This document shows, one piece after another, positions 1-64,000 of a stretch of 64,000 nt of DNA. The notes beneath the pieces are model-generated. The model searched no databases. It was not told the DNA's origin and saw only the letters and a program-made list of their open reading frames with translations. Made by a program: the position numbers and the translations under genes. Positions within the stretch are counted from its first letter, which is position 1. Every line of letters begins with the position of its first letter. The DNA is from Zhihengliuella halotolerans (lineage in GTDB: Bacteria; Actinomycetota; Actinomycetes; Actinomycetales; Micrococcaceae), in NCBI RefSeq assembly GCF_004217565.1, contig NZ_SHLA01000001.1, forward strand, positions 2,976,001 to 3,040,000. The letters run 5' to 3'.

Positions 1-1
1 C

Positions 2-145
2 CCGGGGGCGGCCGTGCTCATCTGCCTCGGCGTGTTCGCCGCGCAGCTGGCCTTCAGCGCCTTCTGGATGCGCCGCTTCGAGCGCGGTCCGCTCGAAGGG
101 CTGTTCCGGGCGTTCACCTACTGGCGCGCGCCCAGCTGGCGCTAG
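2..145 (+). CDS. C-terminal end of DUF418-type membrane protein (partial)
   Basis: The window opens inside a reading frame that runs to a TAG at 143-145. The 47 visible residues hold a hydrophobic helix (AVLICLGVFAAQLAFSAFW), then a basic, aromatic tail with the motif FERGPLEGLFRAFTYW. This tail is typical of the last helix of DUF418 membrane proteins, where an RFGPLEWLWR-like sequence follows the final membrane segment. DUF418 proteins are poorly characterised multi-pass membrane proteins. The start lies outside the window. Its stop codon overlaps, on the opposite strand, the stop of the next gene within one CTAG tetranucleotide. Confidence 0.6.
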   Translation, partial: PGAAVLICLGVFAAQLAFSAFWMRRFERGPLEGLFRAFTYWRAPSWR

Positions 146-723
146 AGGCCCCAGGCCTCCACGGCCGGCGTCGTCTTGTCCCAGCCGAGCTTCGATACCT
201 TCGCCGTGCCCAGCAGAAAGTGCCGGCCCGTATCGGCCGGCAGCCCGAGCCAGCGAGCTACCATGACCCGGCTGAAGTGGCCGTGGGAGAAGAGGATCGC
301 GTTCTCGCCCTCCCCCAGTTCGGCGCGCACGCGCTCGACGATGCCGTCGGCGCGCGCCGCGACCTGGGCGAGCGTCTCGCCGCCGGGCACGCCGTCGTTC
401 CAGATCCGGTAGGACGGGTCCTTGGCGCGCACGTCGGCGCTGGCCACGCCCTCGTAGTCGCCGTAGTCCCACTCGTGCGCGGTCGGCACGCGTTCGACGT
501 CGGCGAAACCCGCCAGCTCGGCCGTGCGCCAGGCGCGCTGCAGCGGGCTGGAGAGCACCAGATCGAATTCGACGCCGGTCGCGGCCAGGGTGCGTCCGGC
601 ATCGACGGCCTGCGCCTCGCCCTCGGGCAGCAGCGGCAGGTCGGTCAGGCCGGTGTACTGGCCGGAACGCGACCATTCCGTCTCGCCGTGGCGCACGAGC
701 CACAGGGTCGGTCGATTCGTCAT
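142..723 (-). CDS. Histidine phosphatase family protein
   Basis: A 193-residue protein starting MTNRPTLWLVRHGETEWSRS. The RHG motif at about residues 10-12 holds the phospho-accepting histidine of the phosphoglycerate-mutase-like superfamily. The second catalytic histidine sits in LFSHGHFSRVMVARW near residue 145. The usual acidic partner region (EWDYGDYEG) lies in the middle. Members dephosphorylate small phosphoesters, and the substrate cannot be told from sequence. The frame is open far upstream, but the ATG at 721-723 puts the RHG motif at the normal distance from the N-terminus. It lies 19 bases downstream of the CCA-adding enzyme on the same strand, so co-transcription is likely. Confidence 0.85.
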   Translation of the reverse strand: MTNRPTLWLVRHGETEWSRSGQYTGLTDLPLLPEGEAQAVDAGRTLAATGVEFDLVLSSPLQRAWRTAELAGFADVERVPTAHEWDYGDYEGVASADVRAKDPSYRIWNDGVPGGETLAQVAARADGIVERVRAELGEGENAILFSHGHFSRVMVARWLGLPADTGRHFLLGTAKVSKLGWDKTTPAVEAWGL

Positions 724-742
724 GATTCTCCTCGCGTCGCGC

Positions 743-2200
743 TCAGTCGCCGGTTGCGGCCGGGGCTGTGGTGCTCTCCGGCTGGGAGGCCCACCAGGCG
801 CGCAGGGCGGCGACGGCGTCGTCGTGTTCCATCGGCCCGTTATCGAGCCGAAGTTCGAGCATGTGCTTGTAGGCGCGGCCCACCACGGGGCCCGGGCGGA
901 TGCCCAACAGGTCCATGATCGCCTTGCCGTCCAGGTCAGGGCGGACGGAGGCGAGCTCCTCCTGCTCGGCGAGCTGCTCGATGCGGCGCTCCAGATCATC
1001 GTAGGCGTGCGCCAGGCGCTCGGCCTTGCGCCGATTACGCGTGGTGACGTCCGAACGAGTGAGCCGGTGCAGGAATTCGAGCAGGTCGCCGGCGTCGTTC
1101 ACGTACCGGCGTACGGCCGAGTCCGACCACCCGGCCTCCCCGTACCCGTAGAAGCGCATGTGCAGCTCGACGAGGCGGGCCACCGCCTTGATCGAGTCGT
1201 TGTCGAAGCGCAGGGCGCGCATGCGCTTCTTGACGAGCTTGGAGCCGACGACGTCGTGGTGGCGGAAGGAGACCGACCCCGAGGGTTCGAAGCGGCGCGT
1301 CGCCGGTTTGCCGACGTCGTGCATGAGGGCGGCGAAACGCAGGACGAAGCTCGGACCCGGCACCGGCCCGTCGGCGTCCGTCTCCAACCCGGCGGCCTGC
1401 TCGAGGACCTGCAGACTGTGCTGGTAGACGTCCTTGTGGCGGTGGTGCTCGTCGGTCTCGAGCTGCAGCGCGGAGACTTCGGGCAGCACCCGGTCGGCCA
1501 GACCCGTCTCGACGAGCAGGTCGACGCCGGCGCGCGGGTGCGCGCCGCAGATGAGCTTGACGAGCTCGTCGCGGACCCGCTCGGCCGAGATGATCGAGAT
1601 CCGCTCGGCCATGTCGACCATGGCGGTGCGGACGTCGTCGTGCACGTCGACGCCCAGCTGGGAGGCGAAACGCGCCGCGCGCATCATGCGCAGCGGATCG
1701 TCGGAGAAGGACGACGACGGCGCGCCCGGAGTGCGGATCACGCCCGCTTCGAGGTCGGTGTAGCCGCCGAAGGGATCGACCAGTTCGAGCTTCGGCAGCC
1801 GCAGCGCCATCGCGTTCATCGAGAAGTCGCGGCGGAAGAGGTCGTCTTCGAGGCTCGTGCCGAACGCCACGATCGGCTTGCGGGAGGCCGGATCGTAGGC
1901 CTCGGCCCGGTAGGTGGTGACCTCGATCGTGTCGCGGCCGACGCGGAAGGCGATGGTGCCGAACTCGCGCCCGACTTCCCACACCGCGTCCGCGAAGCCG
2001 TCGATCGCCGCGAGCGTCTGCTCGGGCGTGGCGTCGGTCGTGAAATCGAGGTCCGGGGAGACGCGGCCCAGGAACAGGTCGCGGACGGGACCACCGACCA
2101 GCGACAGCTCGAATCCGGCGGCGCTGAAACGGTCCGCGAGGTCGAAGACGACGGCTGGCAGGCTCTCGCGCAGAGCCGCGGGTTCGGGAAGCTGGTGCAT
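743..2200 (-). CDS. pcnA: CCA tRNA nucleotidyltransferase
   Basis: This 485-residue protein is a class II nucleotidyltransferase that builds or repairs the 3' CCA end of tRNAs. The catalytic head shows LVGGPVRDLFLG followed by DLDFTTDATPEQ (GGxVRD and DxD, about residues 36-60). An RNA/nucleotide-binding region follows, then an HD domain (LMHDVGKPATRR, near residue 300) as in other actinobacterial versions. Length is normal for the family. The ATG at 2198-2200 faces the NUDIX gene across a 112-base divergent promoter region, the same head-to-head arrangement as the M. tuberculosis pcnA/mutT4 locus. Only one of the three tRNA genes in this window (tRNA-Leu) encodes its own CCA. Confidence 0.95.
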   Translation of the reverse strand: MHQLPEPAALRESLPAVVFDLADRFSAAGFELSLVGGPVRDLFLGRVSPDLDFTTDATPEQTLAAIDGFADAVWEVGREFGTIAFRVGRDTIEVTTYRAEAYDPASRKPIVAFGTSLEDDLFRRDFSMNAMALRLPKLELVDPFGGYTDLEAGVIRTPGAPSSSFSDDPLRMMRAARFASQLGVDVHDDVRTAMVDMAERISIISAERVRDELVKLICGAHPRAGVDLLVETGLADRVLPEVSALQLETDEHHRHKDVYQHSLQVLEQAAGLETDADGPVPGPSFVLRFAALMHDVGKPATRRFEPSGSVSFRHHDVVGSKLVKKRMRALRFDNDSIKAVARLVELHMRFYGYGEAGWSDSAVRRYVNDAGDLLEFLHRLTRSDVTTRNRRKAERLAHAYDDLERRIEQLAEQEELASVRPDLDGKAIMDLLGIRPGPVVGRAYKHMLELRLDNGPMEHDDAVAALRAWWASQPESTTAPAATGD

Positions 2201-2312
2201 AGTCCCTTAATGGTGTCAGATTTTCACGCGGGATCCACGCCGGGCCCGGCGCACTCGCGGCGGACATGGGGAAGAACGGAAGTCGAGCCAAAAGATAGAT
2301 AGAGTGGAGTGC

Positions 2313-2849
2313 ATGGCCCATCCAGTTCCTCGTGCTCCGAAGCGCACCCCGTTGACTGCGTCAATGGCCCATGCGCACTCGCAGCAGCAGGGCCAGCACA
2401 CACTGCCCACCGTGGAGGAAGTCTCCTCCGGTGGCGTCGTCGTCGACCTCGGCAAACCCGAGCTCCCAGTGGCGATCATCGCCCGCTACAACCGCGGCGG
2501 ACGCCTCGAATGGTGCCTGCCCAAGGGGCATCCCGAGGGCGCGGAATCCAACGAGCAGGCCGCGGTCCGCGAAGTCGAGGAGGAGACCGGCATCGCCGGC
2601 GAGGTCCTCGCCGCGCTGGGCAGCATCGACTACTGGTTCACGGTCTCGACCTACCGCGTGCACAAGACGGTCCACCACTTCCTGCTCAAGGCCACCGGCG
2701 GCGAGCTGACGATCGAGAACGACCCGGACCAGGAGGCCGTCGACGTGGCCTGGGTCCCGCTCAGGGACCTCGGCCGGAGACTGTCCTTCCCCAACGAACG
2801 GCGCATCGCCGATCTGGCCCGCGAGGTCCTGCCGCAGCATGTCGAGTAG
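2313..2849 (+). CDS. NUDIX hydrolase
   Basis: A protein of about 178 residues with a complete Nudix box: G, then E at the right spacing, then REVEEETGI (GHPEGAESNEQAAV before it). Nudix enzymes hydrolyse nucleoside diphosphates linked to another group, and this one could clean up oxidised nucleotides or related metabolites. An in-frame GTG lies at 2304; I prefer the ATG at 2313 because the first recognisable conserved residues come well after it. It overlaps the start of murJ by 11 bases, so the two are translationally coupled. In M. tuberculosis a further large secreted-protein gene (Rv3909) lies between the NUDIX gene and mviN, and it is absent here. Confidence 0.88.
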   Translation: MAHPVPRAPKRTPLTASMAHAHSQQQGQHTLPTVEEVSSGGVVVDLGKPELPVAIIARYNRGGRLEWCLPKGHPEGAESNEQAAVREVEEETGIAGEVLAALGSIDYWFTVSTYRVHKTVHHFLLKATGGELTIENDPDQEAVDVAWVPLRDLGRRLSFPNERRIADLAREVLPQHVE

Positions 2850-4620
2850 CGAACGGCCGGCAGCCGAGGCCGGCGGTGTCGAGCCGGAGATCCCCGACGC
2901 GCCGGCCCCCCAATCGAACTCTCGCGCCTACGCCCTTATGGCCAGCGGCACCACGGTCTCCCGCGTGCTGGGCTTCGCGCGGACGGCCCTGCTCGCCGTC
3001 GCCATCGGATCGAACACCCCGATCGGCGATATTTTCGAGAAGGCCAATGTCATCCCGACGATCATCTTCATGCTCGTCGCGGGCGGCATCTTCAACGTGG
3101 TCCTCGTCCCGCAGCTGATCAAGGCCTCCAAGAACGCGGATCGCGGGTCCGCGTACACGTCCAAGCTCATCACCCTCACGGTGACGTTCATGGCGGCGGC
3201 GACCATCCTGCTGACCCTGCTGGCCGGGCCGATCATCTCGGCGCTCACGGTCGGCTGGTCGGAGCCAATGTTGGCTCTCGCCACGGCGTTCGCCTACTGG
3301 TGCCTGCCCCAGGTCTTCTTCTACGGCGTCTACTCGGTCGTCGGCCAAGTGCTCAACGCGCACGGGCGGTTCGGCTGGTTCATGTGGGCACCCGTCGTGA
3401 ACAACATCGTGCAGATCGCCGTGATCGGCACCTACATCGGCCTGTTCGGCGCGTTCCGCGCGGACACCGACCAGCTCGCCGAGTGGACAACCGCCCAGAC
3501 CGTCCTGCTCGCCGGCGGTTCGACGCTGGGCATCGCCCTCCAGGCCCTCGTGCTGTTCGCCCCGCTGCGCACCACGGGCCTGCGGATTCGTCCGAACTTC
3601 CGCTTCCGAGGCATGGGCCTGACCCACGTCGGGAAGATCGCCGCGTGGACCCTCGCATCGATGATGGTCGGCAACCTCGCCTCGCTGCTCTATTCGCGCA
3701 TCGCCTCCGAGGCGACGGCCGCCCGCGAAAGCCTCTCCGCCGGCGGCGCCTCGGTCGCTGGCGAGTACGCGCTGAACACCTCGCAGCTCATCACGGTCCT
3801 GCCGCACTCGATCTTCGCGCTCTCGCTGGCCACGGTGATCTTCAACGAGCTCACCCGGGCCTTCCACGACGACCGCGCGCACGACGTGCCCGCCCTTCTC
3901 TCCAAGGGACTGCGCACGACGGCGGTGCCCATCGTCTTCGCGTCCGTCGCCATCGTCGTCCTCGCCGGTCCACTCGGGCGGCTCTTCGGCGGCACGTCCG
4001 TCGACGCCGCGGCGGCCGGCGCGGCCATCGGGCAGCTGCTGCTGCTGACCGCGCTGGGGCTCCCCTTCAAGAGCGCCCACTTCTTCCTCATCCGCGTCTT
4101 CTATGCGCAGGAGGACACGAAGACGCCCATGCTGATCCAGACCGCGATCGCGGTCGTCGGACTCATCGCCGCCTTCACGATGGCGGCGCTCATCCCCCCG
4201 ACGAACATCGTGATGGGGATCGCGCTGCTCTACGGCGCCACGAATGTCCTCAGCGCGATCCTCGCCCATTTCCTGGTCGTGCGCCGGCACGGCGACTACG
4301 GGGTAGGCCGGGTCGTCGATACCTACATCCGTGTCGGATGGTTCGCCCTCATCGCGGGAGCCGCCGGCTCCGTCGCGCTCTGGCTGCTGGGCGGATTCTC
4401 GTTCGGGTTCGCGTTCTCCGGCATCTTCCCCGCCGTCGCCACGCTCGCGATCTGCGGGGTCGTCATGATCGTCGTCTACCTGCTGCTGCTGAAAGCCGCG
4501 CGCCTCGAGGAGCTCGACGAGTTCATCGGGCCCCTGGCGCGCAGGATCCCGGACCTCTCCCGGCGCCGCGCGAGCGCGAAGGCGACGCCCCGTCGTCGTG
4601 GAGAAGACGGCCCCCGCTAG
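2839..4620 (+). CDS. murJ: Lipid II flippase MurJ (MviN family)
   Basis: This 593-residue polytopic membrane protein has the hydrophobic pattern of about 14 membrane segments expected of MurJ, which flips lipid II across the membrane for peptidoglycan synthesis. Family sequences include the N-terminal SGTTVSRVLGFARTALLA and the central YALNTSQLITVLPHSIFA. A hydrophilic tail of some 35 residues rich in R and A ends the protein. Unlike mycobacterial MviN, it has no cytoplasmic pseudokinase fused at the C-terminus; a separate gene 104 bases downstream supplies a related module. The start lies inside the NUDIX gene. Confidence 0.93.
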   Translation: MSSSERPAAEAGGVEPEIPDAPAPQSNSRAYALMASGTTVSRVLGFARTALLAVAIGSNTPIGDIFEKANVIPTIIFMLVAGGIFNVVLVPQLIKASKNADRGSAYTSKLITLTVTFMAAATILLTLLAGPIISALTVGWSEPMLALATAFAYWCLPQVFFYGVYSVVGQVLNAHGRFGWFMWAPVVNNIVQIAVIGTYIGLFGAFRADTDQLAEWTTAQTVLLAGGSTLGIALQALVLFAPLRTTGLRIRPNFRFRGMGLTHVGKIAAWTLASMMVGNLASLLYSRIASEATAARESLSAGGASVAGEYALNTSQLITVLPHSIFALSLATVIFNELTRAFHDDRAHDVPALLSKGLRTTAVPIVFASVAIVVLAGPLGRLFGGTSVDAAAAGAAIGQLLLLTALGLPFKSAHFFLIRVFYAQEDTKTPMLIQTAIAVVGLIAAFTMAALIPPTNIVMGIALLYGATNVLSAILAHFLVVRRHGDYGVGRVVDTYIRVGWFALIAGAAGSVALWLLGGFSFGFAFSGIFPAVATLAICGVVMIVVYLLLLKAARLEELDEFIGPLARRIPDLSRRRASAKATPRRRGEDGPR

Positions 4621-4723
4621 TCGACGCCGCCGCGCGCAGTGGCTCGACGCGCCCGGTAGCATGGACTCAAGCAACACATCTATTGGGTGCCCCGCACCCA
4701 AAAACCAAGCTTGGGAGTCAATA

Positions 4724-6343
4724 GTGTCGCAGCCCATCGACGTCGGAACCGTGCTCGGCGGACGGTACAAGGTGACGAGCACCGTGCTGAGCTCGACCGA
4801 GGGTGACATGGTCCTAGACGGCATGGACCAGGTCCTGAACAGGGCCGTCAGCATCCTCATCGCCAGCGCGGACAACACTGCCCGGATGACGGCCAGCGCC
4901 CGCGAAATCGCCACGGGCGAGCGCCCCAGCAACGTCCAGGTCCTGGACCTCGGGGTGTCTGAACACGCGACTTACCTGATCACCAACACCGCGGATTCCG
5001 GCGAACTGATGGAGCTGCTCGAAGAGACCACCTACGTCGAGCCGTTCTACACGGACACCCTCGGCTCGGAGATCTTCGGCGAGGCACGGTCGCGGCAGCC
5101 CCAGCGCTACGAGGACGACGACGAGTACTACGCCGAACTCGAGGAGAACGAGCGCAGGACCCCGCTTGCCAACCGGTTCTCCGGACTCCGTAGCCGGCTC
5201 AGCCGCGGCGTGGCCGGCGTCACGGGCGGCGGTGCGGCAGCCGGCGCCGCCGCGGGCGCCTCCGCTCACCAGGACGACACCGACACGGCAGGCTCCCCCA
5301 GCACGGAGGAGAACTCCGCCGTCGAACCTGTCGCCGAGGAAAGCAGGTTCGATTCGCCCAGCACTGAGGAGACGCCTGTCGTACCTCCCGCGGCCGCTAC
5401 GGCCGCTGCGCCCAAGGTCGAGATCTACGGAGACGACGATGAGGACGACGCCGCAAGTGCTGGCGCCGGGGCTGCGACTGCAAGCGCTGCTGCAGGCCCG
5501 GCCCCGACCGCAGCTACTCCTCGCACCGACTACGACCCCGACGATGTGCGTCCTGCGGCAACGTTCCCAGCTGCGGCACGCGGCTACGAGGAAGAGACGG
5601 CAGTCGCGGGTGCCGCTGCCGGCGGAGCGGGCTCCGGCTACGACGACGGCGAAGAGGAAGAAGAAGAGGGCGGCAACCGCTGGACGCGACTGATCGTCGG
5701 CGCTGTGCTGGGCCTCGTGCTGATCGTCGCGGTTGTCTTCGCGTTCAACATGCTCGGTGGCCTCGGCGGCGACGAAGCACCGCGTGCGGGAGGAGATACG
5801 TCGACCTCCGCAGATGGCGACCCGTCCACTTCGGACGAACCCGGCGAAAGCGATGAACCCTCGGAGTCCGAGACTCCGGCGGCAGACCCTGTTGTCAGCG
5901 GTATCCAGCGCGTCGTGCCCGGCAACCAGGAACTCAACGCGGAGACCGATAACACGCTGGTCCGTGCCATCGATGGCAATGAGGCGACGCTGTACTCCAC
6001 GTACACCTACTCGCAGCCGGCCTTCGGCGGATATGCTTCGAACATGGTCCTCGTGCTTGAACTCGAGGACGCCGCCAAGGTCAGTCAGGTCGAGCTGTCA
6101 GGCCTGAACGGCACGGGCGGTTCCTTCGAGATCGCCATCGGCGAGACCAATGATCTCGGCGCTGCGACGTCCGTCACCCAGGGTTCGTTTACGGGTCCCA
6201 CGGTGTCCGTACCCGTTACCGATGAAGAGGCGGCCACCGGCAAGTACGTGTTCTTCAATGTCACCGAGTTGCCGCGCCTCTCCAACCCGCTCAACGAGTC
6301 GCGTCCGTTCGGACTGCAGGTGGCGGAGTTCAAGGTTTCCTAG
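4724..6343 (+). CDS. Membrane-anchored pseudokinase N-lobe protein with extracytoplasmic binding-like domain
   Basis: I place the start at the GTG at 4724, preceded by GGGAG at 4713-4717; the frame is open further upstream but without a better site. The 539-residue product has four parts. Residues about 8-100 resemble the N-lobe of an Hanks-type kinase (VLGGRYKVTSTV, AVSILIA where VAIK is expected, then VQVLDLGVSEHATYLITN), but no HRD, DFG or C-lobe follows. A long acidic, Ala-rich linker comes next. One membrane helix is at about 322-342 (LIVGAVLGLVLIVAVVFAF). The C-terminal domain of about 150 residues (AIDGNEATLYSTYTY) resembles discoidin-like carbohydrate-binding folds. In M. tuberculosis MviN, a pseudokinase and an external binding domain are fused to MurJ; here they form a separate, reduced protein. 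It is probably not catalytic. Confidence 0.7.
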   Translation: MSQPIDVGTVLGGRYKVTSTVLSSTEGDMVLDGMDQVLNRAVSILIASADNTARMTASAREIATGERPSNVQVLDLGVSEHATYLITNTADSGELMELLEETTYVEPFYTDTLGSEIFGEARSRQPQRYEDDDEYYAELEENERRTPLANRFSGLRSRLSRGVAGVTGGGAAAGAAAGASAHQDDTDTAGSPSTEENSAVEPVAEESRFDSPSTEETPVVPPAAATAAAPKVEIYGDDDEDDAASAGAGAATASAAAGPAPTAATPRTDYDPDDVRPAATFPAAARGYEEETAVAGAAAGGAGSGYDDGEEEEEEGGNRWTRLIVGAVLGLVLIVAVVFAFNMLGGLGGDEAPRAGGDTSTSADGDPSTSDEPGESDEPSESETPAADPVVSGIQRVVPGNQELNAETDNTLVRAIDGNEATLYSTYTYSQPAFGGYASNMVLVLELEDAAKVSQVELSGLNGTGGSFEIAIGETNDLGAATSVTQGSFTGPTVSVPVTDEEAATGKYVFFNVTELPRLSNPLNESRPFGLQVAEFKVS

Positions 6344-6477
6344 CAACGATGCGGGGCGCCGCCGCAGGCGGCCCCCGCAGCCGGGGAATAGCACTGGGAG
6401 CCGCATGGTTGACCTAGGCAGAGCACATCAGACCAGCAGGCGCGCAGGCGCCGACCACAAAGAGAGGTTCACTTCGA

Positions 6478-7461
6478 GTGGCCACTGAAGCAGCTGAATC
6501 GATCCGCAACGTCATCATCGTCGGGTCCGGCCCAGCGGGTTACACCGCGGCGATCTACACCGCACGCGCCAACCTGAATCCGTTGGTGATCGCAGGTTCC
6601 GTCACTGCTGGTGGCGACCTGATGAACACCACCGACGTCGAGAATTTCCCGGGTTTCCCCGACGGCGTCATGGGTCCCGAACTCATGGAGCACATGCGCG
6701 CTCAGGCGGACCGCTTCGGCGCCGAGATCATGTACGAGGACGTCGAGTCGACGGAACTGACCGGCGAGATCAAGACCGTCACGCTCGCCAACGGCACGAC
6801 CTACCGAGCACGTGCCGTCATCATTTCCACGGGCTCCGCCTACCGCGAGCTCGGCTTGCCCGGAGAAAAAGAACTCTCCGGACACGGCGTGTCGTGGTGT
6901 GCGACGTGTGATGGATTCTTCTTCCGCGACCAGGAGATCGCCGTCGTCGGCGGCGGCGATTCAGCCATGGAGGAAGCCCTCTTCCTGACCAAGTTCGCGT
7001 CCAAGGTCACCGTGATTCACCGTCGCGAGGGCCTACGAGCCTCGAAGACCATGGCGGACCGCGCCCTCGCCGACCCGAAGATCGAGTTCATCTGGAACAG
7101 CGCTGTCGACGCCTACGAGGGCGACGGAAAGCTGACCGGAGTGAAGGTCAGGAATCTGATCGATGGTTCGGTCTCTTCCCTCGCCGTGACGGGTCTGTTC
7201 GTGGCCATCGGCTCGGACCCACGCGTCGACCTCGTCAAGGATCAGCTCGAGCTGACCGGCGGCGGAAACATCGCCGTCGATGGTCGTACTTCCAAGACGA
7301 GCCTGAAGGGCGTTTTCGCTGCCGGCGATGTCATCGACCCGACCTACCGGCAGGCTATTACCGCGGCGGGTTCGGGCTGCGTCGCCGCCGTGGACGTCGA
7401 GCACTACCTCGGTACACTTGGCGCCACGGAGGAATCCGGCGCCGCAACGGCCGCAGTCTAG
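6478..7461 (+). CDS. trxB: Thioredoxin-disulfide reductase
   Basis: This 327-residue flavoprotein uses NADPH to reduce thioredoxin. The N-terminal FAD-binding motif is IVGSGPAGYTAAIYTARA, and the redox-active pair is C141-A-T-C144 in SWCATCDGFFF. The NADPH-binding glycine motif is VVGGGDSAMEEA, and the C-terminal FAD motif is GVFAAGDVIDPTYRQA. All are intact and length is standard. The start is the GTG at 6478 with AGAGAGG at 6461-6467. The trxA gene follows 41 bases downstream, giving a complete thioredoxin system in one operon. The sigM gene that precedes trxB in mycobacteria is missing. Confidence 0.97.
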   Translation: MATEAAESIRNVIIVGSGPAGYTAAIYTARANLNPLVIAGSVTAGGDLMNTTDVENFPGFPDGVMGPELMEHMRAQADRFGAEIMYEDVESTELTGEIKTVTLANGTTYRARAVIISTGSAYRELGLPGEKELSGHGVSWCATCDGFFFRDQEIAVVGGGDSAMEEALFLTKFASKVTVIHRREGLRASKTMADRALADPKIEFIWNSAVDAYEGDGKLTGVKVRNLIDGSVSSLAVTGLFVAIGSDPRVDLVKDQLELTGGGNIAVDGRTSKTSLKGVFAAGDVIDPTYRQAITAAGSGCVAAVDVEHYLGTLGATEESGAATAAV

Positions 7462-7502
7462 ATTTTCACCAAGAACAGAGTTCATACCCGAAAGGATTCG
7501 TC

Positions 7503-7826
7503 ATGAGCAACGCCAAGGACGTCACCGACGCCTCATTCCAGTCTGACGTGCTGGAGAACGACAAGGCCGTGATCGTCGACTTCTGGGCCGAGTGGTGCGG
7601 CCCCTGCCGCATGCTGTCCCCGATCCTCGATCAGATCGCCGACGAGCACTCGGAGAAGGTCGACGTCGTCAAAATCAACGTCGACGAGAACCCGGCCATC
7701 GCCGCAAAGTACGGCATCACCTCGATTCCGGCCGTCTACGTCTTCAAGGGTGGCGAACACGTCGCCAGCTCCATCGGGGCCAAGCCTAAGCAGGTCATCG
7801 AGCAGGAGTTCGCCGAATACCTCTAG
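7503..7826 (+). CDS. trxA: Thioredoxin
   Basis: A 107-residue cytosolic thioredoxin with the active site WCGPC (C32 and C35) and the family's conserved cis-proline region GITSIPAVYVFKGGE. It serves as general disulfide reductant and hydrogen donor, kept reduced by the TrxB encoded just upstream. Start is the ATG at 7503 behind GAAAGGA. A strong intrinsic terminator follows directly, so this is the end of the operon. The amidase gene (cwlM) that follows trxA in mycobacteria is absent; the next gene is parB on the other strand. Confidence 0.98.
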   Translation: MSNAKDVTDASFQSDVLENDKAVIVDFWAEWCGPCRMLSPILDQIADEHSEKVDVVKINVDENPAIAAKYGITSIPAVYVFKGGEHVASSIGAKPKQVIEQEFAEYL

Positions 7827-7846
7827 GTCTGAGTGTGCATCGAAGA

Positions 7847-7878
7847 GCGGAGCAGGGGCTACCCCTGCTCCGCTTTTC
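7847..7878 (+). terminator. Intrinsic terminator after trxA
   Basis: A perfect 12-bp GC-rich stem (7847-7858 with 7862-7873) has a 3-base loop and is followed by TTTTCT. It begins 20 bases after the trxA stop codon and is a textbook rho-independent terminator. Confidence 0.93.
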
Positions 7879-7911
7879 TATGCTCGCCGTTGTGGGCGCT
7901 GACAGCGTCGG

Positions 7912-8012
7912 TTCTCCACAGTTCTACAAGTTATCCACCGCTTGACGGTTGATAACTTGGAAATCCTTCAATGATCCTTCACGAGTTTCCACAGATTCAG
8001 CGATTACCCACA
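7912..8012. promoter_or_regulatory. Group of near-consensus DnaA boxes between trxA and parB
   Basis: Four 9-mers match the DnaA box TTWTNCACA at 8 of 9 positions: TTCTCCACA (7912), TTATCCACC (7931), GTTTCCACA (7985) and TTACCCACA (8004). They lie in the 320-base space between the two convergent genes trxA and parB, where neither gene needs a promoter. They could bind DnaA with low affinity. Nothing else is recognisable in this space except the flanking terminator and the parS palindrome. Confidence 0.45.
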
Positions 8013-8082
8013 GCTGCCTGTGCAAATCCTCAAGGGGCGTGAGTTCAGGACTCACTGTGCACTCCACGTTCGCATGTTGTTA

Positions 8083-8130
8083 AAGACCGGGGTTGGTTCG
8101 TTTCACGTGAAACGAACCAACCCCGGTCTT
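8083..8130. repeat. Perfect 48-bp palindrome with parS at its centre; likely parB terminator
   Basis: The 24 bases at 8083-8106 are the exact reverse complement of those at 8107-8130. The central 16 bases (8099-8114) are a parS site. The palindrome starts 16 bases beyond the parB stop. Read on the parB strand, it would form a 24-bp RNA stem followed by a short T-containing stretch, so it may also end parB transcription. As DNA it is a symmetric extension of the parS dyad far beyond the 16 bases that ParB needs. Confidence 0.85.
8099..8114. promoter_or_regulatory. parS site 1
   Basis: CGTTTCACGTGAAACG matches the bacterial parS consensus TGTTTCACGTGAAACA at 14 of 16 positions, with the inner 14 bases perfect. 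It lies downstream of parB in the convergent trxA-parB space, at the centre of the 48-bp palindrome. Confidence 0.92.
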
Positions 8131-8146
8131 CGTCAGGCAGGCCAGA

Positions 8147-9565
8147 CTACTTGTCACCGTCCGGCGAGATCAGAGCCATAATGCGATTCAGGTCGTCGAC
8201 GCTGGCGAACTCGATAGCGACCCGGCCCTTCTTTGCACCCAGGGAGATCTTGACGCTCGTGTCCAACCGATCCGAGAGCGAATTGGCGAGATAGTCCAAT
8301 CGCTCGTGCCGCGCGGTGCTACGTGGCTTAGTCTCCCGCCGCTTCTTCTCGACGCCCTCATTCATGGCGACCAGTTCCTCGGTCGCCCGAACGGACAGGC
8401 CCTCAGAGACGATCCGTTGTGCGAGGCGTTCGATCTCCGCCGGGTCCGCCAGAGCCAGCAATGCGCGCGCATGTCCCTGGCTGATAACACCCGCTGCTAC
8501 CCGTCGTTGGACGAGGGCTGGGAGCTTCATGAGCCGAATCGTGTTGGAGATCTGCGGACGGGAACGGCCGATTCGTTCGGACAGCTCTTCCTGGGTACAG
8601 CCGAACTCCCCAAGCAACTGCTGGTACGCCGCCGCCTCTTCGAGTGGATTGAGTTGGGAACGGTGCAGGTTCTCAAGGAGCGCATCACGAAGGAGATCTT
8701 CGTCCGTGGTCATACGGACGATGGCGGGAATCGTATCCAGTCCGGCCTGCTGCGTGGCACGCCAGCGGCGCTCGCCCATGACGAGTTCGTATTCGGCATC
8801 GCCGGACTCAGTGGAAGGACGTACCACGATCGGCTGCAGGAGGCCGATCTCCTTAATGGAATGTACCAGCTCGTCCATGTCCTCTTCATCGAAGACCTGA
8901 CGTGGCTGCTTGCGATTCGGGTGGATCGCCGCGACGGAAAGCTCGGCGAAGGTGGCCCCAGGTACAGGAACTAGCGACGGCTCGTCCTTGGATTCAGCTA
9001 CCGGTGACTCCGCTTCTACTGCGTCGGCAGCGGACGTAGCCGACCGCGATCGGGCCTGTCCGATAACATCTGGCATAGCGGGGCGTTTGCCGCCCCTCGA
9101 CGGCGCCGTTCGGGTCGACGACGACGATCCCTTGCTGCCGTCGTGATCCGCGTCGGCAGTGCGGCCGGGAGTGAAGAACATGTCAACTGGGCGCGCCTTG
9201 GTTCGCGCAACGGCGCCCGCTCTGCCCGCAGCCTTGGCAGGATCCGTCGTCGACACGCGCGCCTCGTCCTCCTCAGGGCTCCGAGAGGGCCGACGATCGG
9301 ATGTTGCGGTCGACGGGTCCTTCGAAGCCTCAGGCCGTCCTGCAGGACCGCGCACGCCCTCTGGTGCGGGTCCCTTCCCTGTGCCCGAGCTCGGCTTGGC
9401 GGCCTGCTTGGGCGCCCTCTGAGTCGACGTCTTGGTACTCGAGTCGGCCGGCCTGTTGTCCCCGCCCTCGTCCGCTCCGGGACCATCTTGTCCGGTGTCG
9501 GCGGTCGGCGAGCTAGAGATTAGTGCACCCAACCCGCGACCTAGGCCACGACGCTTCTCTGCCAT
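8147..9565 (-). CDS. parB: Chromosome-partitioning protein ParB
   Basis: This 472-residue CTP-dependent DNA clamp loads at parS sites and spreads to build the partition complex. The ParA-stimulating N-terminus is [16 protein letters not shown]. An unusually long, charged, Ser/Pro/Ala-rich linker of about 180 residues follows. The CTP/parS domain starts near residue 203 ([19 protein letters not shown]) and contains the GERRWRA motif near residue 267. The helix-turn-helix region has [20 protein letters not shown], and the C-terminus is a dimerisation domain. The frame is open to 9592, but the ATG at 9565 has GAGGGAG just upstream and lies about 25 bases from a predicted promoter start point. 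The gene is separated from parA by 2.2 kb and appears to have its own promoter. Confidence 0.96.
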
Positions 9566-9597
9566 GTTCTCCCTCTCAGTGACTCCAGGCACCGTAA

Positions 9598-9626
9598 GTC
9601 ATAGCGCCTCATCAGATTGAGTTCAA
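9598..9626 (-). promoter_or_regulatory. Predicted parB promoter
   Basis: On the minus strand a -35 element TTGAAC (9621-9626) and a -10 element TATGAC (9598-9603) are separated by exactly 17 bases. Transcription would start near 9590, leaving a leader of about 25 bases before the parB ATG at 9565. This fits independent transcription of parB, away from parA. Confidence 0.6.
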
Positions 9627-9817
9627 TCCTACTCGCGCTTTTGGGCAACTGCCTCCAACTGGTTAGCCGCGTCCCGTCGTAGACTATTCGCTTCAGTCGC
9701 GCTTCGTCGCAAGTCGACAACCCCTCATTCAGGAGGCAAGGACAGGCAGTGATTCCGACGTTTAGCGCCGACCTGGTGAATCGTCCCGTGGAGGCCTCCG
9801 GATCCATCCTTCGCGCC

Positions 9818-9833
9818 TGTTTCACGTGAAACC
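9818..9833. promoter_or_regulatory. parS site 2
   Basis: TGTTTCACGTGAAACC matches the parS consensus at 15 of 16 positions. It is the first site upstream of the parB promoter, about 190 bases from it. Confidence 0.93.
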
Positions 9834-9937
9834 ACAGTCGCAAGCAGCACACGTACCCGCGTCAGTAGCACCCGGCCTGCCGCCCGAACGTTCCGAACGC
9901 GAAACTCTACGAGCGGGGCCTCGTTTGCGAATGCAGT

Positions 9938-9953
9938 CGTTTCACGTGAAACA
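9938..9953. promoter_or_regulatory. parS site 3
   Basis: CGTTTCACGTGAAACA matches the parS consensus at 15 of 16 positions. It lies 120 bases from site 2. Confidence 0.93.
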
Positions 9954-10290
9954 GCAGAGCCGTCTCTAGTCTCTACCTAGATTCCACAAACCGCAGTCAC
10001 GCGTCACGTGGCCTAGACACCTGGCCGGCATAGACTCATAACTCGCTTCCACCGCGGTTACGAGAGTTGATGAGCGTGGAAGAGCCATCACGGGTGACAG
10101 GCCGGAACGTGAGAGGCTACTGGGCCACGTTGCTGTCGGGGCAATCTGAAAATGTAGATTCCACAACATAGTTCCATCAACAACCAGACCTGAACACCCG
10201 AGACGCCTCGCGCCACCTGTGGCGCACGTGGGTCGCTGGCCCCAACGACCATTGTCTTCGATCAAGCACAGTGCGCCGTTCCCCCATATA

Positions 10291-10306
10291 TGTTCCACGT
10301 GAAACG
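10291..10306. promoter_or_regulatory. parS site 4 (variant)
   Basis: TGTTCCACGTGAAACG matches the parS consensus at 14 of 16 positions. The left half has TTCC instead of TTTC, a variant shared with sites 6 and 7. Confidence 0.85.
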
Positions 10307-10340
10307 AGGCAGGCATGCACCAGAATGGCCGTCATCGCCA

Positions 10341-10365
10341 AGTGTTCTAAGAGCACGAGAACACT
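10341..10365. repeat. Inverted repeat in the parA-parB gap
   Basis: AGTGTTCT at 10341-10348 is the exact reverse complement of AGAACACT at 10358-10365, with a 9-base spacer. Function is unknown: it could be an operator or an RNA hairpin if the gap is transcribed. Confidence 0.4.
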
Positions 10366-10852
10366 CGCTACAACTCCGCGCCGCATCGCCTGACAGACCC
10401 GTTGGGTAATCCACTCCTTTGGTCCACAAGAAGCTCTCTGCGCCAAAGGCGTCAAACACAGTCAACGCGCATGTATCCCACTCACCAGCGCAAGGCGGCC
10501 GTTAGAGCTCGCCCACTTGACGGACTCTGCGCACCATGAGTCGAACTGCCTACCCGCCCCGCTCCCCTGCACATGCACCTTCCTTATGCGGAAGCTGCTC
10601 TGCTGGCCAGCTCCGATGAATGGACGTCCTGTCTGCTAGCGCTTCAGACGTGGCAGGCGAAGGAGAGGAGTTCCAGCGATGTGCGTTTGCTTGGCACCGC
10701 GTAAGCACCAAAGGCAACTGTGGACCTGCACTGTTCGTTGTGCACACAACATTGAAGTATGTTCCATTCCGTTGAGCCGGACTGAGCTCGCCGAAGCCAT
10801 ATTGGGGCACGCAGCTACTGGAAGTTTCTCCCGGGCATACAAGTTCCTGGTA

Positions 10853-10868
10853 CGTTTCACGTGAAACG
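10853..10868. promoter_or_regulatory. parS site 5
   Basis: CGTTTCACGTGAAACG matches the parS consensus at 14 of 16 positions, with the central 14 bases perfect. Its 16 bases are identical to those of site 1. Confidence 0.92.
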
Positions 10869-11001
10869 AGCAACGCAGTCATGTCTGCCGACATGACCCG
10901 AGACTCCCATACGTCAACAGCCTGGACATCGGCTTGATTCGAGATCCGCTATGTTCTCCGAGCCTCACCGATTAGCCAGTCCAACCTGACCCGGCCCGCC
11001 T

Positions 11002-11017
11002 TGTTCCACGTGAAACA
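11002..11017. promoter_or_regulatory. parS site 6 (variant)
   Basis: TGTTCCACGTGAAACA matches the parS consensus at 15 of 16 positions, with one change in the left half. It is identical to site 7. Confidence 0.9.
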
Positions 11018-11437
11018 TCTGGGCCGGTGAAGCTGAAACCCATGCCTCCTCATATAGCCCCTATCCCACGTGTCCAGCCGAGAGCAGACAGGGTGGCAAC
11101 ACCCACCGATCTTCTGCCACGCCAGATTCTCCACATCCGGAGATAGTACAGGCAGCCCACCACATCGAATCGGAGGATCTCCACCTGGAATCCCCACGCC
11201 ATGGGAGGCCCCGCCAGCAGGTAATGCCTAGCTCACAGACCTCCCAAACCTTGAACGGGTCCCAGGTTCAGGATCATGCACAAGCCCACTCCTCCCGCCA
11301 GACTCCCCCGCTGATCGACGTGCCCGGGGGCTCCGACGCCGCAGGGCCAGTCCGACAACGTTGACATCTGCCGGCACCAGTCTGCGATCGATAGCGCTCA
11401 CCGGGATACTGGGAGAACGGCATCCTGCCCCGTGTCG

Positions 11438-11453
11438 TGTTCCACGTGAAACA
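11438..11453. promoter_or_regulatory. parS site 7 (variant)
   Basis: TGTTCCACGTGAAACA matches the parS consensus at 15 of 16 positions and is identical to site 6. It lies about 200 bases from the parA terminator. Confidence 0.9.
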
Positions 11454-11657
11454 TCGCCTGGGCCAGTGCATCCATGTCGCGCAACACACGCCGTACCTTA
11501 AAGGCGACTCGGTCCGCTTCTGTTGGCAGGCCCGTTGCCGGACAAAGTTGAACGACAACGGTGCACTTGGAAGATGCACAGTACTGTCGGGCCTGGAGCT
11601 GCAACGAAGCGCGAGCCACCGTTGGAGTGAAACTCTGGAAAGTTGCATGGGTGGGGC

Positions 11658-11696
11658 AAAAGAAAGGGTCCGAAGCCCCTCAAGGACTTCGGACCC
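11658..11696 (-). terminator. Intrinsic terminator after parA
   Basis: On the minus strand a 10-bp stem (11687-11696 with 11666-11675) is followed by TTTCTTTT at 11658-11665. It lies 44 bases beyond the parA stop and should end the rsmG-parA transcript. This separates parA from parB transcriptionally. Confidence 0.87.
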
Positions 11697-11739
11697 GGTC
11701 CAGAAGCAACCGCGCCGACCAGCGGCAGTTGCATCGGCG

Positions 11740-12888
11740 CTACGTCTTCTTCGCGACACCCCTATCGGCAATCTCAGTTGAGGCTTCCATGTAGGAAAGG
11801 GCTCCTGTCGAACTGCGATCATACGTAATAACAGACTGTTGGTAGCTGGGTGCCTCGGAGATTCGAACGCTCCGCGGGATGACCGCCTCAAGCACCTCGT
11901 TGGGGAAGTGGTTTCTGACTTCCTGGGCTACCTGTGCTGCAAGGTTGGTCCGTCCGTCATACATCGTCAGCAGGATAGTCGAGACGACGAGGTCAGCGTT
12001 CAAGTGCTTCTGAATCATCTCGATGTTCTTCAGAAGTTGGCTAAGCCCCTCGAGCGCGTAGTACTCGCACTGAATCGGGATGAGTACCTCACGCGCGGCA
12101 ACGAACGCGTTAACGGTCAAGAGCCCCAGACTCGGCGGGCAGTCAATGAAGACATAGTCCAGTCGGTCCATGCCTTCGGCGTCACGATACGTCGCGTACT
12201 GGTCCAACGCACGGCGTAGCCGCTGTTCGCGCGCAACGAGCGAGACCAATTCGATTTCGGCCCCGGCAAGATCGATGGTGGCGGGAGCAACTACCAGGTT
12301 GTCCAGATCCGGACAGGGAGCGACAACGTCCTGCAACGGCAGATCGTTGATGAGCACATCGTAGATGCTGTCGATCTCCGAGTGGTGCTCAATACCAAGC
12401 GCTGTCGACGCATTGCCCTGGGGATCGATGTCGACTACGAGAACGTTGAGCCCGGATTGGGCTAGCGCTGCAGCAACATTCACAGTCGTCGTCGTCTTTC
12501 CGACGCCGCCCTTCTGGTTGCTGATTGTGAAGTAGCGCGTACGGTCAGGCTTCGGCAGGCCCCGCCCCTTGAGCCGCTCTCGGCGCATGTTCTCATTGAC
12601 CAGCTGACTAGCCAATGGGGTGCTGTCGTCCATGGTGTCCATAATGTTCCGAACCCGTGCCTCTAGTTGTTGGTGAACCGGCTCGGTCGCCACCGAATTG
12701 CCGATTTCCGAAAGCGTTTCACGTGAAACAGGTGATGACGTCGACTCTGAAACGTTTACTGGTTGATTTTGCGCATTGTGCCGAACGGCTCCGTTTCCGC
12801 TCTGAAATTCTCGTGCCTGCCCCGAACTGCTCCTACCGGCCGAGAACAACGCGGCAAGCGAGGGCACCCGACGTTCAGTGCCCCTCAC
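11740..12888 (-). CDS. parA: Chromosome-partitioning ATPase ParA
   Basis: A 382-residue deviant Walker ATPase that drives origin segregation together with ParB. The P-loop is NQKGGVGKTTTTVN near residue 126. The A' motif is VLVVDIDPQGNAST, and the Walker B region is DYVFIDCPPSLGLLT. About 115 residues precede the ATPase fold and include PVSRETLSE, whose codons contain a parS site, as in M. tuberculosis ParA. The start used is the GTG at 12888, 58 bases after rsmG; it lacks a strong ribosome-binding site, and a shorter form starting at the GTG at 12693 or later is possible. It shares a transcript with rsmG rather than parB. Confidence 0.93.
   Translation of the reverse strand: MRGTERRVPSLAALFSAGRSSSGQAREFQSGNGAVRHNAQNQPVNVSESTSSPVSRETLSEIGNSVATEPVHQQLEARVRNIMDTMDDSTPLASQLVNENMRRERLKGRGLPKPDRTRYFTISNQKGGVGKTTTTVNVAAALAQSGLNVLVVDIDPQGNASTALGIEHHSEIDSIYDVLINDLPLQDVVAPCPDLDNLVVAPATIDLAGAEIELVSLVAREQRLRRALDQYATYRDAEGMDRLDYVFIDCPPSLGLLTVNAFVAAREVLIPIQCEYYALEGLSQLLKNIEMIQKHLNADLVVSTILLTMYDGRTNLAAQVAQEVRNHFPNEVLEAVIPRSVRISEAPSYQQSVITYDRSSTGALSYMEASTEIADRGVAKKT
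12715..12730. promoter_or_regulatory. parS site 8, inside parA
   Basis: CGTTTCACGTGAAACA matches the parS consensus at 15 of 16 positions. It lies within the 5' part of parA and encodes part of the VSRET peptide that recurs in ParA N-termini of other actinobacteria. Confidence 0.92.
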
Positions 12889-12946
12889 TTGTCCGAACTC
12901 ATTCGGATCAAACTGAAGAAAATCATCACAGGTACAGACTATCGGT

Positions 12947-13591
12947 TCAAGCCGAGCCTACCCGGACACGAACGACTGTTGTCGGTTCCTCCAGGACGTT
13001 CTCCCCTGCCGTCAGAATATCCGTGGCTAGAGCGCCACGCTTCCGCAGGACCTTACGCGCCTTCTCAATCTCTTCGGCCGCGCTACGGCCCTTCAAAGCG
13101 AGCAGTTCTCCGCGTCCGTGCAGCAGCGGCAGAGTGATATCGGCCAGCTTGCTGAGCGCAGAGACTGCACGGGCTGTCACCACATCCACGTCGACTTCAT
13201 CGAAGAACAGTTCCGAGCGACCACGAAGAACCCTGATGTTCTCCAAGCCGAGATCCACGATCACCTCACCCAGCCAAGTGCATCGACGCTCCAGCGGTTC
13301 AATCAGCGTGATATCGAGGTCGGGCCGGGCCAAAGCGAATGTCAGGCCGGGCAGCCCGGCGCCACTGCCGACATCGGCGACTGCGGCACCCTGAGGAATC
13401 AGCTCAGTAACCACCGCGCAATTGAGCACGTGCCGGCCCCAGAGGCGCGGAACTTCTCGCGGACCGAGGAGCCCTCGCTCGATACCGGAGGTGGCGAGAT
13501 GCTCGACGTAACGTTCGGTCAGTGCGAGGCGTTCCCCGAAGACCTCCAACGCAGCACCGCGTTCGGCGATGGTCAATGCGTGCTCTTCCAC
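12947..13591 (-). CDS. rsmG: 16S rRNA (guanine527-N7)-methyltransferase
   Basis: This 214-residue SAM-dependent methyltransferase (GidB) modifies G527 of 16S rRNA. The family sequences RLWGRHVLNCAVV and VADVGSGAGLPGLTFALARPD (SAM-binding glycine motif, about residues 75-90) are clear, followed by LIEPLERRCTWL. The length is typical. It precedes parA by 58 bases on the same strand. A strong terminator between jag and rsmG indicates that rsmG-parA form their own transcription unit. Confidence 0.95.
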   Translation of the reverse strand: MEEHALTIAERGAALEVFGERLALTERYVEHLATSGIERGLLGPREVPRLWGRHVLNCAVVTELIPQGAAVADVGSGAGLPGLTFALARPDLDITLIEPLERRCTWLGEVIVDLGLENIRVLRGRSELFFDEVDVDVVTARAVSALSKLADITLPLLHGRGELLALKGRSAAEEIEKARKVLRKRGALATDILTAGENVLEEPTTVVRVRVGSA

Positions 13592-13640
13592 TTCTGTCCC
13601 TTCCGGAAGCCGGCGGGCGCTCGCCCGGAATCTGAATTCA

Positions 13641-13671
13641 AAAATCGGGCGGTCCCGAGGACCGCCCGATT
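13641..13671 (-). terminator. Intrinsic terminator between jag and rsmG
   Basis: A perfect 13-bp stem (13659-13671 with 13643-13655) with a 3-base loop is followed on the minus strand by a short T run. It lies just after the jag stop and closes the ribosomal-protein/yidC/jag operon. Confidence 0.92.
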
Positions 13672-13684
13672 CATGTGCTGAGAA

Positions 13685-14209
13685 CTAAACAACCGCCGAG
13701 ACGACGACATGGCGGCCGGAACCTTCTCCGTCTGATTCGCTGTGCAGGCCGAGATCAGCGACGACGTCGTGTACCTGCTTGCGCTCGTAAGCGCTCATGG
13801 GCTCGAGCGTGACACGTTCGCCAGTCTCCTTCACCTGTTCGGCCGCATCTGCCGCAATCTTCTGCAGTTGAGCGGACCGCCCCTTACGGTACTCGAGGAT
13901 GTCCAGGATCAAACGTGAGCGATGTCCGGTCTGTGTGAGCACCGCCAGCCGTGTGAGCTCCTGGAGTGCATCCAGGCCGGCACCATCCTGGCCGACGAGT
14001 TCGCGCAACGCCGACTGGTCGCCCTCATCCTGGACGATCGAGATGTAGGTGCGCCCCTTGCGAATCTCGATATCGATGTCGCCATCGATGTCCGCGATGT
14101 CCAGCAATTCCTCGAGGTAATCAGCGGCGATGTCGCCTTCTTCTTCGAGTCTCGATGGCGGAATCTCTTCAGCCTCGACGGATTCTGCTGGTGCCGGTAT
14201 CTCGCTCAT
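13685..14209 (-). CDS. jag: RNA-binding protein Jag/KhpB (KH and R3H domains)
   Basis: A 174-residue protein with an acidic N-terminus, a KH-like region (residues about 25-95, with LVGQDGAGLDALQELTRLAV holding the GxxG-type loop) and a C-terminal R3H domain. The R3H signature follows LEPMSAYERKQVHDVVAD. KhpB proteins bind RNA and affect cell elongation and division in Gram-positive bacteria. It starts two bases after the yidC stop, in the conserved rpmH-rnpA-yidD-yidC-jag order. The N-terminal Jag_N domain of firmicutes is missing, as is usual in actinobacteria. Confidence 0.92.
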   Translation of the reverse strand: MSEIPAPAESVEAEEIPPSRLEEEGDIAADYLEELLDIADIDGDIDIEIRKGRTYISIVQDEGDQSALRELVGQDGAGLDALQELTRLAVLTQTGHRSRLILDILEYRKGRSAQLQKIAADAAEQVKETGERVTLEPMSAYERKQVHDVVADLGLHSESDGEGSGRHVVVSAVV

Positions 14210-14211
14210 GG

Positions 14212-15183
14212 CTACTTCTTCCTGCGGTTCTTGCGCTGCGGCTGCGAACGCTGGACCTTCGGGGGTTCCGGAACCTCTGGTGCCTCAGCCTCAGCCTCAG
14301 CCTTCTTCTTCTTTTCATGAACCGGCGGCAGCCCCTTGGCGGCGCGGCGCGCATTGAGCTCGCGCTCAGCCTGAGACCCCGGCGTCGGGTTGCGGCGAAT
14401 GATGTAGTACTGCTGGGCCAGTGTCCACAAGTTGGTGGCGGTCCAGTAGATCAGCACGCCGATCGGGAAGTTGATGCCGCCGATACCGAAGACGAGCGGC
14501 AGGATGTACAGCATCATCTTCTGCTGCTGCATGAAGGGGCCCTCGAGGGCTTCCTTGGTCATGTTCTTCGTCATGATCTGCTTCTGCGTAATGAACTGCG
14601 AAGCGACCATCGCGAGGATCATGACGACGGAGATCACGATGACGGCGATCTGCGGCGAACCCGAGTTGAACGTGCCCAGGAACGTTTGGGACAGGCCTGC
14701 GCCGAAGATCGAGGAGTCGGCGAAGTGGTGGGTCTGGTTGACCGTCAGCTGCCCGATGCCCTCGTTGTTCTCCGACGCTCCGCGGGCGTTGTTCAGCGAG
14801 TGGAACAGCGCGAAGAAGAAAGGCATCTGGATGAGCAGCGGCAGACAGGACGAAAGCGGGTTCGTCTTGTGGCGCTTGAACAGTTCGCGCTGCTCGGCCA
14901 GCATGGCCTGCTGCGAGAGCTGGTCCTTCTTGCCCTTGTACTTGGCCTGGAGCTTGCGCAGGTCAGGCTGCAGCGCCTGCATGGCGCGCTGCGCCTTGAT
15001 CTGCTTGACGAAGACCGGAATCAGCGCGGCACGAATGAGCAACACCAGCAGCACGATGGACAACGTCCAGTTCCAGCCGGAAGTCTCGTCAAGGCCGATG
15101 GCCGTGAGGATCTCGTGGCAGATGCGCAAGATCCAGGTGACGACCCATTGGAACGGCCACAAGATCGTGTCAAAGAAACCCAT
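14212..15183 (-). CDS. yidC: Membrane protein insertase YidC
   Basis: This 323-residue YidC/Oxa1 family protein inserts membrane proteins, with or without SecYEG. The first helix region is followed by the conserved hydrophobic segment WTLSIVLLVLLIRAALIPVF, where the arginine lies in the hydrophilic groove. The family core LQALQPD-like stretch is MQALQPDLRKLQAKYKGKK, and PLLIQMPFFFALFHSL marks the next helices. The last third is hydrophilic, with a basic, Glu/Lys-rich tail that could touch the ribosome. It starts 6 bases after yidD. Confidence 0.95.
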   Translation of the reverse strand: MGFFDTILWPFQWVVTWILRICHEILTAIGLDETSGWNWTLSIVLLVLLIRAALIPVFVKQIKAQRAMQALQPDLRKLQAKYKGKKDQLSQQAMLAEQRELFKRHKTNPLSSCLPLLIQMPFFFALFHSLNNARGASENNEGIGQLTVNQTHHFADSSIFGAGLSQTFLGTFNSGSPQIAVIVISVVMILAMVASQFITQKQIMTKNMTKEALEGPFMQQQKMMLYILPLVFGIGGINFPIGVLIYWTATNLWTLAQQYYIIRRNPTPGSQAERELNARRAAKGLPPVHEKKKKAEAEAEAPEVPEPPKVQRSQPQRKNRRKK

Positions 15184-15189
15184 TACCCG

Positions 15190-15579
15190 TTATGCTCCTC
15201 GTGCCGCGTCCGCGGCGTGCTCGTCATCGTCCGCTGGAATCGGCGGATGATTCATCACCATGATCTGCGGCAGTTTGCCATCGGGCCAAATCCGTCGGCC
15301 CTCCGGAACGTGATCGATGCCCCCGTGACTGAACGGATTGCACCGAAAAATGCGCTTTGTCGCCAGGTATACGCCCTTGATGGCCCCGTGCACGGTGACA
15401 GCCTCGAGAGCGTATGCCGAGCAACTCGGGAAGTACTTGCAGACGTCACCATAGATGGGTGAGATCAGTTTGCGGTAGACCAGCAGGAACCCGATGATCA
15501 GATTCCGCGGTAGGTCCACAATGAAGCGTACGACGGCGTCGCGCCGGGTCCGTGCCTCAGTCACCGTGTCCGTCCGCAT
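15190..15579 (-). CDS. yidD: Membrane protein insertion efficiency factor YidD
   Basis: A 129-residue member of the YidD family, defined by YRKLISPIYGDVCKYFPSCS, the following AYALEAV, and RIFRCNPFSHGGIDHVP. The conserved cysteines (VCKYFPSCS and FRCNPF) are all present. YidD aids membrane insertion by YidC at the cytoplasmic face. The ATG at 15579 lies inside the end of rnpA, a 23-base overlap; a shorter GTG start is possible. The tail beyond the core is acidic and histidine-containing, and not conserved. Confidence 0.92.
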   Translation of the reverse strand: MRTDTVTEARTRRDAVVRFIVDLPRNLIIGFLLVYRKLISPIYGDVCKYFPSCSAYALEAVTVHGAIKGVYLATKRIFRCNPFSHGGIDHVPEGRRIWPDGKLPQIMVMNHPPIPADDDEHAADAARGA

Positions 15580-15946
15580 CTGCCGGAACGCGCCGGCGAT
15601 TCTTGTGGTGCGCGGACTTCGCAGCCGAACGCATCAATGAATGTGCTTCCTCGTTCAGTTCGTCCCACTGCGCCGCCGAAGCAGCGGGCAGAGCCCGCAT
15701 GACAACGTCGAAACCGGTGGGGAACTCGTCGAGGAGCGAAGCGCTGATCGCGCGCAGTCTCCTCTTAACGAGGTTGCGGTGCACCGCGTTCCCGACGGCC
15801 TTGGACACGATGAACCCGAAGCGCGTCGGCGCCGAATCCCGAAAACGTGCATATAACACGACGTTCCGGCGCCCAACACGGGCACCGGAACGTACAGTGG
15901 TTGAGTAGTCCCTCGCGGAACGCACCCGGTGCACCTTGGGCAACAT
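15557..15946 (-). CDS. rnpA: Ribonuclease P protein component
   Basis: A small basic protein of 129 residues that assists the RNase P RNA in maturing tRNA 5' ends. The RNR-type motif appears as NAVHRNLVKRRLRA (about residues 54-67), where the common form is RNRIKRRLRE. The N-terminal MLPKVHRVRSARDYSTTVRS matches the family's substrate-leader binding region. It lies 61 bases after rpmH and overlaps yidD. Confidence 0.94.
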   Translation of the reverse strand: MLPKVHRVRSARDYSTTVRSGARVGRRNVVLYARFRDSAPTRFGFIVSKAVGNAVHRNLVKRRLRAISASLLDEFPTGFDVVMRALPAASAAQWDELNEEAHSLMRSAAKSAHHKNRRRVPADADGHGD

Positions 15947-16007
15947 GGCGATGAGGCCTATCTGTTGGCAGGGAACAGCGAGATGCTCACGAAGGGGCCT
16001 GCTCTAT

Positions 16008-16145
16008 TTAGGCAGAAAGTTCGGTGCGGCCCTTGGTGCGGCGGGCAGCCAGGATGGCGCGGCCGGCGCGGGTCCGCATACGCAGACGGAAGCCGTGCTT
16101 CTTGGCACGACGGCGGTTATTCGGCTGAAAAGTCCGCTTGCTCAC
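16008..16145 (-). CDS. rpmH: 50S ribosomal protein L34
   Basis: A 45-residue protein reading [18 protein letters not shown] at its N-terminus and ending GRTELSA. This is the complete, highly conserved L34 of the large ribosomal subunit. The start is a GTG at 16143-16145 with GGAGTT upstream on the minus strand. Its position next to dnaA, transcribed away from it, is universal in bacteria with this origin layout. Confidence 0.97.
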
Positions 16146-16774
16146 AGTAGTAACTCCAAGACGATCATTTGATGCGCCTTAACCCGTTGCTACAGGGGGA
16201 AGAACAGGCTGACGCTCGATATTCACGTGCCGCTTCCGAACTCCTCGCCGGCGACTCCAACCAGCCCCAGACGAGGGCCGGCGCCGATCTGAACAACAGA
16301 TCTGCACGGTAGTCGCGGCCTGAGGTTCCCTCAAAAGCGGACACACAGGACTAAACAACGATAGGGGTCTACCGCACTATCAGTCAAATGGGAAGACGAG
16401 TGGCGTCCAGCACAGCCGTCCTGGAACGCACGGGACATTGTCGTCAACGGACGTCAGAAGCAGGTTCCCACAGATCTCCACAACTTGTGAACTCACAATC
16501 CACACCTGTGGACGACGGGTAGCGCGAACGCCCCGAACGGCAGCGCCACAATGACCCGATCATCCCTGGAATCACAAGGGTGTAAGCAGTTCTGTGGACA
16601 ACGCGACGACGACCGTGCGCTGGGGCTCAAGTTATCCACCGCCTGTGAATAAATCTGTGGATAGTCGGCTACAGTTGATCTCCCGACGTTCCGTTCCGGC
16701 CCGTCGGGAGACGGCACGGCCCACAGCGGTCGAAGACCAGCACGGCGGCTCCTCGCGAAGGGAAATCACACAAC
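16146..16774. promoter_or_regulatory. rpmH-dnaA intergenic region with DnaA boxes
   Basis: This 629-base divergent region must hold the promoters of rpmH and dnaA. It carries several DnaA-box-like 9-mers. TGTGGACAA at 16593-16601 is a perfect TTGTCCACA on the minus strand, and TGTGAATAA at 16644-16652 is a perfect TTATTCACA. TTATCCACC (16632) and TGTGGATAG (16656) match at 8 of 9. Three boxes crowd into 16632-16664. Further weak copies lie around 16464-16515. They are suited to autoregulation of dnaA or to forming part of the origin. I could not assign individual promoters with confidence. Confidence 0.7.
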
Positions 16775-18283
16775 GTGACCACGGACGCAAACAACGATCT
16801 CGGTTCCCAGTGGCGTCGAGTCGTAGACCTGATGAAGGACAACACCGAAGTCAGGCCGCGTCAGCGGGCATTCGTCGAATTAGCACAGCCCCAGGGACTG
16901 ATCGGGACCACACTCTTGGTCGCCGTTCCCAACGACCTCACGCGCAACGTCATGCAGACACAGCTGATGGCCCCGCTCGACGCGGCGCTGCGCCAAGTCT
17001 TCCAAGATGACATCCGCGTTGCTTTCAGCGTCGATACGAATCTCGAGCCCGAGACCTCCGCCGAGGAACTCCCGACGCCCCAGCCCGTTGAGATCGCCGA
17101 GCAGGCCTCCTCCGAGCCGGCCATCTCGAACGCCGCCGACCAGCACGAAGTCTTGCGCAGCGTCGCCCGTGCCCGCTCCGACAATGAGCACGGCCCCCGC
17201 AACAAGCCGGTTCCGGTGCCCACGCCGCCGTCGAACTCGCAGGAGATCGGTCGGCTCAACCCCAAGTACATTTTCGACACGTTCGTGATCGGCGCCTCCA
17301 ACCGCTTCGCGCACGCGGCCGCAGCTGCAGTCGCCGAGGGCCCGGCCAAGGCCTACAACCCGCTGTTCATCTACGGCGACTCGGGGCTGGGCAAGACACA
17401 CCTGTTGCACGCGATCGGACACTACGCACGGCACCTGTTCAACGGCATCCGCGTCCGCTACGTGAACTCGGAGGAGTTCACGAACGACTTCATCAACTCC
17501 ATCCGCGACGACGAGGGTACGAGCTTCAAACAGACGTACCGCAACGTCGACATTCTGTTAATCGACGACATCCAGTTCCTGGCGAACAAAGACGCGACGC
17601 AGGAGGAGTTCTTCCACACCTTCAACGCGTTGTACAACGACAACAAGCAGGTCGTCATCACCTCCGACCTGCCGCCCAAGCAGCTCGCAGGGTTCGAAGA
17701 TCGCATGCGCTCGCGCTTCGAGTGGGGCCTGATCACCGACATCCAGCCGCCGGAACTCGAAACCCGCATCGCGATCCTTCGCAAGAAGGCCGAGGCCGAA
17801 GGGCTCCGCGCGCCTGACGACGTGATGGAGTACATCGCCTCCAAGATCTCTACCAACATCCGCGAGCTCGAAGGCGCTCTGATCCGCGTCACCGCGTTCG
17901 CTTCGTTGAACAATCAGGCCGTGGACATGGCGCTGGCCGAGACGGTTCTCAAGGACCTGATCACGGATGAAGACGCCCAGGAAATCACGTCCCAAGCGAT
18001 CATCGCGCAAACTGCCGAGTACTTCGGACTGTCGATCGAAGAGCTCAACAGCAAATCGAGGACCCGCACACTCGTGACGGCCCGTCAGATCGCAATGTAT
18101 CTGCTGCGTGAACTCACGGACCTGTCGCTGCCGAAGATCGGTGCCGAGCTCGGTGGGCGCGACCACACCACGGTCATCCACGCCGACCGCAAGATTCGCG
18201 ACCTCATGGCCGAACGACGCTCGGTATTCAACCAGGTCACCGAGCTGACGAACCGAATCAAGCAGCAGCAGCGCAAGGGATAG
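16775..18283 (+). CDS. dnaA: Chromosomal replication initiator DnaA
   Basis: This 502-residue initiator binds DnaA boxes and melts oriC. Domain I occupies about residues 1-90, and a linker rich in P, E and A extends to about 160. The AAA+ domain begins at [19 protein letters not shown], with Walker [10 protein letters not shown] near residue 199 and Walker [10 protein letters not shown] near 263. The domain IV signature [14 protein letters not shown] is near 461, where DNA contact occurs. The GTG at 16775 follows GAAGGGA. All functional motifs are intact. Confidence 0.98.
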
Positions 18284-18726
18284 CAGCAGCAATTTTCGCC
18301 GCTGCCGCCGCAGGCGGAGGCCACGAAAATCACACCTGTGGATAACTTTGTGGACAGTTAAGTGGACGACACCTCAAACCTGCGCATAAGTCCAGGGGGT
18401 CCTGTGGATCCCTTAAACGACGCGGATTTTTGTCCACCGCTATCCCCTGCCCAGACGAGAGACCGCCCACAGCTTGTGAACAAGCAGATTCGGTGAACTG
18501 GCACGGCGCAGGGTGGTTATCCACAGTTTCCACAACCGTTGTTAACACTACTAACCCTTTAAACCCCTCATCCAGATAACAAGACTCCATCCCGTGACTC
18601 GACGATCGAACGGCACCAACCAGAAGCTTGGGAGCACAGCGACGACCGATAACGGTCGACCCGCTCTTCGGGCTAAGCTTGCACCGAATACTTGTCACTA
18701 CCTTGCTGTGAAAGGCGGATCGCTAC
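18284..18726 (+). other. Putative oriC (dnaA-dnaN intergenic region)
   Basis: This 443-base gap has two perfect DnaA boxes: TGTGGATAA at 18337-18345 (minus orientation) and TTATCCACA at 18517-18525. Near matches lie at 18349, 18430 and 18526. Next to the right-hand boxes is an AT-rich stretch (18537-18571) containing GTTGTTAACACTACTAACCC, a good candidate unwinding element. A hairpin with ATTTTCG/CGAAAAT arms (18292-18330) follows dnaA directly. In mycobacteria and Streptomyces the origin is in this same gap. Genes on the left run mostly leftward and those on the right rightward, as expected if forks start here. Confidence 0.82.
18291..18331 (+). terminator. Hairpin after dnaA
   Basis: Arms ATTTTCG and CGAAAAT enclose an inner GC-rich stem-loop immediately after the dnaA stop codon. 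It has no clear T run after it, so termination is possible but not certain. Confidence 0.4.
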
Positions 18727-19851
18727 GTGAAGTTCAGTGTTGAAAGGGACGTGCTGGCTGAAGCAGTCTCCTGGACTGCCCGATCCCTGTCTCAGCGGCC
18801 GCCGTCCCCTGTACTCGCAGGCATCCTCATGACTGCCGAAGGCGGAACCGTCACCTTGGCCGGTTTCGACTACGAAATCTCCGCACGTATCGAGATCCCC
18901 GCGGACATCGCCGAAGAAGGAACGATTCTCGTCTCCGGCAAGCTTCTCGCTGAGATCACCCGCAGCCTTCCCCAAGCACAAGTGACCTTGGAGACCGAAG
19001 GTTCCAAGGTCCTCGTAGCCTGCGGACGCAGCCGGTTCAACCTCGCGACCATGCCGGTCACCGAATACCCGGACCTGCCCGGACTTCCTGAAATCGCCGG
19101 CGTCGTGGATGGCGAAGCCTTCGCGCAGGCGATCACGCAGGTCATCGTCGCGGCCTCTAAAGACGACACCCTCCCCGTCCTCACCGGAGTGAAGATGGAG
19201 ATCGAGGACGACCTCATCACCTTCCTGGCAACGGATCGTTACCGCCTGGCCATGCGAGAAGTCGCTTGGCGCCCGGCGACCCCGGGAATTTCCACCTCAG
19301 CTCTGGTCAAGGCCAAGACCCTGAGCGAAGTTGCCAAGACGCTCGCCAGTGCCGGGGAACTAAACATCGCCCTGGGTGAAAAGAGCGACCTCATCGGCTT
19401 CCAAAGTGGTACTCGCCAGACGACATCGCTGCTCGTCGACGGTGACTACCCCAAGATCCGATCGCTCTTCCCGGACAACACTCCGATCCATGCGACAGTC
19501 GCCACGCAGTCTCTCGTCGAGGTCGTGCGCCGCGTCGCCGTCGTCGCCGAACGCAACACCCCGGTTCGACTCGCGTTCACCGATGGCCAGCTGACCCTGG
19601 ACGCCGGAACCGGCGAAGACGCCAAGGCCGAGGAGACCATCGAAGCCCACCTCGACGGCGAGGACATCACCGTCGCCTTCAACCCCGCTTATCTGAGCGA
19701 AGGCCTGAACGCATTCACGAGTGAATTCGTCCGCTTCTCCTTCACCTCAGCTCCAAAACCCGCGATGTTGACAGCTCAGGATTCCCTTGAGGGCAGCGAC
19801 TCCGACGCCTACCGGTACCTCGTGATGCCGGTGCGCTTGCCGAACAACTAG
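18727..19851 (+). CDS. dnaN: DNA polymerase III beta subunit (sliding clamp)
   Basis: A 374-residue clamp that dimerises around DNA and tethers the replicative polymerase. The N-terminus MKFSVERDVLAEAVSWTARSL and the C-terminal YRYLVMPVRLP, which forms the partner-binding pocket, are both typical. The three repeated clamp domains fit the length. The start is the GTG at 18727 behind AAAGGCGG. It is followed closely by recF. Confidence 0.97.
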   Translation: MKFSVERDVLAEAVSWTARSLSQRPPSPVLAGILMTAEGGTVTLAGFDYEISARIEIPADIAEEGTILVSGKLLAEITRSLPQAQVTLETEGSKVLVACGRSRFNLATMPVTEYPDLPGLPEIAGVVDGEAFAQAITQVIVAASKDDTLPVLTGVKMEIEDDLITFLATDRYRLAMREVAWRPATPGISTSALVKAKTLSEVAKTLASAGELNIALGEKSDLIGFQSGTRQTTSLLVDGDYPKIRSLFPDNTPIHATVATQSLVEVVRRVAVVAERNTPVRLAFTDGQLTLDAGTGEDAKAEETIEAHLDGEDITVAFNPAYLSEGLNAFTSEFVRFSFTSAPKPAMLTAQDSLEGSDSDAYRYLVMPVRLPNN

Positions 19852-19871
19852 TCAGACGCGTTGCCGGCAGC

Positions 19872-21074
19872 GTGTACATCTCGCACCTCTCCCTGACGGA
19901 CTTCCGAAGTTATGCCCAGGCCGACCTCGAGCTCTCACCTGGGACCACGGTGATGGTGGGGTCGAACGGCGTGGGGAAGACCAATGTCGCGGAAGCCATC
20001 GGATATCTGGCCACGCTCTCGTCCCACCGAGTGACGACAGATTCCGCTCTTCTGCGTTTCGGCACCGAACGGGCCCTCGTCAGGGCGCAGGTCGTGCGGA
20101 CATCGCACGCCACGTCGGTCGAGCTCGAGATCACCCGCGGCAAGATGAACCGGGTACGCATCAACCGCGCCAACCCGGTTCGCGCGCGTGACATCCTCGG
20201 TATCGTTCGAACCGTCCTCTTCGCTCCTGAGGACCTCGCACTGGTCAAGGGGGATCCCTCGGCCCGCCGCAGGTTTCTCGATGACCTGCTGGTAGTCCTC
20301 CAACCGCATCAGGCCGCAACGCGGAGTGACTACGACCGGGTACTCCGTCAACGCAATGCTCTCCTGAAGTCGGCCCGCGCCGCGGGGAAACTGACGACGA
20401 ATCATGAGGCCACGCTTGACGTCTGGGACCAGCACCTGGCCCAGGCAGGAGCACGGGTACTGCGGGGCCGATTCGACGTACTCGGGCAAGTGGCCGGGCC
20501 ATTGGCCGCCGCGTACGCGTCACTAACCGATGGATCGAAGATCGCCTCGGCCCACTATCGCTCGACGATCGTTTCCGACATCGAGGACGACGGCGATGCA
20601 GCCGTCCAGCCCGATGGCAACTCTGAGGCGCTGCTCGAGGCATCGGCCAGTGAACTCCAGGAGCGGATTCTCGCGGCGCTGACGGCGAAGCGGCAGCAGG
20701 AGGTTGAGCGCGGAATGACCCTTGTGGGTCCCCACCGCGACGAACTGTTGCTTACCCTCGGTGGTGTACCGGCGAAGGGGTACGCCTCGCACGGCGAGAC
20801 CTGGTCACTTGCTCTGTCGCTCCGGCTGGCGTCATACCAAGCCATGCTCGAGGACGACTCCCGGCCCGGAGCGGGGCCGATCCTCATTCTGGACGACGTT
20901 TTCGCGGAATTGGACGCGGACCGTCGGGCCCGCTTGGCGAAAGTCGTCGCAGACGCCGAACAGGTCCTCGTGACGGCCGCCGTCGAAGCCGACGTCCCGG
21001 ATTCCCTCAAAGGGCACGTTCTGCGGGTCACACCGGGAGCCATCCACGCCGCCGGGGAGGGGCCGGGCGCATGA
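19872..21074 (+). CDS. recF: DNA replication and repair protein RecF
   Basis: A 400-residue SMC-like ATPase that helps load RecA on gapped DNA. Walker A is GSNGVGKTNVAEAIGYLA, near residue 32. The signature region LVGPHRDELLLTL and the Walker B motif PILILDDVFAELD are present. The start is the GTG at 19872 (MYISHLSLTDFRSY), 20 bases after dnaN. Its stop overlaps the next gene by four bases, giving translational coupling. Confidence 0.96.
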   Translation: MYISHLSLTDFRSYAQADLELSPGTTVMVGSNGVGKTNVAEAIGYLATLSSHRVTTDSALLRFGTERALVRAQVVRTSHATSVELEITRGKMNRVRINRANPVRARDILGIVRTVLFAPEDLALVKGDPSARRRFLDDLLVVLQPHQAATRSDYDRVLRQRNALLKSARAAGKLTTNHEATLDVWDQHLAQAGARVLRGRFDVLGQVAGPLAAAYASLTDGSKIASAHYRSTIVSDIEDDGDAAVQPDGNSEALLEASASELQERILAALTAKRQQEVERGMTLVGPHRDELLLTLGGVPAKGYASHGETWSLALSLRLASYQAMLEDDSRPGAGPILILDDVFAELDADRRARLAKVVADAEQVLVTAAVEADVPDSLKGHVLRVTPGAIHAAGEGPGA

Positions 21075-21649
21075 ACCGGGACCGCGATGCGGCGACACCC
21101 GGGCCCAGGCATGAGTCGACGCCAGAGCCCCAGTTCGACGCTGCGCATGCCATGCTCAACAGGATGCGGCTCATCGCCGAGAGTCGCGGCGAAGCCAGAA
21201 TCGACGCCAAGCGTGCGGCAGCCATCGCCGATCGGCAAGCGGCCGCCCGGGCCCGTCGGTCCAAACGCACGGAATCCGCTATGTACGACAACGGCCGTGA
21301 TCCGCTCGGAGTGGGCGCCGTCATGGACCGGCTCGTGCGTAACCGCGGGTGGTCGTCACCCGTTGCCGTCGGATCGGTTCTCTCGGAATGGAACGCACTC
21401 GTCGGACCACAGATCGCGGCGCATTGCCAGCCGGAGAGCTTTGAAGCGGCAACCGTCGTCGTTCGCTGCGATTCGAGCAGCTGGGCGACCCAGTTGCGCT
21501 TGCTCAGCCACAACCTGCTCAAGACCTTCGACGAGAAGCTGGGGCATGGGGTCATCACCACGATCCAGGTGCTGGGGCCCCAGGCGCCGTCGTGGCGGCG
21601 CGGTCGGCGGACAGTGGAGGGGCGCGGCCCCAGGGATACATACGGGTAG
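21071..21649 (+). CDS. dciA: DUF721 protein, likely DciA-family helicase loader/operator
   Basis: A 192-residue protein whose C-terminal two-thirds match DUF721, the DciA family, with the conserved WNALVGPQIAAHCQPESF and VRCDSSSWATQLRLLSHNLL. DciA proteins help recruit replicative helicase in bacteria that lack DnaC; the M. tuberculosis homologue (Rv0004) lies in the same recF-gyrB position. The N-terminus is charged and probably disordered. ATGA overlap with recF. No function beyond the family is visible. Confidence 0.8.
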   Translation: MNRDRDAATPGPRHESTPEPQFDAAHAMLNRMRLIAESRGEARIDAKRAAAIADRQAAARARRSKRTESAMYDNGRDPLGVGAVMDRLVRNRGWSSPVAVGSVLSEWNALVGPQIAAHCQPESFEAATVVVRCDSSSWATQLRLLSHNLLKTFDEKLGHGVITTIQVLGPQAPSWRRGRRTVEGRGPRDTYG

Positions 21650-21830
21650 ATGAATGCAAGGAACGAAGTATGCCCTGCAGCGCATGAATCGGTGAAGCGT
21701 CCTAGGGCGCGTTCAATGCCGCAGCTATAGAGACCCTCACGAACGAGGTTCATCGCGGTTCTGGGCCAGTTTTTTGGCTTTTAGCGGCATATTGCCGTCC
21801 AAACGGACTAAGTTTTGACGTCCGACGCGC

Positions 21831-21836
21831 TAGAAT
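21831..21836 (+). promoter_or_regulatory. Possible -10 element of the gyrB promoter
   Basis: TAGAAT at 21831-21836 is a good -10 match in the 231-base gap between the dciA-like gene and gyrB. No clear -35 lies at the usual distance. A start point near 21843 would exclude the upstream TTG codon at 21815 as the gyrB start. Confidence 0.4.
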
Positions 21837-21880
21837 TGTGGCAGACCGCTTCCCTAAGTACTGAGGAGTCTGCAGCGCCT

Positions 21881-24019
21881 GTGGATACTGAGAACACCGA
21901 ACCCCAAGGACCAGCTGACGAAACGCTGGTCGGGGGGACCGCTGTCGCGGGACCCAACGACACGACGGGGGCGACGTCAGGGGCGCCGAACAAGGTGACC
22001 AACGACTACGGGGCCAGCGCAATCACCGTGCTCGAGGGGCTCGAAGCCGTCCGCAAGCGGCCCGGAATGTACATCGGGTCCACTGGTGCGCGTGGCCTCC
22101 ACCACCTGGTCTACGAAGTCGTGGACAACTCCGTGGATGAAGCCCTGGCCGGCTACTGCGATCACATCAAGGTCATCCTGCAGGCGGACGGCGGCGTCCG
22201 AGTGCAGGACAACGGCCGCGGCATCCCCGTGGACATGCACCCCACCGAGGGCAAACCCACGGTCGAGGTCGTCATGACGATCCTGCACGCCGGTGGCAAG
22301 TTCGGCGGCGGGGGCTACGCCGTCTCCGGCGGCCTGCACGGCGTCGGCATCTCGGTGGTGAACGCGCTCTCGAGCCGCGTCGAGACCGAGGTTCGCCGCC
22401 AGGGCCACGTCTGGCGGATGGGATTCGCCGACGGCGGCGTCCCCCAGAACGAGCTGACCCGCGAAGAAGAAACGACCGAAACTGGCACGACGCAGACGTT
22501 CTACCCGGACATCTCCATCTTCGACGCCATCGACTTCGACTTCGAGACCCTGCGTGCCCGCTTCCAGCAGATGGCCTTCCTCAACAAGGGCCTGCGCATC
22601 ACGCTGACCGACGAACGCCGCCCCGACGACTCGGCGGACGACGTGACCGACCCCGAGAACGAGGGGCCAGGTGAGCTCGAACACGGCGCATCGGAGCCGG
22701 ACGACGAGCCGAAGCACCGCGTCGTCGATTACCTCTACGAAGACGGCCTGCTCGACTACGTCAAGCACCTGAACGCCTCCAAGAAGGTCGAGCTGGTGCA
22801 CCCGGACGTCATCGCGTTCGAGTCCGAGGACGATGATCGGAAGATCTCCGTCGAAATCGCGATGCAGTGGACCTCCGCGTACTCCGAGTCCGTACACACG
22901 TACGCGAACACGATCAACACCCACGAGGGCGGCACCCACGAGGAGGGCTTCCGTGCGGCGTTGACGTCTCTGATCAACCGCTACGCCCGCGAGAAGAACC
23001 TCCTCAAGGAGAAGGACGACAACCTCACCGGCGACGACATCCGTGAGGGTCTGACGGCCGTCATCTCCGTCAAGCTCTCCGAACCGCAGTTCGAGGGCCA
23101 GACCAAGACGAAACTGGGCAATTCCAGTGCCAAGGGATTCGTCCAGGGCGTGGTCAACCAGGAGCTCGGCGATTGGCTCGAGCGCAACCCGAACATCGCG
23201 CGCGACATCGTACGCAAAGCGCTCATGGCTTCCCAAGCCCGGCTCGCTGCCCGCAAGGCACGCGACAACGCACGTCGCAAGTCCCCACTCGAGACGTTCG
23301 GGATGCCCGGCAAGCTGTCCGATTGCTCGTCCAAGAACCCCGCCGAGTGCGAGGTCTACCTGGTCGAGGGTGACTCGGCCGGCGGCTCCGCCAAGCGCGG
23401 CCGCGACCCTCGCACCCAGGCGATCCTCCCGCTGCGCGGGAAGATCCTCAACGTCGAGCGCGCCCGCCTCGACAAGGCTCTGGGCAACGCCGAGGTCCAG
23501 TCGATGATCACCGCTTTCGGTACTGGTATCGGCGAAGAGTTCGATATGGCGAAGCTGCGCTACCACAAGATCGTGCTCATGGCCGATGCCGACGTGGACG
23601 GCCAGCACATCACCACGTTGATGCTGACGCTGCTCTTCCGCTACATGCGCCCGTTGATCGAGCACGGCTACGTGTTCCTCGCGATGCCGCCGCTGTACAA
23701 GATCAAGTGGTCGAACGCCGCGCACGACTACGTCTTCACCGACGCGGAACGCGATGCGAAGGTCCGCGAAGGTCTGGCCGCCAACCGCCGCCTGCCGAAG
23801 GACAACGGCATCCAGCGCTACAAGGGTCTCGGCGAGATGGACTACTCCGAGCTGTGGGACACCACCATGGACCCCGCCCGGCGCACGCTGCAGCAGGTCA
23901 CCATGGACGACGCCGCGGCCGCGGATCAGATCTTCTCCATCCTGATGGGCGAAGACGTGGAATCGCGCCGGAACTTCATCCAGCAGAACGCGAAGGACGT
24001 GCGTTTCCTGGACATCTGA
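21881..24019 (+). CDS. gyrB: DNA gyrase subunit B
   Basis: The ATPase subunit of gyrase, 712 residues from the GTG at 21881. The GHKL ATP site shows [16 protein letters not shown] and [18 protein letters not shown], with Asn for magnesium binding. The Toprim domain has [17 protein letters not shown] and DADVDGQHI, and the C-terminus has [14 protein letters not shown]. The frame extends up to a TTG at 21815, but GAGGAG at 21863-21868 and a possible -10 element at 21831 support the later GTG. It sits 66 bases before gyrA, and the two make the supercoiling enzyme. Confidence 0.95.
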
Positions 24020-24085
24020 CCGGCGTTACCACCAGTCAGAGAACCAGACCTGCGCGGATGCAGAATTAGTTAGAGGAAGAACTCG

Positions 24086-26776
24086 ATGAGCGACGAGAAC
24101 CCAGAGAACCAGCCGGAGAACGCACCCGAGGACGTCGAGACGACGATTATCGCGCCGGCCCCGGTCACCGAAGAAGAACTCGACCGGATCGAACCGATCG
24201 ACCTGCAGACGGAGATGCAGCGTTCCTACCTGGACTACGCCATGGCCGTCATCGTCGGCCGCGCGTTGCCCGATGTGCGTGACGGCCTGAAGCCGGTGCA
24301 CCGCCGCGTGCTCTACGCGATGTACGACGGCGGCTACCGCCCGGAACGCTCGTACAACAAGTGCGCCCGCGTCGTCGGCGAGGTCATGGGCCAGTACCAC
24401 CCGCACGGTGATACGGCCATCTACGATGCCCTGGTCCGCCTCATCCAGGACTGGGTCATGCGCTATCCGCTGGCGCTCGGCCAAGGCAACTTCGGCTCCC
24501 CGGGCAACGACGGCGCGGCCGCTCAGCGTTATACCGAGACCAAGATGGCCCCGCTGGCCATGGAGATGGTCCGCGACATCGACGAAGAGACCGTCGATAT
24601 GCAGGACAACTACGACGGCAAGAACCAGGAGCCGACGATCCTGCCGGCTCGTTTCCCGAACCTGCTCGTCAACGGTTCCTCGGGCATCGCCGTCGGCATG
24701 GCCACGAACATTCCCCCGCACAACCTGCGAGAGGTCGCCGACGGCGTCCAGTGGTTCCTGAAGAACCCAGAGGCCCCGAAGGAAGAACTCCTCGAAGAGC
24801 TCATCCGCCGTGTTAAGGGGCCGGACTTCCCCACGGGGGCCACCATCCTCGGGCACAAGGGCATCGAGGACGCCTACCGTACCGGCCGCGGATCCATCAC
24901 GATGCGCGCAGTGGTCAGCGTCGAGGAACTCCAGGGGCGCACGTGCCTCGTCATCACCGAGCTCCCCTATCAGGCGAACCCCGACAACCTGGCCGTGAAG
25001 ATCGCGGACCTCGTCAAGGACGGGAAGATCCAGGGCATCGCCGACATGCGCGACGAGACCTCGGGCCGCACTGGCCAGCGACTCGTCGTCGTGCTCAAGC
25101 GCGACGCCGTCGCCAAGGTCGTGCTGAACAACCTGTACAAGCACACCGACCTGCAGACGAACTTCTCGGCCAACATGCTGGCCATCGTCGACGGGGTACC
25201 CCGCACGCTGTCCCTGGACGCGTTCATCCGCCACTGGGTGACGCACCAGATCGAGGTCATCGTCCGGCGCACCAAGTACCGGCTGCGCAAGGCCGAGGAG
25301 CGCGCGCACATCCTGCGCGGTCTGCTCAAGGCCCTCGACGCGATCGACGAGGTCATCGCCCTGATCCGGCGCTCCCCCACCGCGGACGAAGCCCGAGAGG
25401 GTCTGAAGACCCTGCTCGAGATCGACGACGTGCAGGCCCAGGCGATTCTCGACTTGCAGTTGCGACGCCTTGCCGCGCTGGAGCGTCAGAAGATCCAGGA
25501 CGAGCACGCGGAACTCGAAGCCCGCATTGCCGATTACAAGGCGATCCTCGCTGACCCGGTGCGCCAGCGGTCGATCATCTCCGAGGAGCTCGCCGAGATC
25601 GTCGACAAGTACGGCGATGACCGCCGCACGAAGATCCTCATGGGCTTCGACGGCGACATGTCGATGGAGGACCTCATCCCCGAGGAAGAGGTCGTCGTCA
25701 CGATCACCCGCGGCGGGTACGTCAAGCGGACCCGCATCGACCAGTACCGTTCGCAGAACCGCGGCGGCAAAGGCATCAAGGGTGCGACCCTGCGCGGAGA
25801 CGACGTCGTCGAGCACTTCTTCGTCACGACGACGCACAACTGGCTGCTCTTCTTCACCAACCACGGCCGGGTCTACCGGGCCAAGGGCTACGAGCTCGCC
25901 GACGGCGGGCGCGACGCCAAGGGCCAGCACGTGGCGAACCTCATGGCGTTCCAGCCTGAGGAGACCATCGCGCAGGTCATGGAGCTCAAGTCCTACGACC
26001 AGGCGCCGTTCCTCGTGCTCGCGACCCGCAACGGTCTCGTGAAGAAAACCCGTCTCGAGGACTACGACACGAACCGCTCCAACGGCCTGATCGCCGTCAA
26101 CCTGCGAGACGGCGACGAACTCGTGGCCGCTCGGCTGGTCGACGAGACCGACGACCTCATGCTGGTCTCCCGCAACGGCCAGTCGTTGCGCTTCACCGCG
26201 ACGAACGACGCACTGCGCCCCATGGGCCGCAACACCTCCGGAGTCACGGGCATGAAGTTCAAGGACGAGGACGTACTGCTCAACGCGAACGTCGTCACCG
26301 ACGACTCCTACTCCCTCGTCGTCACCGACGGCGGGTACGCCAAGCGGACCCGGATGGACGAGTACCGCGTCCAGGGCCGTGGCGGATACGGGATCAAGGT
26401 CGCCAAGCTGGCCGAACAACGCGGAGGCCTCGCCGGCGCGATTGTGGTCAGCGAGGACGACGAGGTCCTGGTCGTCATGGAGTCCGGCAAGGTTGTCCGT
26501 TCACGTGTCGACCAGGTCCCAGCCAAGGGTCGCGACACGATGGGAGTCATCTTCGCCAAGCCGGACAAGAAGGATCGCATCATCGCAGTCGCACGCAACT
26601 CGGAGAGGGGACTCTCAGCGGACGCTGATGAGGATGCAGTACCGTTGGATCCTGAAACGACGAACGACGCGGTAGATACTGCGTCCGAAGCCACCGCCCA
26701 AACCGAGACCCCGCTCGAGGCTGAGACGCCAGCGGAGTCGGGCGAGGCAGCCGATACTGACGGAGGTAACGCGTGA
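24086..26776 (+). CDS. gyrA: DNA gyrase subunit A
   Basis: The DNA-cleaving subunit of gyrase, 896 residues. The catalytic tyrosine is Y149 in [11 protein letters not shown]. The quinolone-determining region reads [15 protein letters not shown], with threonine at the position equivalent to E. coli Ser83, common in this group. The C-terminal beta-pinwheel has the GyrA box [10 protein letters not shown] and repeated blades. An acidic tail of about 60 residues rich in E, T and A ends the protein. The start is the ATG at 24086 after AGAGGAAG. The stop overlaps the next gene. Confidence 0.97.
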
Positions 26777-27447
26777 GCACCCCTAACACCCCACGTCCGG
26801 GAGCGCCCCGGCCCGCAGGTAATCAGGAGTCCCGCCCGTCAGGGACGGGTCGACCCGCGGCCCGGCCGGCCGGTAAGCCCGCGAGCAGCGGCCAGGAAAC
26901 GACGGGTTCCAAGCCCGCCCAGGCACGGCCTGCACCGCAGAAGCCCGCCGGCTCGAAGCCCGCACCGACAGCCGCCAAACCGGCAGGCCAGCGTCCAGCG
27001 GCCGCCAAGCCGGCGGGGCAGCGTCCTGCGGGTGCGCGACCGACCGGACAGCAGCAGAAGCTCGTCCGCCCGGCACCGAAGGCCAAGGTCCGTAAGGCCC
27101 GCCTGCTGGTGAGCAAGCTGGATCCCTGGTCCGTCCTGAAGTTGTCGTTCCTGCTCTCGGTGGCGCTGGGCATCGTGACCGTCGTCGCCGCCGTCGTGCT
27201 GTGGACCGTGCTCGACCTGACGGGCGTGTTCGACAGCGTCAACAATCTCCTGAGCGAGATCGCGGGGTCGGAGAGCAGCTTCAACCTCGCGGAGATCGCG
27301 TCGCTGGGCCAGGTCGCAGCGTTCGCGACGATCATCGCGGTGGTGAACGTCGTGTTGATCACCGCGATCTCCACGCTGGCGGGCGTCCTCTACAACATCT
27401 CGGCCTCCCTCGTCGGCGGCATCGGCGTCACGCTGACCGACGACTAG
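26773..27447 (+). CDS. DUF3566 transmembrane protein
   Basis: A 224-residue protein with two parts. Residues about 1-95 are a low-complexity region made of P, A, G, K and Q, with repeated KPAGQRPA units. The C-terminal part is the DUF3566 membrane domain, beginning [22 protein letters not shown] and containing two membrane helices. DUF3566 proteins are conserved directly after gyrA in actinobacteria, including Rv0007 in M. tuberculosis, and their function is unknown. The GTG start overlaps the gyrA stop by four bases and has GGAGG in front, so it is translated with gyrase. Confidence 0.88.
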
Positions 27448-27512
27448 GCTTCACTCGGCCGGCAGACGGGGTCGCCGGGGCGTGTTCTTCGACACGTTCC
27501 CGCGGCCCCGAT

Positions 27513-27542
27513 TTGTTCGGATGCAAACACGTGTTGTAGAGT
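27513..27542 (+). promoter_or_regulatory. Predicted promoter of tRNA-Ile
   Basis: TTGTTC (27513-27518) and TAGAGT (27537-27542) are 18 bases apart and lie 26 bases before the tRNA-Ile gene. This is a plausible sigma-70-type promoter. Confidence 0.5.
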
Positions 27543-27567
27543 CTTATCTCGGTCCAAGAGGCCAAGG

Positions 27568-27641
27568 GGGCGTATAGCTCAGGCGGTTAGAGCGCTTCGC
27601 TGATAACGAAGAGGTCCCAGGTTCAAGTCCTGGTACGCCCA
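27568..27641 (+). tRNA. tRNA-Ile (GAT)
   Basis: A 74-base cloverleaf starts GGGCGTATAGCTC and ends TACGCCCA. The anticodon loop CTGATAA holds anticodon GAT for isoleucine, and the T arm is CCAGGTTCAAGTCCTGG. The CCA end is not encoded and must be added by PcnA. Its position downstream of gyrA with tRNA-Ala is conserved in actinobacteria. Confidence 0.97.
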
Positions 27642-27668
27642 CGGAATCCCCTTCCGGAGGAGGAACGC

Positions 27669-27785
27669 ATGCGCAAGCTGGTGGTACTGGCTGTTGCAGT
27701 TGCGGGAATCTTCGCTTACCGGAAATGGCGGGAAACCGAAGAGGAAAAAGCAGTCTGGTCGCGGGAAACCGATCGAGTAGACTGA
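27669..27785 (+). CDS. DLW-39 family small membrane protein
   Basis: A 38-residue open frame reads MRKLVVLAVAVAGIFAYRKW in its first half and ends in a charged tail with SRETDRVD. This is one hydrophobic helix followed by R/E/K-rich residues. It matches the size, location and pattern of the DLW-39 family, short proteins encoded between tRNA-Ile and tRNA-Ala after gyrA in actinobacteria. The start is preceded by GGAGGAGG. Function is unknown. It is shorter than the usual annotation cutoff and easily missed. Confidence 0.85.
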   Translation: MRKLVVLAVAVAGIFAYRKWRETEEEKAVWSRETDRVD

Positions 27786-27794
27786 TCCTCGTGC

Positions 27795-27867
27795 GGGGGC
27801 ATGGCGCAATTGGTAGCGCACCTGCTTTGCAAGCAGGGGGTTAGGGGTTCGAGTCCCCTTGCCTCCA
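27795..27867 (+). tRNA. tRNA-Ala (TGC)
   Basis: A 73-base tRNA with acceptor GGGGGCA pairing to TGCCTCC, discriminator A, and anticodon loop TTTGCAA giving TGC for alanine. The T arm is AGGGGTTCGAGTCCCCT. CCA is not encoded. It lies ten bases after the DLW-39 gene, probably in one transcript with tRNA-Ile. Confidence 0.96.
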
Positions 27868-27874
27868 CCGCATG

Positions 27875-27903
27875 AAAGGCCCCGGGCATCGCCCGGGGCC
27901 TTT
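27875..27903. terminator. Terminator after tRNA-Ala (possibly bidirectional)
   Basis: A perfect 13-bp stem (27875-27887 with 27891-27903) with A-rich and T-rich ends and a 3-base loop. It lies between tRNA-Ala and the convergent glycosyltransferase gene and could serve both directions. Confidence 0.85.
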
Positions 27904-27909
27904 CCGCTA

Positions 27910-28737
27910 TTAAACCGTTCGAGTGAGCCCCGCGTGCAGGTAGCGCAGCGCCTTCGCCGGATAATAGATGGCCATGAAGATCAATGGGGGGATCTTCAGC
28001 AGGGGTCGATTGATCTGGTGGGCGCGGTAGGTCCGGTCGAACCGGGTCACGTAGTAGCGGTAGTCCTTCGGCGAGTCCTCCAGCCGCCGCGCCGACATCC
28101 CGGCGATCATGTCCGGCACGTAGCGGATCAGCATGTCGTGCTGGGCCATGTGCACGGAGATGTCGATGTCTTCGTGCATCTGGTCTTCTTCGTCGCGGCA
28201 CACTTCGTCGGCGACTTTTGCCCAGGCTGACGCGCGCAGCGCCATGTTGGAGCCGAACAGGAAATGGTACTGCCGGTAGGCCACCTTGAGCACGAGCTGC
28301 CGGATCCTGTCGTCGGCCTTGAGCCCAAACCTGCGCAGCGGCATGTCGTAGTAGAGGACGGGCCCCGTCGCACCATCCACAGCGGGGTCGGCGAATGTCT
28401 CGGCGACGCGCTCCACCCATGTCGGCTCGATGAGTGAATCTGCGTCGATGCGTCCCAGCACCTGCCCCGTGGCGGATCCCAGCCCGAAATCGCGGGTTGG
28501 GATGAGCCCTTGGTGCTCGTCCTGGCGCAAGAGTCGGATGGGTGACTCCGGAAATTCGTGGGCGACCTGCTGCACGATCTTCGCCGTCGAGTCTGTGGAA
28601 CGGTTGTCGACCACGATGATCTCGTGCGCGGGCGCTGTCTGGTAGATCGCCGCCTCGACACACTGCCGGATGACTGCTTCTTCGTTGTAAGCCGGAATGA
28701 TGATCGAAACGCTCGGTCTGCCAGTCACAAGTGTCAA
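27910..28737 (-). CDS. Family 2 glycosyltransferase
   Basis: A 275-residue GT-A fold enzyme with SVSIIIPAYNEEAVIRQCVEA at the N-terminus, VVDNRSTDSTAKI binding the nucleotide sugar, and the DxD-like GRIDADSLIEPTWVE near residue 98. The acceptor-side motif is EDQMHEDIDISVHM. A hydrophobic helix (LLKIPPLIFMAIYYPAKAL) ends the protein and may attach it to the membrane. The substrate cannot be assigned. The start is uncertain: TTG at 28737 or GTG at 28728. It is an isolated minus-strand gene in a mostly plus-strand region. Confidence 0.87.
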   Translation of the reverse strand: MTLVTGRPSVSIIIPAYNEEAVIRQCVEAAIYQTAPAHEIIVVDNRSTDSTAKIVQQVAHEFPESPIRLLRQDEHQGLIPTRDFGLGSATGQVLGRIDADSLIEPTWVERVAETFADPAVDGATGPVLYYDMPLRRFGLKADDRIRQLVLKVAYRQYHFLFGSNMALRASAWAKVADEVCRDEEDQMHEDIDISVHMAQHDMLIRYVPDMIAGMSARRLEDSPKDYRYYVTRFDRTYRAHQINRPLLKIPPLIFMAIYYPAKALRYLHAGLTRTV

Positions 28738-28781
28738 TGTACCAGTGTGTCGGTGCGCTTCCGGGGAACGCGCAGAGTACG

Positions 28782-28816
28782 ACGGCGGCCGGTCGCTTAT
28801 CGCAACCGGCCGCCGT
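28782..28816. terminator. Hairpin between two minus-strand genes
   Basis: A perfect 12-bp GC-rich stem (28782-28793 with 28805-28816) has an 11-base loop. It separates the repeat protein upstream from the glycosyltransferase. No T run follows, so its role as a terminator is uncertain. Confidence 0.45.
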
Positions 28817-28851
28817 TGTGCCTGATCGGGCGGGGAAAATTCCCCTCGGGA

Positions 28852-29622
28852 CTACTTTTCGCCGGAACCGCCGTTCACGGCGTCCTTGGCCTCCGCTACG
28901 GAGGCCTCCGACTCGTTGCTTTCGGCAGCGACCGGCGCCGGCTCGACCGGAGTCGGGGTCTTCCACGGGTCCTCGACTGGCTTCGAGGCCTTCCACGCCG
29001 CGACGCCGGCAGCCGCCGCGGCGGCGAGGACCAGGAAGATCACGAGCCCCTTCTTGCCGCCCTTGTTGCGCGCCTTCTCAGCCTTCTTGAGTTCCTTGGA
29101 GGCCTGCTTCGCGGCGGCGACCGCGGCCTTCTGGGCCTTCTTGATGGTCTTCTTGTTGTGCGTGACCTTGGCGACGGTCCGCTCGACCTGCTCCGGGACG
29201 CGCAGATCCTCGAGCCGGTGCGCGGTGTAGTCCGCGGCCTCGCCGAGTTTGGCGCTGGCCGTCGGGATGTAATCGTAGACCACGCGGTCGCGGGCGCTGT
29301 GCAGCGCGGGGGTGGTCTTGTCCAGGGTCGCCTGGATCTTGGGGGAGGCCTCGTCGACGAATTTCGACAGCTTGGGGCCGAACTTCGAGAGTTCCTCCTG
29401 AATGCGCGGGGTCACCTTCGCGACGCCGTCGGACAGTTCGGTTGCTGCCCGCTGGACGCCGGCCTGAACCTTCGGCGAAGCGGCCTCGAGCCCCTTCTCG
29501 ACTCGCGGCGCTGCCCATGTCACGGCGGCATCAACACGAGGGGCGGCCCATTCGCGGGCGTTCTCTACCGACGTCGTAACCGAATCGCCCAGGTCGCGGG
29601 CTACACGTTCTGACTTTTTCAC
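28852..29622 (-). CDS. Membrane protein with nine tandem 11-residue amphipathic repeats
   Basis: I do not recognise a named family. The 256-residue product has nine consecutive 11-residue units at residues 15-113, with proline at every eleventh position (28, 39, 50, 72, 83, 94, 105). The consensus is roughly A-A/S-P-R/K-V/I-x-x-x-L/V-x-x, for example AAPRVDAAVTW and ASPKIQATLDK. Such 11-mer periodicity forms amphipathic helices that lie on membranes or lipids in apolipoprotein-, synuclein- and perilipin-like proteins. A lysine-rich region (about 150-190) and one membrane helix (KGLVIFLVLAAAAAAGVAAW) follow, then an acidic tail. Lipid binding at the cell membrane is inference. Related sequences in actinobacteria are annotated as hypothetical. 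Confidence 0.75.
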   Translation of the reverse strand: MKKSERVARDLGDSVTTSVENAREWAAPRVDAAVTWAAPRVEKGLEAASPKVQAGVQRAATELSDGVAKVTPRIQEELSKFGPKLSKFVDEASPKIQATLDKTTPALHSARDRVVYDYIPTASAKLGEAADYTAHRLEDLRVPEQVERTVAKVTHNKKTIKKAQKAAVAAAKQASKELKKAEKARNKGGKKGLVIFLVLAAAAAAGVAAWKASKPVEDPWKTPTPVEPAPVAAESNESEASVAEAKDAVNGGSGEK

Positions 29623-29796
29623 AGGTTTCCTCCCGTAGGTATCTAGCCTCTCCCGCTCCAGCCTACGCCGTGTGTGTAGGCCAGGCCACGTTTCGCCCTG
29701 TCCTCGGGGTGAGATCCCAGCAGATTTTCACTGAACGCGTAGTGAACCCGTGCCACACATCGCACATGTGGCGCTCGTGCATGGAACAATGAAGCC

Positions 29797-30342
29797 ATGA
29801 CTGCAATCCCCACGCACAAGGCGACCATCCACACGAACCTCGGTGACATCGAGGTCAACTTGTTCGGCAACCACGCTCCGAAGACAGTGCAGAACTTCGT
29901 CGGCCTGGCCAACGGCGAAATCGAGTGGACGCACCCGCAGACCGGCGAGAAGCAGGTGGACACGCCGCTCTACGATGGCACGATCTTCCACCGCATCATC
30001 TCCGACTTCATGATCCAGGGCGGCGACCCGCTCGGCATGGGCGTCGGCGGCCCGGGCTACCAGTTCGACGACGAGATCAGTCCCGACCTGAACTTCACCG
30101 AGCCGTACAAGCTGGCCATGGCCAACGCCGGCATCCAGATGGGCCGCGGCACCAACGGCTCGCAGTTCTTCATCACCTCTGTCCCGACCACGTGGCTGCA
30201 GGGCAAGCACACCATCTTCGGCGACGTCACCGACGAGGCCTCCCGCGCCGTCGTCGACCAGCTCAACACGGTCGCCACCGACGGCCGCGACAAGCCGCTC
30301 GAGGACGTCGTGATCTCCAGCATCGACGTCGTCGCCGTCTGA
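29797..30342 (+). CDS. ppiA: Cytosolic peptidyl-prolyl cis-trans isomerase (cyclophilin)
   Basis: A 181-residue cyclophilin with no signal peptide. The active-site segments are GTIFHRIISDFMIQGGDP, with the catalytic Arg after FH, and GRGTNGSQFFITSVPTTWLQGKHTIFG. It speeds proline isomerisation during protein folding. The gene lies between gyrA and the rhomboid gene, as ppiA (Rv0009) does in mycobacteria. The start is the ATG at 29797. Confidence 0.95.
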   Translation: MTAIPTHKATIHTNLGDIEVNLFGNHAPKTVQNFVGLANGEIEWTHPQTGEKQVDTPLYDGTIFHRIISDFMIQGGDPLGMGVGGPGYQFDDEISPDLNFTEPYKLAMANAGIQMGRGTNGSQFFITSVPTTWLQGKHTIFGDVTDEASRAVVDQLNTVATDGRDKPLEDVVISSIDVVAV

Positions 30343-30456
30343 CAAGCATGATCCGATGCCGCCCGTGATTTCGGCCGGCGTCACCACCGAGCTGGTCCTG
30401 CCGCCCTTGCGCTGCAGGACCGCTCGTCTTTAACCATCCTCGTCGAGAGCAGGAAC

Positions 30457-31368
30457 ATGTCCTACGGTTCTGTCCCCGATCAACAGGTCCCGGCGTGCCC
30501 GCGGCACCCCGATCGGCCGAGCTACGTGCGCTGCCAGCGCTGCGGCCGGCCAACCTGCTCGGAGTGCCAGCGCCCCGCTGCGGTCGGCGTGCAGTGCGTC
30601 GAGTGCGTGCAGCAGGCCAACCAGTCCATTCCGACCCAGCGCACCGCCCTCGGCGGTGTGCAGCGCGGCGGTCGCCCGGTCGTGACCGTCACCCTGATCG
30701 GCCTCTGCGCGCTGACGTTCCTGGCTCAGTACGCGGTTCCCGGGTTGACGCAGGCGATGCAGTGGGCGGGGCTTTACGCCTCGACGCTCGACTTCGAGCC
30801 GTGGCGCATGCTCACGAGCACGTTCCTGCACTCGCAGGGCTTCTTGATGCACATTGGCTTCAACATGTACGCGCTGTACATCATCGGCCGGATTCTCGAA
30901 CCGATGATGGGCCGGCTCCGGTTCGGCCTGCTCTATGTGCTCTCCGGCATCGGCGGCTCCGTGGCGGTTCTGCTGCTCGATCATCCTTTGCAGGGCGTCG
31001 TCGGCGCCTCGGGCGCGGTCTTTGGGCTCTTCGGCGCGCTGCTCGTGATCACGCGGGCGCGCGGCGGGAATTTCATGCCGATCTTGATTCTGGTGGGCAT
31101 CAACCTTGTCATCGGCTTCATCCCCGGGTTCAACATTTCATGGCAGGCCCACCTGGGCGGACTGCTCACGGGCGGCGCCCTCGCCGCCGTCATGGTCTAC
31201 GCCCCGCGGCTCGCGGCGCGTGGTGGGCAGATGCACGACGCCGGCTCGGCCGCCGGCCGGCATGCCCGCCGGGCCTCGCTCCAGGCACTGGGTGTCGCCG
31301 CGGTGGCCTTGGTGCTCGTGGTGTTGACGGTGTGGGGAGCCGCTACGGTTCCGCAGCGGCTGTACTGA
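30457..31368 (+). CDS. Rhomboid family intramembrane serine protease with N-terminal zinc-finger-like region
   Basis: This 303-residue membrane protein has two parts. The first 50 residues have paired cysteine and histidine residues (CPRHPDRPSYVRCQRCGRP, CSEC, CVEC), a B-box-like zinc-binding pattern often found on actinobacterial rhomboids. The rhomboid core has six or seven helices, with GASGAVFGLFGAL holding the catalytic serine (about residue 184) and SWQAHLGGLLTGG holding the histidine (about 231). It cuts within membrane helices, but its substrate is unknown. A strong terminator and an unusual DnaA-box cluster follow. Confidence 0.93.
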   Translation: MSYGSVPDQQVPACPRHPDRPSYVRCQRCGRPTCSECQRPAAVGVQCVECVQQANQSIPTQRTALGGVQRGGRPVVTVTLIGLCALTFLAQYAVPGLTQAMQWAGLYASTLDFEPWRMLTSTFLHSQGFLMHIGFNMYALYIIGRILEPMMGRLRFGLLYVLSGIGGSVAVLLLDHPLQGVVGASGAVFGLFGALLVITRARGGNFMPILILVGINLVIGFIPGFNISWQAHLGGLLTGGALAAVMVYAPRLAARGGQMHDAGSAAGRHARRASLQALGVAAVALVLVVLTVWGAATVPQRLY

Positions 31369-31381
31369 CTGTCCACAAGCC

Positions 31382-31420
31382 TTATCCACACTGTTAATAA
31401 CTTACACACGTGTGATTCGG
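31382..31420. repeat. Direct repeat A1 of the DnaA-box cluster
   Basis: A 39-base unit starting with a perfect DnaA box and containing CTTACACACGTGTGATTCGG aligns without gaps to 31730-31768, with 7 mismatches. ACACGTGT inside it is a palindrome. Confidence 0.75.
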
Positions 31421-31439
31421 ACTGAATACTTCAGATCCC

Positions 31440-31494
31440 GGGCGCCGTCGATCGGCATGTAGCCGCCGATCGACGGCGCCCGTTCCGTTTTTTG
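31440..31494 (+). terminator. Intrinsic terminator after the rhomboid gene
   Basis: A perfect 17-bp stem (31440-31456 with 31465-31481) with an 8-base loop is followed by a six-T run at 31488. It lies inside the DnaA-box region, 71 bases after the rhomboid stop. Confidence 0.93.
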
Positions 31495-31514
31495 GTGCCG
31501 CTATTCACATATCT

Positions 31515-31553
31515 ATCCCCAGCTGTGGATAACCGCGGTACACACATGTGCAC
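31515..31553. repeat. Repeat B1 of the DnaA-box cluster
   Basis: The segment starts ATCCCCAGCTGTGGATAAC and ends ATGTGCAC. It aligns with 31831-31870 (one 1-base gap), sharing the TCCCCA-CTGTGGATAAC core and a GTGCAC end. Each copy has one perfect DnaA box. Confidence 0.6.
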
Positions 31554-31729
31554 GGATCCACAGACAGCGAACGATCCTGTGGATGCTTGTGGACAGGGGG
31601 CTTTCCCACAGGGCCTGTGGATAAGTCATGGTTAGGGCTAGAATCCCCGTGTTTACAGGGATCAAAGAAGGTTCAAGGCTCAATTTGCTCTTCAGGTGTC
31701 CCAAGTAACAGATCCGTTGTCCACAGGGG

Positions 31730-31768
31730 TTCTCCACACTGTAGAAAACTTACAGGCGTGTGATTCGA
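31730..31768. repeat. Direct repeat A2 of the DnaA-box cluster
   Basis: Second copy of the 39-base unit of 31382-31420, 348 bases further on. Its DnaA box is TTCTCCACA (8 of 9). Confidence 0.75.
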
Positions 31769-31830
31769 TAAGTCCGAGTCGCCCCGATCGGCGTGATTTC
31801 AGCGAATCGAACACACTTACCAACAGACTT

Positions 31831-31870
31831 GTCCCCACCTGTGGATAACTTTAGTTCACACCGTGTGCAC
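31831..31870. repeat. Repeat B2 of the DnaA-box cluster
   Basis: Second copy of the B unit, with GTCCCCACCTGTGGATAAC and a GTGTGCAC end. A1-B1 and A2-B2 are in the same order, so the cluster looks like an old tandem duplication of about 350 bases. Confidence 0.6.
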
Positions 31871-32006
31871 AGTGGGGCGCCACGGCGCAGTGGATAAGTG
31901 GGGGTCCACCGGCACCGCGTCCAATCTTGCTCCGGGCGCCACATCCGACTAGTTTGGTCACAGAATGATTGGTAGAACTCAATCACTGGATGGAACGAGG
32001 AGCAAG

Positions 32007-32978
32007 ATGACCCAGCCGCGACCGATCACCGCGCACGACATCGAGCCGTGGGCGGATCTGCTCAACGCTGTGAGCACCACCGACGACTTCGGCGAGACGT
32101 TCACGCCGGTGGAACTGGCGGAAGGCCTCGAGGCGCCGGGTTTCACACCCGCGTCGGATTCCCTCTCGTGGTGGGACGGGGAGGTGATGATTGCCGCCGC
32201 GGAGATCTCCGTGCGGCAGCTGACCGCCGAGGACGGGATCGCCAAGGCCTTCGTCGACGGCGCGGTGCACCCGGAGCACAGGGGGCGGGGACTCGGTACT
32301 GCCATCATGGGTTGGGGTCAGCAGCGGGCCCTGGCCCTGGCCGCGGAACGGCACCCGGGGCGCGAGGTGCAGCTGGACACCTGGAACATGACGGCGCAGA
32401 GCTCGTATGCTTCGCTCGCCGCGGACTGGGGCTACTCCCCCGTGCGCTACTTCCGCGAGATGCGGGTCGAACTAGAGGGATGGGTGGCGCCGACGGTCGA
32501 CGTGCGGGTCGAGCAGATCCTGGGGACAACCTCACGGATCGACGCCGAGCTCAGCGCGCCGGCGCACCGCGCCCATCTCGAGGCGTTCCGCGACCACTGG
32601 AACTACACGCCGGGCACGATCGAGAAGTGGGAACACTTCACGTCGGGCAGCACGTTCCGCCCGGAATATTCGCGGCTCGCCCTCGATACCTCGAACCCGG
32701 AGGACCCCGTGGACGCCTACGTCCTCTGCCAGCAGAACACCGACGACGAGCTGTACGTCGCCCTTGTCGGCACGCGGCGACGGGCGCGGGGTCGAGGCTT
32801 GGCTACGACGCTGCTGGCCGACGTCGTGCGCCAGGCCCAGGAGGCGGGCTTGGCAGCGGTCACCCTCGGTGTCGACGCGGCGAGCCCCACGGGCGCCGGC
32901 GGCGTCTATGAGCGGGTCGGCTTCCGCCCGGTGCGCTCTAGCGTCGAGTACTCGAAACGGTTGCCGGCCACCGGCTAG
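32007..32978 (+). CDS. Tandem GNAT family N-acetyltransferase
   Basis: A 323-residue protein with two GNAT-like halves. The first has acetyl-CoA-binding VHPEHRGRGLGTAIMGWGQQRA near residue 95. The second has VGTRRRARGRGLATTLLADVV near residue 260, followed by GVDAASPTGAGGVYERVGF. Two-domain proteins of this type include mycothiol synthase relatives, but this one lacks features that would name the substrate. The ATG at 32007 with GAGGAG before it is preferred to the upstream ATG at 31965. It ends tail to tail with lysE, the two stops sharing a CTAG. Confidence 0.8.
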   Translation: MTQPRPITAHDIEPWADLLNAVSTTDDFGETFTPVELAEGLEAPGFTPASDSLSWWDGEVMIAAAEISVRQLTAEDGIAKAFVDGAVHPEHRGRGLGTAIMGWGQQRALALAAERHPGREVQLDTWNMTAQSSYASLAADWGYSPVRYFREMRVELEGWVAPTVDVRVEQILGTTSRIDAELSAPAHRAHLEAFRDHWNYTPGTIEKWEHFTSGSTFRPEYSRLALDTSNPEDPVDAYVLCQQNTDDELYVALVGTRRRARGRGLATTLLADVVRQAQEAGLAAVTLGVDAASPTGAGGVYERVGFRPVRSSVEYSKRLPATG

Positions 32979-33613
32979 AGCGGATGCAGCATGAGCGCCG
33001 CGGCGAGCGCGAACGTCATGGCGGCCACGGCGCCGTCGAGCACTCGCCACGCTGATGGGCGCGCGAAGAGGGGGCGCAGCAAGCGCGCACCTGCGCCGAG
33101 TGCGCTGAACCAGAGCACGCTGGCGACCATCGCCCCGCCGCCGAAATACCACCGTGCGGCGGGGCCGTGCTGTTCCCCCTGCGTGGCCGCAACCGAACCG
33201 AGCAGAACGATCGTCTCCAGGTAAACCTGCGGGTTCAGCCAGGTCAGCCCCAACAAGGTCAGGACGACGCCGGTGCGGCCCGCTGCGGACCGTTCCACCG
33301 GGGCGTCGGCCGCGGTGAGGGCGGCGGGTCGCACCGCGCGCCTGAGCGCCATGAGGCCGAACGCGGCGAGGAACGCGGCGCCGCCGAAGCGGGCGACCTG
33401 CAGGACCCACGGGGTGTTGGCGACGAGGGAGCCGAATCCGGCGACGCCGACGAGGATGAGCAGAACGTCGGAGACCGCGCAAACCGCGACGCACGCCACG
33501 ACGTGCTCGCGGCGCAGCCCTTGGCGCAGGACGAACGCGTTCTGGGCACCGATGGAGACGATCAGGGACAGGCCCATGGCCAGGCCGGAGGCGGCGGGAA
33601 GAAGGAGAGTCAC
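32975..33613 (-). CDS. lysE: LysE/ArgO family amino-acid exporter
   Basis: A 212-residue membrane protein with about six helices. The family signature is SIGAQNAFVLRQGLRREH at residues 20-38, with the Gln-Asn pair of LysE/ArgO transporters; GLTWLNPQVYLETIVLLG is the second conserved half. LysE and ArgO export lysine or arginine when these build up. It is divergent from a LysR-type regulator (lysG) across 70 bases, which is the standard arrangement of this pair. The start is a GTG at 33613. Function is well supported; substrate preference is inferred. Confidence 0.9.
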   Translation of the reverse strand: MTLLLPAASGLAMGLSLIVSIGAQNAFVLRQGLRREHVVACVAVCAVSDVLLILVGVAGFGSLVANTPWVLQVARFGGAAFLAAFGLMALRRAVRPAALTAADAPVERSAAGRTGVVLTLLGLTWLNPQVYLETIVLLGSVAATQGEQHGPAARWYFGGGAMVASVLWFSALGAGARLLRPLFARPSAWRVLDGAVAAMTFALAAALMLHPL

Positions 33614-33648
33614 CTGAACAATCTAGAAGCGCCGACAGATCCAGTACA

Positions 33649-33674
33649 GCTAATGTTTCTGATGATGCATTAGC
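33649..33674. promoter_or_regulatory. Likely LysG operator in the lysE-lysG gap
   Basis: GCTAATG at 33649-33655 and CATTAGC at 33668-33674 form a perfect 7-bp inverted repeat with a 12-base spacer, the T-N11-A-like form expected of LysR regulators. It is the only such symmetry in the 70-base divergent gap. Confidence 0.6.
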
Positions 33675-33683
33675 ATCGTTAAT

Positions 33684-34598
33684 GTGGACTTCCCAGCAGA
33701 GCAGCTCCGCGCCTTCGCCGCCGTCGTGGACACCGGGACCTTCGAGGCCGCCGCTGGCCGATTGCATGTGACGCCCTCCGCGGTGAGTCAGCGGATCCGC
33801 GCCCTCGAGCGGCAGGTAGGCGCCGTCGTCGTGCGCAGGAGCAACCCGGCCGAACCGACGGCCGCGGGACGCGTACTGGTGCGTCTGGCCCGCCAGGTCG
33901 AGCTCGTCGCGGCTGAGGCGATCGCGGAGCTCAGCGGGGCCCGTGCGGGCACCACGGCTGCGCCGCGAGTGCTGACGATTGTGGTTCCTTCGGACTCGTT
34001 GTCCTCCTGGTTCGCGCCCGTGCTCGACGCGGCGGCCACGGAGGACGGGTACGTCCTGGAGATCTTGCGCGACGACGAGAACCAATCCGAGGAGCACTTG
34101 CGCTCCGGCCGCGCGATGGGCGCCATCACGACCGTGCGTCAGCCGGTTCAGGGGTGTTCGACGACGCCGCTGGGGGTGATGCGCTACCGGGCGATGGGCG
34201 CACCGGACTTCGTAGATCGCTGGTTCGGCCCGGGAGGCGGGGGATTCTCTGCCGCACCCGTGGTGAACTTCGGTCGGGACGATCCGCTGCAGAACGAGGT
34301 CCTGCGCTCCGCTGGCGTCGCGGCCGAGCCGTTCGCCGGCGGCCCGCCGGCGAGCTACGTGCCGGACCCCGCGCAGTTCGGCCGGGCGGTGGCCGCTGGG
34401 ATGGGCTGGGGCATGATCCCCGCCTGGCAGGTGGCGGAACTGGGAGGCGCGTTGCGCGAGATCGAACCCGAGGTCGTCCGTGGGGTGGACCTCTACTGGC
34501 AGCGCTGGACGCTGGACTCCCCCGGGCTCGATTGGCTCAGTGACGCCGTGCGCTACGCGGCTGCGCGCGGGCTTTCCGGCGGGCAGGAGCGCCCGTGA
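33684..34598 (+). CDS. lysG: LysG/ArgP-type LysR transcriptional activator
   Basis: A 304-residue LysR protein. The N-terminal winged helix-turn-helix reads FEAAAGRLHVTPSAVSQRIRALE near residues 20-42. The C-terminal effector-binding domain has VVPSDSLSSWFAPVL and VADGMGWGMIPAWQ-like family sequences. In Corynebacterium LysG senses basic amino acids and switches on lysE. Divergent position to lysE and the inverted repeat between them support the same role. The start is the GTG at 33684. Confidence 0.9.
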   Translation: MDFPAEQLRAFAAVVDTGTFEAAAGRLHVTPSAVSQRIRALERQVGAVVVRRSNPAEPTAAGRVLVRLARQVELVAAEAIAELSGARAGTTAAPRVLTIVVPSDSLSSWFAPVLDAAATEDGYVLEILRDDENQSEEHLRSGRAMGAITTVRQPVQGCSTTPLGVMRYRAMGAPDFVDRWFGPGGGGFSAAPVVNFGRDDPLQNEVLRSAGVAAEPFAGGPPASYVPDPAQFGRAVAAGMGWGMIPAWQVAELGGALREIEPEVVRGVDLYWQRWTLDSPGLDWLSDAVRYAAARGLSGGQERP

Positions 34599-35074
34599 CG
34601 GCCCGCGCCGGGCGTGCCGGGCGCTTAGTCTGGATCGGTGTGCTGCTGGTCCTGCTGCCGCCGGTGCCGGCTCATGTGGCCGCCCGACTCTGCGTCGTGG
34701 ACGACGAGTGCGGGCCGGTCGGGGCGGACATCGGCGCGTACCTCGCCGATACCTTCGACCCCTGGCGTCTCGCGTCGGCCCTCGCGGTGCTGGCGATCGC
34801 CGTCGTCGTCCGGGCTCGGTCCGGCCCCGGAGTGACTGCCGCGTCGGTCGCGGGCCTGGTGGCGGTCGTCATTCTCTACGCGACGCCAGCGCACCTGGCG
34901 GCCCTCATCGGTTCCGGGGCGGGGCTTGCGGAGACGGCCGAATACCTCGCGTTCCTGAAGACCTTCGACCTGTTGACCCTCGCGCTGCCCATAGCGCTCG
35001 TCCTGTACGCCCTCGCCGTCGGATCCTCCCGCCCGCGACGGGCCGTGAAGGGCGCGGAGGGCCGCTACCCGTGA
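34595..35074 (+). CDS. Hypothetical four-helix membrane protein
   Basis: I recognise no family. The 159-residue product has hydrophobic segments at about residues 11-30, 60-75, 85-110 and 125-145 and two cysteines (RLCVVDDECG) in the first outside loop. The GTG start overlaps the lysG stop by four bases, so it is co-translated with lysG. It is probably a small integral membrane protein. Convergent with the DUF3817 gene 21 bases further on. Confidence 0.65.
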   Translation: MTARAGRAGRLVWIGVLLVLLPPVPAHVAARLCVVDDECGPVGADIGAYLADTFDPWRLASALAVLAIAVVVRARSGPGVTAASVAGLVAVVILYATPAHLAALIGSGAGLAETAEYLAFLKTFDLLTLALPIALVLYALAVGSSRPRRAVKGAEGRYP

Positions 35075-35095
35075 CCGCGTTGGCGAGGCCGCGCG

Positions 35096-35584
35096 TCAGC
35101 CGACGGGCGGCCCCGCCTGCAGGAGCGCGATCGTGATCGCCGCGACGGCGAGCACACCGAGGCCCAGCGCCACGAACGGGCGGGCCAGACACCAGGCCTG
35201 CGCGCGTTCGATGAGGGTCCGCGGGGCCTCGGCCGCGGGGCCTGCGAGCCGCCATCGTGCGGAGAGCCGGCCCGTGCGTTCGGCCCACTTCTCGAAGGGC
35301 AGCGTCGCGAACGGGACCACCGCCGCGACGAGCGAGGCGGCGCCCGTGCCGAGGCTCCAGCGCTCGTTGACCCACACGAAGATGCTGGTCAGCCCGTAGG
35401 CCACGGTCGCAATGCCGTGTACCAGGCCGAAGACCGAGACCAGAACGTCCGTCACCCCGGAGTACTTGAAGACCATGCCGATGATCAGCAGGGCCCAGGT
35501 GATCACCTCGGCGAGGGCGACGGCGGCGTAGAACCGGCGCGGGGAGACGCGCGGTTCGCGGGCAGTGGCGGTGGTCTCGGTCAT
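35096..35584 (-). CDS. DUF3817 domain membrane protein
   Basis: A 162-residue protein with the DUF3817 core: FYAAVALAEVITWALLIIGM, then VFGLVHGIATVAYGLTSIFVW and VAAVVPFATLPFEKW. It has about four membrane helices, with an extra C-terminal helix after a short loop. DUF3817 proteins are widespread in actinobacteria without a known activity. The gene stands alone on the minus strand, divergent from the guanidine-riboswitch-controlled exporter. Confidence 0.85.
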   Translation of the reverse strand: MTETTATAREPRVSPRRFYAAVALAEVITWALLIIGMVFKYSGVTDVLVSVFGLVHGIATVAYGLTSIFVWVNERWSLGTGAASLVAAVVPFATLPFEKWAERTGRLSARWRLAGPAAEAPRTLIERAQAWCLARPFVALGLGVLAVAAITIALLQAGPPVG

Positions 35585-35691
35585 TGCTCAGTCCTGGTGG
35601 AGTTGGAGGTGGGTGCTGCAGCTGGCGTCACAGACATCGAGGGCACCATGGTGCTACCTTGGCGTCGGGCCGCTTCGAATGTCAGTGGTCC

Positions 35692-35731
35692 CCGGACGAG
35701 GGAGCCGTACCCGGAAGGCGACAAGACGGCC
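35692..35731 (+). ncRNA. Guanidine-III riboswitch (ykkC-III class)
   Basis: The segment follows the short class consensus. CCGG at 35692-35695 is followed by ACGAGG, and a second CCGG lies at 35711-35714. GCCGT at 35704-35708 can pair with ACGGC at 35726-35730, within ACAAGACGGC, to close the pseudoknot. This is the same layout as the known actinobacterial guanidine-III aptamers. It ends four bases before GAAAGG, the likely ribosome-binding site of the exporter, which suggests control of translation by guanidine. The assignment is by eye; a covariance model search would decide it. Confidence 0.87.
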
Positions 35732-35749
35732 GTCGAAAGGCAGGCAGTC

Positions 35750-36064
35750 ATGTCTTGGTTCATTCTCGTGCTTTCAGGAGTATTCGAAGCCGTCTGGGCG
35801 GTCGCCCTCGGCAAGTCGGAGGGATTCACCAAGCTCGTCCCGTCGCTGGTCTTCGCCGGCGGGTTGCTCGTCTCCATGGCCGGGCTGGCCTGGGCTATGA
35901 AGGAAATCCCCACCGGAACGGCGTACGCGGTCTGGGTTGGGATCGGAGCCTCCCTGGCCGTGGCCTACGGGATGATCTTCGGCGGCGAGTCGATGAGCTG
36001 GATCAAGATTCTCCTAGTCACCGGGCTGATCGCCTGCATCGTCGGGCTGAAACTCGTCGACTAG
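35750..36064 (+). CDS. gdx: SMR family guanidinium exporter (Gdx/SugE type)
   Basis: A 104-residue protein of four helices. Helix 1 has GVFEAVWAVALGKSEG with the essential Glu13, and helix 2 onwards shows AWAMKEIPTGTAYAVWVGIGA. This is the SugE branch of the small multidrug resistance family, which exports guanidinium ion against protons as an antiparallel dimer. The ATG at 35750 follows GAAAGG; the longer upstream frame is not used. The guanidine-III riboswitch just before it fixes the substrate with good certainty. Its stop shares a CTAG with crgA. Confidence 0.93.
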   Translation: MSWFILVLSGVFEAVWAVALGKSEGFTKLVPSLVFAGGLLVSMAGLAWAMKEIPTGTAYAVWVGIGASLAVAYGMIFGGESMSWIKILLVTGLIACIVGLKLVD

Positions 36065-36309
36065 TGCCAGCGGGTCGTCATGAAGAAGCCGACCATCGCG
36101 ATGCCGAAACCGATGATGATGTTCCAGCCGCCGGCGGCCGCGATGGGGAACAGGGCCTGCGTGATGTAGTAGGTCACGACCCACAGCAGTCCCAGGATCA
36201 TCGAACCGAACATGACGATCTTGTACCAGAGCGGGAGTGGCTTCCGCTCGGTCGAAGCCGCCGGATCCTGTTGGGCGCGAGCCTTGCGGCGCGTCTTGGA
36301 TTCGGGCAC
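36061..36309 (-). CDS. crgA: Cell division protein CrgA
   Basis: An 82-residue protein with a basic, polar N-terminus (PESKTRRKARAQQ) and two membrane helices: YKIVMFGSMILGLLWVVTYY and IIIGFGIAMVGFFM, followed by TTRWH. CrgA coordinates growth and septum formation with FtsZ, FtsI and PknA in actinobacteria. The start is the GTG at 36309 with CAGGAG upstream; the frame extends farther up without a good site. It usually sits next to the rhomboid gene, but here an accessory block lies between. Confidence 0.92.
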   Translation of the reverse strand: MPESKTRRKARAQQDPAASTERKPLPLWYKIVMFGSMILGLLWVVTYYITQALFPIAAAGGWNIIIGFGIAMVGFFMTTRWH

Positions 36310-36413
36310 TGAAACTCCTGAAATATGGGTCGCGTCTTCGTTAGTCTGGTTACACCATACTAGCGAACCTCGTGCCCCGGCCGCGGTCCGTTTCAAGTCC
36401 TGAGGAGCGCCAC

Positions 36414-37253
36414 GTGTCTGCACCACCCGAAGGGTCACTGGACGCCATGCTCAACGACGGCGGGGCACGCGCGGCCGCCCGGGACCGCCGGCCGCGGCGG
36501 AGGTACTCGCGCGGTGGCGCCGTCGTCGGCGTCATCGGGGAGCTGCTCATCACCGCGGGCGTCATCGTGCTGCTTTTCGTCGCGTGGGAGCTGTGGTGGA
36601 CCAACTTGGAGGCCGACCGCAACCAGAACGATGCGGCCACCAATCTGATCGAATCCTTCGAGCGGCCCGAGGCGATCGCGGCCCCGGGGGATCCCGTGGA
36701 CCCGGAGGACCAGGCAGCCGACGACGCGGAGCAGTTCGGCCCTCCTCCGGCGGCCACCCTCGAGGACCCCGGCACGTTCGCTCTGATGTACGTCCCGCGT
36801 TTCGGGGAGGACTGGGTGCGGCCGGTGAGCAGCGGCGTCGGACTGGACGTGTTGAACAACCTCGGCATCGGGCACTATCCGGAGACGCAGATGCCCGGCG
36901 AGGCCGGGAACTTCGCGGTCGCAGCGCACCGGCAGACCCACGGTCAGGTGTTCTACGACATCGACAAGCTGCGCGACGGGGACCGCGTGTATGTGCAGAC
37001 CCGCGAGGGTTTCTACCAGTACCGCTACACCGGCACGGAGATCGTCTCTCCGTCTCAGGTCGACGTGCTGGCGCCGGTCCCCCGGCAGCCGGGCGCCGAG
37101 CCGACGTCCTCGGTCCTGACCTTGACCAGCTGCCACCCGCTCTTCACGACGCGGGAGCGGATCATCGCCTACGCGGAGCTCGAATCCTTCCGGCCGGCCG
37201 ATCACGGCCCGCAATTCGCCATCATGTCCGCCTACGAGCGCACGCAGAACTAG
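36414..37253 (+). CDS. Class E sortase
   Basis: A 279-residue membrane-anchored transpeptidase. After a basic N-terminus, one membrane helix (about residues 38-60) is followed by a Pro/Asp/Glu-rich spacer and the sortase fold. Catalytic residues are His near 172 (AVAAHRQTHG), Cys near 239 (LTLTSCHPLF) and Arg just after (TTRERIIAYAEL). Class E enzymes attach proteins with LAxTG-type signals to peptidoglycan. The GTG at 36414 has GAGGAG before it. It shares the operon with a small membrane protein and pabA-like gene. No substrate with a sorting signal is seen in this window. Confidence 0.92.
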   Translation: MSAPPEGSLDAMLNDGGARAAARDRRPRRRYSRGGAVVGVIGELLITAGVIVLLFVAWELWWTNLEADRNQNDAATNLIESFERPEAIAAPGDPVDPEDQAADDAEQFGPPPAATLEDPGTFALMYVPRFGEDWVRPVSSGVGLDVLNNLGIGHYPETQMPGEAGNFAVAAHRQTHGQVFYDIDKLRDGDRVYVQTREGFYQYRYTGTEIVSPSQVDVLAPVPRQPGAEPTSSVLTLTSCHPLFTTRERIIAYAELESFRPADHGPQFAIMSAYERTQN

Positions 37254-37262
37254 GAGGACCTC

Positions 37263-37433
37263 ATGTACGCATGGATGTTCAGGCAGCTCCCGGGCCCGGT
37301 GTGGGTGCGGCTTCTCATTTCGCTCGTCCTGCTCGCCGGGATCATACTGGTGTTGATGATGTATGTCTTTCCGTGGGTCAGCGACCAGCTGAGCCTGTGG
37401 ACTCAGTCGACGATTGGTTTGGTGACGCGATGA
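37263..37433 (+). CDS. Small membrane protein between sortase and amidotransferase genes
   Basis: A 56-residue frame starts MYAWMFRQLPGPVWVRLL and has one long hydrophobic segment (LLISLVLLAGIILVLMMYVF), then WVSDQLSLWTQ. AGGAGG directly precedes its ATG, and its stop overlaps the next start as ATGA. Similar short proteins with PGPxxVR followed by a helix are found at this place in many actinobacteria; their function is unknown. It is easily missed because of its size. Confidence 0.8.
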   Translation: MYAWMFRQLPGPVWVRLLISLVLLAGIILVLMMYVFPWVSDQLSLWTQSTIGLVTR

Positions 37434-38092
37434 CCGCCCGCATTCTGGTGATCGACAACTACGACTCGTTTGTCTACACCCTCGTGGGCTACCTGCAGGA
37501 GCTGGGCGCGGAGACGACCGTGGTCAGGAACGACGACGTCACCCTCGCCGAGGCGATCGAACTCGCCTCGGCCCGCGACGGCGTCTTGGTCTCCCCCGGC
37601 CCCGGCGATCCGGCCGGGGCGGGCGTGTGCATCGAGATGATCCGCTGGTGCGGCGAGGAGCTGAAACCGATGCTCGGCGTGTGCCTGGGCGAGCAGGCGC
37701 TGGCCGAGGCGTTCGGCGGCACCGTCACGCACGCTGAGGAACTCATGCACGGCAAAACGTCGCTGGTCGACCACGACGGGACGGGCGTCTTCGCGAACCT
37801 GCCCAGTCCCTTCACCGCCACTCGCTACCACTCGCTGGCCGCCGTGCGGGAGTCGATTCCGGACGTCCTGCGGATCACCGCGTGGACAGCGCCCAACGAG
37901 GCTGCGCCGGGGGGCACCGTGATGGGCCTCGCCCACAAGACTGCACCCTTGTGGGGCGTGCAGTTCCACCCGGAGTCGGTCCTGACGGAGGGCGGCTACC
38001 TGATGCTCGGCAACTGGCTCGAGTCACTCGGCGTCGAGGGCGCGGCGCAGCGGGCCGCGACGCTCAGCCCGCTGATCAGTTCCATCAGCTAG
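37430..38092 (+). CDS. pabA: Aminodeoxychorismate/anthranilate synthase glutamine amidotransferase component
   Basis: A 220-residue class I glutamine amidotransferase. The catalytic Cys is near residue 85 in LGVCLGEQALAEAFGG; the His-Glu pair is in VQFHPESVLT. The N-terminal IDNYDSFVYTLVGYLQ and SPGPGDP are standard. It supplies ammonia for making p-aminobenzoate (folate) or anthranilate (tryptophan). In this pknB-linked position it is called trpG/pabA in other actinobacteria and may serve both. No synthase partner lies in the window. Confidence 0.9.
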   Translation: MTARILVIDNYDSFVYTLVGYLQELGAETTVVRNDDVTLAEAIELASARDGVLVSPGPGDPAGAGVCIEMIRWCGEELKPMLGVCLGEQALAEAFGGTVTHAEELMHGKTSLVDHDGTGVFANLPSPFTATRYHSLAAVRESIPDVLRITAWTAPNEAAPGGTVMGLAHKTAPLWGVQFHPESVLTEGGYLMLGNWLESLGVEGAAQRAATLSPLISSIS

Positions 38093-38097
38093 TCCGC

Positions 38098-40086
38098 TCA
38101 GTCGTCTTCCGACGGCGACTCGGACGGCGCTTCGCTCTCGGACGGCGACTCGTCGGCGGACGGTGATTCGCTCGGCTCCTCTGACTCCTCCTCGGTGGGA
38201 GTCGGCGACGGCGTGGGTGATGGAGGAGCGACGGCGACGTCCACCGTAACCGTCCCGCCCTGCTCGATGTCGTTGCCCGGTTCTGGGGACTGATCGACGA
38301 TGGTACCTGGCGAAACGACCGCGTTCTCGACCTCGTTCACCGTGATGTTCAGGCCGTAGGCGGGATCGGAGAGGAGTTCTTCCGCCTCCTCCACCGTCAG
38401 CCCGCTGAGCAGGTCCGGCACCGAGACCATGCCGGTCGAGAGCGTCAACTCCACCGTGCTGCCACCGGCGACGGGGTCGCCGGCTGCCGGGTTGGTCCTG
38501 ATGACGCGGTCGGCCGGGACCGTGGCGCTGTTCTCTTCCTTCATCTCCGTTTCGACTTCGAGCCCCAGTTCCTCGAGGGTCGCCCGGGCGCTCGACTCGG
38601 TTGCGCCGGCCAAGTCCGGGATCGTCACCGAGGAAGGGCCCTTGGAGATGAGCAGCACGACGGCGGAATCGACACGGAGGGACTCGCCCTCGCCGGGCCG
38701 GGTGCCGATCGCGAAGCCTGATTCGACGTCGTCGCTGAACTCCTCGACGATTTCGGCAATCCGCAGGTTCTCCGCGAGCAGCGCGTTCTGGGCGTCCGTC
38801 TGGGTCATGCCCTCGACGGCCGGGACCTCGACCCGTACGTTCTGGGCCTGAATCTGTTGCGACCAGTTCCAGACGAACCAGCCGCCGCCGCCGACGACGA
38901 GCAGCGTCACGAGGGTGAAAACGATGATCCAGGCACGGCGGCGGCGCTTCTCATAGGGGGAGCGTTCGCGTGCGTGGGCGCCGATGGTATGCCCGCTGTC
39001 CTCGTGCGCACTGTCCTCGTGCCACGAATCTTCGGGGGTTGTCGCGTGCGGGGCTGCTGCGGTCATCGCGACGGTGGGATCGGATGAATCATGTGTCGGC
39101 AGGGCCGAGGTCTCCGCGGACGGCAGCGACAGAGCCTCGGTGGCCGCCTCCGACTCGTCGAGGCCCGCCGCAGCCGCCGCGGTGCCGATGAGCTGGGTGG
39201 GAGCTTCAGCCGGGTCGTCCGAATACGGGACGCCTTCGCGTGCTTCGCGCAGGGCGTGGGCAAAGGCTGCAGCGTCTTGGAAGCGGTTCTCACGGTCTTT
39301 CTGCAGCGCCTTGGCGAGCAGGGGATCGAAGGCGGCGGGAACGTCGTCGTTCAGCGCGCTCGGCGCCAGAGCGTCCTCGCCCACGTGCTGGTAGGCGACC
39401 GACACGGCGGAGTCGCCGACGAACGGCGGCCGGCCCGTGAGCAGTTCGAAGAGCAGGCAACCGGCGGAGTAGAGGTCGCTGCGGACGTCGACGTTCTCGC
39501 CACGCGCCTGCTCGGGGGAAAGGTACTGGGCGGTTCCGACGACGGCCTGCGTCTGCGTCATCGTCGCCGCGGAATCGGCGAGGGCCCGGGCGATACCGAA
39601 GTCCATGACCTTGATGCTGCCGTCGGCGGTGACCATGACGTTCGCGGGCTTGATGTCGCGGTGCACGATCGACATGCGGTGGCTGTAGGACAGGGCGGAG
39701 AGCACACCCAGCGCATAGTCGACGGCCTGGTCGAAGGAGACCTCGTCGGAGGCGAGCAGATCTCGAAGCGTCCGGCCGTCGACGTACTCCATGACGATGA
39801 ACGGGACCTTCAGCCCGCTTGCGGACTCCGCGTCCGTACCGAGCTGCTCCTCACCCGTGTCGTACACCGAAACGATCGCCGGATGATTGAGGCCGGCGAC
39901 GGCCTGCGCCTCCCGGCGGAAGCGGGTCTGGAACATCGGATCCCGCGCGAGGTCGCGGCGGAGCAGCTTGATGGCAACCTCACGGCCGAGGCGCGTGTCG
40001 CGGCCGCGGTGCACGTCAGCCATGCCGCCGCGCCCGATGAGCGCGCCGACCTCATAACGGTCGTCGAGGAGTCGAGTCTCAGTCAT
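38098..40086 (-). CDS. pknB: Serine/threonine protein kinase PknB with PASTA domains
   Basis: A 662-residue membrane kinase. The catalytic domain (about 10-275) has RGGMADVHRG, EVAIKLLRR, HRDIKPANVMV, MDFGIA and the activation loop [21 protein letters not shown] juxtamembrane linker is followed by one helix at about 376-397. Outside are three PASTA repeats (VPAVEGMTQ, IPDLAGATES, VPDLLSGLTV), which bind muropeptides or lipid II. A tail rich in S, P and E ends the protein. It regulates cell-wall growth by phosphorylating proteins such as the pseudokinase, CrgA and FhaA-linked partners in mycobacteria. It starts one base after pknA ends. Confidence 0.96.
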   Translation of the reverse strand: MTETRLLDDRYEVGALIGRGGMADVHRGRDTRLGREVAIKLLRRDLARDPMFQTRFRREAQAVAGLNHPAIVSVYDTGEEQLGTDAESASGLKVPFIVMEYVDGRTLRDLLASDEVSFDQAVDYALGVLSALSYSHRMSIVHRDIKPANVMVTADGSIKVMDFGIARALADSAATMTQTQAVVGTAQYLSPEQARGENVDVRSDLYSAGCLLFELLTGRPPFVGDSAVSVAYQHVGEDALAPSALNDDVPAAFDPLLAKALQKDRENRFQDAAAFAHALREAREGVPYSDDPAEAPTQLIGTAAAAAGLDESEAATEALSLPSAETSALPTHDSSDPTVAMTAAAPHATTPEDSWHEDSAHEDSGHTIGAHARERSPYEKRRRRAWIIVFTLVTLLVVGGGGWFVWNWSQQIQAQNVRVEVPAVEGMTQTDAQNALLAENLRIAEIVEEFSDDVESGFAIGTRPGEGESLRVDSAVVLLISKGPSSVTIPDLAGATESSARATLEELGLEVETEMKEENSATVPADRVIRTNPAAGDPVAGGSTVELTLSTGMVSVPDLLSGLTVEEAEELLSDPAYGLNITVNEVENAVVSPGTIVDQSPEPGNDIEQGGTVTVDVAVAPPSPTPSPTPTEEESEEPSESPSADESPSESEAPSESPSEDD

Positions 40087-41898
40087 CTAGCTGGCGGGGG
40101 ACTCGGACGGGGTGGGGTTCGGGGCTGACTCGGGCGTCTCCGACTCCTCGGTGTTCTGGGGGCCCTCCGAGACCGTGTAGGCCACGTCTGAGCCCTCGTC
40201 CACGGATTGGCCGCTGCCGGGGTTCACCGCGACGACCGTGCCCGCGGGCTGGTCCGAGGCCACCGTGCCGCCGTGCACCGGAACGAGGTTTGCGTTCGTG
40301 AGCGCGCTGCGGACTGCGGCCTCGGTCTTGCCCGTGAGCCCGTTGGGCACAGTCACCTTCGAGGGCTGCTCGGGTGCGACGGCGTAGCGTACGGCGATTG
40401 TCGTCCCCAGGCGCTGCTCCCCGGACGGGGAGACGGCGAACACGGTGTTCTCCGCGTATTCCTGGTTCTCTTCGCCTTGGGCGTCGACCCGGAAGCCCAG
40501 GTCCTCCAAGCGCTCCATAACGGATTCGAGCTGCTGACCCAGGTACTGGTTTTCCCGGATCGTGGCCGTCTCCGGGTCGGGCGCCTGTGTCGTGGGGTCG
40601 TTGTCGTTCCCGTCGGACGTTTCGGTCTCGGTCGGTGTGGGCGTGTCGGAGGGGGTCTCGGACGCCGTCTCCGACGGTGTCTCCGAGACGGTGGTCGACG
40701 GTGAACCGGAAGCGTCGGGGTCGTCGTCGTTTCCGGTCAGCAGCGGGAACAGCAGGGCGCCGAGGATCGCGAAGACCACGAGCACCAGCAGGGCGATGAG
40801 CGGCCAAGTCCACGGGCTGCGGCGGTTGCGCGCGAGCTCGTTCGCGTCCTCCTCGGACTCCTCGTCGTCACCGGGGGTCCAGTCGCGACTGGCGCCGACG
40901 ACGGAGGCGAATTCGTCGCCCTCGCCCTCGCCTTGGCCCACGACCGGAAGCGACGACGTGTTGGTGCCGGCGACGGTCTGCGCCTGGGTCGGGGCGGAAT
41001 CCGGACGGATGACCTGGGTGGAGGCCGTTCCCGAGGCGAAGAGCAGCATGCCAGGAACCGCGGCCTCAGCGGCGCGCGGGTTGTTCGCCCGCAGCGCTTC
41101 GGCGGCCTCGGCCAGCTTGTTCGCGTTGGCGGGGCGGTCGCCCGGGTCCTTGGCCAGCATCGACATCAGCAGCGCGCGCACGTTCGGGTCCACCGTGTCG
41201 GGCAGCGGTGGGGGAGTGTCGTTGACCTGGGCGAGTGCGATCGCGATCTGCGATTCGCCCGAGAAGGGACGGCGGCCGGCAACGCACTCGTAGCCGATGA
41301 CGCCGAGCGAGTACACATCGCTCGAGCCCGTGGCCTGCTGGCCGGTGGCCTGCTCGGGGGAGAGGTACTGGGCCGTTCCCATGACCTGACCCGTGGCGGT
41401 GAGCGGCACCTGATCAGCGAGGCGGGCGATGCCGAAGTCGGTGATCTTCACCCGGCCGTCAGGCAGGATGAGGATGTTGCCCGGCTTGACGTCACGGTGA
41501 ACGAGGCCCAGCTCGTGGGCGGCGGCCAGCGCACGGGCGGTCTGCGCGATGATCGACAGCGTCCGGTCGGCGTTGAGGACGCGCTCGCGTTCGATGATGG
41601 CCGAGAGTGGACGGCCGGGGACCAGCTCCATGACGAGGTAGGCGGATCCTTCTTCCTCGCCGTAGTCGAAGACCGAAGCCACGCCATTGTGGTTCAGCAG
41701 GGCGGTGTGCCGGGCCTCGGCGCGGAAACGCTTGAGGAAGCCCGGATCGCCGGTGTATTCCTCCTTGAGGATCTTGATGGCGACCACGCGGCCGAGCACC
41801 AGGTCTTGGGCCTTCCACACCTCGCCCATGCCGCCGATAGCGATCCGGTCGGTCAGTTTGAACCGACCGCCCAGGGTGATTCCCGATGTAGGCCTCAC
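40087..41898 (-). CDS. pknA: Serine/threonine protein kinase PknA with PASTA repeats
   Basis: A 603-residue membrane kinase. The N-terminal catalytic domain has [31 protein letters not shown] (near 133), DFGIARL and [16 protein letters not shown]. One membrane helix is near 366-386 ([18 protein letters not shown]). Unlike M. tuberculosis PknA, the outer part has two PASTA-like repeats, the second clear as [17 protein letters not shown]. They are separated from the helix by a Ser/Thr-rich stretch. The GTG start overlaps pbpA by four bases. The kinase pair sits in the standard operon order. Confidence 0.94.
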
Positions 41899-43361
41899 TT
41901 GTTGAACACCGCCTCTAGGATCTTCTTCATGTTCGGACTGGTCAGTGTGTGGCCGGTCTCGTAGTCAATATTCTCGGCGACGATTGTCACCGCGTACTCG
42001 GGGTCGTCCGCCGGTGCGAAACCCGTGATCCAGGAGTTCACCGTGTTGGTCGGATTTCCGTTGGCGTCGACTCGGCCGGTCTGGCCGGTGCCCGTCTTGG
42101 CTGCGATCTCCAGGCCGGGGACCTGGGCGGCTGCCGCGGTGCCACCCTTGAGGGGTTCGCGCATGAGCTCTGTCACCTGGTCCGCGACTTCCTTGGTCGT
42201 CGCTGTGCTGAACTCTTCCGGCTCCGGCTGCTCCAGCACCTTGAGGTCGGGGGCGATGATCTCGTCGATGAGGTTCGGCTTCATGATCACCCCGCCGTTC
42301 GCGATGCCCATCGAGACCATGTTCATCTGCAGCGCCGAGGCCTTGACGTCGAACTGGCCGATCGACGAGAGCGCGAGCTGCGCGTCGTCCATGTCGCTCG
42401 GGAAGACGGAGGTGGCCACGCGCTGCGGGATGTAGAGCTGCTGGCCGAAGCCGAAGCGCTCGGCGACGTCCCGCAGGGCGTCCTCACCCACGGAGTCGGC
42501 GATCTCGACGAACGGGGTGTTGCAGCTCTGCCCGATGATGAAGTGGAGCGTCGCCTTCTTCTGCTGCGTGCAGATGCCCTCGTTGAAGTTGCTGATCGGA
42601 CGCGAGGTGCCTTTCGGCGTCGCGGTCTCCGGGTTGTCGATCTCCGTCTCGAGATCGTAGTCGCCCGACTCGAGGGCGGCCACGACGTCGAGGATCTTGA
42701 AGGTCGAGCCCGGGGCGCTCAGGTGGCCGATCGCCGGGTTGATGTAGGGGCTCAGGTTGGAGCGGCCGAGGATGGCGTCCATGTTGGCGGTCGCCTGCGA
42801 CGTGCTGTGGACCGCGAGCTCGTTTGTGTCGTACGTCGGCTTGGAGACCATGGCCTTGATATCGCCGGTCTTCACCTCGGAGACGATGGCGGTCATCGGC
42901 ACGTCGTCGGGCAGGATGTCGTAGATCTGCTGCTGCAGCTGGCCGTCGATCGTCAGCTGCACGGACGCGCCCTCTTGGCTGTTGCCCGAGATCATATTCA
43001 TCATGCGGTTGAAAACCTGACTGTCGCCGCGTCCGGTGAGCCAGTCGTTGAGGTAGGACTCCAAATGGGTCGAACCGTGCGCGAGCGAGTAGAAGCCGGT
43101 CAGGTGGGAGTACAGCTCCGGCTCGTTGTAGACGCGCTGGTATTCGAACTGTCCGTCGGTCTTTACGGATTCGGCGATCGGATTGCCGTCGACGAGAATC
43201 GCGCCGCGGGCCAGGTCGAAGTCGCGGAAGAGCTGCCGCTTGTTCAGCGGGTTGGCGTTGAGCTCGTCGGCAGCGAAGAACTGGATGTAGGAGAGCGAAC
43301 CCATGATCGCGACGAAGAAGACGATCACCGCGATCCAGACGTTGCGGATGGCCTGGTTCAT
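41895..43361 (-). CDS. pbpA: Penicillin-binding protein, transpeptidase (PbpA)
   Basis: A 488-residue class B penicillin-binding protein, anchored by one N-terminal helix (residues about 9-29). The active site has S-x-x-K in [12 protein letters not shown] near residue 218, SCN in IGQSCNTPF near 278, and KTGTGQ near 424. It cross-links peptidoglycan. PASTA domains are absent, as usual for PbpA. It overlaps both neighbours by four bases, so its expression is coupled with rodA and pknA. Confidence 0.95.
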
Positions 43362-44725
43362 GCGTTCGCCCCTTTCTTCAGGACGACCTCGTTGGTCAGG
43401 TCAGCGCTCGGGACGGGTTTGCGGGCATTGTTCGAGACCAAGAGCAGCAACGCGATGATGATCCAGTTCGCCAGCAGCGACGAGCCGCCGGCGGCCACGA
43501 AGGGCGTTGTCAGTCCAGTGAGCGGGATCAGCCGCGTCACGCCCCCGATCACCACGAAGCACTGCAGGCCGATGGTGAAGGACAGCCCCGATGCGAGCAG
43601 TTTGCCGAAGGCGTCCCGGGTGCCGAGCGCGGCGCGGATGCCGCGGCTGACGAGCAGGACGTAGAGGAGGACGACGGCGATGACGCCGATGAGTCCGAGC
43701 TCCTCGCCGATCGCTGTGATGATCATGTCCGAATTGGCGTAGGGCACGAGGTCGGGCCGTCCGTTGCCGAAACCGGTGCCGAAGAGGCCGCCATTGGCGA
43801 GCCCGAACATGCCTTGGACGATCTGATGGGACCCGAATTGGGCGTTGATGACCTCCGGGTCGAAGGCGTTGATCCACGCGTTGATACGCCGTTCGACGTG
43901 ACCCATGAACTGGACGGCGAACACGCCGCCGACCGCCACGAGGCCGAGGCCGATGAGGATCCAGCTGATGCGCGCCGTGGCGACGTAGATCATGGCCATG
44001 AAGAGGCCGAAGAACAGGATCGCCGAGCCGAGGTCGCGCTGCAGGATCAGGACACCGATGCTGATGATCCAGGCCAGGACCATGGGCGCCATGTCGCGCA
44101 CGCGGGGCAACTGAAGCGGACCGATCTTCCGTCCGGCCAGCAGGATCAGGTCGCGGTTGCTGGAGAGGTAGCCGGCGAAGAAGATGGACAGCGTGATCTT
44201 CGCGAGTTCGCCCGGCTGGAAGGACATGCCGCCGATGAAGATCCAGATGCGGGCGCCATTGACGGGTTGCCCGAGACCCGGGATGAGAGGCAGGACCATC
44301 AGCACGGCGGAGACGACCAGGCAGATGTAGACCGCGCGGCGCAGGATCCGGTGATCACGGATCGCCCAGATGACCGCCATCGCGGCAGCGATGGCTACGC
44401 CGGTCCACATCAGTTGCCGAGTGGCCGCGGTGTCTCCCGTGGTGATGTCCAGGCGGTGGATCATGGCCACGCCGATGCCATTGAGGGCGACGACACAGGG
44501 AAGTATGATCGGATCGGCATATTTCGCCCAAATCCGCAGGACGATGTGCATTCCCAGGGCCAGGGCGCACAGGATGGCGCCCTGTTTTGCGAACTCGGGG
44601 GAGAGGCCCTCGGGGTTGCTGAGCCCGGCGAGGTAGCCGGCGCCGACGGCGACAAGCATCGCCAGGACAAGCAGCCAGAGCTCGGTGTTCCGGCGCGAGA
44701 TCGGTGCGGTGCGCAGCTCACTCAT
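43358..44725 (-). CDS. rodA: SEDS family peptidoglycan glycosyltransferase (RodA/FtsW)
   Basis: A 455-residue polytopic protein with about 12 membrane segments. SEDS motifs include AKITLSIFFAGYLSSNRD and the C-terminal TGLTTPFVAAGGSSLLANWI. It polymerises lipid II together with the PbpA transpeptidase encoded just downstream; PknA, PknB and PstP control this pair. It overlaps pstP by 8 bases and pbpA by four. Confidence 0.94.
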   Translation of the reverse strand: MSELRTAPISRRNTELWLLVLAMLVAVGAGYLAGLSNPEGLSPEFAKQGAILCALALGMHIVLRIWAKYADPIILPCVVALNGIGVAMIHRLDITTGDTAATRQLMWTGVAIAAAMAVIWAIRDHRILRRAVYICLVVSAVLMVLPLIPGLGQPVNGARIWIFIGGMSFQPGELAKITLSIFFAGYLSSNRDLILLAGRKIGPLQLPRVRDMAPMVLAWIISIGVLILQRDLGSAILFFGLFMAMIYVATARISWILIGLGLVAVGGVFAVQFMGHVERRINAWINAFDPEVINAQFGSHQIVQGMFGLANGGLFGTGFGNGRPDLVPYANSDMIITAIGEELGLIGVIAVVLLYVLLVSRGIRAALGTRDAFGKLLASGLSFTIGLQCFVVIGGVTRLIPLTGLTTPFVAAGGSSLLANWIIIALLLLVSNNARKPVPSADLTNEVVLKKGANA

Positions 44726-46151
44726 CGTCGGCCTCCAGACAGTAGGACGGAAGTTTGGCCGTAACGTCCTTCTCGTCCTTGTCCTCGCCCGGGACGACGA
44801 CGGGGCAGGACCGGCGAGCGGTCACGAGCAGCTCGGAGACCATGTCCTGGGCGTGCTCGAGATCCCGGGAAGGCAGTGAACTCTTGATGCGCTGCTGGGT
44901 ATATGCCGGCAGGGCGTCCAAGGGGATGTCGGTGACCGAGTCGAGCTGGGACAGTTTGACCGGCCCGAGATCCTGGGAGACGCCGTTGAAGATCGCGACC
45001 CGTCCGTCGTAGTTGCCGACGTAGTACTGGGTCTGCGTCCACACGTAGCCGAACCACAACACCGAGGCCAGGAGCAGGCCCATCAGGGTCAGGAAGATCG
45101 GGATCAGCAGCCGCCGGCGCGGCGCCTGCTGCTCCTCGTGATGCTCGAGTACTTCGGCCTGCTGGGTCGGCGTCTTGTGCATGAGCAGGGCGGCGGCCCG
45201 CTTCTGCGCGGATCGCGTCGTCACCATCGGGATGTGGCCCGTCTGCGTCGCCAGGAGCGCGGACCCGACGAGAGCATGCGGCCGGTTGTTCATCTCATGT
45301 CGGATGATCGCGGCGCTGGCCTCGATGTCCTCGGAACCGGTGATGCGCTGCAGCATGCCCGTGTCCACGGATTCCTCGGGATCGACGGCCGCTTCGAGGG
45401 AGACGAACGGCGTCGTCATCGGCTGGTCGTCGTCCTCGACGACTTCGATGACGACGACGGTCACGTTGTCGGGGGAGCCGTTGTCGAGGGTGACCTGCAC
45501 CAGGTCGTCTGCAGTTTCCTGGAGGTCCTTGGTGCCACGGACGATCTGCTCGATGACGGGGTCGGAGACGACGGCGTTCAGGCCGTCGGAGCAGAGCATC
45601 CAGCGTTCGCCGGGTGACACCGGGAACTGATGGATGTCGAGTTCGGGGCTCGCGTCGGAGTCCCCGAGGACGCGCAGCAGGACGTTCTTGTGGGGGTGGT
45701 TCTCTGCCTCGGCCGGGGAGAGGCGCCCCTCCTCGACGAGCCGCTGCACGAACGTGTGGTCGCGGCTCATCTGCGTGAACTTGCCGTCTTTGAGCCGATA
45801 GGCGCGAGAATCTCCAATATGCGCATATTGGAATGTGTCGCCGGTGAGCAGCAGGGCCGTCACCGTGGTCCCCATCCCGGAGAGCTTCGGGTTGGCGCTG
45901 ACGAGTTCGTTCAGGATGGAGTTGGCGGCTTGGATTTCGTCCGGCAGGACGGTCTCGACGTCTTCGGTGGTCTCCTGGTCCAGGTGGACAAGGTCCAAGA
46001 CCGTCGATGCAGAGGCGACGTCGCCGCCGACGTGTCCGCCCATGCCGTCGGCGACGATCGCGAGGTGGCGCCCGGCATAGGCCGAGTCCTGGTTGTTGGA
46101 CCGGACCTTTCCGACGTCGGAGGCCGCGGCGAAACGGAGGGTGAACGCCAC
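44718..46151 (-). CDS. pstP: PP2C-type serine/threonine phosphatase PstP
   Basis: A 477-residue membrane phosphatase. The catalytic PP2C domain (about 1-240) has the metal-binding motifs SNNQDSAYAG and VADGMGGHVGG, and the later SDGLN and GSPDNVTVVV. A linker precedes one membrane helix at about 347-369 (LIPIFLTLMGLLLASVLWFGYV), with an outside domain of about 100 residues and two cysteines (RRSCPVVV, PSYCLEAD) near the end. It reverses phosphorylation by PknA and PknB. The start is the GTG at 46151. Confidence 0.94.
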   Translation of the reverse strand: MAFTLRFAAASDVGKVRSNNQDSAYAGRHLAIVADGMGGHVGGDVASASTVLDLVHLDQETTEDVETVLPDEIQAANSILNELVSANPKLSGMGTTVTALLLTGDTFQYAHIGDSRAYRLKDGKFTQMSRDHTFVQRLVEEGRLSPAEAENHPHKNVLLRVLGDSDASPELDIHQFPVSPGERWMLCSDGLNAVVSDPVIEQIVRGTKDLQETADDLVQVTLDNGSPDNVTVVVIEVVEDDDQPMTTPFVSLEAAVDPEESVDTGMLQRITGSEDIEASAAIIRHEMNNRPHALVGSALLATQTGHIPMVTTRSAQKRAAALLMHKTPTQQAEVLEHHEEQQAPRRRLLIPIFLTLMGLLLASVLWFGYVWTQTQYYVGNYDGRVAIFNGVSQDLGPVKLSQLDSVTDIPLDALPAYTQQRIKSSLPSRDLEHAQDMVSELLVTARRSCPVVVPGEDKDEKDVTAKLPSYCLEADDE

Positions 46152-46152
46152 G

Positions 46153-46629
46153 TCAAGTCCTCAGTTCCATGACGGTCTTGCCGATGCGGATCTGCTGGCC
46201 CAGTTCGACCGGCTGAGCGCGGGTCAGTTGGGACTCGCCCAAGTAGGTGCCATTCGTGGAGCCGAGGTCTTCGATGAACCAACGGCTGCCCTGCGGGAAG
46301 AGGCGTGCGTGCCGAGCGGACGCGTAGTCGTCGATGAGGACCAGAGTGGCTTCCTGCGCGCGGCCCAAGAGGATCGGGCTGGCGGCGAGTTCGATGCTGG
46401 TGCCGGCCTGTGGGCCCTCGACGAGCTCGAGGGCCGTCGGGTGCTGGCGTGGAGCCTGCTGCGAGGGCTGCTCCCCGGTCTCGGTGCGCGCGGGGGCAGG
46501 GGCAGGTGCCGCGGCGGCGCGCTTTCCGATCATGAGGTCACGGCGCAGGGCCCCGACGATGCTGAGGATGAGGATCCACAGCAGGATCAGGAAGCCGAGG
46601 CGCATCGCGGTGAGCGCGAGTTCGGTCAC
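46153..46629 (-). CDS. fhaB: FHA domain protein FhaB (FipA-like)
   Basis: A 158-residue protein with one N-terminal helix (ALTAMRLGFLILLWILILSIVGAL), an Ala/Pro-rich linker, and a C-terminal FHA domain: LGRAQEATLVLIDDYASARHARLF, then DLGSTNGTYLG. FHA domains bind phosphothreonine; in mycobacteria FipA links FtsZ and FtsQ under stress. The start is the GTG at 46629, overlapping the fhaA stop by four bases; the frame is open farther up. PstP follows two bases on. Confidence 0.92.
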   Translation of the reverse strand: MTELALTAMRLGFLILLWILILSIVGALRRDLMIGKRAAAAPAPAPARTETGEQPSQQAPRQHPTALELVEGPQAGTSIELAASPILLGRAQEATLVLIDDYASARHARLFPQGSRWFIEDLGSTNGTYLGESQLTRAQPVELGQQIRIGKTVMELRT

Positions 46630-47393
46630 TGCTGACCTCCAGTGCGTTGGGGCAACATTCGGAAGGTGATGCGGGTGCGGCCCATGCTGATGATGGAACC
46701 GTCGAAGAGTTCTGCGCGCCCGTCGACCTTCTGGCCGTTGACGTAGCTGCCGTTCGTCGATCCCAGGTCCACAGCCCACACCTTGCCGTGCTCCGAACGG
46801 ATTTCCAAGTGCTTGCGTGAGACACCTGTGTCGTCGACCTCGACATCGGCCTCCGATGAGCGGCCCAGAATGATGGATTCCGAGTTCAGGCCATAGCGTT
46901 TGCCGTTCATCTGCAGCACCGGCTGGAGCTTCGGGGCGGCGACCGTCGCGGGAGGTGAGCCGGGCGACGGCGCGGGGGCCTCCGTCGTCGTACTGGGCCG
47001 CGGTGCGCGCGGCGCGGCGGAGTCGCGAGCGATCCGGGCGTCGACGGTGAGGTTGCCCTCGCGCGCGTCTGCATCCTGCTCGAAGACGACTTCGACGCGG
47101 CCGGTGAGCGTGTAGTGCTGGCTCTTGGCGTGGGCGATCACGACGTCGCACAGTTCCTCGGCCAGTGCCGTGCCGTACTTCTCGACCTTGTCGTAGTCGG
47201 CTGGTGCGAGGGCGACGGTGAACTTGTTGGGTGCGGTGGTGCGCCCCTGGGCGACCGTGAGGGTGCCGCGGTCCATCTGATTGCGCAGCTTGCTGGCGAT
47301 CTCGACCGGCTGGATCCCGCCCCCGCTGGAACCGCGGAAGACGCTGGTGACCAGCTTCTCGAGGCCGCGCTCAACATTGTCGACAAGGCCCAT
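46626..47393 (-). CDS. fhaA: DUF3662 and FHA domain protein FhaA
   Basis: A 255-residue cytosolic protein. The N-terminal DUF3662 domain covers about residues 1-125 (VDNVERGLEKLVTSVFRGS, KFTVALAPADYDKVEKYG). A proline-rich linker leads to the FHA domain (about 165-250): ILGRSSEADVEVDDTGVSRKHLEI and DLGSTNGSYVNGQKV. In M. tuberculosis FhaA binds the phosphorylated pseudokinase of MviN and restrains peptidoglycan synthesis. Here that partner would be the separate protein at 4724-6343. It is first in the cell-wall operon, so the promoter must lie upstream of 47393. Confidence 0.94.
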   Translation of the reverse strand: MGLVDNVERGLEKLVTSVFRGSSGGGIQPVEIASKLRNQMDRGTLTVAQGRTTAPNKFTVALAPADYDKVEKYGTALAEELCDVVIAHAKSQHYTLTGRVEVVFEQDADAREGNLTVDARIARDSAAPRAPRPSTTTEAPAPSPGSPPATVAAPKLQPVLQMNGKRYGLNSESIILGRSSEADVEVDDTGVSRKHLEIRSEHGKVWAVDLGSTNGSYVNGQKVDGRAELFDGSIISMGRTRITFRMLPQRTGGQQ

Positions 47394-47743
47394 GGGCGCT
47401 GCTCCTTCCGGTCGGTTCGTAGCGGGTGTGAATCACGTGACGCATGTCGATACTACTTGCCGCACCCCTGAAGGGTGTTGAGAAAGCACACAGCCTGCTC
47501 GGATCGCAACGAATCTGGAACAAACATGGTTCCCGCCGGCGGCCGAGAAGGGACGGCGCGAACTGGCCGCCGAACCGCGGAATCGCGGGGGAGGGAAGGG
47601 TGGGCGCGCGGTCGGCTGCGCACCCCGGGGGTGAGCCTGCTCACGGGATGGGCGCCGATTAGGCGGATCTGGCGAAGTGTGGATAAGATAGTTCTCGCTG
47701 TTCGGCGAGGTATCGTCGTGCGGAACAAGTGAATATCACTCAT
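47394..47743. other. Gap between fhaA and tRNA-Leu
   Basis: This 350-base gap should contain the fhaA operon promoter (minus) and the tRNA-Leu promoter (plus). I could not identify either with confidence. It has one perfect DnaA box, TGTGGATAA at 47678-47686, 58 bases before the tRNA. Short frames here look non-coding. Confidence 0.5.
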
Positions 47744-47830
47744 GCGCGAGTGGCGGAATTGGCAGACGCGCTGGCTTCAGGTGCCAGTGATCGCAAGATC
47801 GTGGGGGTTCAAGTCCCCCCTCGCGCACCA
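47744..47830 (+). tRNA. tRNA-Leu (CAG)
   Basis: An 87-base class II tRNA with acceptor GCGCGAG pairing to CTCGCGC. The anticodon loop TTCAGGT has CAG for leucine. It has a long variable arm (TGATCGCAAGATCGT) and T arm GGGGGTTCAAGTCCCCC. The 3' CCA is encoded, unlike the Ile and Ala genes above. Confidence 0.97.
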
Positions 47831-47954
47831 CGCGAATAGAGGCGGCTTCCCTTCGGGGCGGCCGCCTCTGTCGTTAATCCGTGGACCCCGACTTGCGGCA
47901 CCGGCTGACGTTCCGGCGACCGAGTATTCTCGCCGTAGGACTGAGGGAGGGTCA

Positions 47955-48374
47955 ATGGGGAGCTATGCGAGGACGGCGACGGCGGCCGCGGTGTTGGTAC
48001 TGGCGGCGTCTCTTTCGGCGTGTGCGGGGCCGGCGAGCGTCGCCGATTCCGAGTATGCGGGTGTGCCGCCCGAGGTTCGAGACCACTGGGACACGTCGCG
48101 GCCCCAGGCGGAGCCCGTCGTGTTCGTCGACGAGGACGGGAGCGCCCACCTGGTGACGCGGGGGAGTTCGAGCTGCCCGCTGATCCCCACCGAGTTCGAT
48201 TCCGACGACGACGAATGGGAGTTCGCGCTCGGCCAGGACCAAACGCAGCCCTGTACGGACGACCTGGCGCCCATGACGTACGTTTTCGATGATGCTCCCG
48301 AGCCGACCCCGGAAATCGCGACGGTCAGGGACGTGCGCGGGGAGCGAGTGCAGGTCGACGTCGTCGGCCCGTAA
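47955..48374 (+). CDS. Putative lipoprotein of unknown function
   Basis: A 139-residue protein with a lipoprotein signal: positively charged start MGSYARTATAAAV, hydrophobic stretch, then lipobox LSAC near residue 21. The mature part is acidic, with two further cysteines (SSCPLIPTEF and TQPCTDD). It has no family I recognise. The ATG at 47955 follows GGGAGG; the frame is open upstream through the tRNA. It is likely anchored to the outer face of the membrane. Confidence 0.75.
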   Translation: MGSYARTATAAAVLVLAASLSACAGPASVADSEYAGVPPEVRDHWDTSRPQAEPVVFVDEDGSAHLVTRGSSSCPLIPTEFDSDDDEWEFALGQDQTQPCTDDLAPMTYVFDDAPEPTPEIATVRDVRGERVQVDVVGP

Positions 48375-48603
48375 GGAGGCGTGGTTCAGGGCATGATCTC
48401 CGCCACGATCCCTGTTATTGCAGGGGAAGCGCGGCTAGAATCGAAGCGTCAGTTCGGTGCGGACGCACGATTCCGATCACCGAACCCGCACGACAATGAT
48501 GTTGAATCTATTCGTAACCTGCATCACATGCATAGACTGGCTCGAACAGCCGCCTAGGCTGAGCACGAATTGAAACGAACCATTGTCGCGCGAAGGGAGT
48601 GTT

Positions 48604-49302
48604 GTGGCGGAACAGACCCCACACCAGAACGTCACCTTTCAATCAGCCGGGCGCGAAGCCCACGGGTATCTCGCGGTTCCCGAGGACGGGCAAGGGCCCG
48701 GTGTCATTGTGGTCCAGGAATGGTGGGGGCTGACGGACCACATCCGCGACGTGGCCGACCGGCTGGCGGCGGAGGGGTACGTGGCGCTGGCCCCGGACCT
48801 TTTCGGCGGGCGGACCACGCACGACGCCGACGAGGCCGGACAGATGATGTCCGAGCTTCCGGCCGAGGAGGGTGCCCGCCTGCTGGCCGGTGCAACCGAC
48901 TACCTGCTGGGTCGCGAGGAGGTCGCGAGCCGCACCGTTGGCGCGATCGGCTTTTGCATGGGCGGCGGCTTCGTGCTGGCGCTCGCTGCGCAGCAGGGCG
49001 AGAAGGTCTCCGCGGCCGTCCCGTTCTACGGGGTCGGCCAAGCGGTGCCCGATTCGTATGAGGACCTCACGGCGGCCGTGCAGGGCCACTACGCGCTGCA
49101 GGATCAGATGTACCCGGCCGACGCGGCACGGGAGCAGGAGCGGCAGATCCGCGAGGAGTCGGGCGCCGACGTCGTGTTCCACTACTACGACGCCGGCCAC
49201 GCCTTCCACAATGATGAGAACACCGCGGGCAACTACAGCCGCGAGCACGCAGAACTCGCGTGGGATCGAGCCATCTCGTTCCTGCGAGCACACGTCAAGT
49301 AA
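48604..49302 (+). CDS. Dienelactone hydrolase family protein
   Basis: A 232-residue alpha/beta hydrolase with the catalytic triad of dienelactone hydrolase: Cys118 in AIGFCMGGGFVLA, an acidic residue around PAEEGARLLAG to DQMYPADAA, and His in YDAGHAFHND near 200. The N-terminal PGVIVVQEWWGLTDHIRDVADRLA is typical. Enzymes of this type act on cyclic lactones and related esters; the natural substrate is unknown. The start used is the GTG at 48604, after GGGAG. It lies 15 bases from the UspA gene. Confidence 0.9.
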   Translation: MAEQTPHQNVTFQSAGREAHGYLAVPEDGQGPGVIVVQEWWGLTDHIRDVADRLAAEGYVALAPDLFGGRTTHDADEAGQMMSELPAEEGARLLAGATDYLLGREEVASRTVGAIGFCMGGGFVLALAAQQGEKVSAAVPFYGVGQAVPDSYEDLTAAVQGHYALQDQMYPADAAREQERQIREESGADVVFHYYDAGHAFHNDENTAGNYSREHAELAWDRAISFLRAHVK

Positions 49303-49317
49303 ATAAGGAGATACACC

Positions 49318-49749
49318 ATGTCCGGAACCGTCATCGTAGGTGTCGACGGCAGCACCACGTCCTTCAAGGCCGCCACCCGCGCAGCCACCGTCGCCGCGGG
49401 CCTCGGCGCCACCCTGACCGTCGTGACCGCTTACGCCAAGGACAGCACCGAGGTCGTCGAGATCGGCAACGACACCTGGGTCCTGGACTCGGCTGAGCAG
49501 GCCGACAAGCTGACCAACCAGGTCGCGTTCAAGCTCCGCGAGGTTGTCCCGGGCGCCACGATCGTCACCAAGGCCGTCAAGGGGAAGCCGACCGAGGCTC
49601 TCGTCACGGCCGCCGAGGAAGAGGACGCGCAGCTCATCGTCGTCGGCAACGTCGGCATGAAGGGCCTCGGCCGCGTGCTCGGCTCCGTCGCCACCTCCGT
49701 GGCGCACAACTCGCCGTGCGACGTCTACGTGGTCAAGACGGACGCCTGA
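49318..49749 (+). CDS. Universal stress protein UspA family
   Basis: A 143-residue single-domain protein with TVIVGVDGSTTSFKAATRAA at the start. The C-terminal ATP-binding pattern is IVVGNVGMKGLGRVLGSVATSVAHNSPCDVYVVK (G-2x-G-9x-G(S/T)), showing that it probably binds ATP. These proteins accumulate under stress and stationary phase. The gene follows the dienelactone hydrolase with a good ribosome site (AAGGAG). Confidence 0.94.
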   Translation: MSGTVIVGVDGSTTSFKAATRAATVAAGLGATLTVVTAYAKDSTEVVEIGNDTWVLDSAEQADKLTNQVAFKLREVVPGATIVTKAVKGKPTEALVTAAEEEDAQLIVVGNVGMKGLGRVLGSVATSVAHNSPCDVYVVKTDA

Positions 49750-49771
49750 TCGTCCCGTAATCGCGCGCAGT

Positions 49772-49817
49772 ACGACGGCGCCGCTCACCACCCGTGGTGA
49801 GCGGCGCCGTCGTCGTT
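49772..49817 (+). terminator. Hairpin after the UspA gene
   Basis: A perfect 18-bp stem (49773-49790 with 49795-49812) with a 4-base loop is followed by TCGTTCCG. It is very stable, but the T run is weak. Confidence 0.7.
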
Positions 49818-49872
49818 CCGGGCCTTGGCGCGGCCCGAAGGCGCCCGCGGGACGGCCCGGTAGGGTTGTGCC

Positions 49873-50730
49873 GTGGAAGAGCGAGCGCAGGAATCGAACG
49901 GGCGGGCCGGACTACGGGTCGCGTATGTCCCCGGCGTGACGCCGGGCAAGTGGTTGGACCGCTGGAACGAGCGGCTGACCGTTCCGCTCGAGGCGGTCCT
50001 GCACGACGACGGGGACCCGCTCGAGTTGTTGGATGACGGGCGCGCCGATCTGGTGTTCGTGCGCTTCCGGGAGGACGAGTCGCCGGTCGGCCCCGCGCTG
50101 CACTGCATCCCCCTCTACACCGAGCTTCCGGTGGTGTGCGCGCCGAAGGAGCACATCGTCGAGGCGTACGAGGACGAGGTTCCCTACGCGGAGATCGCCG
50201 ATGAGACGTTCTTGGATCTCGCCGACTATCCGGCGGAGGCCGGCGGAGCGCGGATGGCGCTCGAGGTCGTCGGCACAGGCGCCGGGCTGCTCGTGCTGCC
50301 CATGTCCGTCGCGCGGCTCTACCACCGCAAGGACGTCATCCACCGCGTGTTGACGGGTGCTCCGGAGAATCAGGGCGGCACGACCCGGATTGGCCTGGCG
50401 TGGCCGCGGCCGGACATCAAGGACGCTGACCTCGAGGCGGCGCTCGCGGACCCGGAGAGCGACGAGGCCAAGCGCGCCGCGCTCATCGAGGAGTTCGTCG
50501 GGATCGTGCGCGGGCGCAAGGCGACGTCGTCGCGGCAGCCCTCGGTGCGCGAGCGTGAGCAGGCCGAGGCCGCGAAGGCGCAGAAGCGCCGTCAGGGCGC
50601 AGACAAGGCCGGCGCGGCGAAACGCGGGCCGAAGCAGGGCGGCAAAGCGGCGCCGAAGGGCGGCCAGCGCGGAGCGGGTGGACGCGGCGGGCCCAAGCGT
50701 GGCGGACCGAAGCGCGGCAAGCGGAAGTGA
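49873..50730 (+). CDS. HTH-less LysR substrate-binding-domain protein with basic tail
   Basis: A 285-residue protein. Residues about 12-210 look like the effector-binding domain of a LysR regulator (RVAYVPGVTPGKWLDRWNERL, ADLVFVRF, GAGLLVLPMSVARLYHR), but no helix-turn-helix precedes it. The last 65 residues are rich in K, R and G with repeated PKRGG units, a pattern typical of unstructured nucleic-acid-binding tails. It could be a stand-alone sensor or a DNA/RNA-binding protein. Proteins of this form are found in actinobacteria without assigned function. Two small unknown genes follow. Confidence 0.8.
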   Translation: MEERAQESNGRAGLRVAYVPGVTPGKWLDRWNERLTVPLEAVLHDDGDPLELLDDGRADLVFVRFREDESPVGPALHCIPLYTELPVVCAPKEHIVEAYEDEVPYAEIADETFLDLADYPAEAGGARMALEVVGTGAGLLVLPMSVARLYHRKDVIHRVLTGAPENQGGTTRIGLAWPRPDIKDADLEAALADPESDEAKRAALIEEFVGIVRGRKATSSRQPSVREREQAEAAKAQKRRQGADKAGAAKRGPKQGGKAAPKGGQRGAGGRGGPKRGGPKRGKRK

Positions 50731-50755
50731 CCCAGCCGCAGCGTCAGGGGAAGTG

Positions 50756-51040
50756 ATGACGTTCGTTCACGACACCGGACGAGTCGAGGCGATCGAGTCG
50801 GCGAGCCTGGAGGCCGTCGTCGTGCGCGTGCAATCGACCACCGCGACCTATCTTGTGACCGTGACGGAGCCCGACGCGGAGGTCTTGACGCGCCGCGGTG
50901 CGGAGCTGATCGGCGTGCCGCTGCAGTTCACGGGTTTTGTCGGCGCCGACGCGTCCGACGACGGCGTGACCCGCCTGCTCGCGCGCCGGGCCGGTGTGGA
51001 CGTGCTGGGTCTGCCCGCGCAGACGCGGGGTGCGGCGTGA
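50756..51040 (+). CDS. Small protein of unknown function (94 residues)
   Basis: The frame starts MTFVHDTGRVEAIESASLEA and ends GLPAQTRGAA. It has no membrane segment or motif that I recognise. Its ATG follows CAGGGGA. An in-frame GTG lies one codon earlier. The stop overlaps the next gene as GTGA, which supports real translation. Composition is beta-rich and acidic. It probably shares a transcript with the LysR-like gene 25 bases upstream. Confidence 0.6.
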   Translation: MTFVHDTGRVEAIESASLEAVVVRVQSTTATYLVTVTEPDAEVLTRRGAELIGVPLQFTGFVGADASDDGVTRLLARRAGVDVLGLPAQTRGAA

Positions 51041-51369
51041 GCGGGTACGTTGCCGACGCCGGCGTCGTCGTGGCGGTCAGGCGGACTCCGTCCGACGCTC
51101 CGGGTAGGGGCCTGGCGCAGGCGGCCATCGAAGTCACGGCTGTTCCAACGGGCGAAATCGAGTCCGAGCGCCGCTATGTGCTGGAACTCTTCGATGCCTA
51201 TGCAGAGTTCGTTGAGGCGGAGGCTGGACGCCTTCGGGGGCTGATGGTGCTCTTCGGTGGCCACCTCCGGACGGAGCCGGAAGTGCCGTTGAGCGTCGCG
51301 GTGACGTCCTTCGCGATCGCGCTCGAGTCGTTGGACATCCTGCTGGAGCGGCGAGAAGAGCCTGTCTAG
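51037..51369 (+). CDS. Hypothetical protein (110 residues)
   Basis: A 110-residue frame beginning with the GTG at 51037 inside the stop of the previous gene. The sequence shows VADAGVVVAVRRTPSDAPGRG and a helical, acidic second half (RYVLELFDAYAEFVEAEAGRL, then VAVTSFAIALESLDILLERREE). No family is recognised. A terminator-like hairpin lies 140 bases downstream. Confidence 0.55.
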   Translation: MSGYVADAGVVVAVRRTPSDAPGRGLAQAAIEVTAVPTGEIESERRYVLELFDAYAEFVEAEAGRLRGLMVLFGGHLRTEPEVPLSVAVTSFAIALESLDILLERREEPV

Positions 51370-51508
51370 ACGCCGACCGCCGAGTGGATCCCGTCGATGA
51401 CGGGCCCCGTGACCGCAGGGGCCAACCCGGCTCGAGGTCATCGCGGCAGATTCTTCTCGGCCGGGCGGCTGCGCGACCGTCGTCGTGCGGGTGGCGCGGA
51501 CGACGTGC

Positions 51509-51548
51509 AAAAACGGGGGGAATGCGTTACGCATTCCCCCCCCGTTTC
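51509..51548. terminator. Bidirectional terminator between the small genes and gntP
   Basis: A stem of at least 16 bp (51511-51526 with 51530-51547, one arm with two extra C) has a 3-base loop and A-rich and T-rich ends. It lies between the converging hypothetical genes and gntP and can stop both. Confidence 0.82.
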
Positions 51549-51569
51549 TGACGGTCATCGCTGCGGCAG

Positions 51570-52970
51570 TCAGCCGATCGACGCCAGGAGGTAGACCACG
51601 GCGGCCAGGGCGAACGCCATGAGCGCGATCAGGGTCTCCAGGACGGTCCACGTCTTCAGCGTGGTCTTGACGTCCATGTCGAAGAAGCGGCCGACGAGCC
51701 AGAAGCCCGAGTCGTTGACGTGGGAGGCGATGACCGAGCCGGCGGCCACGGCGATGACCATGGCGGCCAGCTGCATCTCGTTGAGGTCGGCGGCCAGCAC
51801 AGCGGAGCTCAGGAGGCCCGCCGTCGTCGTGAGCGCGACCGTGGCCGAGCCCTGGGCGACACGGATGATCGAGGAGATCAGGAAGCCGGCGAGGATCAGG
51901 GGGATGCCGAGGCCTGTCAGCGAGGACTCCAGCGCGTCGCCGATGCCGGACGTGCGGAGCACGCCGCCGAACATGCCGCCGGCGCCCGTGATGAGGATGA
52001 CCGAGGAGACCGGGCCGAGCGCACCCTCGAGCGTCTGCTCGACGGCGGACTTCTCCATGCCGCGGCCGGTACCGATCGTCAGAACGGCGACCAGCAGGGT
52101 GATGAGGAGGGCGACGGGCGTCGAGCCGATGGCGAGCAGGAGCTGGAACCAGCCGGCGTCCGCGGAGCCCTCCGGCAGCACGCCGGCCTCGGACAGGGTG
52201 CTCAGTCCGGTGTTGAGGAAAATTAAGACCAGGGGGAGGAGGAGCAGTGCGACGACGGTGCCGAACTTCGGCGGGTTGGCCTCGTGCTGTTCGTCGGCGC
52301 GGCCCAGCAGGTTCGGGATCGGGAGGTCCCACTTGCGGCCGGCCCACCGACCGAAGAGGTAGGAGGTCACGTACCAGGTGGGGAGGGCGATGATCAGGCC
52401 GATCAGCAGCACGAAGCCGACATTGGCCTCGAAGAAGGTCGCGGCGGCCACGGGGCCCGGGTGCGGCGGGACGAAGACGTGCATCACGGAGAACGCGCCG
52501 GCCGCGGGCAGGCCGTAGAGCAGCACCGAGCCGCCCAGGCGGCGGGCGACGGCGAACACGACCGGCAGCATCACGACGAGGCCGGCATCGAAGAAGATGG
52601 GGAAGCCGAACAGCAGCGACGCGACGCCGAGCGCGAACGGTGCGTGCTTCTCGCCGAACCGACCGATCAGGGTATCCGCAAGGACTTTGGCGCCGCCGGA
52701 GATCTCGACGAGGCGGCCGAGCATCGCGCCGAGGCCGACGAGGAGTGCCACGGCCGCGAGCGTCGAACCGAAGCCCTGCGTCAACGTCGAGACCACGTCA
52801 CCGGCGGGAATACCCGTGGCGAAAGCGGTCAACAGGCTGACCAGGATCAGCGCAACGAAGGCGTGTACGCGCAGTTTGATGATGAGGAAGAGCAGGACGA
52901 GGATTGCGGCGGCGGCGATGCCGAGCAGGGGTCCCGCCCCGAGGGTTTGAGTCCAACCTTCAATGGTCAT
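51570..52970 (-). CDS. gntP: Gluconate:proton symporter GntP
   Basis: A 466-residue membrane protein with about 12-14 helices and GntP family sequences such as FPIFFDAGLVVMLPVVFAVAR, VPPHPGPVAAATFF and NDSGFWLVGRFF. It brings in gluconate with protons. It lies 38 bases after gntK on the same strand, so uptake and phosphorylation of gluconate are expressed together. The neighbouring divergent GntR-family regulator probably controls both. Confidence 0.93.
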   Translation of the reverse strand: MTIEGWTQTLGAGPLLGIAAAAILVLLFLIIKLRVHAFVALILVSLLTAFATGIPAGDVVSTLTQGFGSTLAAVALLVGLGAMLGRLVEISGGAKVLADTLIGRFGEKHAPFALGVASLLFGFPIFFDAGLVVMLPVVFAVARRLGGSVLLYGLPAAGAFSVMHVFVPPHPGPVAAATFFEANVGFVLLIGLIIALPTWYVTSYLFGRWAGRKWDLPIPNLLGRADEQHEANPPKFGTVVALLLLPLVLIFLNTGLSTLSEAGVLPEGSADAGWFQLLLAIGSTPVALLITLLVAVLTIGTGRGMEKSAVEQTLEGALGPVSSVILITGAGGMFGGVLRTSGIGDALESSLTGLGIPLILAGFLISSIIRVAQGSATVALTTTAGLLSSAVLAADLNEMQLAAMVIAVAAGSVIASHVNDSGFWLVGRFFDMDVKTTLKTWTVLETLIALMAFALAAVVYLLASIG

Positions 52971-53008
52971 GGGATTCTCCGGATGGTCGAAGTGGTGGTG
53001 ATGATCGG

Positions 53009-53533
53009 TCAGGCGTTGACGCCGCGCAGCACCTGAAGTGCCGCGTCGAGGAGTGCGTCGGGGGTCTTGTCGTTGACGAGCACCGCGCCGGGCTCATCGT
53101 CGGTCAGCGGCTCGAGGGTGGAGAGCTGGCTTGGCAGGAGGCTCGGCGGCATGAAGTGCCCGCTGCGCTGCGAGATGCGCTCGCTCAGCAGCTCCGGTGT
53201 CCCGCTGACGTGCAGGAAAACGACGTCGCCGTCGGCCTCGCGGAGCAGGTCGCGATAGCTGTGCTTGAGGGCGGAGCAGGTGACGATGGTGCCGCCCGCC
53301 TGGTTCCGCGACATCCAGTCGCGGATCTCCCGCAGCCACGGCCAGCGGTCCTCGTCCGTCAGTGGCGTCCCGTTGCGCATCTTGTCGATATTGGCCCGGG
53401 GGTGGAACTCATCCGCTTCGGCGTAGGGCCAGCCGAGTTCCTCGGCCAGCATCTGGGCCAAGGTGGTCTTTCCGGACCCGGCGACACCCATCACCACCAC
53501 GTGGGTAGCTGGTTCGGTGCGTGTGCTTGCCAT
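53009..53533 (-). CDS. gntK: Gluconokinase
   Basis: A 174-residue P-loop kinase with VVMGVAGSGKTTLAQMLAEEL at residues 12-30, the family sequence PYAEADEFHPRANIDKM, and RDWMSRNQAGGTIVTCSALKHSYRD. It phosphorylates gluconate to 6-phosphogluconate, feeding the pentose phosphate pathway. The ATG at 53533 faces the regulator across 210 bases containing two dyad sites. Confidence 0.94.
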   Translation of the reverse strand: MASTRTEPATHVVVMGVAGSGKTTLAQMLAEELGWPYAEADEFHPRANIDKMRNGTPLTDEDRWPWLREIRDWMSRNQAGGTIVTCSALKHSYRDLLREADGDVVFLHVSGTPELLSERISQRSGHFMPPSLLPSQLSTLEPLTDDEPGAVLVNDKTPDALLDAALQVLRGVNA

Positions 53534-53604
53534 CTTGACTCCTTCTGGGCGGCGGTGGCCAGGCGCCCGAGCGGCGCGGAATGTGATCTACCTTATAGGC
53601 GTTA

Positions 53605-53643
53605 CACAAAGATAACATCTTTTTGTGATTAAGGTAATACCTT
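53605..53643. promoter_or_regulatory. Dyad operators in the gntK-gntR divergent region
   Basis: AAGGTAATACCTT at 53631-53643 is a perfect 6-1-6 palindrome. CACAAAGAT at 53605-53613 and ATCTTTTTGTG at 53617-53627 form a second dyad, with two extra T in one arm. A half-site TACCTTA lies at 53589. These AT-rich dyads stand out from the GC-rich surroundings and are candidates for GntR binding. Confidence 0.6.
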
Positions 53644-53743
53644 TGTCATGAGTTGTTCGTGTAGGAGCTTGCGCCAATGCCCAATCCCGGCTGTGACCTC
53701 AGCGCATGCGGAGGGCGCGACGAATCTCGCTAGGATCGATGTC

Positions 53744-54463
53744 ATGCCGAACGACGACGTTGCCGCCCTGCTCCAGAACCCCATCCTCGAGGTTCTGGGC
53801 CGCGAGATCGTCGACGGCGTCCTCACGTCGGGCGATCGTCTCACCCTGGAGACCTTGCAGGAGCGCTTCGGCGTCTCCCGGACGGTCATGCGCGACTGCA
53901 TGCGCGTCCTCGAATCCCTGCGCATGGTCGTCTCGCGCCGCCGCGTCGGCCTCGTCGTCCAGGAACCCGATGCGTGGAACAAGTTCGACCGTCGCGTCAT
54001 CCGGTGGCGCCTCGCCGGGCCGGGGCGCGAGGAGCAGTTCACCGAGCTCACCGAACTGCGCATCGCCGTCGAACCGCTCTCCGCGGCCCGCACCGCGCGC
54101 GGAGCGAGCGCCGTGGTGCGGGACCGGCTCACGGAACTGGCCGCGAACATGCGCCGACTCGGCGAGGCCGGGCAGCTCGAGGAGTTCCTCGAGGCGGACA
54201 TCGAATTCCATCAGCTGCTGCTGCGCTCGAGCGGGAACTCGATGTTCGCGCAGCTCGACGGCGTCATCGCCGAGGTTCTGACCGGGCGCACCCAGCAGGG
54301 ATTGATGCCGTTCCACCCGCGTGCGGAGGCCCTCGCCGAGCACGAGGCCGTCGCCGACGCAGTCGCCCGCCGCGACCCGGAAGCCGCGGAGCGCCATATG
54401 CAGGTGCTCGTCGACGAGGTCCGGCGGGCGATGGATTCACCCAACCCGGCCGACGGCAAATGA
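53744..54463 (+). CDS. gntR: FadR-subfamily GntR transcriptional regulator (gluconate)
   Basis: A 239-residue regulator. The winged helix-turn-helix (about 15-75) has LTLETLQERFGVSRTVMRDCMRVLESLRMV. The C-terminal FCD domain has ELRIAVEPLSAARTAR, EADIEFHQLLLRSSGN and HEAVADAVARRDPEAAERHM, with the metal-binding histidines typical of this subfamily. Divergent from gntK-gntP, it is probably their repressor, released by gluconate. I start at the ATG at 53744. Confidence 0.9.
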   Translation: MPNDDVAALLQNPILEVLGREIVDGVLTSGDRLTLETLQERFGVSRTVMRDCMRVLESLRMVVSRRRVGLVVQEPDAWNKFDRRVIRWRLAGPGREEQFTELTELRIAVEPLSAARTARGASAVVRDRLTELAANMRRLGEAGQLEEFLEADIEFHQLLLRSSGNSMFAQLDGVIAEVLTGRTQQGLMPFHPRAEALAEHEAVADAVARRDPEAAERHMQVLVDEVRRAMDSPNPADGK

Positions 54464-54545
54464 AGCTGTTGCCGCCGGGCGATGGCGGTGGCGTGGGTGC
54501 GATCCAGTCACAGTTTGGCCGCGTGCTGGTTGATCAGAGGAATCG

Positions 54546-55034
54546 GTGAGGAATTCAGGAGAGAGCACCCCGGAGGGAATCCGCTGGGCTTCTTACGCTT
54601 CGACGGAAGATCCGCTCGAGAGTCCCGAATACAGGGACTACGTTCTGGGGAACACTTTCAGCCACGTGCCTACGGAAGACGGTCGACGGCTGATTGCAGA
54701 CGCAAGCCGAGAGCGACTGGCCGCCGCCGGTCGTGCAATCCCCCAAAGTTCCGAGGAGATGCTGGCAGAACTGGTCAAGTACTACCGGGAGCACAGGCCG
54801 TCAATGCCGGGCGAGGCGGAAGCCTCCATCGTGATCGCCGTTGCAGCTGCTGTCGTGGCATCGGCCCGTGCGGCGGGTACCCACTGGATCATGGGCGCCA
54901 AGGGGTGGCCGGTCCTGGCGGATCGCGACGGTCGGGAGCGCTTCGATGCACTGTGCGCCGCCTACGACTCCGTCTACCGCAACGGAGAGCATCCGCTCGT
55001 CCTGCTCGACCATACGTTCCCTGCTTCAGCCTGA
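54546..55034 (+). CDS. Hypothetical protein
   Basis: A 162-residue protein from the GTG at 54546, with GAGG at 54538-54541. It is soluble and mostly helical, with IVIAVAAAVVASARAAGTHW as the only hydrophobic stretch and VLLDHTFP at the end. No family is recognised. It starts 82 bases after gntR, in the same direction. Confidence 0.55.
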   Translation: MRNSGESTPEGIRWASYASTEDPLESPEYRDYVLGNTFSHVPTEDGRRLIADASRERLAAAGRAIPQSSEEMLAELVKYYREHRPSMPGEAEASIVIAVAAAVVASARAAGTHWIMGAKGWPVLADRDGRERFDALCAAYDSVYRNGEHPLVLLDHTFPASA

Positions 55035-55062
55035 TCCCAGCCGCGCCCGATAGATTGGGTCC

Positions 55063-56334
55063 ATGCGCGTTCCCGATTCTCAGCCCTTCGTCCCGGTAAT
55101 CCTCGGCGGCGACATCGGCACCTACTCCCTCGCTCGCGAGTTTCACGAGGCCTACGGCGCCGTGAGCGTCGCCGTGCCCGCCGGTGGGAACGGCGTGATT
55201 GAGCACTCCGTGGCCGTCGACGTCCGTCCGGCCGGGACCATGGAGGAGGACGACGTCGTCGCGCACCTCCAGGAGCTGGCCCGCGAACTGGGTGCCGGCC
55301 GCGCCCGCCCGCTGCTGCTGTTCGGCTCGCTCGACCTGCACGTCACGATGATCACGCGGAACCGCGCCGAGCTGGAACCGGCCTACACGATCCCGTACGT
55401 CTCGCTCGAGATGATCGAGATGGCCGCGCTCAAGGAGAACTTCTACGAGCTCTGCGACGAGCTCGGTATCCCGCACCCGCTCACGCACGTCTACACGCCA
55501 GGCTCACGTCGGATCCCGGAGGACCTGCCGTTCCCGCTGATCGGCAAGCCGTCGGATTCCTCCGGCTGGGTGGCGGCCAAGTTCGCCGGCAAGAAGAAGG
55601 TGCACACCATCGCGGACCGCGCCGAGCTCGAGGACCTGCTCGGCCGCATCGATTCCAGCGGTTACAAGGGCCGGTTCATCCTGCAGGAGCTGATTCCCGG
55701 CGGTGACTCCAACATGCGTCTGGCCACGTTCTATGCCGACGCCGAGGGCAGCGCCCGCTACGCCGCCTACGGCGAGGTGGTCGTCGAGGAACACGCGCCG
55801 ATCGTGCTCGGGAATTCGGCCGCGATCGTCACGGGCGTGCCGGACGCCGCCGCCGAGACGTTCATCGAGCAGGGCGCGACGCTTCTCGAGCGGTTGGGCT
55901 GGCGAGGTTTCGCGATGTTCGACGGCAAGCTGGACCCGCGCGACGGCGTCGTGAAGTTTTTCGAGCTGAACCCGCGTCTGGGCCGCAACCACTACTACCT
56001 GACGGCGGCCGCCTACGCCGACGACTGGGCCTGGGCGAACCCTGCCCGCGTCTACGTCCGCGACTACCTCGGCCCCGCCTACGAGGATTCCGTGCCGCCG
56101 GAGGGGCTCGCCGTCTCGGACTCCGAGCTGCTCTACACGGTGCTCCCGAAGGCCCTGCTGCGCCGGTACCTCGTGGGAGCCGTGGGCGAGCGCGCAGCGG
56201 GTCTGCTCGCCACCAGGACGACGACGAATCCGCTCGCCTACCGCGCTGAGCGGCACCCGCGCCGCTGGTTCTATGTGGGGGCCGCGCTGCTGAACCAGTT
56301 CCGCAAGTTCAAGCAGTATCCGCCCCGCCGCTGA
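55063..56334 (+). CDS. ATP-grasp carboxylate-amine ligase
   Basis: A 423-residue enzyme. After a Rossmann-like start (PVILGGDIGTYSLARE) comes an ATP-grasp domain with KPSDSSGWVAAKFAGKKKV, FILQELIPGGDSNMRL and KFFELNPRLGRNHYYLTAA (Glu and Asn binding magnesium). It joins a carboxylate to an amine using ATP. The fold and length resemble D-aspartate ligases that make peptidoglycan cross-bridges, which would fit an actinobacterium with a cross-bridge peptide, but the substrate is not shown by the sequence. No partner gene is nearby. Confidence 0.8.
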   Translation: MRVPDSQPFVPVILGGDIGTYSLAREFHEAYGAVSVAVPAGGNGVIEHSVAVDVRPAGTMEEDDVVAHLQELARELGAGRARPLLLFGSLDLHVTMITRNRAELEPAYTIPYVSLEMIEMAALKENFYELCDELGIPHPLTHVYTPGSRRIPEDLPFPLIGKPSDSSGWVAAKFAGKKKVHTIADRAELEDLLGRIDSSGYKGRFILQELIPGGDSNMRLATFYADAEGSARYAAYGEVVVEEHAPIVLGNSAAIVTGVPDAAAETFIEQGATLLERLGWRGFAMFDGKLDPRDGVVKFFELNPRLGRNHYYLTAAAYADDWAWANPARVYVRDYLGPAYEDSVPPEGLAVSDSELLYTVLPKALLRRYLVGAVGERAAGLLATRTTTNPLAYRAERHPRRWFYVGAALLNQFRKFKQYPPRR

Positions 56335-56415
56335 CGGCCCGGGGGCTATTGGTTGGGCGCGGGATCTGGCAAGCTGGCGGTAAGGAAGACCCGCAACGCG
56401 AAGGAGCATGCAGGG

Positions 56416-57261
56416 ATGAGCGACGACGTCCTCGACGCCGCGACCGACTACGAAACGATCCTCGTCACGCGGTACGGCCCCGCGCTGGTGGTCACCGTCA
56501 ACCGGCCGCGAGCGCTCAACGCGCTGGCGCAGCAGGTCGTGGCCGAGCTTCTCGATCTGACCGGACGGCTCGTCGAGGCTCTGCCGAGCGTGGACGCGCC
56601 GGCGGCTGGCGAGTGGGTCTGCCGCGGTGTGATCGTCACCGGCACCGGGGAGAAGGCTTTCGTCGCCGGCGCCGACATCCGCGAGATGTCCGGCATGACG
56701 CCGGAGCAGGCCGAGGCCTACGCCCGGGACATGCATCGGGTGACACTGAATCTCGAGGCCCTGCCCGTGCCGGTCATCGCCGCAGTCAACGGCTTCGCGC
56801 TCGGCGGCGGCTGCGAGCTCGCGATGGCGTGCGACTTCATCTACGCGAGCGAGAACGCCGCATTCGGCCAGCCGGAGGTCTCCCTCGGCCTCGTCCCGGG
56901 GTTCGGCGGCTCCGTCCGCCTGCAGCAGCGCGTCGGCGTCGGCATAGCGCGCGAGCTCATCATGACCGGGCGCCGGATCACGGCAGCCGAGGCCCATCGG
57001 ATCGGCCTCGTCAATCAGGTCTTCGCGGACCACGCAGCGCTGCTGGACGCCGCACGGGACACCGTCGACACCATCGCCGCTCAGGCGCCGACGGCCGTGG
57101 CCAACGCCAAGGCGACCATGAACGCCGTCGCGCACCGCTCCGTCGCCGACGGGCTCGACGTCGAGGCGGCCGCCTTCCGGGCCGCGTTCACGACCGAGGA
57201 CTCGCGCATCGGCCGCGACGCATTTCTGTCCAAAGAATCCGCATCGTTCTCAGGAAGGTAG
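56416..57261 (+). CDS. Enoyl-CoA hydratase/isomerase family protein
   Basis: A 281-residue crotonase-fold protein. The oxyanion-hole residues are in FVAGADIREMSG and AVNGFALGGGCELAMACDF. The catalytic Glu region is FGQPEVSLGLVPGFGGSVRL. Such enzymes hydrate or isomerise acyl-CoA esters. The ATG at 56416 has AAGGAG upstream. It is followed after three bases by an alpha/beta hydrolase. Confidence 0.92.
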   Translation: MSDDVLDAATDYETILVTRYGPALVVTVNRPRALNALAQQVVAELLDLTGRLVEALPSVDAPAAGEWVCRGVIVTGTGEKAFVAGADIREMSGMTPEQAEAYARDMHRVTLNLEALPVPVIAAVNGFALGGGCELAMACDFIYASENAAFGQPEVSLGLVPGFGGSVRLQQRVGVGIARELIMTGRRITAAEAHRIGLVNQVFADHAALLDAARDTVDTIAAQAPTAVANAKATMNAVAHRSVADGLDVEAAAFRAAFTTEDSRIGRDAFLSKESASFSGR

Positions 57262-57263
57262 TC

Positions 57264-58091
57264 ATGTCATCCGCTGCACTGAATATTTCCGATATCGCAT
57301 ATACGCTCGATCACTACGGCGACCTGCCCAGCCAATTCGTCGAGGTCATCCTGCCGGAGGGGCACGCCCGGGGCGTGGTCGTGGTGATCCACGGTGGGTA
57401 CTGGCGGGCGAAATACGATGCTGAGCTCGGTCTTCCGCTCGCCGCCGACCTGGCCCGGAACGGTTGGGCCGCCGTCAATCTGGAGTACCGGCGCACCGAG
57501 TCCGAGGATGCGGAGGATGCGGGCGGATGGCCGGCGACGTTCGAAGACGTCGCGGCGGGCATCGACCACGTCCGAAAGGTACTGCCCGAGGCATATGTCG
57601 GGCTTCCGGTCTTTGCGCTGGGTCACTCGGCCGGCGGGCACCTCGCCGCGTGGGCCGCGAGCCGCACAGACTTTGCGCCCGGCACGGTGGGCGCCGACCC
57701 GGTTGTCGCCCTCGACGGCGTACTCAGCCAGGCCGGCGTGCTCGACCTGCACCAGGCCCACGAGCTCGGCTTGAGCAACGGCGCAGCACAGCTCCTCATG
57801 GGCTCGACCCCCGAGGAGGAACCCGACGCGTGGAAGCACGCCGACCCAACGCGGCTCGTCCCAGCGCCCGTGGACGTCGTCGTGCTGCACCCCGAGGCTG
57901 ACGAGTCGGTGCCCGTATCGATCGCCCACTCCTACTGCGAGGCGGCGGCCGCCGCCGGGGGCGACCCGCGCTTTCGCGCGATCCCCGGCGACCACCTCTC
58001 CGTGGTCGATGTCGAGAGCCGGGCCTGGCAGATGTGCATGAAGGAGCTGGACCGCCTCGCGGAGGCGCACGGCTCCAAACCCGCCCGCTGA
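57264..58091 (+). CDS. Alpha/beta hydrolase
   Basis: A 275-residue enzyme from the ATG at 57264 with AGGAAGG before it. The oxyanion motif is VVVIHGGYWRAKYD; the nucleophile serine is in ALGHSAGGHLAAW; aspartate and histidine follow in LHPEADESVPV and IPGDHLSVVD. The HGGYW form suggests the kynurenine-formamidase/esterase branch, but the substrate is unknown. It is three bases after the enoyl-CoA hydratase, in one operon. Confidence 0.88.
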   Translation: MSSAALNISDIAYTLDHYGDLPSQFVEVILPEGHARGVVVVIHGGYWRAKYDAELGLPLAADLARNGWAAVNLEYRRTESEDAEDAGGWPATFEDVAAGIDHVRKVLPEAYVGLPVFALGHSAGGHLAAWAASRTDFAPGTVGADPVVALDGVLSQAGVLDLHQAHELGLSNGAAQLLMGSTPEEEPDAWKHADPTRLVPAPVDVVVLHPEADESVPVSIAHSYCEAAAAAGGDPRFRAIPGDHLSVVDVESRAWQMCMKELDRLAEAHGSKPAR

Positions 58092-58173
58092 GGGCTGAAT
58101 ATTGGGTGAACTCGCTGACGGCGACGCTACGAGCCGGTAATGTTGGGTCGCAGACAAGCGAGGGGTTGAAACG

Positions 58174-59085
58174 TTGCTGACAGTCATGGGCGAGGGTCTC
58201 GTCGACGTCCTATCCGGCGGCATCAGCGCGCCCAAAACCTACGTGGGCGGCAGCCCGCTGAACGTGTCGGTCGCGTTGGCACGGCTCGGCCATGCGGTGA
58301 CGTTCGTCGGCCGCTACGGCGACGACGGTCCCGGAACCATGATTCGCGACTACCTGCAGGCGAACTCGGTGCGCGAGGCGCTGGGCCCGGATGGGATGCC
58401 GACAAGCACGGCGCGCGGCACACTCGACCCGGCCGGGACCGCGACATACGACTTCGACTTCGCCTGGCAGCTGCCGGCGCTGAGCGAGTTCGAGTCCGCG
58501 CTGAAGGACGCGCAGCTGGTGCACACCGGGTCGATCGCGTGCGTTGTCGAGCCGGGAGCGTCCACGGTGCTGCACGCCGTCGAGACCGCACGTCCGCATG
58601 CGACGATCACCTACGACCCCAATATCCGCCCGACGTTCGTGCGGAATCACGCCGAGGCCGTCGCCCAGGCGGAGCGGTTCGTGAAACTGTCCGACGTCGT
58701 GCGGACCTCCGACGACGATCTCGACTGGCTCTATCCGCGCCGTAGCATCGCTGACTCGGCCCGCGCCTGGCGGCGCATGGGGCCGGCAGTCGTCGCGGTC
58801 ACTCACGGTTCGCGCGGGGCCTCCGGGTTCGTCGAGAACGGCGAGGTCACGGTGCCCAACCGCACCGTCGAGGTTGCCGATAGCGTCGGCTCGGGCGACA
58901 CGTTCATGGCCGCGCTGATCTCCGGGATCGTCGACCGCGAGCTCATCGGGTCCGCGCAGCGCGAGCACCTGCGCGCCCTGCCCGCCGACCAGTTGCGTCA
59001 GATTCTCGACTTCGCGATCCGCGCTGCGGCCGTGACCGTGTCCCGCGCTGGTGCCAACCCGCCGTACCGCAGCGAGGTTCAGTAG
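58174..59085 (+). CDS. PfkB family carbohydrate kinase
   Basis: A 303-residue sugar kinase. The N-terminal GGSPLNVSVALARLGH and FVGRYGDDGPG patterns match ribokinase/fructokinase, as does ITYDPNIRPTF. The catalytic base is in VADSVGSGDTFMAAL (DSVGSGDTF). Fructose or a related sugar is the likely substrate. I use the TTG at 58174 with AGGGGTT upstream; the ATG at 58186 is an alternative. It leads a run with HAD, GDPD and a small membrane protein. Confidence 0.88.
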   Translation: MLTVMGEGLVDVLSGGISAPKTYVGGSPLNVSVALARLGHAVTFVGRYGDDGPGTMIRDYLQANSVREALGPDGMPTSTARGTLDPAGTATYDFDFAWQLPALSEFESALKDAQLVHTGSIACVVEPGASTVLHAVETARPHATITYDPNIRPTFVRNHAEAVAQAERFVKLSDVVRTSDDDLDWLYPRRSIADSARAWRRMGPAVVAVTHGSRGASGFVENGEVTVPNRTVEVADSVGSGDTFMAALISGIVDRELIGSAQREHLRALPADQLRQILDFAIRAAAVTVSRAGANPPYRSEVQ

Positions 59086-59101
59086 TGATCAGCGGGCGCG
59101 C

Positions 59102-59971
59102 ATGAGCGCCATCAAGCTCATCGCCAGCGACATCGACGGGACGATCCTCCACCCCGACGGCCGGATCACGGAGCGAACGGTCGCCGCGTTCCAGGCCGCA
59201 CGCGCGGCGGGGCTGGAGATCGTGTTCGTGACCGGCCGCCCGTTTCGCTGGCTCACGCCGATTCAGGAGGCGTTCGGCAAGCTCGGCACGGTCATCTGCT
59301 CCAACGGGGCGCTCGTCTACGATCTGGAAACAGACCGCATCCTGGAGTCCCGGACCCTGACCGGGACCACGGTCGCTGAGGTCCGTCGTCGTATTCTGCG
59401 CCTCGAATCCGCGGCGCGATTCGCCGCAGAGACCCCGCACGGCCTCTACCTCGAGCCTGGCTTCGTGGAGCCGGAGGAGTCCGACCTGTTGGAGGGCATC
59501 GAACCAGGCCTGCTGCCCATGGACCGGCTCGAGGCGGAGGGCACGGTCAAGCTGCTCGCCAAGCTCGGCACGACGACGTCCGAGGCCTTCCGCAAAGCCG
59601 TTTACCCGGAGGTCTCCGACCTGGTCGCCGTCACGCACTCCGCGCCGGGCGTCGCGCTCTTGGAGATGTCGCGGCCGGACGTGAACAAAGCGGTCGCGCT
59701 GGAGCAGTTCGCCCGCCAGCTCGGCCTGACGCGTGAGCACGTCGCCGCCTTCGGCGACATGCCCAACGACCTCGAGATGCTCTCGTGGGCGGGCCTGGGC
59801 TGCGCCATGGGTTCCGGACACAAGCTCGCCAAGAAGGCGGCGGCGGCCGTCACCGGCACGCTGGAGGACGACGGCGTCGCGCAGATGATCGAGCGAATCC
59901 TCGACGGCGCGGTGCCGGGTGAAAGACGCGAAGACGACGGAGGCCTCGGCCGGAAAGCGCAGGCGCCATGA
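59102..59971 (+). CDS. Cof-type HAD phosphatase
   Basis: A 289-residue HAD hydrolase with motif I IASDIDGTILH at the start, motif II FVTGRP, a large type IIB cap domain, and motif IV FGDMPNDLEMLSWAG. It dephosphorylates sugar phosphates or cofactors, with broad activity in the family. The ATG at 59102 is used; the frame is open farther up into the PfkB gene. It overlaps the GDPD gene by four bases. Confidence 0.92.
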   Translation: MSAIKLIASDIDGTILHPDGRITERTVAAFQAARAAGLEIVFVTGRPFRWLTPIQEAFGKLGTVICSNGALVYDLETDRILESRTLTGTTVAEVRRRILRLESAARFAAETPHGLYLEPGFVEPEESDLLEGIEPGLLPMDRLEAEGTVKLLAKLGTTTSEAFRKAVYPEVSDLVAVTHSAPGVALLEMSRPDVNKAVALEQFARQLGLTREHVAAFGDMPNDLEMLSWAGLGCAMGSGHKLAKKAAAAVTGTLEDDGVAQMIERILDGAVPGERREDDGGLGRKAQAP

Positions 59972-60762
59972 ACCGCAGGACCGTCACGGCGTACGCGCAC
60001 CGCGGCTACGCGCCCGACGGCGCCGAGAACACTCTGGCTGCGTTCCGCGCCGCCGTCGAACGCGGATTCACTCACCTGGAAACGGACGTGCGCACGAGTG
60101 CCGACGGCGTGCCGATGGTGTTCCACGACGAGCACGTCGACCGCGTCACCGAGGGGTTCGGGCGCGTGAGCGAGCTGACCTCCGGCGAGCTGGCCCGGCT
60201 GCGCGTCGCGAAGCGGGAACCCATCCCCACGTTCGAGCAACTGCTCGAGGAATTCCCCGACGCGCACATCAACGTGGACCTCAAGGACGACGCGTCCGTG
60301 CCGCTCATAGCCGAGCTGATCACCCGCCACGAGGCGTCCGACCGCGTGGTGGTCGCGTCGTTCTCGGATCGCCGGCGTCGCCGTTTCACGCACTACCTGG
60401 CCGAGCACGGAATGCCGCCGGTCCGGGTGACGGCGGGCGCCAAGCTGATCGGGGCGTTCACGCTGCTCGGGCTGTTCAGTCGCGGCAGGTTCCAGCCGTG
60501 GCGGGTGCTGACGCCGCTCCTGAAGAGCGTTGTCGCCCTGCAGGTGCCAGTCAAACAGGGGCCGATCCCGGTGGTGACGAGAGCTTTCGTCGAGCGCGCC
60601 CACGAGGCCGGGCGCGAGGTGCACGTGTGGGTCGTGAACGACGCGGAGACCATGCGCGCGCTGCTCGACGCGGGCGTCGACGCGATCATGACCGACGAGG
60701 CGGGCACGCTCATTGAAGTTTTCACCGAGCGCGGGGTGTGGCCCCCGGCCGGTGAGCGCTAG
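59968..60762 (+). CDS. Glycerophosphodiester phosphodiesterase
   Basis: A 264-residue TIM-barrel enzyme of the GDPD family with TAYAHRGYAPDGAENTLAAF and HLETDVRTSADGVPMVFHDEHVDR, which hold the metal and catalytic His/Glu/Asp residues. It splits phospholipid-derived diesters to glycerol 3-phosphate and an alcohol. It has no signal peptide, so it works in the cytosol. ATGA overlap links it with the HAD gene. Confidence 0.93.
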   Translation: MNRRTVTAYAHRGYAPDGAENTLAAFRAAVERGFTHLETDVRTSADGVPMVFHDEHVDRVTEGFGRVSELTSGELARLRVAKREPIPTFEQLLEEFPDAHINVDLKDDASVPLIAELITRHEASDRVVVASFSDRRRRRFTHYLAEHGMPPVRVTAGAKLIGAFTLLGLFSRGRFQPWRVLTPLLKSVVALQVPVKQGPIPVVTRAFVERAHEAGREVHVWVVNDAETMRALLDAGVDAIMTDEAGTLIEVFTERGVWPPAGER

Positions 60763-60771
60763 GGTCGAAGC

Positions 60772-60945
60772 ATGACCGCTCTATCATCGCTCGTTCTGAC
60801 CGTGCTGTTCTTCGCGGTCTTCTTCTACGTCCTGTACTTCGTGGTCCGCGCGGCCGTGCGCGGAGGCCTCCGGGACAACGACGAGGAGCGCCGAAACGCG
60901 CAATATGCGCATCAGCCAGCGGGCCCGGGGTCCGAGCGGCGGTAG
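60772..60945 (+). CDS. Small membrane protein (57 residues)
   Basis: A short frame reading MTALSSLVLTVLFFAVFFYV at its N-terminus, then a basic segment and a polar tail ending GPGSERR. It has one membrane helix. It begins ten bases after the GDPD stop. Function is unknown, and it could be missed because of its length. Confidence 0.6.
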   Translation: MTALSSLVLTVLFFAVFFYVLYFVVRAAVRGGLRDNDEERRNAQYAHQPAGPGSERR

Positions 60946-61011
60946 GCGCTGCCGGTTGTCGTGATCTTGGTGTCGGAGAGACGAAGGGTTGTCGACGGCT
61001 GATACCCCAGG

Positions 61012-61962
61012 TCAGAGAGCCTCTACCCGGATCTCTGCACGCTCAGCGAACGTTGCGGCGGCGGCCTGCACGTCGGGACGGGCGAGTATGGCGGAACACC
61101 AGGCAAAGTGACCGTCGGTTCCATCGGGGCTGTAAACGTTGCTCGTCATGAGCGCGTAGACACCCTTGTAGGCGACGAGGGCGTCGCGGTTCAGATCAAA
61201 ACGTTCGACGAGGGCGTCAGTGAGTTCGCCTTCGATGTCGGCGGCATGGGGACCGTACATATCGAGCACGGCGGAGGCGATAGCGGCGTCAAGCTCCGGT
61301 TCGGCGAGGACGCTGAAAAAGCCCCAGTCGATGACCGCTGTGACGTGGCAGTCGTCGTCGACGAGCACATTGGCACCGCAGATGTCTCCGTGGATGACGC
61401 GCGGTTCGATATCGCGGCGCGAGGCCAGGAACGTCAGCAAATCCGACACGGTCCGACGCACATCAGGGTCGCGGGCCCGAAGCTGCTTCCCGAACTTCGC
61501 GAAGCGGCGGTGCCCGAGACTGACCAGGGTGTCCGCCCAGGTGTCGACTGTCGCGTCGTATCTCTCGCCGTCGAGGATGGTGCGTGCTGGCACTTCGAAC
61601 TGCAGCTCCCGAAGCCCGGCCAAGACGTCACCGACGGCGGTCACGACATGCGAGTTTAGTGCGCCTAGGGTCGGGTCGTAGAAGTCGTCAAGCGGGCGAC
61701 CGGGCAGAAGCCGCTCGATTCTCATCGTTCGCCCGTCGCTGAGATCCGTCGTACCGAGAGGTGCCGGTACGGCGAAGGGGAAACTGCGGGTAGCCAGGGC
61801 CGTTCCGAACCCATCATCCTGCGCAGCGGATGGTCCCGACGAGTGCGGAACTTTGCCAACGGTCCCATCATGGAGAAGGTAGACGCTGCCTTCCATACCC
61901 TTGGCCAGCAAGCGGGCCCCGCGGTAATTGGCCTGGTTCAGGATATCGAGGTCGTCGTCCAA
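61012..61962 (-). CDS. Aminoglycoside phosphotransferase family protein
   Basis: A 316-residue APH-like kinase. The N-lobe is YRGARLLAKGMEGSVYLLHDG, the catalytic loop VIHGDICGANVLVD, and the metal site VIDWGFFSVLAEPELD. The family phosphorylates small molecules; resistance to antibiotics cannot be inferred. I use the TTG at 61962 with AGGAG before it. The frame is open up to 62175 but without a better site and would enter the next gene. Confidence 0.82.
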   Translation of the reverse strand: MDDDLDILNQANYRGARLLAKGMEGSVYLLHDGTVGKVPHSSGPSAAQDDGFGTALATRSFPFAVPAPLGTTDLSDGRTMRIERLLPGRPLDDFYDPTLGALNSHVVTAVGDVLAGLRELQFEVPARTILDGERYDATVDTWADTLVSLGHRRFAKFGKQLRARDPDVRRTVSDLLTFLASRRDIEPRVIHGDICGANVLVDDDCHVTAVIDWGFFSVLAEPELDAAIASAVLDMYGPHAADIEGELTDALVERFDLNRDALVAYKGVYALMTSNVYSPDGTDGHFAWCSAILARPDVQAAAATFAERAEIRVEAL

Positions 61963-62005
61963 CGTGCTCCTACTGGTTGGTGCGCGGGCGCGGCTGTTAT
62001 CCGCC

Positions 62006-62557
62006 TCAGCTGCTGCGCTGCTCCTTCTCGCGGATGAGGTCGAGGGCCAGGATCGAGCCGATGACCGCCTGGCGCTGCGGGACGGTGAGTCCTTCGTCGA
62101 GGTGCAGGGCGTAGGTCGACTTGCCGAGGAACGCGTTGCCCATCCCCGACCATTCGCGGGAGACGGTGGCGACAACGCCGTTGGTCCCGGTGACCTGGAA
62201 GTCGAAGCCCCAGATGTTGCCGAGAAGGTCCATTTCCTCGCCCTGCAGGTCGATCGTGATCCGGGTCTTGAAGAAGGTGATGCGTTTGACGAGGCTTGCC
62301 AGCGGGGCGCCTGCGCCGTCGAGGATCTCCAGACGGTCCCGGCCGAAGGTCATGGTGTCCTTGACCTGAATGACCGGGGCGTCCGGTCCGTCGAAGACGG
62401 TGAGCTGGCGCGCGCCCGTGAACATGCGCCCGAGGGCGCTGCCGCCGGTTTCGACGTGGGCGACCTGCTGCCCGGCGCCATCCATGATCGCGAAGTCGTT
62501 CTTCGAGAAGTTCTTGGTCTGCTGGAAGACGAGGACGTCATGCGTGAGGATCGACAT
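62006..62557 (-). CDS. LURP-one/scramblase-like (phospholipid scramblase-related) protein
   Basis: A 183-residue protein with a beta-rich, tubby-like pattern: LVFQQTKNFSKNDFAIMDGAG, DTMTFGRDRLEILD, IWGFDFQVTGTNGVVATVSREW and STYALHLDEG. These resemble the LURP-one-related/scramblase superfamily, whose bacterial members are uncharacterised. There is no signal peptide or membrane helix. It is between two APH-like kinase genes on the same strand, probably one transcript. Confidence 0.78.
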   Translation of the reverse strand: MSILTHDVLVFQQTKNFSKNDFAIMDGAGQQVAHVETGGSALGRMFTGARQLTVFDGPDAPVIQVKDTMTFGRDRLEILDGAGAPLASLVKRITFFKTRITIDLQGEEMDLLGNIWGFDFQVTGTNGVVATVSREWSGMGNAFLGKSTYALHLDEGLTVPQRQAVIGSILALDLIREKEQRSS

Positions 62558-62593
62558 GGGAGCGATTATGCCACCGGGCGCCTCTGCGCGGGG

Positions 62594-63595
62594 CTAATCC
62601 GTGAAGACCGGCTGGGCGAGCTCGGCGAGGGGCTGCAGCGCGAGGCCCGCGTGACGCCGCAGATCCGATTCGGACGCCCCGGCGAGGACCCGCATCGCCA
62701 TGGCGTGCTGCTGCAGCTTCCCGGCGCGCAGGGCCGGTTCCACGTACGCCCACAATTCGTCGACGGTGCTGTAGTCAGTCCACTGTTCGAGGTAGCTCGT
62801 GATGGCGCTGCGGATGCGGGGATCGTTCGGCGTCGTGTCCAGCTCCTCGCACATGACCCTCACGGGTGTGCCGAGGGAGGCGAACGGGTGCGCCCAGTAC
62901 GCGTCGCCGAGGTCCATGAACCGCAGGGGCTCGTCGGGAGTCGTCGGGAGGAAGGCGTTGCCGCGGTGCAGGTCGTTGTGCTCGAGCGACAGCGGGATCG
63001 GGCCGGCGGCGAGGAATTCGCACATGCCCTTGACCTCGCCGAGCTGAGCGTCGAGTTCCTCGGCGTCGCGGGCGGGGAGGTGCAGTGCGTGCTCGCGGGG
63101 CATTGAGGCGTGCAGCATGAGCTGCTCGTCGATGTAGTGCGGGAGCCAGGCGGGGTCGAGGTGCAGCAGGCCGGCGTCGAAGAGGGTCTCGCCGAAGTCG
63201 ACGAGGCTGCGCTGGACCTTGGCGAACTCACGCAGGATACGGGCCCACAGCTTGTAGTCGGTCGTCGGGAGAGCGCGCAGGGTCTCGCCGTAGTCCGGGC
63301 TGATCATCCACCCGCGCTGGGGCTCGATCGCGAGCGGCATGACGAGCTGGTCCGGGGCGAGATTCGCGGCAACGGAGGTCACGGAGACCTCGGCGTACTG
63401 GCCGGGATTATTGGCCTTGAAGAAGAGTTTGCCGTGATCCGTGGGGACGGCGATCTGCGTGGAGAAGATGTCGTTCAGCGTCTGCTGCGGCTCACCGGTG
63501 CGGGTGAGCTCGTAGGTCATCAGGACCAGATCGATCCACTGCGAGGCGTCGGCTCGCCACTGCTCGCTCGTCCACGCTTCATTCCAGTCGGCCAC
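62594..63595 (-). CDS. Phosphotransferase (APH-like) family protein
   Basis: A 333-residue protein with an APH-like C-lobe: the catalytic loop SLEHNDLHRGNAFLPT and metal site RFMDLGDAYWAHPFASLG. The N-terminal part includes FFKANNPGQYAEVSVTSVAANL. Related proteins in actinobacteria are annotated only as phosphotransferases; the substrate is unknown. It lies 36 bases upstream of the scramblase-like gene. Confidence 0.83.
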   Translation of the reverse strand: MADWNEAWTSEQWRADASQWIDLVLMTYELTRTGEPQQTLNDIFSTQIAVPTDHGKLFFKANNPGQYAEVSVTSVAANLAPDQLVMPLAIEPQRGWMISPDYGETLRALPTTDYKLWARILREFAKVQRSLVDFGETLFDAGLLHLDPAWLPHYIDEQLMLHASMPREHALHLPARDAEELDAQLGEVKGMCEFLAAGPIPLSLEHNDLHRGNAFLPTTPDEPLRFMDLGDAYWAHPFASLGTPVRVMCEELDTTPNDPRIRSAITSYLEQWTDYSTVDELWAYVEPALRAGKLQQHAMAMRVLAGASESDLRRHAGLALQPLAELAQPVFTD

Positions 63596-63668
63596 GGTTT
63601 CATTCTAGGGGTCCACCCCCGAATCCGGGTGCGGATTCAGGGGGCAGTCGCGGCCGGGACGAGGCGGG

Positions 63669-64000
63669 TCAGCCGAGCTTGCTCGGTTCTGTCGCCTGCT
63701 CCTCGTCCTCGTCGATCGGCTCCGTGCCGCGGACGCGGGCGATGACCGTCATGACGTGGAAGATCGCCAGAGTCGAGATGGTGCCGATCGCGATGCCGCC
63801 GAGCTGCAGCTCGCCGAACATGATCGCGCTCGAGCCCATCGAGATCGCGATGATCAGGCCCGCACCGGCCGTCATGAGGTTGATCGGGTTCGCGAAGTTG
63901 ACCTTGTTCTGCACCCACAGGCGCGCGCCGATGATGCCGATCATGCCGTAGAGGATGATGCCCGCTCCGCCCGTCACGCCTGCGGGGATCGTGTTGATGA
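63669..64000 (-). CDS. Uracil permease C-terminal part (partial)
   Basis: About 110 residues at the window edge begin INTIPAGVTGGAGIILYG and include the NCS2 sequence ARLWVQNKVNFANPINLM, further membrane segments, and an acidic tail ending EPSKLG. The match is to uracil/xanthine permeases, which use the proton gradient. The start is beyond 64000. Confidence 0.9.
   Translation of the reverse strand, partial: INTIPAGVTGGAGIILYGMIGIIGARLWVQNKVNFANPINLMTAGAGLIIAISMGSSAIMFGELQLGGIAIGTISTLAIFHVMTVIARVRGTEPIDEDEEQATEPSKLG

Follow-up and report, generated by a model that had tools for sequence, protein, structure and literature searches.

Kilobases without genes are rare in bacterial genomes, and the window analysed here (the whole stretch of 64,000 nucleotides from Zhihengliuella halotolerans) holds such an interval between parA and parB, with six parS sites inside it. 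One of the ten parS sites of Corynebacterium glutamicum is enough for normal growth (PMC7083940). Since another actinobacterium can thus manage with a single parS, the locus raises the question of whether a bacterial centromere needs a transcription-poor loading zone of set length and site number.

The par locus and its parS sites

The genes, the spacer and the parS sites are as follows (positions in the window).

8147-9565, minus strand: parB, 472 aa, ATG start at 9565, from the list of open reading frames and Pfam
9566-11739: parA-parB spacer, 2,174 bp, GC 0.589, six parS sites, non-coding
11740-12888, minus strand: parA, frame from GTG 12888 (candidate start) to a stop that ends at 11740, AAA_31 Walker ATPase
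16775-18283: dnaA, about 4-9 kb away from the parS sites
8099-8114: parS CGTTTCACGTGAAACG, after parB, at the centre of a 48-bp palindrome
9818-9833: parS TGTTTCACGTGAAACC, one mismatch, in the spacer
9938-9953: parS CGTTTCACGTGAAACA, one mismatch, in the spacer
10291-10306: parS TGTTCCACGTGAAACG, two mismatches, in the spacer
10853-10868: parS CGTTTCACGTGAAACG, two mismatches, symmetric, in the spacer
11002-11017: parS TGTTCCACGTGAAACA, one mismatch, in the spacer
11438-11453: parS TGTTCCACGTGAAACA, one mismatch, in the spacer
12715-12730: parS CGTTTCACGTGAAACA, within the 5' part of the parA frame, where it reads VSRETL

The initial annotation had placed the start of parB, the stop of parA, the gap between them and its six parS sites correctly; the two flanking sites (8099 and 12715) were absent from it. 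Adjacent sites in the gap are 120-562 bp apart. The window contains eight parS sites at up to three mismatches, compared with 0.09 expected from 100 shuffles. Across the 3.58-Mb genome, eight of the nine matches with up to two mismatches lie within the 4.6 kb of the par locus. With up to three mismatches the whole contig has ten matches, eight of them in the same 4.6 kb, and the reversed motif has two. The remaining two genome matches, at 2761318 (two mismatches) and 2870635 (three mismatches), carry their changes inside the motif. The genome-wide motif scan found no comparable parS cluster elsewhere on the chromosome, and the earlier description of the locus as a compact centromere holds. A parS is found in the same part of parA in 46 of 63 loci of the family, and half-site variants show no directional bias among the sites of these 63 loci (66 versus 56).

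From the N- to the C-terminus, ParB consists of a GLGRGL motif, a low-complexity linker, ParB_N, HTH_ParB and ParB_C; PF02195, PF17762 and PF23552 all exceed their Pfam cut-offs, so that the ParB_N, HTH and C-terminal dimer domains are present. The linker (8951-9517), between the GLGRGL motif and ParB_N, has about 190 residues, 89% of which are G, P, A, S, T, D, E, R or K. ParB length, which ranges from 335 to 667 aa across the 63 family loci, shows no clear link with gap state (p 0.16) or site number (rho 0.23, p 0.07). In ParA, AAA_31 covers residues 119-300 and none of the seven Pfam matches is to an HTH family, i.e. there is no type Ia DNA-binding domain. The par locus lies on a single contig of 3.58 Mb with dnaA and gidB in its neighbourhood and is thus not plasmid-borne. 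In plasmid par loci, type Ia has a ParA with an N-terminal HTH, type Ib has a small ParB, and the centromeres flank the operon. Here, ParA has no HTH family and ParB is 472 aa long with full domains; a Walker ParA without an HTH, a three-domain ParB and origin-proximal 16-bp parS sites are those of chromosomal ParABS. The term 'plasmid-like', which had been applied to the centromere, is an analogy only, given the chromosomal kind of both proteins and the position near dnaA.

The statement that the gap holds no credible gene was borne out. The longest open reading frames wholly within it reach at most 116 aa (scan of frames of at least 60 aa), and a codon-position GC test classes none of those of at least 100 aa in the window's gap as coding-like. 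None of seven frames in or overlapping the gap has a Pfam match over a cut-off (a 205-aa frame overlapping parA has an E value of 0.019, short of its cut-off), five of these seven have no NCBIfam match, and an Rfam scan found nothing in the gap. Four weak Rfam matches to microRNA families, under the gathering scores, were taken as chance; three lie over the palindrome at 8083-8130 and one at 7833-7887. Repeats in the gap are essentially the parS sites plus short chance matches, with no other long repeats. A decayed gene, a hidden ORF or an RNA in the gap is not supported by the ORF, Pfam, NCBIfam, GC-test and Rfam results.

The spacer in the genus, the family and the order

Five genomes of the genus were compared, including that of the window (the others are G001-G004). 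All five have a gap of 2.0-2.3 kb with six to eight parS sites: with the window first, the gaps are 2,174, 2,343, 2,181, 2,019 and 2,196 bp and the sites number 6, 7, 6, 8 and 7. The second gap measures 2,322 bp if an earlier start codon is used. Each genome has 8-12 matches at up to two mismatches.

In G002, the nearest relative, the order of the six sites is unchanged and 89 of 96 parS bases are identical, versus 1,025 of 1,998 positions (51%) in the gap outside parS (Fisher p 1e-18). Identity at four-fold degenerate sites is 0.647 in parA and 0.665 in parB. The retention of parS, in a gap that is otherwise less similar than four-fold sites, argues for selection on parS and little elsewhere. 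For the other three genomes the gap identity is 0.39-0.41 and that of four-fold sites 0.25-0.36, values that both look saturated, with the gap value inflated by the alignment. When the five-genome alignment is ranked in windows of 20 columns, the top four are parS and all six parS sites fall in the top eight; the remaining two lie near 11713 and 10525, outside parS, and the parB leader ranks next. Judged by these alignments, the spacer sequence drifts while the parS sites stay.

The arrangement is also not the peculiarity of one chromosome that it had been taken for, as comparison of spacing and parS sites finds the spacer in all five genomes of the genus and in ten other genera. The family sample comprised 65 genomes (60 plus the five of the genus) fetched from 119 with a ParB_C match, with at least one per genus and contiguous assemblies preferred. 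Of these, 63 loci in 32 genera were scored, leaving out L122 (ParA outside the stretch) and L160 (contig end). Some par loci of this family (f1) are 100% identical to records of Kocuria sp. cx-455, Haematomicrobium sanguinis and Nesterenkonia sandarakina, which we take to be Micrococcaceae. With a long gap defined as at least 450 bp between parA and parB, a parS-bearing long gap is found in 29 of 63 loci and 11 of 32 genera, spanning 464-4,627 bp with 2-10 sites; the other 34 loci have a short gap, and two genera (g3 and g6) hold both states. Every scored long gap bears parS, and the 53,864 bp of long gaps contain 179 motif matches versus none for the reversed motif. Spacer length and site number are weakly linked in the long-gap loci (r 0.39).

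In the short-gap loci, parS sites occur on the other side of parB: all 34 have at least one there, and in 25 the number is three or higher. The count after parB is 1-9 in short-gap versus 0-4 in long-gap loci (Mann-Whitney p 5e-9, with related loci treated as independent). The interval is often gene-poor, as in L145 (2,433 bp between parB and trxA without a coding-like ORF of 100 aa) and G065 (6,112 bp after parB with ten sites and no coding-like ORF of 150 aa). In other short-gap loci (L107, L111, L113, L130, L147, L148 and L152) a coding-like ORF, about 390-475 aa long, precedes trxA. Long ORFs also lie no more than 2 kb away from parB in L128 and L144, and L170 (G112) contains a coding-like one of 732 aa. 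The parB side is thus gene-poor in many genera but not always. Between parA and parB, a 102-141-aa ORF passes the weak coding-like GC test in 10 of 29 long gaps. The 6,773-bp parA-parB interval of L169 (G046; 11607-18380) has 11 parS sites and a coding-like 420-aa ORF, and may contain a gene. Not every gap is therefore likely to be gene-free. Within 24 genomes, 176 of 197 sites (up to two mismatches) lie inside the fetched par-locus stretch, the main exceptions being G027 (3 of 11 local) and G036 (7 of 12 local).

A tree was built from ParA, the ParB core and GidB by a quick method (74 rows, with 11 outgroup loci entered as short-gap). The long or short gap state changes seven times on it, compared with a shuffle mean of 23, and at least five changes are forced by starred branches; the count is approximate, because the genes are linked to the trait, the tree is a gene tree and two long outgroup branches were flagged. 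Gains and losses are indistinguishable on this tree.

In the order, 193 of 198 genomes matched, and the 20 loci fetched from among the matches listed, from 19 other families, have 0-2 parS sites between parA and the ParB core. After parB, the f6 locus carries 9 sites and the f11 locus (L181) 11. Another dense array outside the family is that of L053 (a Dermabacteraceae record), with 15 parS sites after parB. A further set of 80 named loci includes L082, without ParB, and L072, with an impossible ParB end. For 25 of the 80 (L072 included) the ParB start was unrecognised and the distance from parA stop to parB stop was used (at most 1,327 bp); among the 54 with a recognised start, Nesterenkonia (892 bp) is the only one with a gap of at least 450 bp. 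In the loci sampled, the arrangement looks confined to the family. A literature search on parS in Arthrobacter, Micrococcales, Micrococcus luteus and Micrococcaceae found no title or abstract on such an arrangement; the survey of Livny et al. 2007 fell outside its scope and may mention these genera, and the available part of PMC4255298 mentions ParABS only in general terms.

Hairpins, candidate promoters and DnaA-box-like nonamers

Three further features bear on transcription.

11666-11696, minus strand: terminator-like hairpin after parA, 14-bp stem, 3-nt loop, T-rich tail, fold -28.4 kcal/mol
9626-9631, minus strand: TANNNT hexamer (TAGGAT), candidate parB -10, read by eye from a loose motif
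8083-8130: perfect 48-bp palindrome with parS 8099 at its centre, between the convergent parB and trxA

The terminator that had been assigned to parA is real at the sequence level, being recovered by both a terminator scan and folding. A strong hairpin (score of at least 30 in our own scoring) follows parA in four of the five genus genomes, in 9 of 29 long-gap loci and in 7 of 10 loci with gaps of 188-441 bp, and in none of 23 scored loci with gaps of up to 101 bp; less sequence was searched in these 23, and one further locus was too short to score. As parA has a terminator-like hairpin of its own, parA and parB are probably not one simple operon. The initial annotation held that its signals show the two genes to be no longer one operon. 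The 2,174-bp gap and the strong hairpin make this probable, but 'show' is too strong. Uncoupling of parA and parB is thus likely in the window locus and is not general in the family. The parB promoter proposed at 9598-9626 fared less well: its hexamers (TTGAAC-17-TATGAC) are present, but a consensus scan returned no promoter there and the -10 is not conserved in the genus. The TANNNT hexamer lies at -63 to -66 from the parB ATG in all five genus genomes, again as read by eye with a loose motif.

The palindrome beyond parB would form a very stable RNA hairpin on both strands (-43.7 kcal/mol). It is not in the terminator scan list and its tails are not U-runs; we consider it a putative bidirectional terminator built on parS. 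To compare such elements across the 63 loci, arms were called paired when at least six of the next eight base pairs flanking a parS (up to two mismatches) were complementary. The comparison set every parS site in the first 80 bp after parB against every other site, because picking sites with paired arms would build in the covariation result. Paired arms occur at 29 of the 44 sites in this 80-bp stretch and at 9 of the 388 elsewhere (Fisher p 2e-26, with related loci treated as independent), and the 29 sites have 27 different arm octamers. The parS-cored hairpin is common rather than universal, being found in 29 of 63 loci, 18 of 32 genera and four of the five genus genomes; it is commoner at short-gap loci (23 of 34) than at long-gap loci (6 of 29). 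Similar palindromes surround parS in other families, for example in Streptomyces griseoaurantiacus (arm 24). Among the papers listed by a literature search, no title or abstract describes a terminator-like hairpin with a parS core. Such an element would join ParB loading and transcription termination in one.

The long gaps contain 34 DnaA-box-like nonamers (up to one mismatch), whereas the reversed nonamers occur 11 times and five first-order random sets average 17.4; the window's own gap has three, scattered. Clusters of at least three within 250 bp occur in the gap (genera g11 and g15) or after parB (g1, g7, g10, g14 and g20) in 12 of 63 loci, compared with two for reversed nonamers in all stretches, and clusters also lie upstream of parA, on the origin side. 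The parS stretch of g7, g10 and g20 contains two such clusters, separated by about 400 bp. Individual examples are L109, L110, L114, L131 and L132 after parB, and L115, L116, L123 and L124 in the parA-parB gap. The window has a cluster between trxA and parB (about 7912-8012), as does G003; G001, G002 and G004 do not. The clusters point to a further origin-related role of the parS stretches in some genera, possibly as a second origin module or a DnaA-titration site, and an account by parS alone would therefore be incomplete.

Interpretation and comparison with known systems

The parS-bearing spacer between parA and parB is real, non-random and conserved, and is a family-level variant of a known system. 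The reading that best fits the sequence data, to which we assign a probability of about 0.8, is an ordinary origin-proximal chromosomal ParABS centromere, the ParB-loading zone of which would be a spacer of kilobase scale, poor in genes and under constraint mainly at the parS sites. ParB is a clamp-forming CTPase (PMC12462528). Its sliding clamps would load at the gap sites and at both flanking ones, fill the spacer and spread into parA and parB. In Caulobacter, each site supports ParB spreading over up to 2 kb, on which transcription may have an effect (PMC5815017); in C. glutamicum, ParB binding is strongest within 2 kb of parS (PMC7083940). ParA would move the resulting ParB complex, and condensin would be loaded there. 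Transcription into the loading zone would be restricted by the terminator of parA at one end and by the parS-cored hairpin past parB, and selection would retain the parS sites, their number and a rough spacer length but hardly any other sequence. A dedicated loading platform between the genes, as initially proposed, is a reasonable description of a gene-free, multi-site stretch; its supposed singularity does not stand in view of the genus and family comparisons, and dense chromosomal parS clusters are known, as in Myxococcus xanthus (PMC3899335). ParB, by spreading, may control both genes.

Some observations count against this loading-zone reading. The sufficiency of one parS in C. glutamicum leaves many sites and a long spacer unaccounted for, spacer length varies from 464 to 4,627 bp among long-gap loci, and most of these loci (all but the nine noted above) lack a strong parA hairpin. 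After the break-up of the operon, the gap might have grown as spare DNA and gathered parS sites, which would be harmless near the origin. Its nearly unconstrained sequence, the single-site sufficiency just mentioned and the tolerance in Caulobacter of extra parS near the native cluster (PMC5815017) would all agree with such neutral expansion. Against a drifting background, however, parS is strongly conserved, the length is constant at 2.0-2.3 kb in all five species of the genus, and the long-gap state has changed at least five times on the tree with parS in every scored long gap; we consider neutral expansion quite improbable. The length of the gap for a bacterial intergenic region, together with the two well conserved windows near 11713 and 10525 that are not parS, could instead reflect a decayed gene, a mobile insertion or a hidden gene for a small protein or RNA. 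This is the least probable of the explanations and very unlikely, as no family match exceeds a cut-off, the window's gap has no coding-like ORF and no long repeats beyond parS, and the six parS sites are all among the best eight windows.

Somewhat more credible than these two, though still unlikely, is a chiefly regulatory role, in which ParB at the gap sites would repress or insulate parB and parA as feedback on the ParB level and the centromere role would be secondary. Precedents exist: ParB at the intergenic parS3 and parS4 of Pseudomonas aeruginosa represses adjacent promoters (PMC7022226), and a parS overlaps a promoter in Mycobacterium bovis BCG (PMC2346475). In the window, a terminator-like hairpin lies between parA and parB, and parS 9818 is 187 bp upstream of the TANNNT hexamer (9631). 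Six to eight sites over 2 kb nevertheless exceed the needs of an operator, other genera have most of their sites after parB rather than upstream, and no parS overlaps the candidate promoter.

The loading-zone reading can be extended, tentatively and with more doubt than confidence, to a 'regional' centromere on the chromosomes of this family: a kilobase-scale gene-poor domain in which length and parS number rather than sequence would be selected, from which terminators, one of them built on parS, would exclude transcription, which may lie on either side of parB and have moved several times, and in which DnaA-box clusters in some genera would tie segregation to replication control. A drifting spacer with fixed parS sites, found on either side of parB across genera, makes the loading-zone question testable.

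Among known systems, the locus resembles the chromosomal ParABS (Soj/Spo0J-type) of C. glutamicum in the kind of proteins, the parS consensus and several origin-proximal, mostly intergenic sites. C. glutamicum has its ten parS sites in 35 kb, nine of them intergenic, 73 kb from oriC (PMC7083940), whereas the window has eight in 4.6 kb, six of them between parA and parB. Site numbers can be higher, with 22.8 parS on average in streptomycetes (PMC8743542). The dense multi-site array a few kilobases from the par genes is like that of M. xanthus, in which 22 parS sites occupy 3 kb and parA lies about 4 kb downstream of them (PMC3899335, PMC3778016); the M. xanthus array is upstream of an intact parAB operon, whereas that of the window splits the genes and is less dense. 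The mycobacterial gidB-parA-parB region likewise has a parS within parA and promoters upstream of each gene (PMC2346475), separate promoters being putative in the window, but its parA and parB form an operon, with an overlap or 59 nucleotides between them and two parS in all (PMC2346475). The compactness of the centromere and its position at the par genes are shared with plasmid par loci of types Ia and Ib. In these the centromere flanks the operon, lying downstream in the case of parS and sopC (PMC2346475), whereas that of the window lies between the genes.
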